The notes beneath the pieces are model-generated. The model saw nothing but the letters and a program-made list of their open reading frames with translations, did not search any database and had not been told where the DNA came from. From Microbacterium lacticum (lineage in GTDB: Bacteria; Actinomycetota; Actinomycetes; Actinomycetales; Microbacteriaceae), in NCBI RefSeq assembly GCF_006716815.1, contig NZ_VFPS01000001.1, forward strand, positions 310,001 through 374,000: 64,000 nt of DNA, read 5' to 3'. Shown piece after piece: positions 1-64,000 of this stretch. Every line of letters starts with the position of its first letter. Within the stretch, counting starts at the first letter, position 1. A program made the position numbers and the translations under genes.

Positions 1-656
1 ATCCAGGCGTACGCGGCGACGTGCTCCGCGGGTGTCGGCAGCTGCCACTGCACGACGCGGTAGCCCGTCGCCTTCGCCTCGGCGGCGGCGAGGAGGCGCG
101 CGACGTCTGGGGCGGATGCCTCCAGATCCAGCGCGCTCTCGCGCTCGATCTGCTCGAGGGTGTAGCCGTTTCGCAGGTAGAACCGCGCGGCCCGGTCTTC
201 GGGGATCGAGCCGAACCCCGTCGGGGGTTCGAGGCGCGAGCCCGGGGCATCCGGATGCTGCGTCCACGACTGCAGCACCGTGCGGCCGTGTTCGCGCGCC
301 TTCTCCTCGATCAGGCGGTAACCGGCCGTGCCGATGCCGCGGCCCTGGTGTGCGCGGAGCAGTTCGATCAGCCAGAACGCGGCGCGGGAGCCCTCCTCGA
401 GGGGAAGGTCGACGCTGACGCGACCGACGATCTCGCCGTCCACGACGGCGACCCACACGTACCGGATCTCCTCCGGGCTCGGCTGGTAGTGCGGCAGCAG
501 CTCTTCGGGAGTGAGGGCGTCGTCATCGGTGCCGGCGATCTCGCGGTACACCTCGTTGCGCACCCGCGTGAACTCGCGGAACTCGTCGGCGTCCGAGGCA
601 TCCATCGATGCCGGAATGGTCAGGGGGCGGAACTCGACGTCCGTCGGTTCGGTCAT
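1..656 (-). CDS. GNAT-family N-acetyltransferase (C-terminus cut by window edge)
   Basis: The protein starts MTEPTDVEFRPLTIP at the ATG at 656-654 and runs off the left edge after about 218 codons. It reads as a GNAT acetyltransferase. The acetyl-CoA-binding signature is visible as RAHQGRGIGTAGYRLIEEKA, the R/Q-x-x-G-x-G/A loop of the family, followed by a RFYLRNGYTLEQ strand-helix typical of the fold's end. The acyl acceptor cannot be told from sequence. The start is supported by AAGGAAACACTC just upstream. A compact palindrome (ATCCCGCAGCGGGAT, 687-701) lies in the short gap before it. The two tiny ORFs upstream on the same strand (730-858 and 1062-1172) may be co-transcribed with it from the promoter at 1212-1241. 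Confidence 0.85.
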   Translation of the reverse strand, partial: MTEPTDVEFRPLTIPASMDASDADEFREFTRVRNEVYREIAGTDDDALTPEELLPHYQPSPEEIRYVWVAVVDGEIVGRVSVDLPLEEGSRAAFWLIELLRAHQGRGIGTAGYRLIEEKAREHGRTVLQSWTQHPDAPGSRLEPPTGFGSIPEDRAARFYLRNGYTLEQIERESALDLEASAPDVARLLAAAEAKATGYRVVQWQLPTPAEHVAAYAW

Positions 657-729
657 GAGTGTTTCCTTTGGGTGTGGTCGAAGGAGATCCCGCAGCGGGA
701 TGCCGGAGGCCGGCACCCCGCGTGCGGAA

Positions 730-858
730 TCAGAGGAAGGGACGCAGCTGCAGCAGTCGCTGCCAGGACTGCTCGCGCTGCAGGCGGTCGCGCTGGGCGA
801 GCCGCAGGCGGCGCTGGTCGTAATCGGAGAGGTCGAAACTCGACGTCGAGGTGCGCAT
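730..858 (-). CDS. small basic/glutamine-rich protein, 42 aa, unknown function
   Basis: A 42-codon ORF, starting MRTSTSSFDLSDYDQRRLRL and ending LLQLRPFL. It has GAAAGAG 6-7 nt before its ATG. After a Ser/Thr-rich start the rest is rich in Arg, Gln and Leu and could form one amphipathic helix (QRRLRLAQRDRLQREQSWQRLLQL). It has no signal peptide, Cys or membrane segment. It lies 73 bp upstream of the GNAT gene on the same strand, downstream of the 36-codon ORF and a hairpin, so it may belong to one small transcript. I do not recognise the family. The coding call rests on the ribosome site, clean start/stop and protein-like composition; it could still be spurious. Confidence 0.5.
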   Translation of the reverse strand: MRTSTSSFDLSDYDQRRLRLAQRDRLQREQSWQRLLQLRPFL

Positions 859-922
859 GAGGATGCTCTTTCACGGGAAGGTGCGAGACGGGACGCCTCG
901 CGGGCGGTGTGGCTTCGCGACG

Positions 923-943
923 GAGGTCTCGGACGGAGACCTC
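923..943 (-). promoter_or_regulatory. perfect 8-bp hairpin between two small ORFs
   Basis: GAGGTCTC (923-930) and GAGACCTC (936-943) form a perfect inverted repeat around a 5-nt loop. A second, smaller one (GCCC-TGAAAA-GGGC, 1029-1042) lies just downstream of the stop of the 36-codon ORF. Both fall in the 203-bp stretch between the two small ORFs and would be transcribed on the minus strand. They could be an attenuator or RNA-stabilising elements. No T-tract follows, so they are not classical terminators. Confidence 0.4.
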
Positions 944-1061
944 GCGATGCGGGGATGCCGGGCTGCGGCGGACGTGCGCGCAGAGCGCACGGAAGGGCGG
1001 CTGCGGACGGTGCGCGCCGAAGCGTCATGCCCTGAAAAGGGCAGAGCTCGCGGGCGAACCG

Positions 1062-1172
1062 TTAGCAGGCGGCCGCGCGGAAAGCGTCGAAGGAGACGGC
1101 CCCTGCGAACGCGGAGAGAGGAGCGAACGCTCGTGCTTCGACTGCTTCGGTGACGGTGGTGATCATCATCAT
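1062..1172 (-). CDS. very small ORF (36 aa), possible leader peptide
   Basis: A 36-codon ORF (MMMITTVTEAVEARAFAPLS at the start, FRAAAC at the end). It has a near-perfect Shine-Dalgarno, AAAGGAGG, about 8 nt before the first of three consecutive ATG codons, and a near-consensus promoter 40 nt upstream. It is Ala/Phe/Val-rich and ends in Cys. No known domain is visible. The strong promoter and ribosome site on so short an ORF, followed by hairpins and a second small ORF, suggest either a leader peptide (attenuation or upstream-ORF control of the GNAT gene) or a genuine microprotein. Confidence 0.6.
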   Translation of the reverse strand: MMMITTVTEAVEARAFAPLSAFAGAVSFDAFRAAAC

Positions 1173-1211
1173 GTCAGGGACCTCCTTTCTCTACTTCTGA
1201 CGCGATCTGTG

Positions 1212-1241
1212 ACACTAGCGCCGAATCGCGGCGCGCGTCAA
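1212..1241 (-). promoter_or_regulatory. sigma-70-type promoter for the small-ORF/GNAT transcript
   Basis: On the minus strand TTGACG (1241-1236) is followed after 18 nt by TAGTGT (1217-1212), close to the vegetative consensus. Predicted transcription would start near 1205, giving a leader of about 30 nt that contains the AAAGGAGG ribosome site of the 36-codon ORF. It lies back to back with the smc start region. Confidence 0.6.
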
Positions 1242-1301
1242 GGGGAGAGTGCGGCGCGTCCGCTAGCGTGGAGGCGAACCCCGCCCGTGGAGGACACCCG
1301 A

Positions 1302-4300
1302 ATGCACTTGAAGAGCCTGACGATGAAGGGCTTCAAGTCGTTCGCGCAGCCGACGACGTTCGCGCTCGAACCCGGCGTCACGTGCATCGTCGGGCCCAAC
1401 GGCTCGGGCAAGTCGAACGTCGTCGACGCGCTCGCCTGGGTCATGGGGGAGCAGGGGGCGAAGACCCTCCGCGGCGGCAAGATGGAGGATGTCATCTTCG
1501 CCGGCACCTCGACGCGCGGACCGCTCGGCCGGGCCGAGGTGCAGCTGACGATCGACAACGCCGACGGCGCGCTGCCGATCGAGTACAGCGAGGTCACGAT
1601 CAGTCGGACGCTCTTCCGCAACGGCACGAGCGAGTACGCGATCAACGGCGAGAGCTGTCGTCTGCTCGACGTGCAGGAGCTGCTCAGCGACTCGGGTCTC
1701 GGCCGTGAGATGCACGTCATCGTCGGTCAGGGGCGCCTGGACAGCGTGCTGCAGGCGAGCCCCGAAGACCGCCGGGGCTTCATCGAAGAGGCCGCGGGAA
1801 TCCTCAAGCACCGCCGGCGCAAGGAGAAGACCCTTCGCAAGCTCGAAGCGATGCAGGCGAACCTCACCCGGCTGAGCGACCTCGCCGGCGAGCTGCGCCG
1901 GCAGCTCAAACCCCTCGGCAAGCAGGCCGAGATCGCCCGCGAGGCCGCCACCATCGCGGCCGTCGTCCGCGACGCGAAGGCGCGCCTCTACGCCGACGAG
2001 CTCGTGAGCCTGCGCACCCAGCTCGCCGACCACGCCCGCAGCGAGCAGGAGCGCCACGCCGAGCGGCTCGTGCTGCAGGATGAGGCCGATCAGCTGAAGA
2101 CCCGGATCGACGCGCTCGAGCACGAGCAGCGCTCCGAGGCCGTTGACGGCGCCCGCGGGGTCGCGTTCGCGCTGGAGCGCGTGCAGGAGCGCCTGCGGAG
2201 CCTGTACTCGCTCGCCGGACAGCGCCTCGCCCTGATCGAGGACGACGGCACGCTCGCCCTCGAGGTTGCGACGGTGAGTCAAGCGGTCATCGACGAGGCG
2301 CGCGCCGAGATCGACGAGATCGCGGCGGGGCTGGGCGACGCGCAGGATGCCGCGGCCACCGCGGGTCGTGACGTCATCCGCGCCCGAGCGGAGCTCGATG
2401 CCCTCGACGCCGACATCGCCGCGCAGAGCGCACTCGTGTCGGAGCACGACATGCGCCTCGCGGGCCTGCGCGGCACCGCCGAGGCCGCGACCTCGCGCCT
2501 CGACGCCGTCCACGCCGGCGTCGAGCGTCAGCAGCGCGCCCTCGACGCCGCCCTCGCCCGCCGCGCCGAAGCCGAAGAGGCGCTCGCCGCCGTCGATCCC
2601 GATCTCGTGCCCGAGGCATCCTCGGCCGAGCATGCCGCCGCGTACGAGCGCGCGCAGCGCGACGCCGCCGACGCCGAGACCCAGGTGAGCACGATGAGGG
2701 AGCGGCTGCACGGCGCCGAGCGCGAGATCGAGTCGCTCACGGCGCAGGCCGCGGCGCTCGGGCGGGCGCTCGATGTCCGCAACGCCGCGGCCACGCTCAT
2801 CGCCCGCGGCGGCGAAGGCATCCGCGGGCTCGTCGGCGATGCGGTGAAGGTGCGCGCCGGATACGAGGGCGCCGTCGCGGCGGCCCTCGGCGCGCTCGCG
2901 GAGGGGGTGCTCGTCGATGATCTCGACGCCGCCCTCGCCCTCGCCCGGGCCGCGCGCGACGACGACCTCGGCGCCGTCGACATCGCGATCGCCGAGCCCG
3001 GGGCGCACGCTGCCGGCGCGCGGCTGGACGTGCCCGGCGCGGTCGTCGCGAGCGACCTCGTCACGGCGCCGGAGGGGATCGCTGCCGTCCTCGCCGACGT
3101 ACTCGTCGTCGACGACCTCGACGCTCTTCCCGCCGTGCGAGCCGCCCTTCTCGCCGCGGGCCGAGACGCGACGATCGTCACCCGCGGAGGCGAGAAGGCG
3201 ACGGTGTCCACCGTGCGCGCGGGCTCGGGCGGCGGACGTTCGCGTCTGGAGCTGTCCGCGGAGCGCGACGCGGCGACCGAGCGTCTCGCCGAGATCCGCG
3301 TGGTCGCCGATTCGCTGCGCGAGGCCCTCGCCGACGCGCAGCGCGGCTGGGAGGAGGGGCGTCGCCTCACCCGGGAGTCGCTGCAGCGGCTGCGCGAGCA
3401 CGACGCGGCCCTCGCCGCGCACGCCGAGCAGGTCAACCGGGCGACCGTCCGCCACGAGGCGGCCGTCGCCGAGTGCGAGCGACTCGAGGCGGGGCTCCGG
3501 CAGGCGCAGGCGGCGGTGACGGATGCCGAGAAGGCGGCCCGGACCGCCGGCGAGGCGTTGCACGCCGCGCAGGAGGCGCCGCGTCCGATCCTCGACGCGT
3601 CGGCGCGCGACGGACTGCTCGCAGATCTCGAGACCACCCGCGACGCCGAGATGCGCGCGCGGCTCGACGTCGAGACGCTCAAGGAACGCGTGCGTGCCGG
3701 AGAGGCGCGCGTCGATCAGCTCGTGCGCCAGCGCGAACGCGAGCGCGCCGCCGCCGCCGAGGCGGCCCGCCGCGCGGTGATCCGCCGGGCACAGCGCGAG
3801 ATCGCCGCCGACGTCGCCGCGAGCCTGCCGCCGCTGCTCGACTCGGTCGACCGGTCCGTGACCGAGGCGCGCGTCGCGCTGCAGCTGGCCGAGCAGGCCC
3901 GCACCGCGGTGACGGCGGAGCTCGGCGAGCTGCGCACGCGCGAGGCGACGGTGCGCGAGCGGCTCTCGCGCCTCACCGAGAGCGTGCACGGACTCGAGCT
4001 GCAGATGCACGAGAAGCGCCTGCACGTCACGAGTCTGCTCGAACGCGTGGCATCCGAACTGAGCCTCGACGAGAATATTCTCGTAGCGGAATACGGCCCG
4101 GATCGACCCGTGCCAGCCGATGACGCAGGCGACGAGGGCGCCGAACAGGACGGCACCTCCGACGACTCCGACGTCGGCGACGACGCCCCGCCGCGGCCGT
4201 TCGACCGCGCGGCCGCGCAGCGCCGCCTGCACGACGCGGAACGCAAGCTCGCCCAGCTCGGCCGGGTGAACCCGCTCGCGCTCGAGGAGTACGCGGCGCT

Positions 4301-4865
4301 CGAGCAGCGGCACGCCTTCCTCACCGAGCAGCTCGCCGACCTCGTGCAGACCCGGACCGACCTCGAGACGATCATCGGCGAGCTCGACGAGCGGATGGAG
4401 GTGATCTTCCTCGCCGCCTTCGAAGACACCAGGACCGCGTTCGGCGAAGTGTTCCCGGTCCTCTTCCCCGGCGGGTCGGGATCCATCTCGCTCACCGACC
4501 CGGAGCACCCGCTCACGACCGGCATCGAGGTCTCGGTGCGCCCGGTCGGCAAGAAGATCGAGCGCCTGTCGCTCCTCTCCGGCGGGGAGCGCTCGCTCGC
4601 GGCGGTGGCTCTCCTCACCGCGATCTTCAAGGCGCGGCCCAGCCCGTTCTACATCCTCGACGAGGTCGAGGCCGCCCTCGACGATGCGAACCTCGGCCGC
4701 CTCCTCGGCGTGTTCGAGCAGCTGCGGGCATCCAGTCAGCTCATCGTCATCACGCACCAGAAGCGCACCATGGAGATCGCCGACGCGCTCTACGGCGTCT
4801 CCATGCGGCAGGACGGCGTGTCCGCCGTCGTCGGGCAGCGCGTGCGCGAGCGCGCCGCCGTCTGA
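1302..4865 (+). CDS. smc: chromosome segregation SMC ATPase
   Basis: 1187 aa, the normal length for bacterial Smc. It is the ATPase of the condensin complex with ScpA/ScpB, organising and segregating the chromosome. The N-terminal head has Walker A GPNGSGKSN at residues 31-39. Two long coiled-coil arms flank the hinge at about 490-660. The C-terminal head carries the ABC signature LSGGERS near 1092 and Walker B FYILDEVEAALDD near 1117-1129. The ATG at 1302 is chosen because GGAGG sits about 8 nt upstream and MHLKSLTMKGFKSF is the canonical Smc start; the frame is open further upstream but not conserved. A TAGCGT hexamer at 1264-1269 may be the -10. An unusual acidic Asp/Glu/Gly-rich insert (about residues 936-966) interrupts the second arm near the C-terminal head. 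Confidence 0.97.
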   Translation: MHLKSLTMKGFKSFAQPTTFALEPGVTCIVGPNGSGKSNVVDALAWVMGEQGAKTLRGGKMEDVIFAGTSTRGPLGRAEVQLTIDNADGALPIEYSEVTISRTLFRNGTSEYAINGESCRLLDVQELLSDSGLGREMHVIVGQGRLDSVLQASPEDRRGFIEEAAGILKHRRRKEKTLRKLEAMQANLTRLSDLAGELRRQLKPLGKQAEIAREAATIAAVVRDAKARLYADELVSLRTQLADHARSEQERHAERLVLQDEADQLKTRIDALEHEQRSEAVDGARGVAFALERVQERLRSLYSLAGQRLALIEDDGTLALEVATVSQAVIDEARAEIDEIAAGLGDAQDAAATAGRDVIRARAELDALDADIAAQSALVSEHDMRLAGLRGTAEAATSRLDAVHAGVERQQRALDAALARRAEAEEALAAVDPDLVPEASSAEHAAAYERAQRDAADAETQVSTMRERLHGAEREIESLTAQAAALGRALDVRNAAATLIARGGEGIRGLVGDAVKVRAGYEGAVAAALGALAEGVLVDDLDAALALARAARDDDLGAVDIAIAEPGAHAAGARLDVPGAVVASDLVTAPEGIAAVLADVLVVDDLDALPAVRAALLAAGRDATIVTRGGEKATVSTVRAGSGGGRSRLELSAERDAATERLAEIRVVADSLREALADAQRGWEEGRRLTRESLQRLREHDAALAAHAEQVNRATVRHEAAVAECERLEAGLRQAQAAVTDAEKAARTAGEALHAAQEAPRPILDASARDGLLADLETTRDAEMRARLDVETLKERVRAGEARVDQLVRQRERERAAAAEAARRAVIRRAQREIAADVAASLPPLLDSVDRSVTEARVALQLAEQARTAVTAELGELRTREATVRERLSRLTESVHGLELQMHEKRLHVTSLLERVASELSLDENILVAEYGPDRPVPADDAGDEGAEQDGTSDDSDVGDDAPPRPFDRAAAQRRLHDAERKLAQLGRVNPLALEEYAALEQRHAFLTEQLADLVQTRTDLETIIGELDERMEVIFLAAFEDTRTAFGEVFPVLFPGGSGSISLTDPEHPLTTGIEVSVRPVGKKIERLSLLSGGERSLAAVALLTAIFKARPSPFYILDEVEAALDDANLGRLLGVFEQLRASSQLIVITHQKRTMEIADALYGVSMRQDGVSAVVGQRVRERAAV

Positions 4866-4929
4866 CCCGTTCTCCACAGGTCTCGCCGCGCGCGGGCGGT
4901 GACGTCGGCGGGGCGGATAGCGTGGAGGG

Positions 4930-5625
4930 ATGCCTCAGCCCTCGCATCCCTCGCGATCGCGCGCGTTCGCGCTTTCCGCGCTCCTTCTCCCCGCGGCGCT
5001 CGTGCTCGGCGGGTGCGCGTTCACGGACCCCGGGGAGCGAACCACCGCGCCGCTCACCGCGGATGCCGGGGCGCCGGAGGCGAGCGCGTCCGCCGACCCG
5101 GGCGACGGGCTCGAGACGCCCGAAGACCTCACCTTCGAGGCCGGCGCCGTGCTCGGCACACGCCTGCGCGCGCAGTGGGGCGATAGCCTCGTCGCCGACG
5201 CGGACTACACGCTGACCACGCCCGACGACGGCAACGGCAACTGGGCGTACACGCAGAACAGCACGCAGTGCGAGGTGCGCTTCTGGCAGGGCGACGTCTC
5301 GTCGATCGGCTCCGGCGAGGGCGACCGCGCCCTCTCCGACGCCGTGCTCGCGACCTGGCTGAAGGTCAGCCCCGACGAGGTCACCGCCGCCGCGCAAGAC
5401 GACATGGTCGGCTACGTGCCCGGAACCTCCGGGTCGACGCAGGTGCGGGTCGTCGCCGGGAGCACCCAGTCCGGCGGCTCGTGGGTCGCCGCCGCGCGGG
5501 GGCTGACCTCCTTCCACGGCGGGTTCGTCGTGCACGTGACGTGTCCGGAGGGACAGAGCGCCCAGTCGCTGTACTCGACGCTCCGCGACGACAAGCTCAC
5601 CCTCGTCGTCGGCCCGGGGCTCTGA
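4930..5625 (+). CDS. secreted lipoprotein, unknown function
   Basis: 231 aa with a classical lipoprotein signal: Arg/Ser-rich N-terminus, hydrophobic ALSALLLPAALVLG and lipobox LGGC, so it should be diacylated and anchored on the outer face of the membrane. A Thr/Ala/Glu-rich linker (about residues 30-65) precedes a globular domain of about 160 residues with two further Cys (TQCEVRFW and VTCPEG) that could form a disulfide. No enzymatic motif is evident. A TAGCGT hexamer (4918-4923) lies 6 nt before the ATG. It sits alone between smc and ftsY. Confidence 0.75.
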   Translation: MPQPSHPSRSRAFALSALLLPAALVLGGCAFTDPGERTTAPLTADAGAPEASASADPGDGLETPEDLTFEAGAVLGTRLRAQWGDSLVADADYTLTTPDDGNGNWAYTQNSTQCEVRFWQGDVSSIGSGEGDRALSDAVLATWLKVSPDEVTAAAQDDMVGYVPGTSGSTQVRVVAGSTQSGGSWVAAARGLTSFHGGFVVHVTCPEGQSAQSLYSTLRDDKLTLVVGPGL

Positions 5626-5693
5626 CCCCCGAGCCGCGGACCAGACGCCCGACGGCAGGTCGGCGGGCGGGGGCCAGCCTCTAGGCTGGGAGC

Positions 5694-6566
5694 ATGGCTG
5701 AATCCTCCTGGTCGCTCGGTCGTGCCCTGCGCGGCATGTTCACCAAGCCCACGATCGACGAGAACACGTGGGACGACCTCGAGACCGCTCTGCTGACGGC
5801 GGACTTCGGCCCTGAGATCACCGAGCGGATCATCGACGAGCTGCACGAGAAGGTCGACCGCTACCGCACCACCGACCCGCGCGACCTGCAGCGGATGCTC
5901 AAGGAGACCCTCGAGGAGCACTTCGCGAAGTTCGACACGACCCTGCGGCTCACCGAGCGCCCGGCGGTCGTGCTCGTCGTGGGCGTCAACGGCGTCGGCA
6001 AGACGACGACGATCGGCAAGTTCGCGAAGTTCCTGCAGCGCTACGGGCGATCGGTCGTCGTCGGCGCCGCCGACACGTTCCGCGCCGCCGCCGTCGACCA
6101 GCTCGCGACGTGGGCCGAGCGCGGCGGAGCGACGATCGTGCGTCCTCAGCAGGAGGGTCAGGACCCGGCATCCGTCGCCTATCAGACGATCGACTACGCG
6201 AAGCAGACCGGCACCGAGATCGTGCTCGTCGACACGGCAGGACGCCTGCACACCAAGGGCGGGCTCATGGACGAGCTCACCAAGATCCGCCGGGTCATCG
6301 AGAAGCAGGCGCCGATCAGCGAGGTGCTGCTGGTGCTGGATGCCACGACGGGCCAGAACGGTGTCATGCAGGCCGAGGCCTTCCTCGAGCACGCGGGCGT
6401 CACGGGACTCGTGCTCACCAAGCTCGACGGGTCGGCCAAGGGCGGCTTCGTCCTCGCCGTGCAGGAGCGCACCGGCATCCCGGTCAAGCTCCTCGGGCAG
6501 GGCGAGGACATCGGCGACCTCACCGGTTTCACCCCGCACGTGTTCGTCTCGGCGCTGGTCGATTGA
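5694..6566 (+). CDS. ftsY: signal recognition particle receptor FtsY
   Basis: 290 aa. FtsY is the SRP-receptor GTPase that docks Ffh/ribosome complexes at the membrane for co-translational insertion. The helical N domain covers residues 1-85. The G domain has G1 GVNGVGKTTTIGK at 97-109, the insertion-box region DTFRAAAVDQLATWAER, G3 DTAGRLHTKGGLM at 180-192 and G4 TKLDGSAKGG at 242-251. The long acidic A domain of enterobacterial FtsY is absent, as is common in shorter versions; MAESSWSLGRALRGMF may be the amphipathic membrane-targeting helix. TAGGCT (5682-5687) ends 6 nt before the ATG, suggesting a leaderless transcript. Its partner ffh is 3.5 kb downstream on the same strand. Confidence 0.96.
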   Translation: MAESSWSLGRALRGMFTKPTIDENTWDDLETALLTADFGPEITERIIDELHEKVDRYRTTDPRDLQRMLKETLEEHFAKFDTTLRLTERPAVVLVVGVNGVGKTTTIGKFAKFLQRYGRSVVVGAADTFRAAAVDQLATWAERGGATIVRPQQEGQDPASVAYQTIDYAKQTGTEIVLVDTAGRLHTKGGLMDELTKIRRVIEKQAPISEVLLVLDATTGQNGVMQAEAFLEHAGVTGLVLTKLDGSAKGGFVLAVQERTGIPVKLLGQGEDIGDLTGFTPHVFVSALVD

Positions 6567-6644
6567 CCGGGTCGGCGCGCCGCGGAGCGCTGGCAGTGCG
6601 GCGGCGGGGTCGCGCGCGGGCGACGAGGGTGGTTGCATAGGCTC

Positions 6645-7145
6645 ATGGCGATCGAGCACGACTATTTCGGACTGCTGGAGTCCGGGCCCGACGGATCGAT
6701 CTTCTGGTCCGAGACGGTCGACTTAGCGGATCAGCGGGTGACCGTCGACCTCACCGCGCCCGATCAGGACGACGTGTCGCAGGCGGCGCTCGACGTCGCG
6801 GCGGCGATGATCTCGTCGCTCGAGCAGATCGATCTGACCGCGCGGAACGCCATGGTCGCGGAACTCGACGACCGCACGAGCGAGGTGACCGAATACCTGC
6901 TGCAGCAGCAGGAGGCGTTCGGCGACGACCTCGAGGACGTGCTCGTCGACATCTCGGGCGACGCGCACATCGACATCATCCGGTCGCTGCAGCTGGTGAG
7001 CATGACGATCCTCGCCGACGAGCACGGCGGCGCCGATCCCTTCGCCGTGCTCGAGTACGCGCTCGACACGGATGCCACCGACGAGGTGCTCCTGGTGAAC
7101 CTCACCAGCGACGGCGCCGTGCAGTCCGTCACGAGCGCCGACTGA
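6645..7145 (+). CDS. DUF2004-like cytoplasmic protein
   Basis: 166 aa, very acidic (many Asp/Glu), with no signal peptide or membrane segment. The MAIEHDYFGLLESGPDGSIFW start resembles DUF2004 proteins: short, soluble, acidic, of unknown function. I recognise the family only loosely. The ATG at 6645 was preferred over the upstream TTG at 6633 because MAIEHDYFG begins the recognisable domain. It is convergent with lipA, and a four-copy repeat (7155-7233) lies between them. Confidence 0.65.
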   Translation: MAIEHDYFGLLESGPDGSIFWSETVDLADQRVTVDLTAPDQDDVSQAALDVAAAMISSLEQIDLTARNAMVAELDDRTSEVTEYLLQQQEAFGDDLEDVLVDISGDAHIDIIRSLQLVSMTILADEHGGADPFAVLEYALDTDATDEVLLVNLTSDGAVQSVTSAD

Positions 7146-7154
7146 CCTCACCGC

Positions 7155-7233
7155 CGAGCCGCTATCCCGCGGCCGAGCCGCCACGGCGCGGACGGTCCGG
7201 GGCGTAGCGGCTCGACCGCGGCGTAGCGGCTCG
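7155..7233. repeat. two-plus-two inverted array of a 10-bp motif between convergent genes
   Basis: CGAGCCGCTA occurs at 7155-7164 and, as CGAGCCGCCA, at 7174-7183. Its reverse complement TAGCGGCTCG occurs at 7205-7214 and 7224-7233. Both pairs are spaced by exactly 19 bp, so the whole block is a large imperfect palindrome. It lies between the ends of the DUF2004-like gene and lipA, where a bidirectional terminator is plausible. No T-tract is present. Confidence 0.6.
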
Positions 7234-7238
7234 CGGGG

Positions 7239-8258
7239 TCAGACGGCCTGGGCGAACTCGGTGTCGCGGGCCAGGTGGGCGAGGTGCGTGGGGAGGGGAC
7301 GGCCCTTGGACGTCATCGACTGGGCCCACAGGCGCCCCGCGCGGTAGGACGAGCGCACGAGCGGGCCGGCGAGCACGCCGAGGAACCCGATGCGCTCGGC
7401 CGCCTCCTTGAACTCGACGAACTCGGCGGGCTTGACCCAGCGCGCGACGGGCAGGTGCCGGGGTGAGGGGCGCAGGTACTGCGTGATCGTGACGATGTCG
7501 GTTCCCGCGTCGTGCAGGTCCTGCAGCGCCTGGACGACCTCCTCCGGCTCCTCGCCCATGCCGAGGATGAGGTTCGACTTCGTGATGAGGCCCGCGGCGC
7601 GCGCCTGGGTGAGCACGTCGAGCGAGCGCTCGTAGCGGAACGCCGGACGGATGCGCTTGAAGATGCGCGGCACCGTCTCGACGTTGTGCGCGAAGACCTC
7701 CGGTCGCGCGTCGAACACCTCGCCGAGCAGCGCCGGGTCGCCGTTGAAGTCGGTGGCGAGCAGTTCGACGCCCGTCTCGGGGTTCACAATGTGGATCTGC
7801 CGGATCGTCTCCGCGTTCAGCCACGCCCCGCCGTCGGGGAGGTCGTCGCGCGCGACGCACGTGACCGTCGCGTAGCGCAGCTGCATGCGGCGCACGCTGT
7901 CGGCGACGCGGCGCGGCTCGTCGGTGTCGTAGGCGGCGGGCTTGCCGGTGTCGATCTGGCAGAAGTCGCACCGCCGCGTGCACTGCGAGCCGCCGATGAG
8001 GAACGTCGCCTCGCGGTCCTCCCAGCACTCGTAGATGTTCGGGCAGCCGGCCTCCTGGCAGACGGTGTGCAGCTCCTCGCCCCTCACGAGCGACTGCAGC
8101 GCCTGGTACTCCGGCCCCATCTTCGCCTTCGTCTTGATCCACTCCGGCTTGCGCTCGATGGGGGTCTGGGCGTTGCGCACCTCGAGGCGGAGGAGCTTCC
8201 GTCCCTCCGGTGCGCTCGCCGGTCCCGCACCGGGGGCGGGGGTTCCGCAGGCGCTCAT
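7239..8258 (-). CDS. lipA: lipoyl synthase
   Basis: 339 aa. A radical-SAM enzyme that inserts two sulfurs into octanoylated lipoyl domains of the 2-oxoacid dehydrogenases and glycine cleavage H protein. The auxiliary cluster Cys are in [12 protein letters not shown] (67, 72, 78). The radical-SAM triad is CTRRCDFC (93, 97, 100). The conserved RSSY serving the auxiliary cluster is present near the C-terminus (LVRSSYRAG). The ATG overlaps the lipB stop in an ATGA, so the two are translationally coupled in the order lipB-lipA. The first 20 residues are a Gly/Pro/Ala-rich extension of no evident function. Confidence 0.96.
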
Positions 8259-8905
8259 GCGGCGACCGCCGGCGACGAGGCGGCGAAGGATGCCTGGAAC
8301 GCGGCCGACACAGCATCCACCACGTCGGCGGGGCGCACATCGCGCCCGAGCACCTCGCTGACGGTCGTGACCCCGGCATCCGCGATGCCGCACGGGATGA
8401 TCTGCGAGAACGGCAGCAGCGAGTTGTCGCAGTTGAGGGCGAAGCCGTGCATCGTCACGCCGCGCTGCACGCGTACGCCGATCGCGGCGATCTTGTCCTC
8501 GGAGAGGAGGCGGCGCACCCAGACGCCGCTCCGACCCTCGACCCGGTAGCCTTCGACGCCGAGCCCGGCGAGCACGTCGATGAGGATGCCTTCGAGCCGC
8601 CGCACGTGCGCGACGACGTCGACGGGCTCGTGCAGTCGCACGATCGGGTACCCGACGAGCTGGCCCGGGCCATGCCACGTGATCTTGCCGCCGCGGTCGA
8701 CGTCGACCACGGGGGTGCCGTCGGTCGGACGCTCGTGCCGGGCGGTGCGGGCGCCGGCGGTGAAGACCGGTTCGTGCTCGAGGAGCAGCAGCGTGTCGGG
8801 GCGGGAGCCGTCCACGACGCCGGCATGGACCTCGCGCTGGAGCGCCCAGCCGTCGGGGTAGGGGATGAGCGTGGGGGAGAGTCCCACCGTGCGCACGTCG
8901 AGCAT
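8255..8905 (-). CDS. lipB: octanoyl-[ACP]:protein octanoyltransferase
   Basis: 216 aa. Transfers octanoate from acyl carrier protein to lipoyl domains, the step before LipA. The family signature [17 protein letters not shown] is intact. The catalytic Lys lies in [12 protein letters not shown] and the nucleophilic Cys in FSQIIPCGI. The start ATG at 8905 has AAGGAGCGTC just upstream, a standard ribosome site. It is the first gene of the lipB-lipA operon and is transcribed divergently from the TetR-VOC gene with 63 bp between starts. Confidence 0.95.
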
Positions 8906-8968
8906 GACGCTCCTTCGGATCGGGTTTCTGAACCGCGTCCAACAATACGCCCTGGATACAGTGTGGGG

Positions 8969-9982
8969 ATGACAACGGGCCGTCCCCGCGCGACGTCGCG
9001 CGACACCATCGCCGAAGCCGCCTGCGAGCTGTTCCTCGAGCGGGGCTACGCCGACACGACGGTCGCCGAGATCACCCGGCGCGCGGGCGTCAGCCGGTCG
9101 AGCTTCTTCAACTACTTCACGTCGAAGTCCGACGTGCTCTGGGCGGGGCTGGACGAGCGCATCACGTCGCTCGGCGAGCGTCTCGCGCACGGCGGCGGAG
9201 GGGATGGCGCCGCCGCCCCCGCCGCCCCGGCTGCCGCTGCCGCCGTCCGTGCGGAGCTGACAGCGCTCGGCGACGGGTTCGCTCCCGATGCCCTCGCGCT
9301 CGCGATCGTGCACGCCGAACCGATGGGCCTCGTCGACGAACTGGAGCGCGACACGGGCATCCGTCGTTCGCGCATCGCCCACGCCGTCATCGGGCGGTTC
9401 CGCGCGGGCGGGGCCGACGAGATCGAGGCCGCCGTCGCGGGCGCCGCCTACGCCGGCGCGGTGCTCGCCGCCATCGAATCGTGGGCGCACGCCGGTGCCG
9501 GGCAGACGCCGCTCGGTCCGGTGCTGGCCCGCGCCGTGGACGCGGCCGCCGTCACCGCGCCCGGCCCCGTGCGTCAGCTGCGTCTGGTCGCCCGCGCCGA
9601 CGATTTCGCCGAGGCGCTCGTCTTCTACCGCGACGTGCTCGGGATGCCCGAGCAGGAGTCGTACGAAGGCGACGGCGGCGCACGGGTCGCGATCCTCGGC
9701 GCCGGGCGCGCGACGCTCGAGCTGTCGAACCCCGCGCAGGTCGATCTCATCGATCGCGTCGAGACGGACGGCGACGCCCCGAGCGAGCGTCTGCGCGTCG
9801 CGCTGGAGGTCGGCGACACGGCCGCCGTCGTCGAACGGCTCGCCGAGGCGGGCGCCGTGGTCGAGGCCTCCGCCCGGGAGACGCCCTGGCGGTCGGTCAA
9901 CGCGCGGCTGCGCGCCCCGGCGGACCTGCAGGTGACTCTCTTCCAGGAGCTCGGCGCGGCGGAGCCGGTGGACGGTCGCTGA
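8969..9982 (+). CDS. TetR-family regulator fused to a VOC/glyoxalase-like domain
   Basis: 337 aa with two modules. Residues 1-60 are a TetR/AcrR DNA-binding domain ([39 protein letters not shown]). A helical effector region runs to about 185 and has an Ala/Pro/Gly-rich hinge near 73-92. From about 190 a vicinal-oxygen-chelate fold begins ([20 protein letters not shown], the usual beta-alpha start RDVLGMPEQ) and continues to VTLFQELG near 328. The VOC part is like antibiotic-resistance or glyoxalase-related domains; metal-binding residues are not clear, so it may be only a ligand sensor. TACAGT (8957-8962) ends 6 nt before the ATG. It is divergent from lipB. The fusion is one continuous frame with no stop or frameshift. 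Confidence 0.85.
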
Positions 9983-10045
9983 GGCCGCCGCCCGAACGGT
10001 GGCTGACGTCGCCGCCCGGCCGGTCGCTGAGGCGGCGAGCCGCGA
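9974..10045 (+). repeat. three imperfect 24-bp tandem repeats upstream of ffh
   Basis: Units beginning GGTCGCTGAGGCCGCCGCC, GGTGGCTGACGTCGCCGCC and GGTCGCTGAGGCGGCGAGC start at 9974, 9998 and 10022, an exact 24-bp period. The first copy contains the stop codon of the TetR-VOC gene and the last ends about 18 bp before the ffh start, over its promoter region. Confidence 0.7.
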
Positions 10046-10063
10046 CGGTAGAATCGAGCCATC

Positions 10064-11629
10064 ATGGCGACTTTCGGCACCCTCAGCGATCGGCTGACAG
10101 AGACCTTCCGCAACCTCCGCACGAAGGGCAAGCTCACGCCCGCCGACGTCGACGGCACGGTCCGCGAGATCCGGCGCGCGCTGCTCGATGCCGACGTCGC
10201 GCTCGTGGTCGTCAAGGACTTCACCGCGAAGGTGCGCGAGCGCGCCCTCGGCGACGAGGTCAACAAGGCGCTCAACCCCGCTCAGCAGGTGGTGCAGATC
10301 GTCAACGAGGAGCTCGTTGCGATCCTCGGCGGCGAGCAGCGCCGCCTGCGGTTCGCCAAGACCGCGCCGACCGTGATCATGCTCGCGGGCCTCCAGGGCT
10401 CGGGCAAGACGACGTTCGCCGGCAAGCTCGCCAAGCAACTCGAAAAGGATGGTCACACGCCGCTTCTGGTCGCCGCCGACCTCCAGCGTCCGAACGCCGT
10501 CAACCAGCTCCAGGTCGTCGCGCAGCAGGCCGGTGCCGCCATCTACGCGCCCGAGCCGGGTAACGGCGCGGGCGACCCCGTGCGCGTCGCCCGTGACGGC
10601 GTCGAGACCGCGCGGCGCCAGCAGCACGACGTCGTGATCATCGACACCGCCGGCCGGCTCGGCGTGGATGCCGAGCTCATGAAGCAGGCGGCGAACATCC
10701 GCAAGGCCACCGATCCCGACGAGGTGCTGTTCGTCATCGACGCGATGATCGGTCAGGACGCCGTGAACACGGCCAAGGCCTTCCAGGACGGAGTCGACTT
10801 CACCGGCGTCGTGCTCTCCAAGTTGGACGGCGACGCCCGCGGTGGCGCGGCCCTGTCGGTGGCCTCGGTGACCGGTCGCCCCATCATCTTCGCTTCGACG
10901 GGTGAGGGGTTGGATGACCTCGAGGCCTTCCACCCCGACCGCATGGCCAGCCGCATCCTCGACCTCGGTGACATCCTCACTCTGATCGAGCAGGCGCAGC
11001 AGGCGTTCGATGAAGAGGAAGCACGCAAGGTCGCCGAGAAGCTCGCGACCGAGCAGTTCACCCTCGAGGACTTCCTCGAGCAGCTGCAGCAGATGAAGAA
11101 GATGGGCTCGATGAAGAAGATGCTCGGGATGCTCCCGGGCATGGGCCAGATGAAGCAGCAGCTCGAGAACTTCGACGACAAGGAGATCGACCGCACCGAG
11201 GCGATCATCCGGTCGATGACGCCCGGCGAGCGCCGGAACCCGAAGATCCTGAACGGCTCGCGTCGCCTCCGCATCGCTCGCGGCTCGGGGATGACCGTGA
11301 CCGACGTCAACCAGCTCGTGCAGCGGTTCGACCAGGCCGCGAAGATGATGAAGACCGTCGCGCGCGGCGGCGTGCCCTCGATCCCCGGCATGGGGTCGCT
11401 CGGCGGCAAGCCGGGCGCGTCGGCCAAGCGCGGCGCCAAGCAGAAGAAGGCGAGCGGCTCGCGGTCGGGAAACCCGGCCAAGCGCGCCGCGGAGAACGCC
11501 GGCATCGCGGCGGCCTCGCAGACCGCGCCGACCGGTTCGGGCTTCGGCCTGGGCGGGGGAGCGGGCGCCGGGGCGCAGCCGAGCGAGGCCGACCTCGCGC
11601 AGATCCAGAAGCTCTTCGGCAAGGGCTGA
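10064..11629 (+). CDS. ffh: signal recognition particle protein Ffh
   Basis: 521 aa. The SRP54 GTPase that binds 4.5S RNA and signal peptides and delivers ribosomes to FtsY. N domain at 1-95; G domain with G1 [14 protein letters not shown]3 DTAGRLGVD and G4 [10 protein letters not shown]. The methionine-rich M domain follows ([19 protein letters not shown]) with the RNA-binding helix region around [14 protein letters not shown] Gly/Ala/Lys-rich tail of about 70 residues ends IQKLFGKG; long low-complexity tails are common in actinobacterial Ffh. TAGAAT (10049-10054) ends 9 nt before the ATG and no Shine-Dalgarno is visible. The gene ends at 11629, directly abutting the convergent SGNH gene. 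Confidence 0.97.
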
Positions 11630-12355
11630 TCAGCCGGGCACTCCCGCGTCGCTGAGCTTGCCGAGCCCGGTCTGCGCGATCGCCTCCTGACCGCGCGCGG
11701 TCGGATGCACGTCGTCGTCCTGCATCCAGTCGGGGTGTCCGGCGAGGGGCTGACCCACGTCGATGAAGGTGCCGCCGACGAGGGTCACGGCGATGCTCAG
11801 GTCGTCGGAGGTCGACCCCACCTCGTCGGGGGTGTCGGTCTCGTCGTTCCAGATCGTGCTGAGGCCGATGATCCGCGCGCCCGGGGCCGCATCGCGCATC
11901 TCCTCGACGGTCGTGAGGGTCTGCGCACGGACGTCCTCCGGGTCTTCGCCGAAGTCGTTGCTCGACGACTCGACGATGACGATGTCGGGCTGGAGGGCGG
12001 CCAGGGCGGGGACGAGACCGGAGTACGGTGTGCCGCAGTCGCCCGAGACGACGAAGCCCATGCCGCCGCAGGCGAGGCTCGTCATCGATACGTGCGCCTT
12101 GTTCGAGACGAGTGTCGGCCACGCCTGGCCGAGATCGAGACCGTAGCCCGACATCAGCGAGTCGCCGATCGTCACGACGCGGAGCCGGTGCGCGCCGTGC
12201 GAGGAGGCGGCGGGAGTGGGGCTCGGCGCGGAGAAGACCGGCGCAGGGGTGGGGGAGCACGCGGTCACCAAGAGCGCGGTGACGAGGACGGCACCCGCCG
12301 AGAGCGAGAACGCGAGGCGCGACGGGAGACGGCGACCTGCGCGCGGACGTGCCAT
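11630..12355 (-). CDS. SGNH/GDSL-hydrolase-type lipoprotein
   Basis: About 241 aa from the ATG at 12355; a GTG at 12364 would add three residues. An Arg-rich start, a hydrophobic stretch and lipobox VTAC make it a surface lipoprotein. After a Pro/Ser/Ala linker the SGNH fold begins with the nucleophile block IGDSLMSGYG. Block II Gly may be in SLACGGMGF, block III Asn is in ESSSNDFGEDP, and the Asp/His pair is in QDDDVHPTARG near the C-terminus. All four blocks are therefore present, so esterase or acyl-hydrolase activity is likely; substrate unknown. Its stop directly abuts the ffh stop, with no spacer between convergent genes. Confidence 0.85.
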   Translation of the reverse strand: MARPRAGRRLPSRLAFSLSAGAVLVTALLVTACSPTPAPVFSAPSPTPAASSHGAHRLRVVTIGDSLMSGYGLDLGQAWPTLVSNKAHVSMTSLACGGMGFVVSGDCGTPYSGLVPALAALQPDIVIVESSSNDFGEDPEDVRAQTLTTVEEMRDAAPGARIIGLSTIWNDETDTPDEVGSTSDDLSIAVTLVGGTFIDVGQPLAGHPDWMQDDDVHPTARGQEAIAQTGLGKLSDAGVPG

Positions 12356-12425
12356 GGTCGGCACCTTACGCGCGGATGTCTAGGTCTGCGCCGTGAATCT
12401 CTGCCGCCGCTCTACGCGGACGGGT

Positions 12426-13589
12426 TCAGACCGCCGGGTCGGACAGGTGCTCGCGCAACGAGGGGCCTTCGCGGAACTCGCGGATGAGGTGGTGCACGAC
12501 GGCGCGCAGGTCGCCGTCCGAGGCATCCGCCACCGCCAGCTGACGCGCGTAGCTCGCGCCCTGCGCGGCGATGCGCTCGACACCGGCGAATTCGCGGGCG
12601 CAGTGCAGCTCCTCGGCGATCGGCCGCAGCCGCTCGACGGTCTCCGCCAGATGATCGAGCACGGGCCGCTGCGTGCCGGCGCGGTCGACGATGACGCGCG
12701 CGTCGAGGCCGTATCGGGCGGCACGCCACTTGTTCTCGCGCACGAACCAGGGCTGCAGGTGCTCGAGGGTGCGGCCCTCGTCGAGCTCGCGGGAGAAGTG
12801 CTCCACGAGCACCTGTACGAGCGCCGCGACGGCGGCGAGCTCGGGCAGCGTCGACATGCCGTCGCAGGCCCGAACCTCGATCGTGCCCCAGCGCGGGGCG
12901 GGACGGATGTCCCAGCGCACCTCGGTGGCGTCGTCCATCACGCCGGTGCGCACCATGTCGTCGAGGTAGCCCTCGTACTGCGCCCAGTCCTCGAGCGGCC
13001 ACGGCAGACCCGCTGTGGGCAGCTGCTGGAACACCAGCGCCCGGTTCGAGGCGTATCCCGTGCGATCGCCCGCCCAGAACGGGCTCGACGCCGACAGCGC
13101 CTGCAGGTGCGGCAGATAGGTCGCCAGGGCGCCGATGATCGGGAGCACCTTGTTGACGTCCTCCACGCCCACGTGCACGTGGATGCCCCAGATCATCATG
13201 TTGCGGCCCCACCACTGCGTGCGCTCGATGAGCGTGTGGTATCGGGTCTTGTCGGTGACCTGCTGGTCGTACCACTGCGCGAACGGATGACTGCCCGCGC
13301 ACAGCAGCTCGATGCCCCGCGGCGAGGTCAGCGAGCGCACCTGCGCGATCGCGTCGCCGATGTCGTCGACGGCGGCGGCGACGGTGTCGCCGATGCCGCT
13401 CGTGACCTCGATCGTGTTGGTGAGCAGCTCGCCGGTGACCGTGTAGCGCTCGAGCTCGGTGCGCTCCTCGAGTTCGGAGAGGAACTCGGGCGCTCGGCCG
13501 ACGAGGTCGCCCGTCTGCGGGTCGGCCAGCATGAGCTCCCACTCGAGCCCCACGGAGGAGCGCGCGGATGTCGCGAAGGGCACCGTCAT
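12426..13589 (-). CDS. carboxylate-amine ligase of the YbdK/GCS2 type (putative glutamate-cysteine ligase 2)
   Basis: 387 aa starting [21 protein letters not shown]. It belongs to the GCS2 family, ATP-dependent carboxylate-amine ligases with weak glutamate-cysteine ligase activity in E. coli YbdK. Markers include [10 protein letters not shown] (Mg/ATP-site acidic residues), GSHPFAQW, the IHVHVGV strand and [18 protein letters not shown]. The chosen ATG fits the conserved start; the frame could extend 17 codons to 13640 but that part is not family-like. Actinobacteria often use mycothiol instead of glutathione, so the true substrate pair is open. It stands alone, divergent from rpsP. Confidence 0.85.
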
Positions 13590-13630
13590 GGCGTCAGTCT
13601 GACACGGCGCGCGCCGTGCGGAGCGCTCGG

Positions 13631-13783
13631 TTCGCGGCATCCGTCATGTTCTGGCAAAATAGACCGTTGGACCACCCGCTCGACCCTCTATCCAGCGGGG
13701 TGGGTCCACCGCAGAGCTCCCGCCGGGTGTGCACCCCACGCTCCAGGCGACGTTCATCACTTTCCACACCAATCAGGAGAATT
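13631..13783 (+). promoter_or_regulatory. rpsP promoter and structured leader
   Basis: TTCGCG (13631-13636), an 18-nt spacer and CAAAAT (13655-13660) with an upstream TG (extended -10) form a plausible promoter. The leader of about 115 nt can fold: GGACC-ACCC (from about 13669) pairs with GGGTGGGTCC (ending about 13711). AGGAG lies 5-6 nt before the GTG of rpsP. This could be a regulatory ribosomal-protein leader, but I cannot assign a known class. Confidence 0.45.
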
Positions 13784-14209
13784 GTGGCTGTCAAGATCCG
13801 TCTCAAGCGCCTCGGCAAGATCCGTGCACCCTACTACCGCATCGTCGTCGCCGACTCGCGCACCAAGCGCGACGGTCGCGTCATCGAGGAGATCGGTCAG
13901 TACCACCCCACCGAGGAGCCCTCGATCATCAAGGTCGACTCCGAGCGTGCGCAGTACTGGCTCTCCGTCGGCGCGCAGCCGACCGAGCAGGTCGCCGCGC
14001 TGCTGAAGCTCACGGGCGACTGGGGCACCTTCAAGGGCGACAAGAACGCCGTCTCGACGGTGAAGGTCGCCGGCGAGAAGGAAGAGTTCCAGGCCGACTC
14101 GGCCAAAAAGTCGGTCATCAAGCCCAAGGCCGAGAAGAAGGTCGAGGCGCCCGCCGCCGACGCCGACGAGGCCCCCGCGGCCGACGACGCCGCGGCCGAC
14201 GCCGAGTAA
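13784..14209 (+). CDS. rpsP: 30S ribosomal protein S16
   Basis: 141 aa. The S16 core is residues 1-85 ([26 protein letters not shown]). The GTG start is fixed by the AGGAG site and the conserved N-terminus. The rest is a Lys/Ala/Asp/Glu-rich tail of about 50 residues ending in a strongly acidic run ([18 protein letters not shown]), longer than the usual S16 of about 80-90 aa; tails like this occur in actinobacterial S16. First gene of rpsP-khpA-rimM-trmD. Confidence 0.97.
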
Positions 14210-14214
14210 TCACG

Positions 14215-14445
14215 GTGCTGTCCGCCGCGCTCGAGCACATCGTCAAGGGGATCGTCGATCACCCGGACGACGTCGTCATCCGTTCCTCCACGTCACCTCG
14301 CGGTGACGTCCTCGAGGTGCGCGTGCACCCCGATGACCGAGGTCGGGTGATCGGGCGCGGCGGACGCACCGCGAAGGCGCTGCGCACGCTCGTCTCCGCC
14401 CTCGCCGACGGCACGCGTGCGCGCGTCGACGTCGCGGACGACTGA
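14215..14445 (+). CDS. khpA: KH-domain RNA-binding protein
   Basis: 76 aa, a single KH domain with the GxxG loop in VIGRGGRTAKAL. KhpA-type proteins bind RNA, often with KhpB/Jag, and affect cell size and sRNA use; the gene is almost always found between rpsP and rimM, as here. It starts with GTG 5 nt after the rpsP stop and ends 1 nt before the rimM ATG, so translation is coupled. Confidence 0.93.
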   Translation: MLSAALEHIVKGIVDHPDDVVIRSSTSPRGDVLEVRVHPDDRGRVIGRGGRTAKALRTLVSALADGTRARVDVADD

Positions 14446-14446
14446 G

Positions 14447-15136
14447 ATGGCAGCCGCCGAAGCCGCGCGCACGCAGTTGCGCGTCGGGCGTCTCGTCAAG
14501 GCCCACGGCCTGAAGGGCGCCCTGAAGCTCGAGCTGTACACCGACGACCCCGACGGGCGCTTCATGCCCGGGACCGTCTTCACCCTGCAGGTGCCGGTGG
14601 CCTCGCCCTGGCACGGCAAGACGGTGACCGTTCGCGAGTTCCGGTGGATGAACTCGCACCCCGTCGTCTTCTTCGACGACGTCGACGACCGCGACGGCGC
14701 CGAGTCGCTCGTGCGCGCGATCCTGTGGATCGATCAGGACGAGAGCGCCCCCGCCGAGGATGACGCCTGGTTCGACCACCAGCTCGTCGGCCTCGACGTG
14801 GTGCGCGACGGCGAGGTCGCCGGGCGCGTCATCCGCGTCGACCACCTGCCCGCCCAGGACCTCCTGGCCGTCCGCCCCACGGGCTCCGACGGCGAAGTGC
14901 TGGTGCCCTTCGTCGCCGCGATCGTGCCCGAGGTCGACGTCGCCGGCGGGCGCGTCGTCGTGACGCCGCCGCCCGGCCTGTTCGAACCGCTGCCGGACGA
15001 CGAGCCGGAGCTCGCCGATGAGGCGGATGCCGCGGACGCGGCGGCGGAGGATGCCGCGGACGCGGTGGTGGATGCCGGATCCGAGGAATCGTCCGGATCC
15101 GGGGCATCCGAGGCGCCCGGCCGCTCCGAGGGCTGA
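14447..15136 (+). CDS. rimM: 16S rRNA processing/ribosome maturation factor RimM
   Basis: 229 aa. RimM binds S19 and assists 30S head maturation. The N-terminal beta-barrel begins [20 protein letters not shown]; the PRC-like C-domain contains [15 protein letters not shown] and the [26 protein letters not shown] core. A C-terminal extension of roughly 50 residues, almost all Asp, Glu, Ala and Ser, follows [10 protein letters not shown]; the family normally stops there. Start is 1 nt after khpA; trmD follows after 1 nt. Confidence 0.95.
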
Positions 15137-15137
15137 C

Positions 15138-15851
15138 ATGCGCATCGACGTCGTCACGATCTTCCCGGCGTTCTTCGACGTGCTCGAGGTGTCGCTCGTG
15201 GGCAAGGCGCGCGGGGCGGGCATCCTCGACATTCGCGTGCACGACCTGCGCGATGCGACTCACGACCGTCACCGCACCGTCGACGACACGCCGTACGGCG
15301 GAGGCGCCGGCATGGTGATGAAGCCGGAGCCATGGGGCGAGGTCATCGACGAGATCGCCGGCGCGCCGTCGGCGGACCCGGATGCCGCGGACCCGACCAC
15401 CGGGCCGCTGTTCGTGTTCCCGTCGCCGGCGGGGGAGCGGTTCACGCAGGCGACCGCGCGAGAGCTTGCCGCCGAGCCGCACCTCGTGTTCGGCTGCGGC
15501 CGCTACGAGGGCATCGACGAGCGCGTGTTCTCGTATGCCGCGACCCGCGGCCGGGTGCGCCTGATCAGCCTCGGCGATTACGTGCTCAACGGCGGCGAGG
15601 TCGCCGCGATGGCCATGATCGAGGCGATCGGCCGCCTCGTGCCGGGGGTCATCGGCAACCCCGAGAGCCTCGTCGAGGAATCCCACGAGGACGGGCTGCT
15701 CGAATATCCGTCGTACACGAAGCCCGCGTCGTGGCGCGGCTACGACGTGCCCGAGGTGCTGCTGAGCGGCCACCACGGCCGGGTGGCGCAGTGGCGCCAC
15801 GAGCAGCAGCTCGAGCGCACCCGCGAGCGCCGCCCCGACCTCCTCGCCTGA
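15138..15851 (+). CDS. trmD: tRNA (guanine-N1-)-methyltransferase
   Basis: 237 aa. Makes m1G37 in tRNAs for Leu, Pro and Arg, preventing +1 frameshifting. The SPOUT trefoil-knot motifs are visible: [17 protein letters not shown] near the N-terminal third, [16 protein letters not shown], and [18 protein letters not shown] with the SAM-binding knot. The start [13 protein letters not shown] is canonical. Last gene of the rpsP operon; a long inverted repeat at 15867-15932 follows. Confidence 0.97.
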
Positions 15852-15866
15852 CGCCCACGTCACGGA

Positions 15867-15932
15867 CGCAGGAGAAATCACGCACGCAGGACGTGCGGGG
15901 CCCGAACCGTCCTGCGTCGGTGATTTCTCCTG
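15867..15932. terminator. long palindrome (26-bp stem) between trmD and map
   Basis: GCAGGAGAAATCAC (15867-15880) pairs with GTGATTTCTCCTGC (15919-15932), then a 2-bp mismatch, then ACGCAGGACG (15883-15892) with CGTCCTGCGT (15907-15916), leaving a 14-nt loop. It lies between two convergent genes, so a bidirectional terminator is the simplest role. Each arm also holds short direct repeats of the type (G/C)ACGCAGGA and TCGGTGAT, so it may be a member of a dispersed intergenic palindrome family. Confidence 0.65.
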
Positions 15933-15973
15933 CCTCGGTGATGCGAAACGGGCGGGTGGCCGCTCCGCGCGAC

Positions 15974-16756
15974 TCAGTCGACGCCGAGGAACGACCGGTC
16001 GGTGAGCACGATCGGCCCGTCGGCGGTGATCGCCACGGTGTGCTCGGCGTGCGCGCCGCGCGAGCCGTCGGTGCTGCGGAGGGTCCAGCCGTCGGGGTCG
16101 GTCACGAGCTCGTCGGTCGTCTGCAAGAACCACGGCTCGAGTGCGACGACGAGTCCCGCCCGCAGCGGATACCCGCGGTTCGGCTTGCCGTCGTTGGGCA
16201 CGTGCGGATCGCCGTGCATCACCCGTCCGACCCCGTGGCCGCCGAAGTCGGTGTTGATCGAGTAGCCGTCGGCGTGGGCGACCTCGGCGATCGCGTGCGA
16301 GATGTCGCCGATCCGCCCGCCCGCGACGGCCGCGCCGATCGCGGCATCCAGGGCCCGCTCGGTCGTGTCGATGAGCGCGAGGTCCTCGTCGCGCGGCGTG
16401 CCGACGACGAACGACACCGCCGAGTCGGCGACCCAGCCGTCGACCGAGGCGGCGAAGTCGAGCGAGACGAGGTCGCCGTCGCGGAGCGCGTAGTCATGGG
16501 GGAGGCCGTGCAGCACGGCGTCGTTGATCGAGGTGCAGATGACCTTGCCGAACGGGCTCGCGCCGAACGAGGGGTGGTAGTCGATGTAGCACGACTCGGC
16601 GCCCGCGGCGCGGATCATCTCGTGCGCGCGCTTGTCGATGGCGAGCAGGTTGGTCCCCACGCGGGTGTCGGCGCGCAGCGTCGTCAGCACCTCCGCCACG
16701 AAGCGGCCCGCGGGACGCATCGCATCGATCTCGGCAGGGGTACGCAGCTCGATCAT
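15974..16756 (-). CDS. map: type I methionine aminopeptidase
   Basis: 260 aa. Removes initiator methionine co-translationally. It has the pita-bread fold and the five metal ligands of the family: D in LVSLDFAASVDG, D in GWVADSAVSFV, H in GGHGVGRVMHGDPHV, E in VVALEPWF and E in GAHAEHTVAI. The ATG at 16756 has GAGGAAAGGA just upstream, which fixes the start. Convergent with trmD, and divergent by 52 bp from the membrane-protein gene at 16809. Confidence 0.95.
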   Translation of the reverse strand: MIELRTPAEIDAMRPAGRFVAEVLTTLRADTRVGTNLLAIDKRAHEMIRAAGAESCYIDYHPSFGASPFGKVICTSINDAVLHGLPHDYALRDGDLVSLDFAASVDGWVADSAVSFVVGTPRDEDLALIDTTERALDAAIGAAVAGGRIGDISHAIAEVAHADGYSINTDFGGHGVGRVMHGDPHVPNDGKPNRGYPLRAGLVVALEPWFLQTTDELVTDPDGWTLRSTDGSRGAHAEHTVAITADGPIVLTDRSFLGVD

Positions 16757-16808
16757 CGTGATCCTTTCCTCAGCTTCCATTCTGGTGGATCGGCGTACCA
16801 TCGGGGAC

Positions 16809-17303
16809 ATGGCACTGCGCAGTGGGTTCTTCCGGTGGCTGATACCGGCGGCATTCGTGCTGCCCCTATGGCTGTTCATCGGCTGGATCGTCTTCGGCGC
16901 CAACCCGCTGTCGCTCCTCTGGGTTCTGCTCTCCGCGCCGATCGTGCTGATCGGGCAGCTGATCCTGACGCTCCTCGTCCGCGCGCGGCCGACCGCGCGC
17001 ACCGAGCAGGCGGTCTCGTGGACCGACCTCGCCCTGATCGGCGGCTGGAACGTGCTGATCGTCGCCCTCGGCGTCTTCTCGAACCCGTGGTGGTGGGCGC
17101 TGTTCGTCGTCACCGTGATCGTCGGCGTCGCCGCGCTCGTGGCGGCCTTCCGCCGGCTCTGGCGCGAGGCGCGCCCCGCCGGAACGCTCCTGCGCACGCC
17201 CGCGGGGGTCGGCTATGTGCCGCCGCCGGTGGCCCGGCCCGATACGGCGACGGATGCCGAGGTCATCGTCGTCCGCGAGAACGGCGCGGCCTCGGCCCTG
17301 TGA
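16809..17303 (+). CDS. integral membrane protein, unknown function
   Basis: 164 aa with about four hydrophobic helices: AAFVLPLWLFIGWIVF, LSLLWVLLSAPIVLIGQLIL, DLALIGGWNVLIVALGVF and WWALFVVTVIVGVAALVAAF. A short Arg/Pro-rich cytoplasmic tail follows. It resembles small conserved actinobacterial membrane proteins without known role. TACCAT (16796-16801) ends 7 nt before the ATG, consistent with a leaderless mRNA. Confidence 0.7.
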   Translation: MALRSGFFRWLIPAAFVLPLWLFIGWIVFGANPLSLLWVLLSAPIVLIGQLILTLLVRARPTARTEQAVSWTDLALIGGWNVLIVALGVFSNPWWWALFVVTVIVGVAALVAAFRRLWREARPAGTLLRTPAGVGYVPPPVARPDTATDAEVIVVRENGAASAL

Positions 17304-17316
17304 CCCTGCCGCGGTT

Positions 17317-17345
17317 TTGGCGTGCCGTGGCATCCATGGCAGAAT
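17317..17345 (+). promoter_or_regulatory. promoter of rplS with long leader
   Basis: TTGGCG (17317-17322), a 17-nt spacer and CAGAAT (17340-17345) form a good vegetative promoter just after the preceding gene. Transcription would start near 17352 and leave a leader of about 120 nt before rplS. The leader holds short complementary segments but no riboswitch class I can name. The whole 170-bp gap (17304-17473) is accounted for by this promoter and leader. Confidence 0.55.
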
Positions 17346-17473
17346 GGCTGTTTGTGCCCTGACCAGGCTCTGCCACAGGGGAGCACGGCGACGGGATCCG
17401 GCGCCTCGGGCACACACCACCTTTTCCCTTATCTCTCGCGGTCGACCTGTGGCGGTCGCAGGAAGTGACGATC

Positions 17474-17821
17474 ATGCAGATCCTCGACTCCGTCGACGCG
17501 GCCTCGCTCCGCTCCGACGTCCCCGCGTTCGGCCCCGGTGACACCGTCAAGGTGCACGTGAACATCACCGAAGGCAGCCGTTCGCGCGTGCAGGTGTTCC
17601 AGGGTGTCGTCATCGGTCGCTCCGGCGACGGTGTGCGCGAGACCTTCACCGTCCGCAAGATCAGCTTCCAGGTGGGCGTCGAGCGCACCTTCCCGGTGCA
17701 CTCGCCGGTGATCGACCACATCGAGGTCGTCACCCGCGGTGACGTGCGTCGCGCGAAGCTCTACTACCTGCGCGAGCTGCGCGGTAAGAAGGCCAAGATC
17801 AAGGAGAAGCGCGACAACTGA
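17474..17821 (+). CDS. rplS: 50S ribosomal protein L19
   Basis: 115 aa, the normal L19 length, at the 30S/50S interface. Family motifs [33 protein letters not shown] and [20 protein letters not shown] are complete. The ATG at 17474 is preferred over an in-frame GTG 9 nt upstream because GGAAG lies 8 nt before the ATG. A strong terminator follows at 17850. Confidence 0.97.
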
Positions 17822-17849
17822 CGCGCGCGGGCACAGCCCGACTCCCGAC

Positions 17850-17884
17850 AGCCCCGGTCCGGCATCCCGCCGACCGGGGCTTTC
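17850..17884 (+). terminator. intrinsic terminator after rplS
   Basis: AGCCCCGGTC (17850-17859) pairs perfectly with GACCGGGGCT (17872-17881) around a 12-nt loop and is followed by TTC. This 10-bp GC-rich stem directly after a highly expressed ribosomal gene is a typical terminator. Confidence 0.85.
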
Positions 17885-18006
17885 GCATTCCCGGAGCGGA
17901 ATCCGCCGAGCGCCGGAGCCGTGGCGCGGTGCGTTCCGGGCCCCGGGATGTGCGACCCTTGAGGGTGCGCGGACCGAGGAGCGGTGCGCCTGCGAGAAGG
18001 ACGCGA

Positions 18007-18762
18007 ATGACCTCGGAGAACGCCACGGCCGCCGGCCCGGACGAGCTCATCCCGCGGCGGCGCCGTCGGCGTGGGCGCGGCGTCTGGGCGCTCCTGCGCG
18101 ACATCCTCGTCATCGTCGTGGTGGCTGTGCTGGTCTCGTTCGTCATCAAGACCTTTCTGGTGCGCTCGTTCTACATCCCCTCGGGGTCGATGGAGCAGAC
18201 CCTGATGATCAAGGACCGCATCCTCGTCGACGAGCTGACGCCGCGGTTCTCCGGCTACGACCGCGGCGACGTCGTGGTCTTCCGCGATCCGGGCGGCTGG
18301 CTGCCGGTCACGACGACGCCCGACCGCGGCCCCCTCGTGGAGTCGTTCGACTGGCTCATGTCGCTCGTGGGCATCTCGGCGCCCGACAGCGAGGACCATC
18401 TCATCAAGCGGATCATCGGCGTCGCGGGCGATCACGTCGTGTGCTGCAACCAGCTCGGCCAGGTCGAGGTCAACGGCACCCCCATCGACGAGACGCCCTA
18501 CCTCGACCTCGCCGAGGGGCAGAACGCCCCGCAGGTGGTGCCCTACGACGTGACGGTGCCCGAGGGGTCGCTGTGGGTGCTCGGCGACAACCGCGACCAC
18601 TCGCGCGACTCGCGCTACAACATGGACCAGCCCTCGCACGGCTTCGTGCCGCTCGCGAACGTCGTCGGCCGGGCGTTCCTCATCACCTGGCCGCTGTCGC
18701 GGTTCGGCCCGATCGACACCCACCACGCCGTGTTCGAGGGTGTGCCCGAGGCGGACGGATGA
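18007..18762 (+). CDS. lepB: signal peptidase I
   Basis: 251 aa. Cleaves signal peptides on the outer side of the membrane. A basic N-terminus (RRRRRRGRG) is followed by one membrane helix (DILVIVVVAVLVSFVIKTFLV). The catalytic Ser is in FYIPSGSMEQTL and the general-base Lys in HLIKRIIGVAGDHV; the GDNRDHSRDSR box is intact. GAGAAGGA lies about 5 nt before the chosen ATG. Its stop overlaps the rnhB start (ATGA). Confidence 0.95.
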   Translation: MTSENATAAGPDELIPRRRRRRGRGVWALLRDILVIVVVAVLVSFVIKTFLVRSFYIPSGSMEQTLMIKDRILVDELTPRFSGYDRGDVVVFRDPGGWLPVTTTPDRGPLVESFDWLMSLVGISAPDSEDHLIKRIIGVAGDHVVCCNQLGQVEVNGTPIDETPYLDLAEGQNAPQVVPYDVTVPEGSLWVLGDNRDHSRDSRYNMDQPSHGFVPLANVVGRAFLITWPLSRFGPIDTHHAVFEGVPEADG

Positions 18763-19418
18763 CCGTCGCCGTCCCGAAGCTCACCCTCGAGCGGCGGCTG
18801 CTGCGCGAGCACACCCTCGTGATCGCGTGCGACGAGGTCGGCCGGGGCGCGCTGGCAGGTCCCGTGGCGGTCGGCGCGGTGGCGGTGGATGCCCCGCGCG
18901 CGCGTCGCCGCGTTCCCGAAGGCCTGCGCGACTCGAAGCTCGTCGCCGCCCATCACCGCCCGGCGGTCGCCGAGCGCGCCGCGGCGTGGGTCCAGGCATC
19001 CGCCGTCGGCTGGTCGAGCGCCGCCGAGATCGACGAGGTCGGGATCATCCGCGCGCTCGGGCTCGCCGCGCTCCGCGCGATCGCCGAACTCCGCGCGTTC
19101 GGCGTGGTGCCCGAGGACGCGATCGTGCTGCTCGACGGCAACCACGACTACATCACCCCCGCCGGCGGCACGGGGCTGCGCGTACAGCCGGTCATCAAAG
19201 CCGACCGCGACTGCGCGTCGGCCGCCGCGGCGTCGGTGCTCGCCAAGGTCGCGCGCGACGACCTGATGGTGGGCCTCCACGACGAGGCGCCGGCATATCA
19301 GTGGGCGCGCAACAAGGGATACGCGAGCGCCGAGCACCGCGCCGCGATCCGCTCGCACGGGCTGAGCCCCCACCACCGCGCCTCGTGGGCGATCGCCGAC
19401 GCGCCGACGCTCTTCTGA
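18759..19418 (+). CDS. rnhB: ribonuclease HII
   Basis: 219 aa. Removes ribonucleotides from DNA and RNA-DNA hybrids. Catalytic acids are in ACDEVGRGALAGPV (Asp, Glu), VLLDGNHDY (Asp) and KADRDCASAAAASVLAKVARD (Asp). Tight overlap with lepB indicates one operon. Confidence 0.95.
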   Translation: MTVAVPKLTLERRLLREHTLVIACDEVGRGALAGPVAVGAVAVDAPRARRRVPEGLRDSKLVAAHHRPAVAERAAAWVQASAVGWSSAAEIDEVGIIRALGLAALRAIAELRAFGVVPEDAIVLLDGNHDYITPAGGTGLRVQPVIKADRDCASAAAASVLAKVARDDLMVGLHDEAPAYQWARNKGYASAEHRAAIRSHGLSPHHRASWAIADAPTLF

Positions 19419-19441
19419 CGCACGCCTAGACTGGATCCACC

Positions 19442-19765
19442 ATGGATGACGAAGTCTTCGAGGATTACGACCGCGAACTCGAACTGGCCCTGTACAAGGA
19501 GTATCGCGACGTCGTGTCGCAGTTCCAGTACGTGATCGAGACCGAGCGACGGTTCTATCTCGCCAACGACGTCAACGTCGTGCGCCGCGACACCGAGCAC
19601 GACTTCTACTTCGAGATCTCGATGACCGACGTGTGGGTGTGGGACATCTACCGCGCCGACCGGTTCGTCAAGAGCGTGCGGGTGCTGACGTTCAAGGACG
19701 TCAACGTCGAGGAGCTGCAGCGGCGCGACTTCCAGCTGCCCGAGGAGCTCTCGCTCGACAACTGA
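19442..19765 (+). CDS. DUF2469 protein
   Basis: 107 aa, highly acidic/aromatic (MDDEVFEDYDRELELALYKE, DVWVWDIYRADRFVKSVRVLTFKDVNVEEL). It matches the DUF2469 family, nearly universal in Actinobacteria between rnhB and yraN; function unknown. TAGACT (19427-19432) ends 9 nt before the ATG. Confidence 0.9.
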   Translation: MDDEVFEDYDRELELALYKEYRDVVSQFQYVIETERRFYLANDVNVVRRDTEHDFYFEISMTDVWVWDIYRADRFVKSVRVLTFKDVNVEELQRRDFQLPEELSLDN

Positions 19766-19776
19766 GCGCGGTTCGC

Positions 19777-19815
19777 CGCCTCCTCCCCAGGTGGCGATCT
19801 TCGGGATCTGTCCAC
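19777..19815 (+). promoter_or_regulatory. 39-bp bipartite element, copy 1 (upstream of yraN-comM-dprA)
   Basis: It starts CGCCTCCTCCCCA and ends GATCTGTCCAC, with 15 nt between. The same two blocks at identical spacing recur at 25345-25383 (minus) and 63466-63504. Here GGATC-N8-GATCC also forms an inverted repeat overlapping the right block. It ends 52 nt before the yraN ATG and points toward it. It is likely an activator site or a non-standard promoter; the binding factor is unknown. Confidence 0.75.
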
Positions 19816-19867
19816 GGATCCCGGATCCGGCCCCTTCCCGCGGTGCCGGGGCGGGCACCATGCCTGC

Positions 19868-20230
19868 ATGGCAGACAAAGACGTGCGGGGGCGTGCGGGC
19901 GAGGAACGCGCCGCGTCACACCTTCGAGACCTCGGCTACACCGTGCTCGATCGCAACTGGCGCTGCGCCGCGGGGGAGCTCGACATCGTCGCCGCCCGTG
20001 GCGCCGATCTCGTCGTGGTCGAGGTGAAGACGCGCCGGAGCGCCGCCTACGGGCATCCGTTCGAGGCGGTCGACCGGCGAAAGCGTGACCGGCTGTGGCG
20101 CCTGTCCTGCGCGTGGGCGGCGGCACACCCGGATGCCTCGCGGCACCGCCGCCTGCGCATCGACGTCGTCGGGATCACCGGTGACGATCCCGCCACCGCC
20201 GTGCTCGAGCACCTCGAGGGCCTGGCATGA
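19868..20230 (+). CDS. yraN: YraN-family (UPF0102) nuclease-fold protein
   Basis: 120 aa. A restriction-endonuclease-like fold is suggested by GRAGEERAASHLRDLGYTVL, the GELDIVAARGADLVVVEVKTR core (E-x-D...E-x-K catalytic pattern) and the basic VDRRKRDRL. The role is undefined; it is widely linked with dprA and comM. It is the first gene of yraN-comM-dprA and overlaps comM by an ATGA. The 39-bp element lies upstream. Confidence 0.9.
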   Translation: MADKDVRGRAGEERAASHLRDLGYTVLDRNWRCAAGELDIVAARGADLVVVEVKTRRSAAYGHPFEAVDRRKRDRLWRLSCAWAAAHPDASRHRRLRIDVVGITGDDPATAVLEHLEGLA

Positions 20231-21759
20231 CCGTCGGGCGCACGTGGGGCGTCGTGCTGACGGGGCTGCACGGCGACCTCGTGGAGGTCGAGGCCGACCT
20301 GTCGAACCAGACCCCCGCGTTCGTGATCATCGGCCTCGCCGACAAGGCCGTGGGCGAGGCGCACCAGCGGGTGCACAACGCGTGCGCGAACAGCGATCTG
20401 CCGCTGCCGCGGCGCAAGCTCACCGTCAACCTGTCGCCGGCGAGCCTCCCCAAGCACGGATCGGGTCTCGACCTCGCGATCGCCGTCGCGGCCCTCGCCA
20501 CCGAGGCGCCGATGGATGCCGCGTCTCTGCTGCAGACGGCGCACATCGGCGAACTGGGGCTCGACGGCCGGTTGCGGCCGGTGCCGGGGGTGCTCCCTGC
20601 CGTCGCCGCGGCGGCGCGGGCGGGGGTGCGGCGTGTCGTCGTGCCGCACGCCAACCGCGCCGAGGCGGAGCTCGTGCCGGGGGTCGAGGTGTTCGGTGCG
20701 GCCTCGCTGCGCGACGTGATGCGCCGGCACGGTCTCGACGTCGATCCCGTGGAGGTCGAGCCGGTGCCCCTCGCGACGCTCGAGGCGGCGACCGCAGAGG
20801 CGACGCCCGACCTCGAGGACGTCATCGGCCAGAGCGACGCGGTCGACGCGCTCATCGTCGCCGCCGCGGGCGGCCATCATCTGCTGATGAGCGGGCCGCC
20901 GGGGGCGGGGAAGACGATGCTCGCCCGGCGTCTGCCCGGCATCCTGCCCGATCTCGACGATGCCGCCGCCGTGCAGGCCGCGTCGCTGCGCTCGCTCGCG
21001 GGGCTGCCCGTCACCCGTCTCGACCGCATCGCGCCGTTCGAGGCGCCCCATCACTCGGCCAGCGTCGCATCCCTCATCGGCGGCGGCAGCCGCACCGTGC
21101 GGCCGGGGGCCATCGCCCGCGCGAGCGGCGGCGTGCTCTTCCTCGACGAAGCCGGCGAGTACGGCGCGCACGCGCTCGACGCGCTCCGCCAACCTCTCGA
21201 ATCGGGGAGCATCGAGATCCACCGTGCGGGGTTTCGCGCCGTGTTCCCCGCCCGATTCCAGCTGGTGCTCGCGACGAACCCGTGCCCGTGCGGCAACTAC
21301 GGCGTGCCGCGCGCGGAGTGCCGGTGTCCGTCGCTCGCGATCCGGCGCTATCTCGGCAAGCTGTCCGGGCCGCTCCTCGACCGCATCGACATCGAGCTGT
21401 CGCTGCAGCGGGTCGCCGTCGCGCGGCTGCGGAGCGGCGACGGCAGCCGGGTGACGACGGCGGAGGCACGCGAGCGCGTCGTCGCGGCGCGTGCCCGCGC
21501 GGCGCGGCGGCTGCACGGCACCCCGTGGCGGACCAACGCCGAGGTCGCCGGATCATGGCTGCGCGACGGGCCGCTCGCCCCCGAACCGGCGGTGCGCCGC
21601 CCGCTCGACGATGCCTTGCAGCGCGGGGCGCTGACGCTCCGAGGCTTCGACCGCGTCTTGAGAGTGGCGTGGTCGAATGCCGACCTGGCCGGGCGCGACC
21701 GACTCGAGGTCTCCGACATCGGGCGGGCGCTGTACCTGAAACGGGGGGCCCGGGCATGA
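20227..21759 (+). CDS. comM: ComM/YifB-family AAA+ ATPase
   Basis: 510 aa. In Vibrio, ComM is a branch-migration helicase that helps integrate transforming DNA; YifB-like proteins are widespread. An N-terminal Lon-substrate-like (ChlI) domain covers residues 1-170. An Mg-chelatase-type AAA+ core follows with Walker A SGPPGAGKTMLARR and Walker B GGVLFLDEAGEY, and the Cys-rich CPCGNYGVPRAECRC insert typical of the family. A C-terminal helical domain ends [11 protein letters not shown]. It overlaps yraN and dprA by 4 bp each. Confidence 0.93.
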   Translation: MTVGRTWGVVLTGLHGDLVEVEADLSNQTPAFVIIGLADKAVGEAHQRVHNACANSDLPLPRRKLTVNLSPASLPKHGSGLDLAIAVAALATEAPMDAASLLQTAHIGELGLDGRLRPVPGVLPAVAAAARAGVRRVVVPHANRAEAELVPGVEVFGAASLRDVMRRHGLDVDPVEVEPVPLATLEAATAEATPDLEDVIGQSDAVDALIVAAAGGHHLLMSGPPGAGKTMLARRLPGILPDLDDAAAVQAASLRSLAGLPVTRLDRIAPFEAPHHSASVASLIGGGSRTVRPGAIARASGGVLFLDEAGEYGAHALDALRQPLESGSIEIHRAGFRAVFPARFQLVLATNPCPCGNYGVPRAECRCPSLAIRRYLGKLSGPLLDRIDIELSLQRVAVARLRSGDGSRVTTAEARERVVAARARAARRLHGTPWRTNAEVAGSWLRDGPLAPEPAVRRPLDDALQRGALTLRGFDRVLRVAWSNADLAGRDRLEVSDIGRALYLKRGARA

Positions 21760-23099
21760 GCGGAATCGACCTCTCGCCCCGGGCGGCTCGGCGTGAGCTG
21801 GGACCGCTCGTCGAGGCATCCGACGACGCGGACATCGTCACCGCCTTCGCCCGCGCGGTGTGGTCGGCGCTCGTCGAGCCGGGAGACCGCGTCGCGGGCG
21901 CGCTCGTGGGCGCGCTCGGCGCGGCGCCGGCCCTGGACGGGGTGCTCGCCGCGGCGGCCGGAACGACTCCGGGGAGCGCGCGGGCGAGCGCGACCGCCGC
22001 CGCGGCGGAAGCCGGGCTCGACGCGGGAGACCTCGCGCAGGGGTACTCACGGTGGATGCCTCGGCTCGGCGGTGCCCCGGCGGCACTCGCCGTGGCGCGC
22101 CGCTCGGGCGCGCTGCTGATCACACCCGAGGACACCGCCTGGCCGGGCCGCGTGGACGACCTCGGGCCGCACGCCCCGCTCTGCCTATGGGTGCGCGGCG
22201 CGCCGGAGGCGCTCAGCAGCGCGAGAGCAGCGGTCGCGATCGTCGGGGCGCGGGCGGCGTCGTCCTACGGCGAGCACGTCGCCGCGGAGCTCGCCGCCGA
22301 GTGCGCCGCCACCGGCACGGTCGTCTGCTCGGGGGCCGCGTACGGCATCGACGCCGCCGCGCACCGCGCCGCGCTGTCGGTGGGCGGCGCGACGGTCGCC
22401 GTGATGGCCGGCGGTGTCGACCGCCCGTACCCGTCCGGCAACCTCGAACTGATCGAGCGGATCGCCGGTGCCGGTGCCGGCGCGGTGATCGCCGAGGTCG
22501 CGTGCGGCACCGCGCCGACGAAGCATCGCTTCCTGGCGCGCAACCGGCTGATCGCGGCGCTTAGCGATGCGACCGTCGTGGTCGAGGCCGGGTGGCGGAG
22601 CGGGTCGCTCAACACCGCCCACCACGCGCAGCAGATCGGTCGTCCGCTGGGGGTCGTCCCCGGCCCGATCACGAGCGCGACGTCGATGGGATGCCACCGC
22701 CTGCTGCGCGAGGGCGACGCGATCTGCGTCACGGGGGCCGACGACGTCCGCGAGCTGATCGGCGACGGGTGCCCCGTGACGGCGGTCGACGACCGGGGCG
22801 CGGCGGCGGGCGCGTACACCGGCGAGCGGACGCGGGTGCTCGATGCCCTGAGCACCCGGCGCGCGCGCACGACGGACGACGTCGCTCGGCGCGCCGGGTT
22901 CACTGTCGACCAGGCGGCCGCCCTGCTCGGACTGCTCGAACTCGAGGGCCTCGCCGCGCGGAGGGCGACCGGGTGGGTGCAGCGTGCCGCCGACGCGCCG
23001 AGCGCTGAACCGAGCGCCGGGGCGCCGAGGTCCGGCCCGAGGTCCGGGCCGTCGCCGCGCACCGGCCACGCGCGGGCGGAGGCGGCGACACTCTGGTGA
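21756..23099 (+). CDS. dprA: DNA-processing protein DprA
   Basis: 447 aa. DprA loads RecA on incoming single-stranded DNA during natural transformation. The Rossmann-like domain carries [63 protein letters not shown] and [11 protein letters not shown]-terminal winged-helix-like DprA domain (residues 355-405) and a disordered Pro/Ser/Gly tail follow. The N-terminal 100 residues are Ala-rich and poorly conserved. Last gene of the yraN operon. Confidence 0.94.
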
Positions 23100-23145
23100 C
23101 GGGCGCACCGGGGGTCCTCCCGCGCGGCATGCTGGGGGAGTGCGG

Positions 23146-24039
23146 GTGACGGAGGCGGCGGAGGCGTATGCGACGCAGCTGTCGAGCGTGCGCCGGCTCT
23201 CCCCGGCAACGGTGCGGGCGTATGCCGCCGACCTGCGCGACCTCGCGGCCGTCGCCGGCGACGTCGAGGTGACCGAGGTCGATCTCGAGCTGCTGCGCGA
23301 TTGGCTGTGGCGGGCGACCGAGCGCGGCGACGCGCGCACGACCATCGCCCGGCGCACGGCCTCGGTGCGCGGGTTCTTCGCCTGGGCGCTCGAGGCGGGG
23401 CTCGTCGAGACCGACCCCACCGTGCGGCTCGTCGCCCCCAAGCGCGGACGCGCACTGCCCCACGTCGCTACCGCCGGCACGCTCGACGACGTGCTCGCCG
23501 CCGCCTCGGCGCGCGCGGCGGACGGCGACGTGATCGCTTTGCGCGACGCCGCCGTGCTCGAACTGCTCTACGCCGCCGCGCTCCGCGTCGCGGAGCTGTG
23601 CGGCGCCGACCTCGACGACCTCGACCGCGGTCGGCACACCATCCGCGTCGTCGGCAAGGGGTCCAAGGAGCGGATCGTGCCCTACGGCGCCGCCGCCGCG
23701 CACGCCCTCGACAGCTACCTCACCCGAGCGCGCCCGGCCCTCGCCGCCCGCGGCGCGGGCAGCCCCGCGCTCTTCCTCGGCGCGCGCGGCGGACGGCTCG
23801 GCACGCGCGCCGCCTACGACATCGTCTCGCGCGCGCTCGCCCCCGCCGTCGGCGCCGACACCATCGGACCGCACGCGCTGCGCCACTCCGCCGCCACGCA
23901 TCTGCTCGACGGCGGGGCCGACCTCCGCACCGTGCAGGAGCTCCTCGGCCACGCGAGCCTCGGCACCACTCAGATCTACACGCACGTCTCCTCCGAGAAG
24001 CTGACTGCCGCCTACCGGCTCGCCCATCCGCGCGCCTGA
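23146..24039 (+). CDS. xerC: tyrosine recombinase XerC
   Basis: 297 aa, a Xer-type site-specific recombinase that resolves chromosome dimers at dif. N-terminal SAM-like domain at 1-90. Catalytic residues: Arg in [10 protein letters not shown], Lys in [10 protein letters not shown], HxxR in [12 protein letters not shown], His in [11 protein letters not shown] and the nucleophile Tyr in TQIYTHVS. The GTG at 23146 is preferred because GGGGGA lies 6 nt upstream; a GTG 6 nt earlier would put the site on top of the start. The dprA-xerC order is the usual actinobacterial one. Confidence 0.92.
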
Positions 24040-24093
24040 GATGCTCGGCCTGCGGCGGGACGACGAGCGCACAGACCGGGTTAGCCTGCTGTG

Positions 24094-24696
24094 ATGAAGA
24101 ACCGGCACGCCCCGATCACCGTCGCGCTCGCGCTCGCCGCTCTGCTGACCACGGCGTGCACCGACAGTCCCGAGCCGCGCCTCACCGTGCTGCCCACTTC
24201 ACCGGCCACGTCGTCGGCGACGCCCGGCGTCACGCCCGCCTCGCCCGACGCCTCGGGCGGCACCGGAACCGGCGCCGCCGAGACGGCGGTCGCCTGCGCG
24301 GGCGGCACCGCGACGATCGCGGGGGAGGGTAGCGCCTACGTCGTCTCCGGTGACTGCGGGCAGATCGTGGTGCAGGGATCGACGCTGACGGTGCGGCTGG
24401 ACGGTGCCGGAACCGACGGCACCGCGGGCGGGGCGACCGCCCCGGGCGTCACCGTCCGCGGCGAAGGCAACACGATCACCGCGAGCGAGGTGTCGGCCGT
24501 GACGATCGAAGGCCAGGCGAACCGCGTCGACGCGACCCTCGCGGGCAGCGTGACCGTCCGCGGCGACCGCAACACCCTCGCCGTCACGGGCGAGGTAGGG
24601 TCGCTCCGCATCACGGGCAACAGCAACACCGTCGACGCGGCGTCCGTCGGCTCCGTCACGGTCGCCGGCGAGAGCAACACCTATCCCGGGTCTTGA
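24094..24696 (+). CDS. DUF3060-type lipoprotein
   Basis: 200 aa. Lipoprotein signal: MKNRHAPITVALALAALLTTAC. A Pro/Ser/Thr linker leads to a repetitive beta-structured domain with recurring N-T/S turns (GEGNTITASEVSAV, GQANRVDATLAGSV, GDRNTLAVTGEVGS, GNSNTVDAASVGSV, GESNTYPGS), about 21-residue repeats as in DUF3060. Function unknown. TAGCCT (24082-24087) ends 6 nt before the ATG. Its stop is 11 bp from the convergent M23 gene. Confidence 0.82.
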   Translation: MKNRHAPITVALALAALLTTACTDSPEPRLTVLPTSPATSSATPGVTPASPDASGGTGTGAAETAVACAGGTATIAGEGSAYVVSGDCGQIVVQGSTLTVRLDGAGTDGTAGGATAPGVTVRGEGNTITASEVSAVTIEGQANRVDATLAGSVTVRGDRNTLAVTGEVGSLRITGNSNTVDAASVGSVTVAGESNTYPGS

Positions 24697-24707
24697 CGCC
24701 GCCGGTC

Positions 24708-25292
24708 TCAGCAACAGGGCAGCAGCACGGCCCGCGGCACACTTCCGAGCAGCAGCATCGGGTTGATGTACTCGCCGTGCCGGCGCACTCCGAAGTGCAC
24801 CGCGCCGAACGGGGTGTGGCCCCCGGAATCCGCCACGCCGACGACGTCCCCGGCCGCGACCGCGTCGCCGATCGCGACCCGCGCGGCCGTGCCGAGGGCC
24901 ACCGGCTCGAGGGTGGTCACGAGACCGTCGCCGTGGTCGATCGTCACGACGCCGCGCCCGGCGACCGCGCCGACGAACGCGATCGTCCCGGCGGCGGGCG
25001 CGTGCACCTCGGTGCCGGAGGGTGCGGCGAGATCGATCCCTCGGTGGCCAGGCCCGTACGGGTGCGGCGGGGCGACGAACGCGGCGATGATGCGCGGCGG
25101 TTCGACCGGCCACTGCCAGCCCGCGAGCGCCGGCTCCGTCGCCGCGGCGAACGCCTCCGAAGGCGACGACGGCGGAGCGGCGGTGGATGCCGAGGCCGCC
25201 GCCGGCGCCGCGACGAGCAGCGCGACCACGACGACCGCGTGCAGCGCCCCGCGCGCGGGGTGGCGAGACCGCCGGGCTCCTCGTGGATTCAC
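24708..25292 (-). CDS. secreted M23-like peptidase-fold protein
   Basis: 194 aa from a GTG at 25292. A basic N-terminus and hydrophobic HAVVVVALLVAAPAAASAS form a signal peptide. A LytM/M23 domain follows with GHRGIDLAAPSGTEV (H and D of the HxnD motif) and FGAVHFGVRRHGEYINP in place of the canonical PHLHFEV: the first His of HxH is Ala, so hydrolase activity is doubtful. It ends LLPCC. The GTG start is supported by GTGAGGGG overlap and by the 39-bp element ending exactly 52 nt upstream, the same spacing as for yraN. M23-like genes next to rpsB are common in Actinobacteria. Confidence 0.82.
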   Translation of the reverse strand: MNPRGARRSRHPARGALHAVVVVALLVAAPAAASASTAAPPSSPSEAFAAATEPALAGWQWPVEPPRIIAAFVAPPHPYGPGHRGIDLAAPSGTEVHAPAAGTIAFVGAVAGRGVVTIDHGDGLVTTLEPVALGTAARVAIGDAVAAGDVVGVADSGGHTPFGAVHFGVRRHGEYINPMLLLGSVPRAVLLPCC

Positions 25293-25344
25293 CCCCTCAC
25301 TGTCCCGCCGTCGCCGGAGGGATGCGCGGGCATTCGGCGGATCT

Positions 25345-25383
25345 GTGGACGGATCCGCGGATCGACGCGCTGGGGAGGAGGCG
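25345..25383 (-). promoter_or_regulatory. 39-bp bipartite element, copy 2 (upstream of the M23-like gene)
   Basis: On the minus strand it begins CGCCTCCTCCCCA and ends GATCCGTCCAC, with the same 15-nt internal spacing as copies 1 and 3, and GGATC-N8-GATCC around the right block. An extra CGCCCCTCCCCAGC half-copy lies upstream (about 25398-25411). It faces the M23-like gene, not rpsB, and ends 52 nt from its GTG. Confidence 0.75.
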
Positions 25384-25445
25384 CCGAGCAGGAAGTGCTG
25401 GGGAGGGGCGCCCGCCGATGACCCGCCGCAGAGGGCGCCGGCTGA

Positions 25446-25632
25446 TACACTGGAAGTCGCACCCCGCTCGTCGGGGTGACTACGCGTGCCCAGAGCGCGT
25501 GCCGGATCACATCCGGTCGCGTGGCATCCACACCCTGAGGTCTCACCGCTCCGGCGGGGAGCGGGTGTGCGCCGGGCACCAGGAGCATCGGCCGACCGGC
25601 CGAGCATGAACCCAGAACAAAGGAGAACGGCC
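25446..25632 (+). promoter_or_regulatory. rpsB promoter and structured leader
   Basis: An extended -10, TG-A-TACACT (TACACT 25446-25451), lies about 180 nt before rpsB. The predicted transcript opens with a stable hairpin, CACCCCG (25460-25466) with CGGGGTG (25472-25478), and contains other pairings such as GCATCCACACCC with GGGTGTGC. Long structured leaders on rpsB are often autoregulatory S2 sites; I cannot assign a family. With copy 2 of the 39-bp element this explains the 340-bp gap 25293-25632. Confidence 0.5.
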
Positions 25633-26574
25633 ATGGCCGTCGTCACCATTCGCCAGCTGCTCGACAGCGGCGTGCACTTCGGACACCAGACCCGCCGGTG
25701 GAACCCGAAAGTCAAGCGCTTCATTCTGACGGAGCGCTCCGGCATCCACATCATCGACCTGCAGCAGTCGCTCGGCTACATCGACAAGGCGTACGAGTAC
25801 GTCCGCGAGACCGTCGCCCATGGCGGCACGGTCCTGTTCGTCGGCACCAAGAAGCAGGCCCAGGAAGTCATCGCCGAGCAGGCGACGCGCGTCGGCCAGC
25901 CCTACGTCAACCAGCGCTGGCTCGGTGGCCTCCTCACCAACTTCCAGACGGTGTCCAAGCGCCTCGCGCGCATGAAGGAGCTCGAGGAGCTCGACTTCGA
26001 CAACCCCGCCGACTCGGGCTTCACCAAGAAGGAGCTCCTCCTCAAGAAGCGCGAGCTCGACAAGCTGCACAAGTCGCTCGGCGGCATCCGCAACCTGCAG
26101 AAGACGCCCTCGGCGATCTGGGTCGTCGACGCCAAGCGCGAGCACCTCGCCATCGACGAGGCCAAGAAGCTCGGCATCCCCGTGATCGGCATCCTCGACA
26201 CGAACGCCGACCCCGACGAGTTCCAGTTCCCGATCCCGGGCAATGACGACGCGATCCGCTCGGTGGGCCTGCTCACCCGCATCATCGCCGACGCCGCCGC
26301 CGAGGGCCTCATCCAGCGCCACAACCCGACCGACGAGGCCACCGAGGCCGAGCCGCTCGCCGACTGGGAGCGCGAGCTGCTCGAGCAGGGCTCGGCCGAC
26401 CAGTCGTCGGCGAACACCGCCGAGGTCGCTGACGCGACCGAGGCCGCGGCCGAAGAGGCCGAGGTCGTCGAGAACGTCGCCGAGGTCGAGACCATCGCCA
26501 CCGAGTCGGCCGCCGACGAGGCGGGCGCCGAGGCGAAGGCCGAAGGCGACGCCGCGGCCGTCGCCGCCGAGTAA
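25633..26574 (+). CDS. rpsB: 30S ribosomal protein S2
   Basis: 313 aa. The S2 core is residues 1-235 ([58 protein letters not shown]). A tail of about 75 residues follows, nearly all Ala, Glu, Asp, Val and Thr; typical S2 is near 240-260 aa, so the acidic tail is long. AGGAGAA precedes the ATG. First gene of rpsB-tsf. Confidence 0.97.
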
Positions 26575-26592
26575 GGCTCACACCCCTTTCCC

Positions 26593-26629
26593 GGTGCGGG
26601 ATCGTCGCCCTGCGCGGCGATCCCGCACC
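26593..26629 (+). terminator. strong hairpin between rpsB and tsf
   Basis: GGTGCGGGATCGTCGC (26593-26608) pairs with GCGGCGATCCCGCACC (26614-26629) with one G-U pair and a 5-nt loop. No T-tract follows, so it more likely attenuates or stabilises the rpsB mRNA than ends all transcription before tsf. Confidence 0.6.
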
Positions 26630-26665
26630 GTCATCCACTCACCACGATTCAAGGAGCCACCACCC

Positions 26666-27493
26666 ATGGCAAACTTCACCATCGCCGACATCAAGACGCT
26701 GCGCGAGCAGCTGGGCACGGGCATGGTCGACACCAAGAAGGCGCTCGAGGAGGCCGACGGCGACCTCGAGAAGGCCGTTGAGATCCTGCGCCTGAAGGGC
26801 GCGAAGGGCAACGCCAAGCGCGCCGACCGGTCGACCAGCGAAGGCCTCGTGACCGCGGTCGCCCACGGCGACAAGGTCACCATCATCGAGCTGAACACCG
26901 AGACCGACTTCGTCGCGAAGAACGAGCGCTTCATCGCGCTCGCCGACAAGGTGCTCGAGGCGGCCGCCGCCGTCGACGCCGACTCGGTCGAGGCGGCCCT
27001 CGCCGCCCCCGCCGGCGACCAGACCGTCGCAGAGCTGATCTCCGACGAGGCCGCCATCATCGGCGAGAAGGTCGAACTGCGTCGCGTGCGCACGCTCTCG
27101 GGCGACAAGTTCGAGATCTACCTGCACAAGACCAGCAAGGACCTGCCCCCGCAGGTCGGCGTGGTGCTCGTCTACACGGGCGACGACGCCGAGACCGCGC
27201 GCTCGATCGCGCAGCACATCTCGTTCGCCAACCCCACCTACCTCTCGCGTGACGACGTTCCCGCGGACGAGGTCGAGAAGGAGCGCGAGATCGTCACCGA
27301 GATCTCCCGCAACGAGGGCAAGCCCGAGGCTGCCCTGCCGAAGATCGTCGAGGGCCGCGTGAACGCGTTCTTCAAGCAGGTCGCCCTGCTCGACCAGGAC
27401 TACGCGAAGGACAACAAGCTGTCCGTCGCGAAGGTCGCTGACGATGCCGGGATCACGATCACCGACTTCGCCCGCTTCAAGGTCGGCGCGTAA
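26666..27493 (+). CDS. tsf: elongation factor Ts
   Basis: 275 aa. Nucleotide exchange factor for EF-Tu. N-terminal UBA-like domain (ADIKTLREQLGTGMVDTKKALEEADGD) and the signature LNTETDFVAKNERF are complete, followed by the dimerisation region. AAGGAG sits about 10 nt before the ATG. Followed by an intrinsic terminator. Confidence 0.97.
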   Translation: MANFTIADIKTLREQLGTGMVDTKKALEEADGDLEKAVEILRLKGAKGNAKRADRSTSEGLVTAVAHGDKVTIIELNTETDFVAKNERFIALADKVLEAAAAVDADSVEAALAAPAGDQTVAELISDEAAIIGEKVELRRVRTLSGDKFEIYLHKTSKDLPPQVGVVLVYTGDDAETARSIAQHISFANPTYLSRDDVPADEVEKEREIVTEISRNEGKPEAALPKIVEGRVNAFFKQVALLDQDYAKDNKLSVAKVADDAGITITDFARFKVGA

Positions 27494-27503
27494 GTCGCTT
27501 CCG

Positions 27504-27540
27504 GGGGTCCGCATTCGCGAGGATGCGGACCCCTTTCCCT
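27504..27540 (+). terminator. intrinsic terminator after tsf
   Basis: GGGGTCCGCAT (27504-27514) pairs perfectly with ATGCGGACCCC (27523-27533); loop 8 nt; then TTTCCCT. This is the clearest terminator in the window. Confidence 0.9.
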
Positions 27541-27582
27541 TGCCGGCTTCGATAGTCTGCATCCCGACGAGAGGAACCCCCC

Positions 27583-28302
27583 GTGATCGATGAGAACACC
27601 GGACGCCGCCGCGTCTTGCTGAAGCTGTCCGGAGAGGCGTTCGGGGGCGGCCAGCTCGGCGTCAACCCCGACGTCGTCGGACAGATCGCGCGAGAGATCG
27701 CCGCGGCGGTCGACCGCGTCGAGGTCGCGATCGTCGTCGGCGGGGGCAACTTCTTCCGCGGCGCCGAGCTCAGCCAGCGCGGCATGGACCGCGGGCGCGC
27801 CGACTACATGGGCATGCTCGGCACCGTCATGAACGCTCTCGCCCTGCAGGACTTCCTCGAGCAGGCGGGTGCCGCCACGCGCGTGCAGTCCGCGATCTCG
27901 ATGACCCAGGTCGCCGAGCCGTACATCCCGCGCCGTGCCGAGCGGCACCTCGAGAAGGGCCGCGTCGTGATCTTCGGCGCTGGGGCGGGCCTGCCCTACT
28001 TCTCCACCGACACCGTCGCCGCCCAGCGCGCCCTCGAGATCGGCGCCGACGAGGTGCTCGTCGCCAAGAACGGCGTCGACGGCGTGTACACGGCCGATCC
28101 GAACAAGGATGCCTCGGCCACCAAGATCGACGAGATCACCTACCAGGACGCCCTGCAGCGCGGTCTCAAGGTCGTCGACTCGACCGCCTTCAGCCTCTGC
28201 ATGGACAACGGCATCGATATGCGCGTGTTCGGCATGGAGCCGGCCGGCAATGTGACCCGCGCGCTCCTCGGCGAGCGGATCGGCACGCTCGTCACCGTCT
28301 GA
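27583..28302 (+). CDS. pyrH: uridylate kinase
   Basis: 239 aa. Phosphorylates UMP to UDP; amino-acid-kinase fold, hexameric. Motifs: [58 protein letters not shown] and [11 protein letters not shown]. Starts with GTG after AGAGGAA; TAGTCT at 27553-27558 may be the -10. It precedes frr as in most bacteria. Confidence 0.96.
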
Positions 28303-28358
28303 GCGGCGCCACCTCCCCGCACTAGACTTTCCCCGACGCAACAACGAATGGAGTGACC

Positions 28359-28913
28359 GTGATCGCCGAGACCCTGGCCGACACGTCCGCACGCATGGAC
28401 CGCGCCGTCGAGGCCGCGAAGGACGACTTCGCGACCGTGCGCACGGGACGCGCCAACCCCCAGCTGTTCCAGAAGGTGATGGTCGACTACTACGGCTCTC
28501 CCACGCCGCTGTCGCAGCTCGCCTCGCTGAACGCCCCCGAGGCGCGCACGCTCGTCGTCACGCCGTACGACAAGTCGGCGCTGAAAGCGATCGAGCAGGC
28601 GATCCGCGACATCCCGAACCTCGGCGTGAACCCCACCAACGACGGCAACCTCGTGCGGGTCACGATGCCCGAGCTCACCGCCGAGCGCCGCAAGGAGTAC
28701 GTCAAGCTCGTCCGCACGAAGGGCGAGGACGCGAAGGTGCACCTCCGGGGCATCCGCCGCAAGGCCAAGGACGAACTGGATGCCTTGAAGAGCGACGTCG
28801 GCGAGGACGACCTCGTGCGCGCCGAGAAGGAGCTCGACCAGATCACCCGCGCGCACGTCGACGAGATCGACGAGGCACTCAAGCGCAAAGAGGCTGAACT
28901 TCTCGAGGTGTGA
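28359..28913 (+). CDS. frr: ribosome recycling factor
   Basis: 184 aa, the usual length. Splits post-termination ribosomes with EF-G. Family signature [20 protein letters not shown] and [20 protein letters not shown] are complete. The GTG at 28359 is chosen over one 6 nt upstream because GGAG lies 5 nt before it and [14 protein letters not shown] aligns with known starts. TAGACT at 28323-28328 may supply its own promoter. cdsA starts 4 nt after. Confidence 0.96.
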
Positions 28914-28917
28914 GGCG

Positions 28918-29949
28918 ATGACCGATCCCTCCGGCGAACCCGCCGCGGGCGAGGACACCCCCCTCAGCCGGGGGGAGGCCCGTCGGCAGGCCGACAACTC
29001 CTCGGCGTTCCACGATCACGTGCGCGCGGCGCGCAGCGAGTTCGAGCAGCAGTTCGATCGCGCCCGCGCGGATTTCGAGCAGGTGCAGGACCGCATCAAC
29101 GAGCGCACCGGCCGGAACCTCCTCATGGCGATCCTCATCGGCCTCGCCGTGGGCGCGGTGGTGCTCGCCTCGCTGCTGTTCGTGAAGTGGCTGTTTCTCA
29201 TCTTCGCCCTGCTGGTGTGCCTGCTCGGCGTGTTCGAGTTCGCCCGGGCGCTGGAGGCCGCAGGACGCCGGATCGACGTCGTGCCGCAGCTGGTCGCCGG
29301 GGCGATCATCATGCTGTCGGGGTTCTTCCTCGGCCACTGGACGCACTGGGTGATCACCTTCGCGTGCGTCGCCGCCGTGATCGTGTGGCGGATGCTCGCG
29401 CAGATGGCCGCCCGTGATGGGCGCCGCTACGGCGATGTGCTCACCGACATCCTCGTCACCGGCTTCGTGCCGCTGTACCTGCCCTTCCTCGCCTCGCTCG
29501 CCCTCGTGCTGCTGCGCCAGGACCAGGGTGAGCTGTGGGTGCTCGGCATGCTCATCGTCGTCGTCGCGGCCGACACGGGCGCCTACGCGAGCGGGCTGGC
29601 CTTCGGCTCGCACCCGATGGCCCCGCGGATCAGCCCGAAGAAGACCTGGGAGGGCTTCGCCGGGGGAGCCCTCGCCACGACGATCGCGGCCGTGCTCTAC
29701 ACGATGTTCGTGCTGCGGGCGCCGTGGTGGGTCGGCCTCGTCTTCGGCGTCGTGATCCTCGGCTGCGCGACGGTGGGCGATCTCGGCGAGTCGATGATCA
29801 AGCGCGACCTGGGCATCAAGGACATGAGCTCGTGGCTGCCCGGACACGGCGGCGTGCTCGACCGTCTCGACTCGATCCTCCCCTCCGCCGGCGCCGCGCT
29901 GGCGCTGTATTTCCTGTTCTCTCCCCTGGTGGGCTTGGTGGGTGCATGA
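28918..29949 (+). CDS. cdsA: phosphatidate cytidylyltransferase
   Basis: 343 aa. Makes CDP-diacylglycerol, the precursor of phosphatidylglycerol, cardiolipin and phosphatidylinositol. A soluble N-terminus of about 60 residues, predicted helical and acidic (HDHVRAARSEFEQQFDRARADFEQ), precedes about eight membrane segments. The CTP-transferase signature is SPKKTWEGFAGG...GDLGESMIKRDLGIKDMSSWLPGHGGVLDRLDS. Overlaps the next gene by ATGA. Confidence 0.95.
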   Translation: MTDPSGEPAAGEDTPLSRGEARRQADNSSAFHDHVRAARSEFEQQFDRARADFEQVQDRINERTGRNLLMAILIGLAVGAVVLASLLFVKWLFLIFALLVCLLGVFEFARALEAAGRRIDVVPQLVAGAIIMLSGFFLGHWTHWVITFACVAAVIVWRMLAQMAARDGRRYGDVLTDILVTGFVPLYLPFLASLALVLLRQDQGELWVLGMLIVVVAADTGAYASGLAFGSHPMAPRISPKKTWEGFAGGALATTIAAVLYTMFVLRAPWWVGLVFGVVILGCATVGDLGESMIKRDLGIKDMSSWLPGHGGVLDRLDSILPSAGAALALYFLFSPLVGLVGA

Positions 29950-30512
29950 CCGTTCAGACCGCGACCGAAACCGTCCCCTTCCCGCGCGCCACGGGCCGCC
30001 AGAAGGGCTACCGCGCCGAGGACGTCGACGCGTTCCTCGTGCGTGCCCGGGCGGCGTTCGAGTCACCCGATCAGACCGATGTCGACGCGACCACCGTGCG
30101 CACGGTGGCGTTCCCGCTCGTCCGGCACGGCTACCAGATCGCCGCCGTCGACGCGGCCCTCGGCCGGATCGAGGATGCCTTCGCGGCGCGCGAGCGTGAG
30201 CACGCGCTCGGCCGGGCCGGTGCCCGCGCCTGGGTGGGTCAGTCGCGCAAGCTCGCGCAGGAGGTGCTCGACCGGCTGACACGGCCCAAGCGGCACCGTT
30301 TCCGCCGGGTCGGGCTGCTGCGCTACGGCTACCGCATCGACGAGGTGGACCTCGTCGCTGACAAGATCGCCCGGTTCCTCGAGGACGGTGAGCCCGTCAC
30401 CGTCGACCAGGTGCGGTCCGTCGCGTTCCGCATGCAGCGCCGCGGTTACAGCGAGGCGCAGGTCGACGCGGTGCTCGACGCCGTCGTCGAGGTGATGCTC
30501 GCCGTCGTGTGA
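29946..30512 (+). CDS. DivIVA-motif repeat protein
   Basis: 188 aa, soluble. It carries four copies of a G-Y-x4-VD motif: residues 21-28 (GYRAEDVD), 62-69 (GYQIAAVD), 128-135 (GYRIDEVD) and 167-174 (GYSEAQVD). This is the DivIVA N-terminal signature, repeated without the long coiled coil of a true DivIVA. The repeats are paired as two similar halves joined by a basic segment (TRPKRHRFRR). Members following cdsA are common in Microbacteriaceae; function unproven, perhaps binding curved membrane or cell-pole partners. Translationally coupled to cdsA. Confidence 0.8.
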   Translation: MTVQTATETVPFPRATGRQKGYRAEDVDAFLVRARAAFESPDQTDVDATTVRTVAFPLVRHGYQIAAVDAALGRIEDAFAAREREHALGRAGARAWVGQSRKLAQEVLDRLTRPKRHRFRRVGLLRYGYRIDEVDLVADKIARFLEDGEPVTVDQVRSVAFRMQRRGYSEAQVDAVLDAVVEVMLAVV

Positions 30513-30536
30513 CGGGGCCGATAGACTCGTCGCACT

Positions 30537-31289
30537 GTGACTTCCGACGCCGAGCTGACACCCGCGGCCGACCCGACGAGTTCGCCGCCCGCCCTGCGCA
30601 GCACTGCCCTGCGCAGCACTGCCCTGCGCAGCACGCCCGCGCGTGCGGCTGCGCCCGCGCCGCGCTGGTCGCGGCGCCGCGGCGTCATGAGCGTCTTCGC
30701 CCTGTTCGCGGTCGCGGCCTTCGGTGTCGCGTACATCGGTCCGCTGAGCGCGTCGACCACGCAGGCCGAGGCCGCCGAGCTCGACCCGCTCTCGCTCTAC
30801 GCCGGCACCATCGCCGACGCCCAGTCGTACCTGGCGCGCAGCGACCAGAGCGTGTCGCTCGGCCGAGACGGCATGGTCTACACGGTCTACGTCGCGCCGA
30901 AGCCGACGCCCACGCCGACACCGACGGCTGTCGAAGAGTCCTCGACGGCGTCGGCCGCGTGGACCCCGCCCTTCGTCTCGCCCGACCCGGGCACCGCCCA
31001 GGCGGTCGCCTACTCGATGGTGCAGGAGCGCGGCTGGGGCGACGAGGAGTTCGCGTGCCTCGTGGCTCTGTGGAGCAAGGAGTCGGGCTGGCGGGTCAAC
31101 GCCTACAACTCCGGCAGCGGTGCCTACGGCATCCCTCAGGCCCTCCCGGGCAACAAGATGGCCTCCGCCGGCGCCGACTGGGAGACGAACCCGGCGACCC
31201 AGGTCGCGTGGGGCCTCGGCTACATCTCCGGCCGCTACGGCACCCCGTGCGGCGCGTGGGGGCATTCGCAGTCAAGTGGCTGGTACTGA
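30537..31289 (+). CDS. secreted/membrane-anchored lytic-transglycosylase-like protein
   Basis: 250 aa. A cytosolic Ala/Pro/Arg segment, one membrane helix (VMSVFALFAVAAFGVAYIGPL), a Pro/Thr linker (PKPTPTPTPTAVEE) and a C-terminal SLT-like domain: LVALWSKESGWRVNAYNSGSGAYGIPQALPGNKM, with Glu as likely catalytic residue, and TQVAWGLGYISGRYGTPCGAWGH. Such domains cleave peptidoglycan. TAGACT (30522-30527) ends 9 nt before the GTG. Three in-frame 15-bp repeats encode ALRST three times. Confidence 0.85.
   Translation: MTSDAELTPAADPTSSPPALRSTALRSTALRSTPARAAAPAPRWSRRRGVMSVFALFAVAAFGVAYIGPLSASTTQAEAAELDPLSLYAGTIADAQSYLARSDQSVSLGRDGMVYTVYVAPKPTPTPTPTAVEESSTASAAWTPPFVSPDPGTAQAVAYSMVQERGWGDEEFACLVALWSKESGWRVNAYNSGSGAYGIPQALPGNKMASAGADWETNPATQVAWGLGYISGRYGTPCGAWGHSQSSGWY
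30591..30635 (+). repeat. 15-bp minisatellite, three copies, in frame
   Basis: GCCCTGCGCAGCACT is repeated at 30591-30605, 30606-30620 and (last base G) 30621-30635. It lies near the 5' end of the transglycosylase-like gene and encodes ALRST repeats in the cytosolic tail. Confidence 0.9.
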
Positions 31290-31293
31290 TCGG

Positions 31294-31575
31294 ATGCCTC
31301 GCGCGAACCGTCGTCGTCGCGAGCCCGAAGACGACTCGCTCGGCCGCCTTCTGGCCGGCTGGAAGCGCACCGAGACGCGCCGCGGCGTCACCTGGACGGT
31401 GCAGCCTGTGAGCGCCGCGTCGGCGCAGAAGACCTACACCTGCCCCGGATGCGGGCGGGACGTCACACCCGGTGTCGCGCACGTGGTGGTGTGGCGCGCC
31501 GATGGCGTGCTGGGCGACGCCGCCGACCTCGCCGCGCGTCGGCACTGGCACACGAACTGCTGGAGGATCGGCTGA
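31294..31575 (+). CDS. small zinc-ribbon-like protein
   Basis: 93 aa, Arg-rich N-terminus (MPRANRRRREPED). Cys50 and Cys53 in CPGCG and His84/His86 with Cys89 in HWHTNC could bind zinc. Function unknown; the pattern is common in small actinobacterial proteins next to hydrolases. It starts 4 nt after the transglycosylase-like gene and ends 1 nt before the hydrolase, so the three look like one operon. Confidence 0.75.
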   Translation: MPRANRRRREPEDDSLGRLLAGWKRTETRRGVTWTVQPVSAASAQKTYTCPGCGRDVTPGVAHVVVWRADGVLGDAADLAARRHWHTNCWRIG

Positions 31576-31576
31576 C

Positions 31577-32293
31577 ATGGAGATCCGCGGACCGGTGCTG
31601 CTGCCGGCACGGCGCGAAGAGATCGAGCTGCACACGCTCGACGACCTGACGCTCGTCGGCGAGCTCGCCCTGCCCGAGCGCGGCGACCCCGTCGCGACGC
31701 TCGTGACCCTGCATCCGCTGCCCACCGCGGGCGGGTTCATGGACTCGCACATCCTCCGCAAGGCGGCGGCGCGCCTGCCCGCCCTCGCCGATCTCGCTGT
31801 GCTCCGCTTCAACACCCGCGGCACCACCTCGCCGCGCGGCACGAGCGAGGGCGCCTTCGACGGGGGTCAGGCGGAGGCTTTCGACGTCGCCGCCGCGATG
31901 GACCTGGTGCGCGAGCGTGCGCTGCCCCGGCCCTGGCTCGTGGGCTGGTCGTTCGGCACGGAGCTCGCCCTGAAGTACGGCAGGGACCACGACGTCGATG
32001 GCGTCATCCTGCTCTCGCCGCCGCTGCACCGGGCCACGGACGAGGAGGTCGCGGCGTGGGCGGGCGACGGGCGGCGGATGGTCGTCGTCGTGCCCGAGTT
32101 CGACGACTATCTGCGCCCCGACGAGGCGCGCGAGCGCTTCGCGGCGGTGCCGCAGGCGACGGTGATCGCCGTCGAGGGCGGCAAGCACCTGTGGGTGGGG
32201 GAGAGTCAGACCCGGCGGGTGCTCACCGAGATCGTCGCGGCCGTGAACCCCGACGCTCTGCCGCTGCCGACCGACTGGGACGGCGACGCGTAG
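31577..32293 (+). CDS. alpha/beta-hydrolase-fold protein
   Basis: 238 aa. The nucleophile elbow is GWSFGTE (G-x-S-x-G) and a C-terminal His lies in VEGGKHLWVG. An oxyanion/substrate region THPLPTAGGFMDSHI and RFNTRGT resemble the family of small dienelactone-hydrolase-like esterases (VxHPxxxxGG...N-R-G). Substrate unknown. Convergent with the AI-2E transporter. Confidence 0.82.
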   Translation: MEIRGPVLLPARREEIELHTLDDLTLVGELALPERGDPVATLVTLHPLPTAGGFMDSHILRKAAARLPALADLAVLRFNTRGTTSPRGTSEGAFDGGQAEAFDVAAAMDLVRERALPRPWLVGWSFGTELALKYGRDHDVDGVILLSPPLHRATDEEVAAWAGDGRRMVVVVPEFDDYLRPDEARERFAAVPQATVIAVEGGKHLWVGESQTRRVLTEIVAAVNPDALPLPTDWDGDA

Positions 32294-32324
32294 GGCTCCT
32301 ACTCAGCAGCGGCTCAGCCGCCGC

Positions 32325-33404
32325 TCAGCGCTCGTTCTGCCGCGGGACGATCACCTGTCGGTAGATGATGAGGATGCTCGCCGCCACCGGGATCGCGACG
32401 AGCGCGCCGAGCAGACCCAGCAGCGAACCGCCGGCGAGGGCCGCGATGACGACGACGGCGCCCGGCACCGAGACGGCGCGGTTCATGATGCGCGGGGAGA
32501 GGATGTACGCCTCGACCTGCATGTAGATCGCGTAGTAGATGAGGGCGACGAGCGCCGTCCGCGGCGACCCGAGCCCGGGGATCAGGCAGACGAGCACGAT
32601 GATCGTCGAACCCGTGAGCGTTCCGACGAGCGGGATCAGGGAGAAGAAGAACGCGATCACGGCGAGCACCGCGGGGAAGGGCGCCTGGATGATCGTCAGG
32701 AAGATCGCGCTCAGCACCCCGTTGATGACGCCGAGGGTCACCTGCCCCATGACGTAGTAGCCGACCGACGCGGTGATCTGGTCGGCGAGATCGACGAAGC
32801 GCGCGCGCTTGGAGGCGGGCACGAGCTGCGCGACGGCGACCTTGAGGTTCGGCGTGGAGGCGGCGAAGTAGATCGTCAGGATCAGGACGATCAGGGCGCC
32901 CGTGAAACCGGCGATAATGCCCGCGCCGATGCCGAGGATCGTGTTGCCGGCGACCGAGCCGATCTGGCCGAAGTCGAGGCTGTTGTACCAGTCGGAGATG
33001 TAGCCGAACACCTTGTCGACGTCGAGCGCCGGGAAGGTGCCGTGCAGCCACGCGCTGAACTCGTCGACTGGGTTCCACGACCCGTTGACGATGCGCTCCA
33101 CGAGCCCCTGGATCTGCGTGGCCAGCTGCGAGATCTGACCGATGAGCACGGGGATGACGATGAGGATGATCCCGGCGAACACCGCGAGCACCACGGCGAA
33201 CGTGATCAGCAGCGCCGCCCAGCGGGGGAGCCCCTTGCGCTCGAGCCACGACACGGCCGGGTCGAGACCCAGCGCGAGGAAGAGGGCGGTGCCGACGTAG
33301 AGCAGGATCGTGGACAGCGACTGCACGCTCATGATGATCAGCATGCCGACGCCCACGCCGAGCGTGGCGATCACGGCCGTGCGGAACGGTTGTTGCAGCT
33401 TCAC
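32325..33404 (-). CDS. AI-2E family membrane transporter/permease
   Basis: 359 aa from a GTG at 33404 preceded by GAGGAG at 6 nt. About eight hydrophobic helices, with the family's typical long amphipathic region between helices 3 and 4 (residues about 90-160) and the C-terminal PxxVGxxTGS/ IxxQxxEAYxLSPRIMNRAVSVPG block. The family (TqsA/PerM-like) includes exporters of small molecules and Na+/H+ antiporters; AI-2 export should not be assumed. Confidence 0.88.
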   Translation of the reverse strand: MKLQQPFRTAVIATLGVGVGMLIIMSVQSLSTILLYVGTALFLALGLDPAVSWLERKGLPRWAALLITFAVVLAVFAGIILIVIPVLIGQISQLATQIQGLVERIVNGSWNPVDEFSAWLHGTFPALDVDKVFGYISDWYNSLDFGQIGSVAGNTILGIGAGIIAGFTGALIVLILTIYFAASTPNLKVAVAQLVPASKRARFVDLADQITASVGYYVMGQVTLGVINGVLSAIFLTIIQAPFPAVLAVIAFFFSLIPLVGTLTGSTIIVLVCLIPGLGSPRTALVALIYYAIYMQVEAYILSPRIMNRAVSVPGAVVVIAALAGGSLLGLLGALVAIPVAASILIIYRQVIVPRQNER

Positions 33405-33577
33405 GCGGACTCCTCGGAATGGCGGTTCGGTGCTCAGATTACGCACGTTAGCGGCGCGGGCGTGTTCCCACGCGGGGCTTGACAGCCTCCCGGTCCACGC
33501 TCAGGTCGATTTCGCTAGTCTGGAACGTCGAGTGTGTGCTCCCGGACCCCGCCGTGGAGCGCAGGGAGGTGTGATTC

Positions 33578-35362
33578 GTGCGTTTCGTGTGGGCTGTGGC
33601 CGCTTTCGTGCTGGCTGCTCTCATGATCGGTGCGGGCATCGCCCAGCGCACGATCTTCGAGGGTCCGAAGTCGCAGAGCCAGGCGATCGAGGTCGCCGGC
33701 GACGCGCCGTACGTGCTGATCGACGGCTCGGTGCTCACGAGTCACGACGGCTCGCAGAACCTGCGCGTGCAGGGCGACGGCACGATCTTCGCCGCCTACG
33801 CCCGCACCGCCGACATGAAGGCGTGGCTCGCGCGCGCCGACTACACCGAGGTCGGTGTCGACGATGGCGCGATCACGTCGTCATCCATCGCCGCCGCCGA
33901 CCCGCCCGCGGCCGACGCCGCCCCGCTCACCCCGGTCGGCTCCGACCTGTGGCTCGACGAGTTCCAGCAGAAGGACGTGCTCATCACGCCGCTGCAGCTG
34001 CCCGCCGACATGAGCCTGCTGGTCGCCACCGACGGCGTTGAGCCCGCTCCGCGTTCGCTGAGCCTGACGTGGCCGGTGCGCTCGTCGACGCCGTGGGCCG
34101 GTCCGCTGATCGTCGGCGGATCGATCCTGCTCGTGGTCGGTCTCGTCCTCTACGTGCTCGGCGTGCGGCACGCGCGCCGCTCGCGCGGGCCCCGCCGCAA
34201 GGGCGTGCCGCTCCCGGTCACCGAGCCGATCGACCTCTCCGTCGAAGGGTCGGACAAGGGCGTCATCAGCGCCACGACCGCGCGTCGCAGGCTCACCCGG
34301 GGGAAGAAGTCGTTCGTGGCCCTCCCGCTCGTCGCGGCCGGTGCGCTGCTGATCACCGGGTGCACTCCGGATGCCTGGCCGCAGCCGGCGGCGAGCCCGA
34401 CACCTTCGGCGAGCGCGAGCGTCGTCGTGCCCGACGACCAGGGCAGCCCCGTGGTGACCGAGACGCAGGCCGAGCGGATCGTCGGTCGCATCTCGACCGC
34501 GGTCGCCGCCGCCGACGAGGCGCGCGACGCCACCGCCGCCTCCGTCCGCCTCGCCGGCACCGCCCTGGCCGTCCGGGAGACCAACTACACGCTCCGCGGC
34601 GCGATCGCCGACGAGCCGGCTGTTCCGGCCATTCCGAGCGGCGACCTGCAGGTGATCCTGCCCGAGGCGAACGACGAGTGGCCGCGCACCTTCTTCGCCG
34701 TCGCCGCGGGGGGAACCGAGGGCGGCGCCGAGTCGGCCGACCAGATCCTGAGCGTCTCGCAGCAGGACCCGTGGTCGCCGTACCAGCTCACCTCGATCGC
34801 GACGCTCACCTCGGACACCGAGCTGAACCTCGCCCCCGCCTACGTCGGCGCGATCCCGATCCCGGCCGATTCACCGTTCCTTGCGATCGCTCCCGATGGA
34901 CTCGCCGCCGCGTACGCCGACGTGCTGACGAAGGGGACCGGCAGCGAGTATGCGGCGCTGTTCGACTCCGCCGACGACGCGTTCCAGACGCAGCTCGACG
35001 CCAACCGCACGCAGCGCCTCAACGACTTCAACCAGACCGGCGCGCAGACCGGGTCTCTGACCTTCGCGGCGACCGCGGGGACGCAGAAGCCGGTCGCCCT
35101 CGCAACCCTCGACTCCGGCGCGATCGTCGCCGTGACGGTCGACGACATCGACACGGTCGTGCCGACCAACACCGACGCGGTGATCAAGGTCGACAACAAC
35201 CCCATCGTGCAGACGCTCACCGGTGTGACGCAGTCGGCGACCGGGTTCACGACGACGTATGCGAACCAGCTGTTCTTCTTCGTCCCGTCTCAGAGCTCCA
35301 AGGAGCGCATCAGCCTCCTCGGGTACTCGTCCAACATCCTCCAATCGAAGGTGGTCAGCTGA
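33578..35362 (+). CDS. large membrane protein with an internal lipobox-like site
   Basis: 594 aa from a GTG with GGGAGGTG just upstream. It has an N-terminal helix (residues 4-22), a globular extracytoplasmic part (25-165), a second helix near 175-196 (LIVGGSILLVVGLVLYVLGV), a basic loop and a third hydrophobic segment near 246-261 that ends in LLITGC, a perfect lipobox in mid-protein. A Pro/Ser/Ala linker and a 300-residue secreted domain of unknown fold follow. It looks like a membrane protein fused to a lipoprotein gene. No enzyme motif seen. A TAGTCT hexamer lies near 33515. The next gene overlaps its stop. Confidence 0.7.
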   Translation: MRFVWAVAAFVLAALMIGAGIAQRTIFEGPKSQSQAIEVAGDAPYVLIDGSVLTSHDGSQNLRVQGDGTIFAAYARTADMKAWLARADYTEVGVDDGAITSSSIAAADPPAADAAPLTPVGSDLWLDEFQQKDVLITPLQLPADMSLLVATDGVEPAPRSLSLTWPVRSSTPWAGPLIVGGSILLVVGLVLYVLGVRHARRSRGPRRKGVPLPVTEPIDLSVEGSDKGVISATTARRRLTRGKKSFVALPLVAAGALLITGCTPDAWPQPAASPTPSASASVVVPDDQGSPVVTETQAERIVGRISTAVAAADEARDATAASVRLAGTALAVRETNYTLRGAIADEPAVPAIPSGDLQVILPEANDEWPRTFFAVAAGGTEGGAESADQILSVSQQDPWSPYQLTSIATLTSDTELNLAPAYVGAIPIPADSPFLAIAPDGLAAAYADVLTKGTGSEYAALFDSADDAFQTQLDANRTQRLNDFNQTGAQTGSLTFAATAGTQKPVALATLDSGAIVAVTVDDIDTVVPTNTDAVIKVDNNPIVQTLTGVTQSATGFTTTYANQLFFFVPSQSSKERISLLGYSSNILQSKVVS

Positions 35363-36306
35363 TGAGCGATCCCCGTCCGGGTGCCGTGCTGCGCGGCGCC
35401 GTCGACCTGTCGGCCCTGCGCTCGCGCGCCGCGGCTCCCGCCTCCCCGACCGGCCACGCGCCGGCATCCGGCAGCCCCTCGCTCGTCTTCGACGTGACCG
35501 ACGCGACGTTCGGTCAGGTGCTCGAGCTCTCCCGCACCGTGCCGGTCGTCGTCGACCTCTGGGCGGAGTGGTGCGGGCCGTGCAAGCAGCTGAGCCCCGT
35601 GCTCGAGAAGGTCGTCACCGAGCTCGACGGGCGCCTCGTGCTCGCGAAGGTCGACGTCGACGCGAACCCGCAGCTCGCGCAGGGCTTCCGCGCGCAGTCG
35701 ATCCCGATGGTCGTCGCGCTCGTCGCCGGCCAGCCCGTGCCGCTGTTCACCGGTGCCGTGCCCGAAGAGCAGGTGCGCGAGGTGTTCGGCCAGCTGCTGC
35801 AGCTGGCGGCCCAACACGGTGTGACGGGTGTCGTCCCGCGCGGCGAGGGCGGAGAGGCGGATGCCTCGGCATCCGAGCCCGACGAGCCGGCGCTGCCGCC
35901 GCTGCATCAGGAGGCGTTCGACGCGATTGAAGCGGGCGACTACGCCCGCGCCGTGACGGCGTACGAGGCGGCGCTGGCCGAGAACCCCCGCGACGACCAG
36001 GCCCGTGCGGGTCTCGGCCAGGTGCGACTGCTCGACCGCGTGCAGCACCTCGATCTGCAGGAGGCGCGCGCCGCCGCGGCCGCCGCGCCGCGCGATGTCG
36101 ACGCGCAGTTCGCCGTCGCCGACCTCGACCTGGCCGGCGGCCACGTCGATGACGCGTTCGAGCGTCTGCTGGATCTGTTCGCCGAGCTTCCCGCCGACGA
36201 GCGCGCTCCCGTGCGCGAGCGCCTGCTGGAGCTCTTCGGGCTCGTCGGCGACGCCGATGCGCGGGTCATCCGCGCGCGCGGGCGCCTCGCGAGCCTGCTG
36301 TTCTGA
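35362..36306 (+). CDS. thioredoxin-domain protein with TPR-like tail (CnoX/YbbN-like)
   Basis: 314 aa. Thioredoxin fold with WCGPC at residues 70-74 and cis-Pro in QSIPMVVAL, followed after an acidic linker by a helical repeat region (residues about 180-310) with a TPR-like first repeat (AFDAIEAGDYARAVTAYEAALAENPRDDQARAGLGQV). This layout matches CnoX (YbbN), a chaperedoxin that protects substrates from oxidation and hands them to GroEL/DnaK in E. coli. Whether the same holds here is inference. The start overlaps the previous stop by 1 nt. Confidence 0.88.
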   Translation: MSDPRPGAVLRGAVDLSALRSRAAAPASPTGHAPASGSPSLVFDVTDATFGQVLELSRTVPVVVDLWAEWCGPCKQLSPVLEKVVTELDGRLVLAKVDVDANPQLAQGFRAQSIPMVVALVAGQPVPLFTGAVPEEQVREVFGQLLQLAAQHGVTGVVPRGEGGEADASASEPDEPALPPLHQEAFDAIEAGDYARAVTAYEAALAENPRDDQARAGLGQVRLLDRVQHLDLQEARAAAAAAPRDVDAQFAVADLDLAGGHVDDAFERLLDLFAELPADERAPVRERLLELFGLVGDADARVIRARGRLASLLF

Positions 36307-36375
36307 CGCGTGTGCTGACGCGCCGGCCGCGCTGCTGAGGCGCCGCCGGCGCCTCCGACCCGGCCGGGCGCCGTG

Positions 36376-38517
36376 TCAGCCGGCCGACTTGCCGAGCCAG
36401 AGCACGCCGAGCGGCGGCAGCACCATCGTGGCGCGACCGTTCTCGTCGGCGTGCACGACGCCGAGGTTGCCGACGCCCGACCCGCCGTACTGCTGCGCGT
36501 CGGAGTTCAGCAGCTCCGTCCACTCGCCCGCGGCGGGCAGGTCGAGCGCGTAGTCCTCGATCGGCGTACCGGAGAAATTGCAGATGATCGCGACCGTGTT
36601 GCCGTGGTGGTCGACCCGTGAGAACGCGATGACGTTCGGGTTCCAGCTCGGCTCACCGAGGCGCCGGAAGGCGGCGCCGTCGCTGTCGCGCGACCAGAGC
36701 GGGGCCTGCTCGCGGTAGACGCGGTTCATCGCGCCGACGAAGTCGAGCAGCTGCCGGTGCGGCGGCTGATCCAGCATCCACCAGTCGAGACCCCGGCTCT
36801 CCGACCATTCCGAGAGCTGGCCGAAATCCTGCCCCATGAACAGCAGCTGCTTGCCGGGGTGCCCCCACATGTAGGCGAGGAAGGCGCGGACGTTCGCGAG
36901 CTTCTGCCAGTGGTCGCCCGGCATGCGGGTGAACAGGGTGCCCTTGCCGTGCACGACCTCGTCGTGGCTGATCGGCAGCACGAAGCGCTCGCTGAAGGCG
37001 TAGACGAACGAGAACGACAGCTCGCCCTCGTGGTGTGCGCGGTACATCGGGTCGCGCTGGAAGTAGACGAGCGTGTCGTTCATCCAGCCCATGTTCCACT
37101 TGAACCCGAAGCCGAGGCCGCCCTCGCTGGTCGGCGCCGTCACGCCGGGGTAGCTCGTCGACTCCTCGGCGATCATCGCGATGCCGGGGTAGCGCTTGTA
37201 GGCGGTGCCGTTGACCTCCTGCAGGAACCGGATCGCCTCGAGGTTCTCCCGGCCGCCGTAGATGTTCGGCTCCCACTCGCCCTCGTTGCGCGAGTAGTCG
37301 AGATAGAGCATGGATGCCACGGCGTCGACGCGCAGTCCGTCGACGTGGAACTCCTCGAACCAGTACAGCGCGTTCGCGACGAGGAAGTTCCGCACCTCGT
37401 TGCGGCCGTAGTCGAAGATCAGCGTGCCCCAGTCCTTGTGCTCGCCGCGGCGGGGGTCGGGGTGCTCGTAGAGCGGTTCGCCGTCGAAGCGGGCGAGCGC
37501 GAAGGCATCCTTCGGGAAATGCCCCGGCACCCAGTCCATGATGACGCCGAAGCCCGCCTGGTGGAGCCGATCGATGAGGTAGCGGAGGTCGTCGGGCGTG
37601 CCGAACCGGCTCGTCGGCGCGTAGTAGCCCGAGACCTGGTACCCCCACGAGCCGCCGAACGGGTGCTCGGCGAGCGGCAGGAACTCGACGTGCGTGTAGC
37701 CCACCTCGGTCAGGAAGTCGATGAGGGGCTGCGCCGCGTCGCGGTAGCCGAGGCCCGGGCGCCACGAGCCGAGATGCAGTTCGTAGGTCGACATCGGCTG
37801 GTCGGTGGGCGAGCGGCGCGCTCGCGCGGCCATCCACTCGTCGTCGCCCCACGTGTACGACGACTCGGTGACGACCGACGCCGTCGCCGGCGGCACCTCC
37901 GCCCACTGGGCCATCGGGTCGGCCTTCAGGATCCAGCCGTCGTGCGGGGTGAGGATCTCGTATTTGTACGTCGTTCCCGCGGCGAGCCCCGGGACGAACA
38001 GCTCCCACACGCCGGTCGAGCCGAGGCTGCGCATCGCGTGCGAGCGGCCGTCCCAGCCGTTGAAGTCCCCGACGACACGCACGGCTCGCGCGCGCGGCGC
38101 CCAGACGGCGAACGAGACGCCGGTCACCCCGGTGTAGTGGTGCACGTGGGCGCCGAGCACGTCCCAGAGCTGCTCGTGCCGGCCCTCGCCGATGAGGTAC
38201 TGGTCGACCTCGCCGAGGGTCGGCAGATGCCGGTACGGATCGTCGCTGCGGAACTCGGTGCCGTCGTCGTAGGTCGCGACGAGCTCGTAGGCCGTCGGCT
38301 GCGTGTCCGTCGCGCCCTCCCAGACCCCGCCGCGAACGTGGGTGAGGGGCACGCTCCGCCCGTCCGAGGTGACGGCGGTGACCGTCTTCGCCAGCGGGCG
38401 GCGCGCCCGGATCACCCACGACCCATCCGCCTGCTGGTGCGGCCCGAGCACGTCGTGCGGGGCGTGGTAGGAGCCGTCGGCGACGGTGTCGAGGACCTGG
38501 TCCGAAACGGTGCTCAT
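36376..38517 (-). CDS. glgB: 1,4-alpha-glucan branching enzyme
   Basis: 713 aa. Introduces alpha-1,6 branches. N-terminal CBM48 domains (residues 1-220); GH13 barrel with HVEFLPLAEHPFGGSWGYQVSG, the nucleophile in DGLRVDAVASMLYLDYSR and the acid/base Glu in AMIAEESTSYPGV, and SHDEVVHGKGTL. The ATG is in an ATGA with the glgE stop. Last gene of glgX-glgE-glgB. Confidence 0.96.
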   Translation of the reverse strand: MSTVSDQVLDTVADGSYHAPHDVLGPHQQADGSWVIRARRPLAKTVTAVTSDGRSVPLTHVRGGVWEGATDTQPTAYELVATYDDGTEFRSDDPYRHLPTLGEVDQYLIGEGRHEQLWDVLGAHVHHYTGVTGVSFAVWAPRARAVRVVGDFNGWDGRSHAMRSLGSTGVWELFVPGLAAGTTYKYEILTPHDGWILKADPMAQWAEVPPATASVVTESSYTWGDDEWMAARARRSPTDQPMSTYELHLGSWRPGLGYRDAAQPLIDFLTEVGYTHVEFLPLAEHPFGGSWGYQVSGYYAPTSRFGTPDDLRYLIDRLHQAGFGVIMDWVPGHFPKDAFALARFDGEPLYEHPDPRRGEHKDWGTLIFDYGRNEVRNFLVANALYWFEEFHVDGLRVDAVASMLYLDYSRNEGEWEPNIYGGRENLEAIRFLQEVNGTAYKRYPGIAMIAEESTSYPGVTAPTSEGGLGFGFKWNMGWMNDTLVYFQRDPMYRAHHEGELSFSFVYAFSERFVLPISHDEVVHGKGTLFTRMPGDHWQKLANVRAFLAYMWGHPGKQLLFMGQDFGQLSEWSESRGLDWWMLDQPPHRQLLDFVGAMNRVYREQAPLWSRDSDGAAFRRLGEPSWNPNVIAFSRVDHHGNTVAIICNFSGTPIEDYALDLPAAGEWTELLNSDAQQYGGSGVGNLGVVHADENGRATMVLPPLGVLWLGKSAG

Positions 38518-40649
38518 CGGGTCTTCCTCACGTGCAGGATGTGGACGGGTTCGGCGAACGCGTCGAGGCGGACGAAGGCATCCTGGTTCCACGTCCAGAC
38601 GGCCCCGGTGATGAGGTCTTCGACCTCGTAGTCGGCGCCGCGCGGGACGCCCCACACCGTCGTGTCGAGGTGGACCATCGTCTGGCGCGCCGAGTGCGGG
38701 TCGACGTTGGCGACGACGATGATCGTGTCAGACTCGCCCGATTCGGTCAGGGCCCCGTCGATGTGCTTGCTGTAGACGAGGATGGCCTCGTCATCGCTCC
38801 AGTGCACGGTGAGCCCGCGCAGCTGGCGGAGCGCCGGATGGGCGCGCCGGATCTCGTTCAGCCGCGTCAGGTAGGGCGCCAGGGTGGTGCCCGCGGCATC
38901 CGCCGCCGCCCAGTCGCGCAGCTTGTACTCGTACTTCTCGTTGTCGATGTTCTCTTCGGAGCCGGGCCGGGCGATGTTCTCGATCAGCTCGTAGCCGGCG
39001 TAGACCCCGTACGACGCACTGCCGGTCGCGGCGAGCGCGGCGCGCACCTTGTACGCGGGGCGGCCGCCGTACTGCAGGTACTCGGTGAGGATGTCGGGGG
39101 TGTTGACGAAGAGGTTCGGCCGCATCACGTCGGCGGTCTCACCCGAGATCCACTGCAGGAACTCCTCGAGCTCGGCCTTGGTGTTGCGCCAGGTGAAGTA
39201 CGAGTAGCTCTGCTGGAACCCGGCCTGGGCGAGGCCCAGCAGCGGAGCGGGGCGGGTGAACGCCTCGGCGAGGAAGACGACGTCCGGGTCTTCGGCGTTC
39301 ACCTCCGCGATCAGCCACTCCCAGAACTGCAGGGGCTTGGTGTGCGGGTTGTCGACGCGGAAGATCTTCACGCCCTGCGCGATCCAGTGCCGTACGATCC
39401 GCAGCACCTCGGCGCGGATGCCGTCCGGGTCGTTGTCGAAGTTGACCGGATAGATGTCCTGGTACTTCTTCGGCGGGTTCTCGGCGAAGGCGATCGACCC
39501 GTCGGGAAGCGTGGTGAACCACTCCGGATGGGCTGTCACCCAGGGGTGGTCGGGCGCCGCCTGCAGGGCGAGGTCGAGGGCGATCTCGAGCCCCTCGACG
39601 CGGGCCGCGCGCACGAACGCGCGGAAGTCGGCGAGCGTCCCGAGGTCGGGGTGCACAGTGTCGTGTCCGCCCGCGGCGGAGCCGATCGCCCACGGCGAGC
39701 CCGGGTCGCCGGGACCGGCGACGAGCGCGTTGTTCGGGCCCTTGCGGTTCACCTCGCCGATCGGATGGATGGGCGGCAGGTAGAGCACATCGAACCCCAT
39801 CGCGGCGACGGCCGGGAGGCGCTTGGTGGCGGTGCGGAAGGTGCCGCTCGCGATCGTGCCGTCCTTCCGGCGCTTCGCGCCCTCGGACCGTGGGAAGAAC
39901 TCGTACCAGGCGCCGACGCCCGCGCGCTCGCGCTCGACGAGCAGCTCACGGTCCTCGCCGAGGGTGAGGAGCGAGCGCAGCGGACGCTCGCGGAAGAACT
40001 CGGCCAGCTGCGGGTCACGCACGACCGCGAGGGCGGCCTCGTCCGAGGCATCCTCATCGCGCAGCGTCGCCGCCGCGGCCGTCAGCGCGCGCGTCTGGGC
40101 GGCGCCCCGGTCCTTCTCGGTCGCTGCGGCGGTGAACAGCCGCGCGCCGATCTCGCGCATGAGGGCGGTGTCGACGCCGGCGGCGATCTTCAGCTCGGCG
40201 GCGTGCTGCCACGTGGCGACGTCGTCGGCGAAGGCCTCGAAGCGGAACGTCCAGACGCCCTGCTCGAGCGGGGCGATGAGGGTGCGCCAGCGGTCGAAGC
40301 CGTCGTCGAGCGCCGCGAGCCGGTGCAGCGACTCGGCGCCGGAGGGTGAGGTAAGGCGCACGTGCACGCCGATGAGGTCGTGTCCCTCGCGGAACGCGGT
40401 CACCTGGAAGGGCACCGCCTCGCCCGCGTACGCCGACGGGCGGAACCCGGGATCGGGCGCGGCCGGGCGCGGGAGGGTCAGCGGGATGCGGCCGGTGCGC
40501 GTGTCGGGGTCGCTCTGCCACGCCTCGGCGGGCCGGAGCGGGATCTGCGAGACGCTGCGCAGTGCGGGTGCGTCGCTGCGCGAACCGGAGGCATCGATGC
40601 GCGGGCCGCGTGCCGGTCGGGGGGCGGAGGATCTCGTCGTGGTGGCCAC
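38514..40649 (-). CDS. glgE: maltose-1-phosphate maltosyltransferase GlgE
   Basis: 711 aa. Extends alpha-glucan using maltose 1-phosphate, an actinobacterial hallmark. N-terminal domains then a GH13_3 barrel: YLPPIHPIGEVNRKGPNN, PPKKYQDIYPVNFDND, nucleophile Asp in FRVDNPHTKPLQFW, acid Glu in VFLAEAFTRP. TAGGTT (40661-40656, inside the end of glgX-glgE gap) ends 6 nt before its GTG, so it may have its own leaderless promoter besides read-through. Overlaps glgB. TreS/Pep2, which supply maltose 1-phosphate, are not in the window. Confidence 0.96.
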   Translation of the reverse strand: MATTTRSSAPRPARGPRIDASGSRSDAPALRSVSQIPLRPAEAWQSDPDTRTGRIPLTLPRPAAPDPGFRPSAYAGEAVPFQVTAFREGHDLIGVHVRLTSPSGAESLHRLAALDDGFDRWRTLIAPLEQGVWTFRFEAFADDVATWQHAAELKIAAGVDTALMREIGARLFTAAATEKDRGAAQTRALTAAAATLRDEDASDEAALAVVRDPQLAEFFRERPLRSLLTLGEDRELLVERERAGVGAWYEFFPRSEGAKRRKDGTIASGTFRTATKRLPAVAAMGFDVLYLPPIHPIGEVNRKGPNNALVAGPGDPGSPWAIGSAAGGHDTVHPDLGTLADFRAFVRAARVEGLEIALDLALQAAPDHPWVTAHPEWFTTLPDGSIAFAENPPKKYQDIYPVNFDNDPDGIRAEVLRIVRHWIAQGVKIFRVDNPHTKPLQFWEWLIAEVNAEDPDVVFLAEAFTRPAPLLGLAQAGFQQSYSYFTWRNTKAELEEFLQWISGETADVMRPNLFVNTPDILTEYLQYGGRPAYKVRAALAATGSASYGVYAGYELIENIARPGSEENIDNEKYEYKLRDWAAADAAGTTLAPYLTRLNEIRRAHPALRQLRGLTVHWSDDEAILVYSKHIDGALTESGESDTIIVVANVDPHSARQTMVHLDTTVWGVPRGADYEVEDLITGAVWTWNQDAFVRLDAFAEPVHILHVRKTR

Positions 40650-40675
40650 GTCTCGAACCTACCGCCGCGCTCGCG

Positions 40676-42763
40676 TCATTCGGAACAGGGCTCCATCCGG
40701 AACAGGTGCAGCGCCGTGCCGGGCAGGGCGATCACCGAGCCCGGGGCGAGCACCGCGAGGCTCTCGTCGGGCCGTTCGGGAACGCTCGACCACAGCGACG
40801 TGTACCCCGCGACCCGGTCGAGGCGGGGGAGCGTGACGTCGATCGGGCGCTCGTTGCCGTGCACGACGAGGAGGATGCGGTTCGGGGCCTCGTTCTCGGG
40901 AGTCGATTCGGCGTCGTACTGCAGGGTGCGGTGGGCGGGGTTCGTCCACCGCTCGGGCGACATCGTCTCGCCGTGCTCGTCGTACCAGTCGATCACCGAG
41001 GCGCTCGGCACGGTGCGGGCCTCGTGCGCGAACCGGCGGGGGCGGAGCGCGGGGTTCTCGTGCCGCAGCTGCACGAGCCGGCGCGCGTGGGCGAGCAGGT
41101 CGTCCTGCCAGGGGGCGTGCTGCCAGTCGATCCAGGTGAGGGGGGAGTCGTGGCAGTACGCGTTGTTGTTGCCGCGCTGCGTGCGTCCGAACTCGTCGCC
41201 CGCGGTGAGCATCGGCACGCCGGCCGACAGCAGCAGCGTGCCGAGGAGGTTCCGCATGGCCTTCCGTCGGGTCGCCAGGATGCCCGGGTCATCGGTCGGG
41301 CCTTCGGCGCCGTGGTTGAACGAGCGGTTGGTGTCGGCGCCGTCGCGGTTCTGCTCGCCGTTACCCATGTTGTGCTTGACGTCGTAGGAGACGAGGTCGC
41401 GGAGCGTGAACCCGTCGTGCGCGGTGATGAAGTTGACGCTCGCGAGCGGACCGCGCTCGGCGCTGAACGTGTTCGACGAGCCGGCGAGGCGGGTCGCGAA
41501 CCCGCCCGCGCCGACCGGCGGCGTCGACGCACGGCGCGCGTAGTCGACGTCGCTCAGCCAGAAGTTGCGCACCCGATCGCGGTAGCGGTCGTTCCACTCG
41601 CTCCAGCCGGCCCCGAACCCGCCGGTCTGCCAGCCGCCGAGCCCCACGTCCCATGGCTCGGCGATCATCTTCCGCCCCGCGAGCCGCGGGTCGTCGACGA
41701 TCGCGCGCAGGAGTGGATGGTCGGGGTCGAACGCGTGGTCGGCGCCGCGGCCGAGGGTGGGGGCGAGATCGAAGCGGAATCCGTCGACGCCGACCTCGTT
41801 TGCCCAGTAGACGAGCGAGTCGAGGACGAGGCGCGCCGCGGCATCCGTCGAGGTGTCCACCGAATTTCCGCAACCGGTCACATCGATGTAGCTGCCGTCG
41901 TCGTGCTGCCGGTAGTAGGCGGCGTTGTCGATGCCGCGGAAGCTCGAGCGCGGACCGCCGATGCTGAGCTCGGCGGTGTGGTTGTAGACGACGTCGAGGA
42001 TGACCTCGATGCCCGCCGCGTGCAGCGACCGCACCATCTGCTGCACTTCGCGCAGCACCGCCTGCGGCCCCGCCTCGCGGGAGGCGGCGGTGGCATAGCC
42101 GCTGTGTGGGGCGAAGAAGCCCACGGTGTTGTAGCCCCAGTAGTTCGTGAGCCCCTGGGTGAGCAGGCGCGGCTCGGTCTCGAAGGCGTGGATCGGCAGC
42201 AGCTCGACGGCGGTCACCCCGAGTGCGGTGAGATGCTCGATCGTCGCGGGGTGGCCGAGGCCGGCGTAGGTGCCGTGCAGGGCGGGCGGAACGCCCGGAT
42301 GCCGCTTGGTGAGGCCCGTCACGTGCGCCTCGTAGATGACGGTGCGGTCGAGCGGCGTCTCGGGGCGCGGGCCGAGCGGCTCGTCGGGTGTGCTGTCGAC
42401 GACGACGGCGCGCCACTGGCCCCGGCGCACCGGCACGAGGCCGCGCGCGTAGGGGTCGATGAGGAGCGCCTCCTTATTGAAGGTGTTGCGCGGGCCGGAG
42501 GGACCGTCGACACGCAGGGCGTAGCGGGTTCCGAGCGCCAGCTCATCGGTCGTCGCCTGCCAGACGCCGCCGCCGACGGGTTCGAGCGGCACGACCGCGG
42601 TGATCCAGTCGAGATCGGTGTCGTCGAAGATCACGAGCTCGACGCTCGACGCGGCGCCCGACCAGACCCGCAATGTGCCGCCGTCGGGGCCGAGGGTGAC
42701 ACCGAGGTCGTCGTAGACGGACCCCTGGAAGGGCGCGGATTCGGACGGGAGCGAGCTGGCCAT
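40676..42763 (-). CDS. glgX: glycogen debranching enzyme GlgX
   Basis: 695 aa. GH13_11 isoamylase-type debranching enzyme. N-terminal CBM48, then YWGYNTVGFFAPHSGYA, DVVYNHTAE, nucleophile in DGFRFDLAPTLGR, Glu in MIAEPWDVGLGGWQTGGF and HDGFTLRDLVSYDVKHN. Starts at an ATG 7 nt after a -10 TACTGT that overlaps the -10 of the divergent cysteine desulfurase gene. glgE starts 26 bp after its stop. Confidence 0.94.
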   Translation of the reverse strand: MASSLPSESAPFQGSVYDDLGVTLGPDGGTLRVWSGAASSVELVIFDDTDLDWITAVVPLEPVGGGVWQATTDELALGTRYALRVDGPSGPRNTFNKEALLIDPYARGLVPVRRGQWRAVVVDSTPDEPLGPRPETPLDRTVIYEAHVTGLTKRHPGVPPALHGTYAGLGHPATIEHLTALGVTAVELLPIHAFETEPRLLTQGLTNYWGYNTVGFFAPHSGYATAASREAGPQAVLREVQQMVRSLHAAGIEVILDVVYNHTAELSIGGPRSSFRGIDNAAYYRQHDDGSYIDVTGCGNSVDTSTDAAARLVLDSLVYWANEVGVDGFRFDLAPTLGRGADHAFDPDHPLLRAIVDDPRLAGRKMIAEPWDVGLGGWQTGGFGAGWSEWNDRYRDRVRNFWLSDVDYARRASTPPVGAGGFATRLAGSSNTFSAERGPLASVNFITAHDGFTLRDLVSYDVKHNMGNGEQNRDGADTNRSFNHGAEGPTDDPGILATRRKAMRNLLGTLLLSAGVPMLTAGDEFGRTQRGNNNAYCHDSPLTWIDWQHAPWQDDLLAHARRLVQLRHENPALRPRRFAHEARTVPSASVIDWYDEHGETMSPERWTNPAHRTLQYDAESTPENEAPNRILLVVHGNERPIDVTLPRLDRVAGYTSLWSSVPERPDESLAVLAPGSVIALPGTALHLFRMEPCSE

Positions 42764-42769
42764 GCGCTC

Positions 42770-42776
42770 TACAGTA
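42770..42776. promoter_or_regulatory. shared symmetrical -10 core of two divergent genes
   Basis: TACAGTA lies in the middle of the 19-bp gap between two divergent start codons. Read on the plus strand TACAGT (42770-42775) ends 7 nt before the ATG at 42783. Read on the minus strand TACTGT (42776-42771) ends 7 nt before the ATG at 42763. Both transcripts would be leaderless and the two polymerases would compete for the same bases. Confidence 0.7.
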
Positions 42777-42782
42777 GTAAGG

Positions 42783-44015
42783 ATGATCTACCTCGATCAC
42801 GCGGCCTCCGCGCCGCTGCGTGCGAGCGCGCGGGACGCCTGGATTGCCGCCGCGACGGAGGTCGGCAACGCCTCGTCGGTGCACGGGTCGGGGCAGGCCG
42901 CGCGCCGGCTGCTCGAAGACGCCCGCGAAGCGGTCGCCGCGCGTCTGGACTGCGAGCCGATCGAGGTCGTCTTCACGGGCGGCGGCACCGAGTCGATCAA
43001 CCTCGCGCTCAAGGGTCTGTGGTGGGCGCGGGAGGCCGGTCGGGACGCCGTGGTGCTGCCTGACGGCGAGCACCACGCGACCCTCGACACGGTCACGTGG
43101 CTCGCCACGCAGGGCGCGGCGGTGCGTCCGGTGGGTCTCGACGGTGTAGGGCGTATCGATCCGGAGGAGTTCGCGGCGGCGCTTGCGGGGGTGGATGCCT
43201 CCGCAGCGGAACCCTCCGCGGCGGATCTCTCGGCGGCGGATCTCTCCGCGGCGGCGCTCGCGACCGCGCTCGTCGTGAACAACGAGGTCGGCACGGTGCA
43301 GGACGCCGCGGCGCTCGCCGCCGCGGCGGCGGATGCCGCGGTGCCGCTCCACCTCGACGCGGTCGGTGCGGTGGGACACGTTCCCGTCTCGTTCGCCGGG
43401 TGGCGGGGAACGGCCGCGGGCTCCTCCGGACTCGTCGCGCTGAGCCTGTCGGGGCACAAGTTCGGCGCACCGGTCGGCACGGGCGCACTCGTCGTCTCCC
43501 GCCACGCGAGCCTCGCTCCGCTCCTGCACGGCGGCGGCCAGCAGCGGGGCCTCCGCTCCGGAACGCCCGACGTCGCAGGGGCGGTCGCCCTCGCCGCCGC
43601 GCTCGCCGAGGCGACCGACGAGCTCGGGGCCGAGACCACGCGGCTGCGGGCGCTCGGAGATCGGCTGATCACGGGCATCCGTGCCGCGATCCCGGCGGCG
43701 GAGCTGCTCGGCGATCCGGTCGGGCGCGTGCCGGGGAACGTGCACGTGCTCTTTCCGGGCGCGGCGGGGGAGTCGCTGCTGTTCCTGCTCGACCAGGCCG
43801 GCATCTCGGTGTCGATCGGTTCCGCGTGCCAGGCGGGTGTCGCGGAGCCGTCGCACGTCGTGCTCGCACTCGGGCGCGACGAGCGCGCCGCCCGGTCGGT
43901 GCTGCGTCTGACGCTGGGGCGCTCGTCCACGACGGAGGACGTCGACGCGGTGCTCGCGGTGCTTCCCGAGGCGTACGCCCGGGCATCCGGATCCCGCACA
44001 GCCGACCGCTCGTAG
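42783..44015 (+). CDS. cysteine desulfurase (class V aminotransferase)
   Basis: 410 aa. NifS/IscS-type PLP enzyme: YLDHAASAPLR start, PLP His in DGEHHATL, PLP Lys226 in SLSGHKFGAPVGTGAL, and the persulfide-forming Cys349 in SIGSACQAGV. Directly upstream of mnmA, so it probably feeds sulfur for tRNA 2-thiouridylation, as IscS does. A 15-bp tandem repeat adds AAEPS-AADLS-AADLS near residues 141-155, in a region expected to be a surface loop. Its stop codon TAG is the first half of the mnmA -10 hexamer. Confidence 0.92.
   Translation: MIYLDHAASAPLRASARDAWIAAATEVGNASSVHGSGQAARRLLEDAREAVAARLDCEPIEVVFTGGGTESINLALKGLWWAREAGRDAVVLPDGEHHATLDTVTWLATQGAAVRPVGLDGVGRIDPEEFAAALAGVDASAAEPSAADLSAADLSAAALATALVVNNEVGTVQDAAALAAAAADAAVPLHLDAVGAVGHVPVSFAGWRGTAAGSSGLVALSLSGHKFGAPVGTGALVVSRHASLAPLLHGGGQQRGLRSGTPDVAGAVALAAALAEATDELGAETTRLRALGDRLITGIRAAIPAAELLGDPVGRVPGNVHVLFPGAAGESLLFLLDQAGISVSIGSACQAGVAEPSHVVLALGRDERAARSVLRLTLGRSSTTEDVDAVLAVLPEAYARASGSRTADRS
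43203..43247 (+). repeat. 15-bp in-frame minisatellite in the desulfurase gene
   Basis: GCAGCGGAACCCTCC (43203-43217) followed by GCGGCGGATCTCTCG (43218-43232) and GCGGCGGATCTCTCC (43233-43247). Length changes would keep the reading frame. Confidence 0.8.
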
Positions 44016-44024
44016 ACTGGACGC

Positions 44025-45122
44025 ATGCGGATCCTGGCGGCGATGAGTGGTGGTGTCGACTCGGCGGTCGCCGCGGCGCGCGCCGTCGAGGCGGGCCACG
44101 AGGTCGTCGGCGTGCACCTCGCGCTCTCGCGTGCGGGCGGTACGCTGCGCACCGGCAGCCGCGGCTGCTGCACGATCGAAGACGCGATGGATGCCCGGCG
44201 GGCCGCCGATCTCCTCGGTATCCCGTTCTACGTGTGGGACTTCTCCGAGCGGTTCCGTGACGACGTGATCGACGACTTCGTCGCCGAGTACCGCGCGGGC
44301 CGGACGCCGAACCCGTGCATGCGCTGCAACGAGAAGATCAAGTTCGCCGCGCTGCTCGAGCGCGCGATCGAGCTCGGCTTCGACGCCGTGTGCACGGGGC
44401 ACTACGCGACGCTCGTCGACGGGCCGGACGGGCGCGAGCTGCACCGCGCGAGCGACGACGCGAAGGACCAGTCGTACGTGCTCGGCGTGCTCACCGCCGA
44501 GCAGCTCGCGCACACGTACTTCCCGCTCGGGCAGACGCCGTCGAAGGCGATCGTGCGCGCGGAAGCCGCGGCGCGCGGGCTGACCGTTGCGCAGAAGCCC
44601 GACAGCCACGACATCTGCTTCATCCCCGACGGCGACACGCGCGGATGGCTGGCCGACAAGGTCGGCGTCGCCCAGGGCGACATCGTCGACCGCACCGGCG
44701 CCGTCGTCGGCAGCCACGAGGGCGCGCACGGCTACACCGTGGGTCAGCGCCGCGGGCTCTCGCTCGGGGTGCCCGCCGCCGACGGCAAGCCGCGCTTCGT
44801 GCTTGAGGTGCGGCCGGTCTCGAACACCGTCGTCGTCGGCCCGCGGGAGGCGCTCGCGACCGCCGAGATCGCCGGCGGGCGGTTCAGCTGGGCGGGGCGC
44901 GCTCCGGCATCCGGTGACTTCCCCTGCCACGTGCAGATCCGCGCGCACGCCGATCCTGTGCCCGCGCGGGCGGTGCTGACGGATGCCGGGGTCACGGTCA
45001 CCCCGGACGCGCCGTTCGAGGGCGTCGCGCCCGGACAGACCGCCGTGCTCTACGACGGCACCCGCGTGATCGGACAGTTCACGATCGACACGACGGTGTC
45101 GGCGGTGCCCGTTCCCGCCTGA
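44025..45122 (+). CDS. mnmA: tRNA-specific 2-thiouridylase MnmA
   Basis: 365 aa. Makes s2U34 in tRNAs for Glu, Gln and Lys. PP-loop SGGVDSAVA at residues 8-16; active-site Cys in [12 protein letters not shown] and in [23 protein letters not shown] in the C-terminal part. TAGACT (44013-44018) ends 6 nt before the ATG and shares its TAG with the stop of the desulfurase gene. Confidence 0.95.
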
Positions 45123-45221
45123 CCCGTCGGGTGCGTCGCGGTCGCCTCGCGCTGGTGTTCGCTGAGCTGTCTGCGGCGTCGGCGAGCTGGGTGACCCACG
45201 GATGTCGGAGCCGGTTCGTAG

Positions 45222-47570
<2,349 letters not shown>

Positions 47571-47611
47571 GCGGGCTGGCGGCGAGCGGTTTTCGGGTGG
47601 GGAGGGGAGTC

Positions 47612-48223
47612 ATGGACGATCCGTTCGACCTCGCCTACCCGTTCACCGGGAGATGGCTCGTGCAGAACAGTCCGGCGGATCGCGTTCCGAGTCATGGCAC
47701 GGAGCTGTTCGCGTCGGCGTATGCCATCGATTTCGTTCCGGTCGCGGCGAACGGTCGTACGGCGCCCGTCACGCGGAGCGCGCTGATCGGGACAGAGCCG
47801 CCGGAGCGGTTCCCGGGGTTCGGTCGGGACATCCTTGCGCCCGTCGACGGAGTCGTCGTGGTGGCGTACGGAAGCGAGAGCGACCATGCGGCCTACCGTG
47901 GGCTTTGGTCGCTCGGCTACGCGGCGACGCAGGGGCGCCGGGCGACCGCCGGTTGGCGGGCGCTCGCGGGCAACCAGGTGCTGATCGAGAGTCGCGGGAC
48001 ATTCGTCGCGCTGTGCCACCTGCAGCAGAACAGCGTGCAGGTGCGTGCGGGGCAGACGATGACAGTCGGCGATCCGATAGGCCGGTGCGGGAACTCGGGG
48101 AACAGCACCGAGCCCCACGTCCACATCCAAGCGGGAGACAGCGCCGACTTCGATAGAGCCGAGGCCGTGCCGATCACCTTCGCCGGGTCGTTGCCGGCCA
48201 ACCGGCAGATCGTCGATCTTTAG
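47612..48223 (+). CDS. M23-family peptidase-like protein
   Basis: 203 aa, no signal peptide, start ATG behind GGAGGGGAG. The zinc-site motifs are complete: HGTELFASAYAIDF (H...D) and STEPHVHIQAGD (HxH). GRDILAPVDGVVVVAY is the usual LytM barrel start. Without export signal it may act in the cytosol or be a non-peptidoglycan hydrolase. It is the first gene of the accessory stretch between ligA and gatC. Confidence 0.8.
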   Translation: MDDPFDLAYPFTGRWLVQNSPADRVPSHGTELFASAYAIDFVPVAANGRTAPVTRSALIGTEPPERFPGFGRDILAPVDGVVVVAYGSESDHAAYRGLWSLGYAATQGRRATAGWRALAGNQVLIESRGTFVALCHLQQNSVQVRAGQTMTVGDPIGRCGNSGNSTEPHVHIQAGDSADFDRAEAVPITFAGSLPANRQIVDL

Positions 48224-48324
48224 CTCGGCGGGGGTTGGGAGTGTCGTCGGTCCGGCGCGCTCGGCCCGACGGGCACAGGGTGGTCGGGGGACAGAGACGC
48301 TATGCCGCCCGAGGGGTGACTGCA

Positions 48325-49731
48325 ATGTCTGACCCCCTTCATACACTCGAAGATATGGACGAGTATTCGGGGTCGATGGGCAGCGACGCAGACGTCGCCG
48401 CTTTGGTGTCGATCGTGGGTGAGGTCGAGGGGGCGGCTGCGGTGGTGCGGGCCGGGCAGGTCGCGGAGGTGCGTGCGCTTGCGGCGGCGGGGCAACTCGC
48501 GGCACGGCAGGCGGCGGGTTCGCCGGCGGCTGTGCGGGCGCACGATATGGCGTTGCGGTCGGTGGCGGCGGAGCTCGGCGGGGTGTTGCGGGTGACGGAT
48601 CGGACCGTGCAGTCCCGGATCGACGAGGCCCGCGACCTGGTCGAGCATTATGCGGCGACGCTCGTCGCGTGGGAGTCGGGTCGGATCACGCGTGGGCATG
48701 TTCGGGTGATCACGGATGCCGGGTCGGTGCTGGTCGACGCGTCGCCGGAGCGGCGGGCGGAGTTCGAGGCTGCCGCTATTGCACGGTGTGAGCGGGATAC
48801 GCCGAATCGGGTGCGTTCGGAGGTGGAGATCCTCGCCGAGAGGTTCGCGGAGCGGTCGTTCACCGACCGGTATCGGGATGCGGCGGCGGAGCGGCGGGTG
48901 CGGGTCGTGCCGGGCAGCGCGGGGATGTCGGATCTGATCGCGACGCTGCCCACCGTGATCGCCGATGGGATCCTCGACCGGCTCACCCAGCAGGCGCAGA
49001 CCGTGATCGACTCCCGCGAACCGGGCGATGCGGCCAGTGCGTTCGGCGCACGAGGTGCGGGTGACGCGTCCGGTGCGGGTGACTCCGAGCCTGATCGGCG
49101 TCGGATCGATCAGGTCCGCGCGGACGTGTTCTCCGATCTGCTGCTTGCCGGGGCGCCGGCACTCGATCCCACTGCCCACGGTGACGGGCAGGGGTCGCTG
49201 GGTGCGATTCGTGCGCAGGTGCAGGTGATCGTCCCCGCTCTCACTCTTCTGGGTGTCGATGACGGTCCGGCGGATCTGGTCGGTCGTTCCCCGATCGATG
49301 CGGAGACGGCGCGTTGCCTCGCGGGGGACACGCATTCGTGGGCTCGGGTGCTGACCGACCCGGTGGAGGGGACGGTGCTCGCGGTGGACCGGTATCGGAC
49401 GCCGTGGCCGCAACGCCGGTTCCTGCGGGCGCGGGATCAGCATTGCCGGTTCCCCGGGTGTCGGCGTGCGGCGATCCGGTGCGAGATCGACCACACCATC
49501 GACGCAGCCAAAGGTGGACCCACCGCGCTGTGGAACCTGGCACACCTGTGTCAGCGGCATCATTCGATGAAACAGTTCACCCGCTGGAAGGTCAGGCAAC
49601 TCCCCGGCGGGGTCCTCGAATGGACCTCACCCACCGGACGGATCTACCGCGAAGACGCCCCCGCACCACCCGTCGCGTTCACCCCGGCATCCATCAGCAC
49701 CACCGCTGTCGACGAACCACCACCGTTCTAG
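48325..49731 (+). CDS. DUF222 + HNH endonuclease-domain protein
   Basis: 468 aa. N-terminal DUF222 (residues about 20-330) and C-terminal HNH: CRFPGCRRAAIRCEIDHTIDAAKGGPTALWNLAHLCQRHHSMKQ, with the catalytic DH, GG-T-N and HH positions present. These multicopy actinobacterial proteins are of unknown role (possibly mobile). Codons and G-runs such as TCGGGT differ from neighbours (fewer C-ending codons), suggesting acquisition. Start: ATG at 48325 behind GAGGGG; an in-frame ATG 33 nt downstream is possible. Confidence 0.88.
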   Translation: MSDPLHTLEDMDEYSGSMGSDADVAALVSIVGEVEGAAAVVRAGQVAEVRALAAAGQLAARQAAGSPAAVRAHDMALRSVAAELGGVLRVTDRTVQSRIDEARDLVEHYAATLVAWESGRITRGHVRVITDAGSVLVDASPERRAEFEAAAIARCERDTPNRVRSEVEILAERFAERSFTDRYRDAAAERRVRVVPGSAGMSDLIATLPTVIADGILDRLTQQAQTVIDSREPGDAASAFGARGAGDASGAGDSEPDRRRIDQVRADVFSDLLLAGAPALDPTAHGDGQGSLGAIRAQVQVIVPALTLLGVDDGPADLVGRSPIDAETARCLAGDTHSWARVLTDPVEGTVLAVDRYRTPWPQRRFLRARDQHCRFPGCRRAAIRCEIDHTIDAAKGGPTALWNLAHLCQRHHSMKQFTRWKVRQLPGGVLEWTSPTGRIYREDAPAPPVAFTPASISTTAVDEPPPF

Positions 49732-49760
49732 CCCGTGGGCTGGCCGGACAAAGCCTGCGG

Positions 49761-50735
49761 CTAGATGTACTGACCTCGACCGTTGTTGATTCGGTCGATG
49801 GGGGTTTTGCCTCCGATGCCGAGGTGGTGCCTGTCTAGGTTGTAGTAGTCGAGCCAGGTCGTCAACCCTGCTTTTCGGTCGTCGTTCGAGCTCCAGGGGC
49901 GGGCGTAGGCCCACTCGGTGGCGAGGGTGCGGTTGAGGCGTTCGACTTTCCCGTTGGTCCAGGGGCAGTGCGGTTTGATGAACCGCTGTCGGATGCCGTG
50001 CGCGTCGACCACGGCCTTGAACGCGGCCGAGTGGCGGTAAGCGAACGCGTTGTCGCTGATGACGCGTTCGACTGTGACGCCGAGGCGCGCGTAGAACGCG
50101 ATCGCGCGGTCGAGGACGCCCGCCGCGGTGGTGCCTTTCTCGTCGTCGTGGATCTCCGCGTAAGCAACTCGGGAATGGTCGTCGATGACGGTGTGCACGT
50201 AGTCGTAACCCAGGCCCCGCTTGCGCGCAGGACGTTGCCCGCGGCCATGCAGACGCCATCCGCCGCCGTCGGGGATACGGCCGAGTTTCTTCACATCAAC
50301 GTGGATCAGGGACCCGGGATGATCATGCTCGTAACGCTGCGCGGATCGGCGGGTCGCGCGGATCACGGACCCCGTGACCGGGTCCAGCTCCCGCAGCAAC
50401 GGCACGTGGTGGCGGCGCAACACCCTACCGACCGTTGAGGCCTGCAAGCCGAGCTTGTCAGCGATGAACACCGGCCCACGCCGAGTGAGGTGCCGCATGA
50501 TCCGCACCCTCGCCTCCACGCACGCTTTGGTCTGGCGAGGGTGGGAGCGGGCGACGCTGGAACGATCGATCAGGCCCGCCGGGCCGCACTCCCGGAACCT
50601 GCGCCACCACCGCCACGCGGTCGTGCGGGAGATCCCCATTTCCGCGGCAACATGCGCGACCGCACGCCCCGACTGGATGCGCTGAACCATGATCAACCGG
50701 CCGGCCGGAGTCAGCCGGGCATTAGCGTGAGACAA
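49761..50735 (-). CDS. IS481-family transposase
   Basis: 324 aa from a TTG at 50735 with GGAGG upstream (SHANARLTPAGRLIM is the usual IS481 N-terminus). Helix-turn-helix at residues about 15-75 (AVAHVAAEMGISRTTAWRWWRRF); DDE catalytic core: Asp in IHVDVKKLGR, Asp in RVISDNAFAY, Glu in NGKVERLNRTL. The stop codon TAG (49763-49761) lies outside the element proper, in the CTAG of the target duplication. Confidence 0.95.
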   Translation of the reverse strand: MSHANARLTPAGRLIMVQRIQSGRAVAHVAAEMGISRTTAWRWWRRFRECGPAGLIDRSSVARSHPRQTKACVEARVRIMRHLTRRGPVFIADKLGLQASTVGRVLRRHHVPLLRELDPVTGSVIRATRRSAQRYEHDHPGSLIHVDVKKLGRIPDGGGWRLHGRGQRPARKRGLGYDYVHTVIDDHSRVAYAEIHDDEKGTTAAGVLDRAIAFYARLGVTVERVISDNAFAYRHSAAFKAVVDAHGIRQRFIKPHCPWTNGKVERLNRTLATEWAYARPWSSNDDRKAGLTTWLDYYNLDRHHLGIGGKTPIDRINNGRGQYI

Positions 50736-50829
50736 GAGAGACCTCCGTGCGTTTGAGCTGAAGAACTTAGACAGCTCCAACTCGACCCCGGAGGTCTCTC
50801 CTACGTCAACAACGATCTGGGTCAGTACA
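49766..50829 (-). mobile_element. complete IS481-family insertion sequence, 1064 bp
   Basis: Ends TGTACTGACC (49766-49775) and GGTCAGTACA (50820-50829) are perfect 10-bp terminal inverted repeats. The element holds one transposase gene and is bounded by GCTAGA duplications. Length fits the family (about 1.05 kb). It lies next to a truncated HAD gene. Confidence 0.92.
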
Positions 50830-50883
50830 GCTAGACGGCAGCGGGACCGGGTGCGGGTCGTTTCGCGGCCATCGACGGGCACG

Positions 50884-51015
50884 TTATTCAGAGTGCCGTG
50901 CCAGCGCACGCCGCGCGCCCCGAGCGGAGATTGGCCGCCGCGCGCCGAACAGACCCGGACGATGGGCGAGCGTGCCGTCGAAGTCCCAGAAGACGACCGC
51001 CGGCCGCCCGTTCAC
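50884..51015 (-). pseudogene. truncated HAD-superfamily hydrolase (first ~25 codons intact)
   Basis: A GTG directly after the stop of the acyl-CoA ligase gene starts VNGRPAVVFWDFDGTLAHRP, the nucleophile motif DFDGT of HAD phosphatases. After about 25 residues the similarity ends and the frame stops at a TAA (50886-50884), 43 aa in all. The remainder is missing, 49 bp before the IS boundary. It is most simply the remnant of a gene once co-transcribed after the ligase gene, deleted by IS activity. Confidence 0.75.
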
Positions 51016-52719
51016 TCAGCCCTCCGGCTGCGTGAGCTGCAACAGCGAGTCGCGCACCTGGCGACGCATCACCTTGCCGATGAGCGACTTCGGCAGCTCA
51101 TCGACAATGAAGATGCGGCGCGGCACCTTGTACGGCGTGAGGATGCTGCGGACGAACTCGCGGATCTCCGAGGCATCCCCTTCGCCCGACCCGTCGAGCA
51201 CCACCGCGGCGACGACCTCTTCACCCGACCGATCGCTCGGCAGCCCCACGACCGCCGCGTCGACCACGTGCGGATGCTGGCGCAGCGCGTTCTCCACCTC
51301 GGTCGGCGCCACATTGAAGCCGCCGGTGATGATGAGCTCCTTGATGCGGTCGACGATGCGGACGAAACCGTCGTCGTCGATCTGCACGATGTCACCAGTG
51401 CGGAACCACCCATCGGCGAACGCCGCCTCGGTCTCCTCGGGCTTGCCGTAATACCCCTGGAACACCTGCGGCCCCCGCACCACCAGTTCACCGCGCTCGC
51501 CCGCAGGCACGTCGCGCGTAGGCTCGTCCGGGTCGACCACGCGGCATTCGGTCCCCGGCAGCGGCAGTCCCACCGTCCCCGGCTTGCGGTTGTCGGCGAC
51601 CGGGTTCGCCATGAGCACGGGCGAGCACTCCGAGAGGCCGTACCCCTCGACGAGATAGCCGCCCGTCGCCGCCTCGAACGGCACCACCAGCTCGTGCGGC
51701 AGCGGCATCGCGCCCGAGATCGCGATCTCGGTGCCCGCGAGCGACACGCCCTCGGCCTGCGCGGCCTTCAGCAGACGGTCCGCGATCGGCGGCACGAGCG
51801 GCAGGAATGTCGCCGGATGCTTCTTCGTCACCTCGAGCACCATCGCCGGCTCGAAGCGGGGGAAGAGCACGAGCCGCGCCCCGATCGACATCGCGAACGT
51901 GAGACAGAGCGTCAACCCGTACGCGTGGAACATCGGCAGCACGGCGTACACGACGCAGCCGTTGCCGCGCGCGATCGACGGCGTCCAGGCCTGCGCCTGC
52001 CGCGCGTTGGCGAGCAGGTTCCGGTGCGTCAGGACGGCGCCCTTGGGCGTCCCGGTCGTGCCGCTCGTGTACTGGATGATGGCGACGTCGTCGGTCTGCG
52101 GCCTCGGGTACGACGCCGGCAGCGGCGGCACCTGCAGCAGCTTCTCCCACGCGATCGCGTCGGTCGTGCGCGTCGTCAGATCGGCGCGCGACCGACGCGC
52201 CTTCGCGATCGGAAGGTGCAGGGCGAACCGCAGCGACACGGGCATCGCCTTCGTCACATCGACGCTGATGAGGTTCGGCACGGCGAGGTCGGCCGGGAAG
52301 TCCTGGACCGTCTGCACGACCTTGCTCCACACGATCGCCGTCTTCGCGCCGTGGTCTTCGAACTGCTTGCGCAGCTCCCGCGGCGTGTAGAGCGGGTTGT
52401 GCTCGATGGCGATCGCGCCCAGGCGCAGGATCGCGTAGAACGCGACGATGTGCTGCGGGCAGTTCGGCAGCACGATCGCGACGGTGTCGCCCTTGCTCAC
52501 CCCGAGTTCCTTCAGCGCCGCCGCGGCGTGCGCGATGGCATCCGACAGCTCGCGGTACGACGTCGTGCGACCGAAGAACTGCAGCGCGGGCGCGTCGGGA
52601 TAGTCCTTCGCCGACGCCTCGACGATGTCGAGCAGGTTCCCCGTGACGGGGGCGAGGTCGGCGGGCACCCCGTCGGCGTAGCTGCGGATCCAGGGGCGCG
52701 GTGGGTCGTACGTGGTCAC
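51016..52719 (-). CDS. long-chain acyl-CoA ligase / AMP-dependent synthetase
   Basis: 567 aa. Adenylate-forming enzyme: P-loop YTSGTTGTPKGAVLTH, VEGYGLSECSP, DGWFRTGDIVQIDDDGF and the A10 Lys in PKSLIGKVMRRQ. It resembles FadD-type fatty-acid activating enzymes (PxNxPQ and GYYGKPEET present); chain length unknown. GTG start 7 nt after TAGGCT (52732-52727). Divergent from gatC with 85 bp between starts; sits at the right side of the accessory stretch. Confidence 0.9.
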   Translation of the reverse strand: MTTYDPPRPWIRSYADGVPADLAPVTGNLLDIVEASAKDYPDAPALQFFGRTTSYRELSDAIAHAAAALKELGVSKGDTVAIVLPNCPQHIVAFYAILRLGAIAIEHNPLYTPRELRKQFEDHGAKTAIVWSKVVQTVQDFPADLAVPNLISVDVTKAMPVSLRFALHLPIAKARRSRADLTTRTTDAIAWEKLLQVPPLPASYPRPQTDDVAIIQYTSGTTGTPKGAVLTHRNLLANARQAQAWTPSIARGNGCVVYAVLPMFHAYGLTLCLTFAMSIGARLVLFPRFEPAMVLEVTKKHPATFLPLVPPIADRLLKAAQAEGVSLAGTEIAISGAMPLPHELVVPFEAATGGYLVEGYGLSECSPVLMANPVADNRKPGTVGLPLPGTECRVVDPDEPTRDVPAGERGELVVRGPQVFQGYYGKPEETEAAFADGWFRTGDIVQIDDDGFVRIVDRIKELIITGGFNVAPTEVENALRQHPHVVDAAVVGLPSDRSGEEVVAAVVLDGSGEGDASEIREFVRSILTPYKVPRRIFIVDELPKSLIGKVMRRQVRDSLLQLTQPEG

Positions 52720-52804
52720 GTCCGCCAGCCTAACCGCGCGGCCGGTCGCGGTCGGGGAGCCGCACGCGCCGGGGGAGTGGAAGGCGGCCGACTAGAATCG
52801 ACGG

Positions 52805-53104
52805 GTGTCTGAAATCACCCCTGATCTCGTGCGCCATCTCGGCGTGCTGGCCCGGATCGCACTGAGCGACGAAGAGGTGGAGCGCCTGACCGGTCAGCTC
52901 TCCGCGATCGTCGACAACGTCGCCAAGGTGTCGGAGGTCGCCACCCCCGACGTCCCCGCGACGAGCCACCCGATCCCGCTCGAGAACGTCTTCCGCTCCG
53001 ACGTCGTCGGTCAGATGCTGACCGTGGAGCAGGTGCTGCAGAACGCGCCGGATGCCACGGAAGACCGTTTCAAGGTCACCGCGATCCTCGGAGAAGAACA
53101 GTGA
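52805..53104 (+). CDS. gatC: Asp-tRNA(Asn)/Glu-tRNA(Gln) amidotransferase subunit C
   Basis: 99 aa. Small subunit stabilising GatA-GatB. Family features [20 protein letters not shown] and RSDVV are present. GTG start 6 nt after TAGAAT (52793-52798). Overlaps gatA by 4 bp (GTGA). Normally follows ligA closely in Actinobacteria; here a 5-kb accessory stretch intervenes. Confidence 0.95.
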
Positions 53105-54627
53105 GCGAATCCACCACCGGCGACCTGACCCGTCTGACCGCCGCCGACCTGGCCGCGCGCCTCGCCGCCGGCGAGGTCTCGAGCGTCGAGGCCACCCGGG
53201 CGCACCTCGACCGCATCGCCGCCGTCGACGGCGACGTGCACGCCTTCCTGCACGTGAGCGACCACGCGCTCGACGTCGCTGCCGACATCGACCGGCGCCG
53301 CGCCGCGGGCGAGCAGCTCGGCGAGCTCGCCGGTGTGCCGCTCGCGATCAAGGACGTGCTCGTCACGACCGACATGCCCTCCACCAGCGGGTCGAAGATC
53401 CTCGAAGGCTTCCTCTCGCCCTACGACGCCACCGTCGTCGCGCGCTCGCGCGCCGCGGGGCTCGTGCCCCTCGGCAAGACGAACATGGACGAGTTCGCCA
53501 TGGGCTCGTCGACCGAGTACTCGGCCTACGGCCCGACCCGCAACCCGTGGGACCTCGACCGCATCCCCGGCGGCTCGGGCGGCGGCTCGGCCGCCGCCGT
53601 CGCCGCCTTCGAGGCGCCGATCGCGCTCGGCTCCGACACCGGCGGCTCGATCCGTCAGCCCGCGCACGTCACCGGCACGGTCGGCATGAAGCCGACCTAC
53701 GGCGGTGTCAGCCGGTACGGCGCCATCGCCCTCGCCTCCTCGCTCGACCAGGTCGGCCCCGTCGCGCGCACCGTGCTCGACGCGGCACTCCTGCACGACG
53801 TGATCGGCGGTCACGACCCGCACGACGCCACCTCGCTCGAGGACCGCTGGCCCTCGTTCGCCGCGGCGGCGCGCGAAGGCGCGACCGGAGAGGTGCTCAA
53901 GGGCCTCAAGGTCGGCGTCATCCGCGAGCTCCCCGACACCGGCTTCCAGGCCGGCGTGTCGGCGTCGTTCCGCGCCTCGCTCGACGTGCTCGAAGCCCAC
54001 GGAGCCGAGATCGTCGAGATCAGCGCGCCGCACTTCGAATACGGCGTGGCGGCGTATTACCTGATCCTCCCCGCCGAGGCATCCAGCAACCTCGCCAAGT
54101 TCGACTCGGTGCGCTTCGGCCTGCGCGTCGACGTTCCCGGCGGCACCGTCGAAGACGTGATGGCGCGCTCGCGCGAGGTCGGCTTCGGCGACGAGGTGAA
54201 GCGCCGCATCATCCTCGGCACCTACGCCCTCTCGGCGGGCTACTACGACGCGTACTACGGCAGCGCGCAGAAGGTGCGCACACTCATCCAGCGCGACTTC
54301 GACGCCGCGTTCGCGGAGGTCGACGTGATCGCGACGCCGTCGGCGCCGACCACCGCGTTCCGCCTCGGCGAGAAGGTCGACGACCCGATCCAGATGTACC
54401 TCAACGACGTCACGACGATCCCCGTGAACCTCGCCGGCGTGCCGGGCATCTCGATCCCGTCGGGTCTCGCCGATGAAGACGGCCTGCCCGTCGGCATCCA
54501 GTTCGTCGCCCCCGCGCGGGAGGATGCCCGCCTGTACCGCGTCGGCGCCGCGCTCGAGACACTGCTCGTCGACTCATGGGGCGGCCCGCTGCTCGACCGC
54601 GCGCCCCGGCTGGGAGGGAACCTCTGA
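53101..54627 (+). CDS. gatA: Asp-tRNA(Asn)/Glu-tRNA(Gln) amidotransferase subunit A
   Basis: 508 aa. Amidase-signature glutaminase that releases ammonia. Ser-cisSer-Lys triad: Lys in [11 protein letters not shown], Ser in [13 protein letters not shown], and [12 protein letters not shown]. The last base of its stop is the first base of the gatB ATG. Confidence 0.97.
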
Positions 54628-56156
54628 TGGCGAAGGACGCACTGATGGACTTCGACGAGGCGCTGGAGCGCTACGAGCCCGTGCTCGGCTTCGAGGTGCA
54701 CGTCGAGCTGAACACCGAGACGAAGATGTTCTCCGCCGCGGCCAACCCCGCCAACGAGCGCAATCACGGCGCCTCGCCCAACACCCTCGTCGCGCCGGTC
54801 GACATGGGCCTTCCCGGGTCGCTTCCCGTCGTCAACGAGACGGCCGTGCGCTACTCGATCTCGCTCGGGCTCGCGCTCGGCTGCGAGATCGCGCCGTCGA
54901 GCCGGTTCGCGCGCAAGAACTACTTCTACCCCGACCTCGGCAAGAACTACCAGATCAGCCAGTACGACGAGCCGATCGCGTTCGAGGGTCAGGTCGAGGT
55001 CGAGCTCGAGGACGGCACCCGGTTCGAGGTGCCCATCGAGCGTGCCCACATGGAGGAGGATGCCGGAAAGCTCACCCACATGGGTGGCGCCACCGGCCGC
55101 ATCCAGGGCGCCGAGTACTCGCTCGTCGACTACAACCGCGCCGGAGTGCCGCTCGTCGAGATCGTCACGAAGCCGATCTTCGGCGCCGAGCACCGCGCAC
55201 CCGAGCTCGCGGCCGCGTACGTACGCGCGATCCGCGACATCGTCATCGGCCTCGGCATCTCCGAGGCGCGGATGGAGCGCGGCAACCTCCGCTGCGACGC
55301 GAACGTGTCGCTGCGCCCGCGCGCCCTGCCCGGCGAGCCCGCGGCGCCGCTCGGCACCCGCACCGAGACGAAGAACGTCAACTCGATGCGGTCGGTCGAG
55401 CGAGCGGTCCGCTACGAGATCCAGCGTCAGGCGGCCATCCTCGCCGCGGGCGGCTCGATCACGCAGGAGACCCGACACTGGCACGAAGACACCGGACGCA
55501 CCTCGCCCGGCCGTCCGAAGTCGGATGCCGACGACTACCGCTACTTCCCGGAGCCCGACCTGCTGCCCGTCGCGCCGCCCGTCGAGCTCATCGAGAGCCT
55601 GCGCGCCGCGCTGCCCGAGCCGCCGGCCGTGCGCCGACGCCGGCTCAAGGAGAGCTGGGGCTTCGCCGACATCGACTTCCAGGGCGTCGTCAACGCGGGG
55701 CTGCTGAACGAGGTCGAGGCGACCGTCGCCGCGGGCGCCGCGCCCGCCGCGGCCCGCAAGTGGTGGATGAGCGAGATCTCGCGCATCGCGAACGCAGAGG
55801 GCGTCGACGCGGCATCGCTCGTGTCACCGGCATCCGTCGCCGCGCTTCAGCAGCTCGTCGACGCGGGAACGCTCACCGACAAGCTCGCCCGCCAGGTGCT
55901 CGAAGGCGTCATCGCCGGTGAGGGCACCCCGCAGGAGGTCGTCGACGCCCGTGGCCTCGCGGTCGTCTCGGATGACGGGGCGCTCATCGCCGCGATTGAC
56001 GAGGCCCTCGCCGCGCAGCCGGACGTCCTCGCGAAGATCCGCGACGGCAAGGTGCAGGCCGCAGGCGCGGTCATCGGCGCCGTCATGAAGGCGATGCGCG
56101 GGCAGGCGGATGCCGCGCGCGTGCGCGAGCTCGTCCTCGAGCGCGCCGCGCAGTAG
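54627..56156 (+). CDS. gatB: Asp-tRNA(Asn)/Glu-tRNA(Gln) amidotransferase subunit B
   Basis: 509 aa. Kinase/amidotransferase subunit: [15 protein letters not shown] (cradle domain start), [27 protein letters not shown] and [10 protein letters not shown]-terminal YqeY/tail domain binds tRNA. Completes gatCAB, needed where AsnRS or GlnRS is absent. Confidence 0.97.
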
Positions 56157-56184
56157 CCGCTCGCCCCGCGTCGGCGCCGGCCCC

Positions 56185-56223
56185 GGTCACCCGGATCGCG
56201 CCGGCCGGCCGACCCGGGTGACC
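56185..56223 (+). terminator. hairpin after gatB
   Basis: GGTCACCCGG (56185-56194) pairs perfectly with CCGGGTGACC (56214-56223); the loop is itself GC-palindromic. No T-tract; possibly a terminator. Confidence 0.5.
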
Positions 56224-56255
56224 CCGGTGTCGGAGGCATCCGCGACAATGGATGC

Positions 56256-57527
56256 GTGGGACGCGGGGACGGATCGGGGCGGCGGGTGTCGCCCGACGAC
56301 GCCGACGACACGGGCACGCGCATCCTGCACGTCGACATGGACGCGTTCTACGCGTCGGTGGAGGTGCTCGACGACCCCTCGCTGACCGGCAAGGCCGTGA
56401 TCGTCGGGGGGATGGAGGGCCGCGGCGTCGTCTCGAGCGCGACCTACGAGGCGCGCCGCTTCGGGGTGCGCTCGGCCATGAACGTCGCCCAGGCGCTCCG
56501 GCTCTGCCCGCACGCGATCGTCGTGCCGCCGCACTTCGAGCGCTACTCCGCGCTCTCGCGCCAGGTGATGTCGATCTTCCACGACGTCACTCCGCTCGTC
56601 GAACCCCTGTCGATCGACGAGGCGTTCCTCGACGTGTCGGGGGCGCGACGCCTCTGGGGTTCGCCGGGGGAGATCGCGCGGATGCTGCGGGCGCGCGTGC
56701 GCGCGGAGACGGGTCTCGTCTGCAGCGTCGGCGTCGCCGCCACGAAGCACATCGCGAAGATCGCCTCGACCCTCTCCAAACCCGACGGACTGCTGATCGT
56801 CAGCGAGCCCGAGACGCAGGTCTTCCTCGCGGGGCTTCCCGTCCGGACGTTGTGGGGCGTCGGGCCGAAGGCGGCGGAGGCGCTCGAGGCACGGGGCATC
56901 CGTCTCGTCGCCGACATCCTCGCGACTCCCGAGCGGGTCATCGAGCGCGCGCTCGGGCCCGCCGGCGGCGCCCGCATCTGGCAGTTGGCGCACGGCCAGG
57001 ACCCGCGCGAGGTCGAGACCGAGCGCGTCGAGAAGAGCATCGGTCACGAGGAGACGTTCCTTCACGACATCGCCGACCCGGCGGTGCTGCGCAGTGAACT
57101 GCGGCGGCTCGCCGACCGCGTCGCCGCGCGCCTGCGCAGTGGCGGCTGGGAGGCGCGCACGATCGCGCTGAAGCTGCGCTACGCCGACTTCACGACCCTC
57201 TCGCGCGCGTCGAGCCTCCCCGAACCCACCGACGTCGGGCAGCGGATCGGCGACGTCGCGATCGGGCTGTTCGACGCGCTCGAGCTCACCCAGCCGGTGC
57301 GGCTGATCGGCGTGCGCGCCGAGAAGCTGCGCCCGGGTGGTGCCGCGATCGCGGCGCTGTGGGACGACGACGAGGACTGGCGCCGCATCGACGCGGCGCT
57401 CGACGACGCACGCACCCGGTTCGGCGGCGGCGTGGTCACCCGGGCGAGCGTGCTGGGCCCGCGCCGCGACACCGGCGCGCTCCCCACGAACCCGCGCCTG
57501 CCACCCGACGCGCCGCCGGCAGGCTAG
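56256..57527 (+). CDS. dinB: DNA polymerase IV (Y family)
   Basis: 423 aa. Translesion polymerase: VDMDAFYASVEVLDDP (first catalytic Asp and steric-gate region), LSIDEAFLDVSG (DE pair), HhH-like VGPKAAEALEARGI, little-finger domain KLRYADFTTLSR. A beta-clamp motif near the end is not clear. GTG start 6 nt after GACAAT (56244-56249). No convincing LexA box in its upstream region. Confidence 0.94.
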   Translation: MGRGDGSGRRVSPDDADDTGTRILHVDMDAFYASVEVLDDPSLTGKAVIVGGMEGRGVVSSATYEARRFGVRSAMNVAQALRLCPHAIVVPPHFERYSALSRQVMSIFHDVTPLVEPLSIDEAFLDVSGARRLWGSPGEIARMLRARVRAETGLVCSVGVAATKHIAKIASTLSKPDGLLIVSEPETQVFLAGLPVRTLWGVGPKAAEALEARGIRLVADILATPERVIERALGPAGGARIWQLAHGQDPREVETERVEKSIGHEETFLHDIADPAVLRSELRRLADRVAARLRSGGWEARTIALKLRYADFTTLSRASSLPEPTDVGQRIGDVAIGLFDALELTQPVRLIGVRAEKLRPGGAAIAALWDDDEDWRRIDAALDDARTRFGGGVVTRASVLGPRRDTGALPTNPRLPPDAPPAG

Positions 57528-57561
57528 CGCCGCCGGTGCGCGGCCATCGCACCACCGGCGC
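57527..57561 (+). terminator. hairpin at the dinB stop
   Basis: GCGCCGCCGGTGCG (57527-57540) pairs at 12 of 14 positions with CGCACCACCGGCGC (57548-57561) around a 7-nt loop; starts at the last base of the stop codon. Confidence 0.5.
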
Positions 57562-57657
57562 GCGTCCAGCCCGGCCCGATCGCGCGGAGGTGCCGTCGCA
57601 TCCGCGTCGCCGTGCCCGGCCGTCGCGGTCGGGCGGTGCAGGGGCTACGGTAGGGAC

Positions 57658-57984
57658 ATGCCCAACCTCGCACTCGAACTCGGCAAGCAGACCGCATCGA
57701 TCGGCGTCACGAGCGTCTACGGCGAACAGCAGGACGTCGACGGCGTGCGGCTCATCCCCGTCGCGCTGACGTGGTCGGGCTTCGGTGCCGGCGAAGAGCC
57801 CGGGGGCGGCGGCAGCGGGGGAGGCGGCGGTGGCGTCGCGATCCCCGTCGGCGCCTACATCCGCAAGGGCGACGACCTGCGGTTCGAGCCGAACATCATC
57901 TCGCTCGTCGCCGTGGGCATCCCGTTCGTGTGGGTCGCAGGTCGCGCGCTCAGCCGCATCATCCGTGCCCTCAAGAAGCACTGA
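57658..57984 (+). CDS. GerW/YtfJ-like protein
   Basis: 108 aa. The pattern VTSVYGEQQDVDGVRLIPVALTWSGFGAGEE, a Gly-rich loop (GGGGSGGGGGG) and VAIPVGAYIRKGDDLRFEPN resemble the GerW (YtfJ) family, first known from Bacillus spores but widespread in non-sporulating Actinobacteria. A hydrophobic C-terminal segment (IISLVAVGIPFVWVAGRAL) is unusual. TACGGT (57646-57651) ends 6 nt before the ATG. The next gene overlaps by 20 bp. Confidence 0.7.
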   Translation: MPNLALELGKQTASIGVTSVYGEQQDVDGVRLIPVALTWSGFGAGEEPGGGGSGGGGGGVAIPVGAYIRKGDDLRFEPNIISLVAVGIPFVWVAGRALSRIIRALKKH

Positions 57985-58564
57985 CGGGTTCGACGCCGCG
58001 ATCGACGAGGCCGCCCGCCGCGTGCGGGAGGCCGCCGACGCGCTCGCGCCCGTCGGTGCCCGCGCGACTTCCGGTGCGCCGAACGCGGTGCTGATCGACG
58101 GACAGTCCGGAGCGGGCAAGACCACCCTTGCCGCGCGGCTGCGCGAGCTCTGGGCCGGTCCGGTCGAGGTCGTTGCACTCGACGACGTCTATCCCGGCTG
58201 GGATGGCCTGGCTGCCGGCGCCGAGGCGGCGCGCGCGCAGATCCTCGTGCCGTGGAGCGAAGGCGGCGATGCCGCCTGGCGGCGGTGGGACTGGGGGCGG
58301 TCGGCGCCCGGCGACGAGCGGCTGACGCGAGCGGATGCCTCGCTGATCATCGAAGGCTCGGGGGTGCTCACCGCGGCATCCGCCGCGTACGCGCCGATCC
58401 GGGTGTGGCTGGACTCTCCCGAGGCGGCGCGCCGCGAGCGCGCGCTCACGCGTGATGGGGATGCCTACCGTCCGCACTGGGAGCGCTGGGCGGCGCAGGA
58501 GCGGAGCCATCTCGAGCGGGACCATCCGAGGAGCCTCGCCACCCTGATCGTCGACGTGCCCTGA
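57965..58564 (+). CDS. P-loop kinase-like protein (uridine-kinase fold)
   Basis: 199 aa from a GTG inside the end of the previous gene. Walker A is IDGQSGAGKTTLAARL (residues about 46-61); DDVYPGWDGL and a SLIIEGSGVL strand fit the uridine/pantothenate-kinase-like superfamily; WLDSPEAARRERALTRDG is the LID-like basic part. Substrate unknown. The start is least certain; GTG gives the shortest full domain. Confidence 0.75.
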   Translation: MPSRSTDGFDAAIDEAARRVREAADALAPVGARATSGAPNAVLIDGQSGAGKTTLAARLRELWAGPVEVVALDDVYPGWDGLAAGAEAARAQILVPWSEGGDAAWRRWDWGRSAPGDERLTRADASLIIEGSGVLTAASAAYAPIRVWLDSPEAARRERALTRDGDAYRPHWERWAAQERSHLERDHPRSLATLIVDVP

Positions 58565-58583
58565 TCGTCGACGTGCCCTGATC
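58544..58583 (+). repeat. 17-bp tandem duplication at a gene end
   Basis: CTGATCGTCGACGTGCC at 58544-58560 and 58561-58577, then CTGATC. The stop TGA of the P-loop gene is formed by the second copy but would also be formed without the duplication. Confidence 0.85.
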
Positions 58584-58621
58584 ACCGGTCGCCGGGGCCG
58601 AGTGTCGCCCGGCCCGCGGGG

Positions 58622-59122
58622 TCAGTTCTCGAGGGCCCGCAGCAGACCCTCGAGGCGGAACCCGAGCCAGTCGTAGACGCCGAAGCGGGGGTCATCGGGC
58701 CGGTCGCCGTCATCGTCGTAGATGACACCCAGCCGGGTCGCCATCACGAGCCGCACCGAGGTGAGGGTGCGCAGCCACGCCGCCACCGCGAGGTCGTCGA
58801 GCTCGACGACGAACGCGGCGTGCGCGTCGGCATCCGTCACCTCGTCGGGCCTCAGCCGCACGCCGTCCCGGCGGAGGGTCTCGAGCACGCGGGCCGCGTC
58901 GTCGCGGCGACGGTCGAGGAGGTCGTGCTGCGTGAGCCGGCGGAACTCGCCGGCCGCGGCGTCGTCGTCACGGTACGCGTCGGGGACGAGGCGGGCGACG
59001 GCCTCGTCGTCGTCGATCGTGTCGCTGTCGACCGTCTCGGCGATGAGCTCGGCGAACTGGTCGACGAGGTCGGTGAGGTGCGCCGCCTCGAGGATCGACA
59101 TCTCCATCAGCACCCGGGTCAT
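58622..59122 (-). CDS. DUF2017 protein
   Basis: 166 aa, acidic. MTRVLMEMSILEAAHLTDLVDQFAELI and the C-terminal RLGVIYDDDGDRPDDPRFGVYDWLGFRLEGLL match DUF2017, known from Actinobacteria next to clpS. Function unknown, perhaps linked to proteolysis. ATG overlaps the clpS stop. Confidence 0.88.
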   Translation of the reverse strand: MTRVLMEMSILEAAHLTDLVDQFAELIAETVDSDTIDDDEAVARLVPDAYRDDDAAAGEFRRLTQHDLLDRRRDDAARVLETLRRDGVRLRPDEVTDADAHAAFVVELDDLAVAAWLRTLTSVRLVMATRLGVIYDDDGDRPDDPRFGVYDWLGFRLEGLLRALEN

Positions 59123-59403
59123 GCTCCGCCCTCCCGTACCGTGGCCCACAGGCCGTAGTCGTGCATCGCCTGCACGTGCAGCTCCATCTGTTCGCGGGCG
59201 CCCTCGGCGACCACCGCGTGACCGACGTGGTGCACGGCGAGCATGAGCTGCTCGGCGCGTTCGCGCGAGTAGCCGAAGTACGTGCGGAAGACGTAGGCGA
59301 CGTAGCTCATCAAGTTCACCGGGTCGTTCCACACGACGGCCTGCCACGGCCCCGCGGTCGCGGCGCTCTCGTCGAGGCGGATGTCTTCGAGGGGGAGGCT
59401 CAT
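59119..59403 (-). CDS. clpS: ATP-dependent Clp protease adaptor ClpS
   Basis: 94 aa. N-recognin that hands N-end-rule substrates to ClpC/ClpA. WQAVVWNDPVNLMSYVAYVF (N-degron pocket residues) and LMLAVHHVGHAVVAEGARE are typical. Overlaps both neighbours by ATGA, so metallopeptidase-clpS-DUF2017 is a coupled operon. Confidence 0.95.
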   Translation of the reverse strand: MSLPLEDIRLDESAATAGPWQAVVWNDPVNLMSYVAYVFRTYFGYSRERAEQLMLAVHHVGHAVVAEGAREQMELHVQAMHDYGLWATVREGGA

Positions 59404-59750
59404 GCCCACCCCAGCTCGTGCAGGCGCGCATCGTCGATGCCGTAGAAGTGCGCGATCTCGTGCACGAGCGTCGTGTGCACCTCGTCGCGCAGGTCGTCGA
59501 CGCTCTCGCAGACCTCCAGGTGCGGCTCGCGGTAGACGATGATGCGATCCGGCAGTTCGCCGACGCCGTAGCGGTCGCGCTCGGTGAGGGCGAGCCCGTC
59601 GTAGAGGCCCAGCAGGTCGAGCGAACCGTCCTCGGGGCGGTCCTCGACGACGAACACGACGTTGTCGAGACCGTCGATCATCGCGTCCGGCAGGCGGTCG
59701 AGCTCATCGGTGACGAGCGCGTCGAACGCGTCGGCATCCATCTCGATCAT
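59400..59750 (-). CDS. minimal zincin metallopeptidase-like protein
   Basis: 116 aa. HEIAHFYGID (HExxH...D) near residues 96-105 is the zinc motif of the small metallopeptidase family PF06262, with the acidic ELDRLPDAMIDGLDNVVFVVED start. Substrates unknown. GGGAGG lies 6 nt before the ATG; first gene of the operon. Confidence 0.88.
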   Translation of the reverse strand: MIEMDADAFDALVTDELDRLPDAMIDGLDNVVFVVEDRPEDGSLDLLGLYDGLALTERDRYGVGELPDRIIVYREPHLEVCESVDDLRDEVHTTLVHEIAHFYGIDDARLHELGWA

Positions 59751-59787
59751 GCGAACCTCCCGGCGGAAGAATCCGCGGGTTCCGTGG

Positions 59788-59860
59788 GGTGGCTAACGGG
59801 ACTTGAACCCGCGACCCCCGCGACCACAACGCGGTGCTCTACCAACTGAGCTATAGCCAC
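59788..59860 (-). tRNA. tRNA-His (anticodon GUG)
   Basis: Minus-strand cloverleaf: acceptor GTGGCTA/TAGCCAC, D-arm TAGCTCAGTTGGTAGAGCA, anticodon loop TTGTGGT, T-arm GCGGGTTCAAGTCCCGT. The extra G-1 (59861) is encoded, opposite discriminator C, and CCA is encoded (59787-59785). Confidence 0.96.
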
Positions 59861-59894
59861 CATGTGCCTATTTCCAGGCAACCAGACGATTGTA

Positions 59895-60518
59895 TTACAC
59901 CTCGGAGGCGTACGATGACACCGCCTCGGCGGCGGCCTCGCGCGCTTCGTCGCTGGTGGGCCCCGGCTCGGGCACGAAGACCGCCTGACGGTAGTACGCG
60001 AGCTCGCGGATCGACTCGCGGATGTCGGCGAGTGCCCGGTGCCCGCCGTCTTTCGCGGGGGCGTTGAAGTAGGCACGCGGATACCAGCGGCGCGACAGTT
60101 CTTTCACGCTCGACACGTCGACGTTGCGGTAGTGCAGCCACCGGTCGATGCGCGGCATGTACTTCGCGAGGAACATCCGATCGGTGCCGATCGTGTTGCC
60201 GGCAAGCGGCGCCTTGCCCTCGGGAACGAAGCGCTGGATGTATTCGAGTGCCTCGAACTCGGCCTCGGCGACGCTCACCCCGTTCGGGATCTCTTCGAGC
60301 AGCCCCGACGTCTCATGCATCTTCGTGACGAATTCGCCCATGTGCGCGAGCGCCGAGTCGTCGGGCCGGATCACGATCTCGAAGCCCGGGTCGAGCACGT
60401 TCAGGTCGAAATCGGTCACGACGATCGCGATCTCGACGAGCTCGTCGACCTCGAGATCGAGGCCCGTCATCTCGCAGTCGATCCAGACGAGACGGTCATT
60501 CTCTGCGGCACTCACCAT
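59895..60518 (-). CDS. orn: oligoribonuclease
   Basis: 207 aa. DEDDh exonuclease that degrades di- to pentanucleotides. Motifs: WIDCEMTGLD (D, E), NTIGTDRMFLAKYMP (D) and GGHRALADIRESI (H, D). The ATG at 60518 is preferred because TAGGAT (60531-60526) ends 7 nt upstream; an in-frame ATG 9 nt earlier would lie inside that -10. Lies between two tRNA genes. Confidence 0.94.
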   Translation of the reverse strand: MVSAAENDRLVWIDCEMTGLDLEVDELVEIAIVVTDFDLNVLDPGFEIVIRPDDSALAHMGEFVTKMHETSGLLEEIPNGVSVAEAEFEALEYIQRFVPEGKAPLAGNTIGTDRMFLAKYMPRIDRWLHYRNVDVSSVKELSRRWYPRAYFNAPAKDGGHRALADIRESIRELAYYRQAVFVPEPGPTSDEAREAAAEAVSSYASEV

Positions 60519-60578
60519 GGGAATCATCCTAATGAGGGGTCCCGACGCGGCGGGCGGGGCGCACTACGCTGGAGAGGC

Positions 60579-60650
60579 GCCTCCGTAGCTCAGTGGAAGA
60601 GCGACGGCCTTCTAATCCGTTGGTCGCAGGTTCGAATCCTGCCGGGGGCA
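60579..60650 (+). tRNA. tRNA-Arg (anticodon UCU)
   Basis: Acceptor GCCTCCG/CGGGGGC, D-arm TAGCTCAGTGGAAGAGC, anticodon loop CTTCTAA, T-arm GCAGGTTCGAATCCTGC, discriminator A. CCA is not encoded (ACCGA follows). TACGCT at 60565-60570 is a likely -10. Confidence 0.96.
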
Positions 60651-60745
60651 CCGATCCTGACTCGTTCGTCGCGGGCGCGGTCCGTCGCAGGTCTGGCGCC
60701 CGTGACGGGTGCGGCGTAGCGTCGGCGGTGACGAGAGGAGTCACC

Positions 60746-60955
60746 ATGAGCACCGTATCGTCCGCCCTCTGGGTCGCCTACGGGCCGGAGGGCAACGTCG
60801 TCGGCACGATCCGACGCGACGACGAGGGCTACACCGCGACCGTCGCCGGAGCCGATGCGAGCGTGGGGACCTACCCGACGATGGACGTCGCCAAGAGCGC
60901 GCTGCACGGGCACCTGCCGCCGGGTTCGGACTGGCCGCGCTTCACGCAGCACTGA
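60746..60955 (+). CDS. small conserved-looking protein, unknown
   Basis: 69 aa, MSTVSSALWVAYGPEGNVVG at the start; contains TYPTMDVAKSALHGHLPPG. Probably a small beta-rich domain. GAGAGGAG lies 6 nt before the ATG. Its end overlaps the convergent yczE by 14 bp. I do not recognise a named family. Confidence 0.7.
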   Translation: MSTVSSALWVAYGPEGNVVGTIRRDDEGYTATVAGADASVGTYPTMDVAKSALHGHLPPGSDWPRFTQH

Positions 60956-61550
60956 CCGTCCTGCGGGCGTCGCGCCGGCGCCGCAGGTCGAACAGCGGAA
61001 GTGTGCGGTGCACGAGCGGGCCGATCCCGAGCGCGAAGATGATCGTGCCGAGGCCGACGGTGCCGCCGCGCAGCCAGCCGGCGAGCAGAACGGATGCCTC
61101 GACGACGAGCCGCGCCGCCCAGATCGGCCAGCCGAAGCGTGCGCGCAGCCCCGTCATGAGGCCGTCACGCGGGCCGGGACCGAAGTCGGCGCCGATGTAC
61201 AGGCCCGAGGCGACGGCGACGAGCATCATGCCGAGGAGGAACACGAGCACCTGCAACGCGAACCCGTCGATCGCGGGAAAGACGGCGAGCGTCGCCTGCA
61301 TGCTCGTGCCGACGAGCAGGATGTTCGCGAGGGTGCCGACGCCCGGCTTCTGACGCAGGGGGATCCACAGCAGCAGAACGAGGAAGCCGAAGATGTTCGT
61401 GACCCACCCGATCCCGATGCCGGTCTGCAGTGACACCCCTTGCGCGAACACCGTCCACGGATCGAGGCCGATGCCGGCGCGCACCATGATCGCGCACCCG
61501 GCCCCGTAGAGGGCGAGTCCGACGAGGAGGTGCACGATCCGTTGCGGCAT
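60942..61550 (-). CDS. YczE-like membrane protein
   Basis: 202 aa with about five helices (GLALYGAGCAIMVRAGIGLDPW, NIFGFLVLLLWIPL, LQVLVFLLGMMLVAVASGLYIGA and others). The GLDPW and ADFGPGPRDGLMTG motifs mark the YczE/YyaS-like family, transporters of unknown substrate usually paired with a MocR regulator, as here. Confidence 0.85.
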   Translation of the reverse strand: MPQRIVHLLVGLALYGAGCAIMVRAGIGLDPWTVFAQGVSLQTGIGIGWVTNIFGFLVLLLWIPLRQKPGVGTLANILLVGTSMQATLAVFPAIDGFALQVLVFLLGMMLVAVASGLYIGADFGPGPRDGLMTGLRARFGWPIWAARLVVEASVLLAGWLRGGTVGLGTIIFALGIGPLVHRTLPLFDLRRRRDARRTVSAA

Positions 61551-61569
61551 GGAGACATTCCACCGCAGA

Positions 61570-61600
61570 ATTGGACTTCGCGCACCAGTCCAATCGGACT
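61570..61600. promoter_or_regulatory. operator repeats between yczE and its MocR regulator
   Basis: ATTGGACT (61570-61577) is inverted as AGTCCAAT (61587-61594), and ATCGGACT (61593-61600) repeats it directly. The last copy touches TATCGT (61600-61605), the -10 of the regulator gene, which ends 6 nt before its ATG. This fits autoregulation plus control of yczE. Confidence 0.65.
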
Positions 61601-61611
61601 ATCGTAGCCGC

Positions 61612-63033
61612 ATGGATTCCCGGATCACCGCTCGCTCCCTCGCGACCGCACTCGGCGGCTGGCGCACGCGCGACCCCGCGTACGAGGCGCTCGCCGACGG
61701 CATCCGCCTCCTCTGTCTCGACAACCGCATCGCGGCGCGCACGGCGCTTCCGGCCGAGCGCGAGCTCGCCGCCGCCCTCGGGCTCAGCAGGACGACCGTC
61801 GCGACGGCCTACCGCAGCCTCCGCGACAGCGGGCACATCGAGAGCCTCCGCGGGTCGGGGAGCGTCACCCTGCCGCAGCCCGGTCGGGAACCGGGGAAGG
61901 TCGCCACGGGGGAGGGGGACATCGACCTGCAGCAGGCGAGCCCCGCCGCCTGGCCGGGACTCGTCGGCGTCATGAGCGAGGTCGCTGCGGATGCGGCGAC
62001 GCTCGTCGCCCGCGCGGGGTACGAGACGCGGGGCGCGCTCGCGCTGCGCGCCGCGATCGCCGACCGCTACACGGCGGCCGGCGTGCCGACGACCCCCGAC
62101 GAGGTGACGATCACCACGGGGGCGCAATCGGCGATCCACCTGCTCGCGCAGACGCTCCTGCGCCGCGGCGACCGTGCTCTCATCGAGACACCGACCTACC
62201 CACACGCCGCCGAGGCGCTGCGCTCTGCGGGGGCGCGGCTCGTGGGTGTGCCGGTGACGACGGATGCCGGGTGGGACCTCGACCGCGCGGCGCAGGCGTA
62301 CGCGCGCGCCATGCCGCGCATGGCGTATCTCATGCCGAGGTTTCAGAATCCCACCGGCCGCTCGATGACGCTGAGCGAGGAGGCGGTCTTCGCCGACGCC
62401 GCACAGCGCGCCGGGACCATCCTCGTCATCGACGAGACGACCGCCGAGCTCGCGATCGACGATGCGCGCGCGAGCGCCGCCGGACCGTTCGCCTCGACCG
62501 CCGTGGTGCGCGTCGGCTCGCTCGGCAAGACCGTCTGGGGCGGGCTGCGGATCGGGTGGATCCGCGCCGACGCCTCGCTCATCGACCGCCTCGTCGCCGC
62601 CCGGCCCTCGCGCGACCTCGGAACGCCCGAGTTCGAGCAGGCCGTCGCCGCGCGAGTGCTCGAGCGGATGCCCGACGTGCTCGCCCAGCGCGCCGCCCTG
62701 CTGCGCGACGGGCGCGACGCGCTCGCGGACGCGCTCGCCGAGCGTCTGCCCGACTGGCGCGTTCCGCGCGTGGACGGGGGAGTCGCCATGTGGGTCGAGC
62801 TCGACGCGCCGCTCAGCTCGGGACTGGTGCTCGCGGCACGGACGCGCGGGGTGTTCCTCTCGGCGGGGTCGCGGTTCGCCGTCGACGGCGCGCACGATCG
62901 GCACCTGCGCATCCCGTTCACCGCCTCCGCGGCCGACCTGCGCCGCGCAGTCACGGTGCTCGCGCAGATCTGGCCAGAGGTGCGCGCTGCGGCCCCCGTG
63001 ACGAGTGTCGAACCGATGGGCGCGCTCGTCTGA
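61612..63033 (+). CDS. MocR-type GntR regulator with aminotransferase domain
   Basis: 473 aa. N-terminal winged helix of the GntR family (AYEALADGIRLLCLDNRIA, LPAERELAAALGLSRTTVATAYRSL) joined to a fold-type-I aminotransferase domain: TTGAQSAIHLL, FQNPTGRSM and the PLP Lys in VGSLGKTVWGGLRIGW. MocR proteins sense PLP-derived ligands. Divergent yczE and the shared operator suggest a YczR-like role. Confidence 0.92.
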   Translation: MDSRITARSLATALGGWRTRDPAYEALADGIRLLCLDNRIAARTALPAERELAAALGLSRTTVATAYRSLRDSGHIESLRGSGSVTLPQPGREPGKVATGEGDIDLQQASPAAWPGLVGVMSEVAADAATLVARAGYETRGALALRAAIADRYTAAGVPTTPDEVTITTGAQSAIHLLAQTLLRRGDRALIETPTYPHAAEALRSAGARLVGVPVTTDAGWDLDRAAQAYARAMPRMAYLMPRFQNPTGRSMTLSEEAVFADAAQRAGTILVIDETTAELAIDDARASAAGPFASTAVVRVGSLGKTVWGGLRIGWIRADASLIDRLVAARPSRDLGTPEFEQAVAARVLERMPDVLAQRAALLRDGRDALADALAERLPDWRVPRVDGGVAMWVELDAPLSSGLVLAARTRGVFLSAGSRFAVDGAHDRHLRIPFTASAADLRRAVTVLAQIWPEVRAAAPVTSVEPMGALV

Positions 63034-63164
63034 CACCCGGCCGCGCGGGTACGTGGGTGCGCGGCTGGCGCGGGTGCGGGTGCGGGTGCGGGGACCGGCG
63101 CTGGCGCGTGAGGACGGAGCGCCTTCGGCTCGAACGGGCGTCAGCGAGGCGACCGGTGCCGGCC

Positions 63165-63413
63165 TCACCGCAGGTACCTCAGGCAGTCGATCGCCTCGTC
63201 GGCGCTCCAGAACGCGCCGAGGTGGCGCAGTCGCGCCGACGCCAGGTCGAAGCGTTCGGCGTGGAACCGGATGCCGGTGCTCTGCGCCTCGGCGCGCAGG
63301 TGGCCGATCACCCGGCCCGTGCGGTCGAGCACGCGCCATCTTTTGTCGGATACCGCGCGCAGTGTCACGCCGCGCACCCCGACGGCAGGACCGTTCTGTG
63401 TCGTGAGAATCAT
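63165..63413 (-). CDS. small basic protein, unknown function
   Basis: 82 aa (MILTTQNGPAVGVRGVTLRA; DRTGRVIGHLRAEAQSTGIRFHAERF). GGGAGG precedes the ATG, an 18-bp-scale inverted repeat lies 12 bp upstream. Probably a small beta-rich domain. It is divergent from ssb. The preceding 131 bp (63034-63164) hold only GC-rich GCGGGT repeats. Confidence 0.65.
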   Translation of the reverse strand: MILTTQNGPAVGVRGVTLRAVSDKRWRVLDRTGRVIGHLRAEAQSTGIRFHAERFDLASARLRHLGAFWSADEAIDCLRYLR

Positions 63414-63424
63414 CTGCTGCCTCC

Positions 63425-63443
63425 CGTATCGAACATAGATACG
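63425..63443. promoter_or_regulatory. inverted repeat CGTATC-N7-GATACG
   Basis: CGTATC (63425-63430) and GATACG (63438-63443), perfect over 6 bp. It overlaps a weak LexA-like TCGAACATAG. It lies upstream of the 82-aa gene and may be an operator. Confidence 0.35.
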
Positions 63444-63465
63444 ACCTCCGACATCGCGTTGTCAT

Positions 63466-63504
63466 CGCCTCCTCCCCAATCGCGCAATCTCGCGATCCAT
63501 CCAC
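63466..63504 (+). promoter_or_regulatory. 39-bp bipartite element, copy 3 (upstream of ssb)
   Basis: Begins CGCCTCCTCCCCA and ends GATCCATCCAC, same 15-nt spacer length as copies 1 and 2. It points to ssb, ending 135 nt before its ATG (versus 52 nt for the other two). Confidence 0.75.
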
Positions 63505-63639
63505 ATTTCGACGTTCCGGCCTCCGCACGCACCCGCGCCGCCGCCAAGCTGAGCGTGCTCCGGCACCCGGATGGGCACGCGGGTGCCGGAGCAGGAGCCG
63601 CGGAACGGCCGCGGCCCGGCTCACGAAAGGACGCCCGCC

Positions 63640-64000
63640 ATGTCAGATCTCATCGCCGTCACCGGCAACCTCACCTCATCGCCGCTGCGCCACGCCGTCT
63701 CGGGCGGGGTCACGATGGTCACGTTCGGGCTCGCCAGCACCGAGCGTCGCTTCGACAACGGCACGTGGACCGATGTGCACACGAACTTCTACAGCGTCTC
63801 GGTCTTCCGCAAGCTCGCCGAGCACGCGTACGCGTCGCTCGAGAAGGGTCAGCGCGTCATCCTGTCGGGCAAGCTCAAGGTGCGCAGCTGGGAGGCGAAC
63901 GGCAAGTCGGGCACGAGTGTCGACCTCGAAGCGACGAGCATCGGTCCCGACCTGATGTTCGGGGTCGCGACGTTCGTCAAGGACGGACGCGGGGCGCAGT
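63640..64000 (+). CDS. single-stranded DNA-binding protein (3' end beyond window)
   Basis: MSDLIAVTGNLTSSPLRHAVSGG at the start; OB fold with FGLASTERRFDNGTWTDVHTNFYSVSVFRKLAEHAYASLEKGQRVILSGKLKVRSWE cut to motifs FYSVSVFRKL and GQRVILSGKL. About 120 residues are visible, then the window ends. It may be the housekeeping SSB or a second, DNA-uptake-type SSB; AAAGGA lies about 10 nt before the ATG. Sharing the 39-bp element with the dprA operon favours a link to recombination or uptake. Confidence 0.88.
   Translation, partial: MSDLIAVTGNLTSSPLRHAVSGGVTMVTFGLASTERRFDNGTWTDVHTNFYSVSVFRKLAEHAYASLEKGQRVILSGKLKVRSWEANGKSGTSVDLEATSIGPDLMFGVATFVKDGRGAQ

Follow-up and report, generated by a model that had tools for sequence, protein, structure and literature searches.

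A shared 7-bp core as a candidate bidirectional promoter between the divergent glgX and cysteine desulfurase genes of Microbacterium lacticum

The glgX–desulfurase locus and its -10-like core

The window analyzed here is a stretch of 64,000 nucleotides from Microbacterium lacticum (assembly GCF_006716815.1, contig NZ_VFPS01000001.1, positions 310,001 to 374,000). Two divergent genes were identified in it. The glgX gene, encoding a glycogen debranching enzyme, occupies 40676..42763 on the minus strand (ATG at 42763; NCBIfam TIGR02100, 723.8 bits, cut-off 640.9), and a gene for a cysteine desulfurase of the NifS/IscS type occupies 42783..44015 on the plus strand. The best NCBIfam match of the desulfurase was TIGR03402, with 296.9 bits, below the cut-off of 530.75. 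Its start was placed at ATG 42783, from which the relatives align; the upstream in-frame ATG at 42762, given in the ORF list, overlaps the glgX start codon and was rejected. The desulfurase gene is followed on the plus strand by mnmA, encoding the tRNA 2-thiouridine(34) synthase (44025..45122; NCBIfam PRK00143, 407.3 bits, cut-off 284).

The intergenic region that holds both proposed promoters spans 42764..42782, which confirmed the 19 bp given by the initial annotation, and the two start codons lie 20 bp apart. Read from 42761, the plus-strand sequence is CAT GCGCTC TACAGTA GTAAGG ATG. The 7-bp core TACAGTA (42770..42776, of the form TANNNTA) contains one hexamer on each strand: TACAGT at 42770..42775 on the plus strand, 7 nt 5′ of the desulfurase ATG, and TACTGT at 42776-42771 on the minus strand, 7 nt 5′ of the glgX ATG. 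The same annotation had named this string as a -10 candidate for both genes at exactly these spacings, and the sequence bears it out. Its description as palindromic holds as TAC-A-GTA, symmetric around an odd central base, and CTACAGTAG forms a 9-bp dyad. TANNNT can be read on both strands of the core, with A42771 and T42775 common to both hexamers and paired reciprocally, as in the symmetric -10 class of promoters; T42770 belongs to the plus hexamer only and A42776 to the minus hexamer only. Compared with TATAAT, the plus hexamer matches at four of six positions and the minus hexamer at three of six, and both fit the high-GC TANNNT form. A consensus scan of 42500-43100 found no -35-like site and no promoter or terminator consensus.

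Leaderless TANNNT promoters with a variable centre, for which no -35 element is needed, are described for high-GC bacteria and Actinobacteria in excerpts of two reports (PMC3160421, PMC3898074). The site studied here resembles them in having TANNNT just 5′ of a start codon, an arrangement common in the genome, and differs in that one hexamer region would serve two opposite genes. The genome-wide signature was measured in 464 kb of the same genome (the window plus 20 stretches), using a simple, conservative ORF caller. TANNNT stood 6 nt (39 genes) or 7 nt (17 genes) before ATG or GTG in 56 of 276 genes, and the counts at spacings of 4, 5, 8, 9 and 10 nt were 4, 1, 6, 5 and 3; starts of the leaderless type are thus frequent here. 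Nearby examples are found at 40656-40661, 6 nt 5′ of the GTG (40649) of an alpha-amylase-family gene downstream of glgX, and at 45219-45224, 6 nt 5′ of the ligA GTG at 45231. The alpha-amylase-family gene, which matched no family above cut-off in the NCBIfam search, is presumably glgE. Few leaderless-type genes have an A immediately 3′ of the hexamer on the same strand: 3 of 54 besides the glgX/desulfurase pair. Among about 31 close divergent neighbours in the 464-kb sample, three pairs had a leaderless-type start on both sides, and glgX/desulfurase was the only one of the three with a common hexamer. At L206:7655-7703 (G000:C1), two divergent genes each have a leaderless-type start, with 43 bp in between and a separate hexamer for each.

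The rarity of the string was also estimated. TACAGTA occurs once in the window against 0.17 expected, and at least one copy was present in 16 of 100 shuffles. The 3.09-Mb genome has a single instance of the layout CAY-N6-TANNNTA-N6-RTG, and layouts with 6+6 and 6+7 nt spacers are absent from it (both strands searched). A reversed control pattern gave three matches per strand in the same genome. Across 295 genomes of the genus, the ATG-only pattern was found in 15 and its reversed control, counted by hand, in 19. Rarity was rejected as evidence because the reversed control is equally frequent. What makes the site significant is its conservation at this locus, together with the genome's leaderless signature, and not the rarity of the string.

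Conservation of the core in relatives

Conservation was examined in 190 desulfurase loci, comprising L001-L030, 80 short stretches chosen in descending order of identity and 80 named loci, and a divergent glgX was within range in 130 of them. L005 and L028 were not anchored in frame and were left out of the counts (the core is visible in L005 and not in L028), as were L156 and L160, where the core is visible and no glgX match lies in range. Some genomes are held twice in the genus-level set, which contains 106 distinct contexts; L138 is named to the Microbacteriaceae level only and L148 to the Actinomycetes level only.

The start of glgX is preceded at 6-7 nt by a TANNNT hexamer in 128 of the 130 loci, the M. 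lacticum locus included, so that a leaderless-type start of glgX is nearly universal in the set. The plus-strand T, which makes the core readable in both directions (two-way type), was kept in 82 of 120 genus-level loci. Outside the genus it was present in 6 of 8 loci, belonging to Rathayibacter, Cryobacterium, Agromyces, a Microbacteriaceae MAG, Galbitalea and Herbiconiux. The conservation that the initial annotation had named as a check was thus found in most relatives. The arrangement might in principle be a chance placement of two AT-rich hexamers, an idea that suits the equal frequency of the reversed control; the retention of the core at the same place within and outside the genus strongly disfavours it, and we regard it as highly improbable.

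In the two-way loci the spacing to the glgX ATG was 7 nt in 81 of 82, and the centre of the core varied (CAG, GAG, GGG, GGC, CCA, CGA and others). An A five bases past the hexamer on the plus side (core position 10) was present in 80 of the 82 two-way loci versus 1 of the 38 loci lacking the T (one-way type), which still retain the glgX hexamer. The dyad extends one base past the core, with C before it in 65 and G after it in 64 of the 82. This last feature would fit a reading of the dyad CTANNNTAG as a transcription-factor operator instead of paired -10 elements. However, the three central bases vary freely, the spacing to the start of glgX is constant, the minus half persists in loci without the symmetry, and TANNNT 6-7 nt before starts is a feature of the whole genome. 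An operator is therefore very unlikely to account for the site.

Two architectures at the desulfurase start

The plus-strand T was absent from 38 of the 120 genus-level loci, 35 of which have C instead. All but one of these 38 (37 loci) carry a GANNNT-type hexamer at a distance of 6-7 nt upstream of the start of the desulfurase gene itself; in the remaining one, L138, CAGAGT was seen by eye at the place of the hexamer. Named examples are Microbacterium testaceum StLB037 (L127) for the two-way type and M. oxydans NBRC 15586 (L132), with GANNNT N6 ATG at the desulfurase gene, for the one-way type. By comparison, an own hexamer was found on the desulfurase gene in only 6 of the 82 loci with the T, and in three of these six it lies 5 nt from the start and may belong to a ribosome-binding site. 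With repeated contexts removed, the counts were 34 of 35 without the T versus 6 of 71 with it. Fisher's exact p for the T/own-hexamer table, 1.7e-23, ignores relatedness and duplicate genomes and was not used as a probability. Outside the genus, L152 and L154, which lack the T, showed no own hexamer by the rule used.

In one-way loci L016-L024 and related ones, GANNNT, with G for the first T, is perhaps a variant leaderless -10 element. Its fixed A and T and its variable centre favour a -10 identity on sequence grounds. The stretch is also purine-rich and could partly be a ribosome-binding site.

The history of the two states was followed on a desulfurase tree of 80 proteins, built by a quick method and with many open forks, in which L005 was given its T state by hand. 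On this tree the plus-strand T changes five times and the own hexamer six times. The T changes were read as L008, L146 and one large clade in the genus, each with an own hexamer, plus L152 and L154 outside it. An independent-pairs test of the link between T and own hexamer gave a median p of 1, with only 2 pairs on starred branches. The occurrence of the two-way type in outside genera suggests that it may be the ancestral one. Genomes in which glgX had moved away were considered as a natural experiment and left unused, since the best glgX matches in 13 genomes were 47-57% identical and may be paralogues; the exception among the 13, a 74% match in G154 at a contig end beside the desulfurase gene, was likewise unused.

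These patterns bear on whether the desulfurase gene uses the core at all. If only glgX did so, transcription of the desulfurase gene would begin at another site, such as one inside glgX, and TANNNT on the plus strand would be a by-product of the glgX element. The glgX hexamer is indeed the most conserved part of the site, and six two-way loci offer a second candidate hexamer near the desulfurase start; the desulfurase gene in these six may not need the core. On the other hand, both types keep the glgX hexamer, yet the T specific to the plus strand and the position-10 A of the core go with the two-way type, and most losses of the T are in loci with a separate desulfurase hexamer. Moreover, with the ATG 7 nt from the plus hexamer in M. 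lacticum, a ribosome-binding site at normal spacing would not fit. We consider exclusive use by glgX unlikely, though it is the strongest of the alternatives to a bidirectional promoter.

The proposed bidirectional promoter and its leaderless form

Judged from motif, spacing and conservation, the 7-bp core is probably a bidirectional promoter whose -10 element (TANNNTA) is nearly symmetric. In this model, the A42771 and T42775 pairs would exchange roles, supplying the conserved A and T of the hexamer to a polymerase, presumably carrying the housekeeping sigma factor, in either orientation. On the minus strand the core would give rise to a leaderless glgX mRNA, and almost every relative in the comparison retains this layout; on the plus strand the core would start the cysteine desulfurase gene. 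In most relatives the desulfurase mRNA would have a leader, usually with a ribosome-binding-like stretch. In M. lacticum this leader is missing, and both mRNAs are predicted to begin at or beside AUG and to be translated without a leader. Elsewhere in the genus, the core appears to have lost its plus half, and the desulfurase gene would use its own leaderless-type -10. Against the bidirectional reading are the relatedness of the loci, some of which are the same genomes under two names, the lack of a -35-like site and the lack of enrichment of the string.

Symmetric -10 bidirectional promoters are a known prokaryotic class, described by Warman, Grainger and colleagues (excerpts of PMC10268837 and PMC12825309). 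Divergent transcription starts in this class lie 7-25 bp apart, with 18 bp being typical, according to the excerpted text of PMC10268837. The M. lacticum site shares with the class a near-symmetric common -10 and conserved A and T paired reciprocally across the strands. Its 20 bp fall in the 7-25 bp range, with the distance taken between start codons, at or beside which transcription is predicted to start. It differs in having 20 bp (both spacers are 7 nt) against the typical 18, and in that both mRNAs would be leaderless. The class of promoter is thus already known, and the form found here is an unusually compact one in one genome. In Mycobacterium tuberculosis, prpD and Rv1129c are divergent neighbours whose mRNAs are both leaderless (excerpt of PMC3898074). 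The present pair is alike in being divergent and in its two predicted leaderless mRNAs; a single common -10 is not stated for prpD/Rv1129c in that excerpt. Among open PMC papers, we found no report of one common -10 giving two leaderless bacterial mRNAs and nothing on point for start-site maps of Microbacterium.

The initial annotation had called both promoters leaderless. Both starts lie at leaderless distance in M. lacticum, where the desulfurase TACAGT is followed by N7 and ATG, so that this part of the proposal agrees with the sequence; the double arrangement itself is not conserved. The start of the desulfurase gene could be placed in 79 of the 82 two-way genus-level loci, and it adjoins the core only in L001 (this genome, 19 bp) and in L048 (G234, 21 bp). 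In the other 77 loci it does not lie next to the core, the gap being 44-179 bp (some starts are uncertain), and a ribosome-binding-like stretch was found in 72 of these 77 by a loose rule. L001 and L048 are not sisters on the quick tree, whose forks are weak here, and the leader may therefore have been lost twice. In several two-way loci with long gaps (L015, L025, L118, L104 and L011), a conserved stretch of approximately GTCGGNNNNGTTACG, then a CCGGTTCC-like one, lies 20-50 bp from the core and is possibly a regulator site.

A further proposal was that the promoters are mutually exclusive and act as a regulatory switch, linking the debranching of glycogen with sulfur transfer and tRNA thiolation. 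Such a switch would be compatible with the bidirectional promoter favoured here, and the layout on which it relies is real in this genome. It would also draw on a steric property of the class: two opposing polymerases cannot occupy one bidirectional promoter together (excerpt of PMC12825309). By analogy, mutual exclusion at the glgX/desulfurase core is possible, with one polymerase occupying it at a time. However, in the five Escherichia coli promoters tested, basal transcription was too low for competition, and repression arises once one side is activated, as the same excerpt has it. Also, the strictly doubly leaderless layout is present in 1 of the 79 two-way loci with a placed start, with one more close to it, and L026 and L029, among the first 30 loci, showed no glgX match beside the desulfurase gene. 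The link to tRNA thiolation is weak. The mnmA gene has its own -10 hexamer, TAGACT at 44013..44018 on the plus strand, overlapping the desulfurase stop codon TAG. TANNNT lies 6-7 nt before the mnmA start in all 64 loci with a mappable start (66 examined), in one of them only if the start is taken 6 bases upstream of the aligned position. The own TANNNT start argues against dependence of mnmA on the shared promoter, although read-through into mnmA may occur, and the coupling is unsupported. Overall, we consider the regulatory switch quite unlikely, only slightly less so than an operator.

For the bidirectional promoter itself, a wider account can be offered tentatively, with somewhat less than even confidence: one 7-bp core would make two leaderless mRNAs from functionally unrelated genes, and across Microbacteriaceae the shared core would alternate with separate promoters, with loss of the T in loci whose desulfurase gene carries a leaderless-type GANNNT promoter of its own. 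If true, the core would be a very compact promoter uniting symmetric -10 elements with leaderless mRNAs, and the alternation in Microbacteriaceae would be a natural experiment on how a bidirectional promoter is formed and broken up. The relatives with and without the plus-strand T would then be natural variants bearing on selection for bidirectionality and on polymerase interference.
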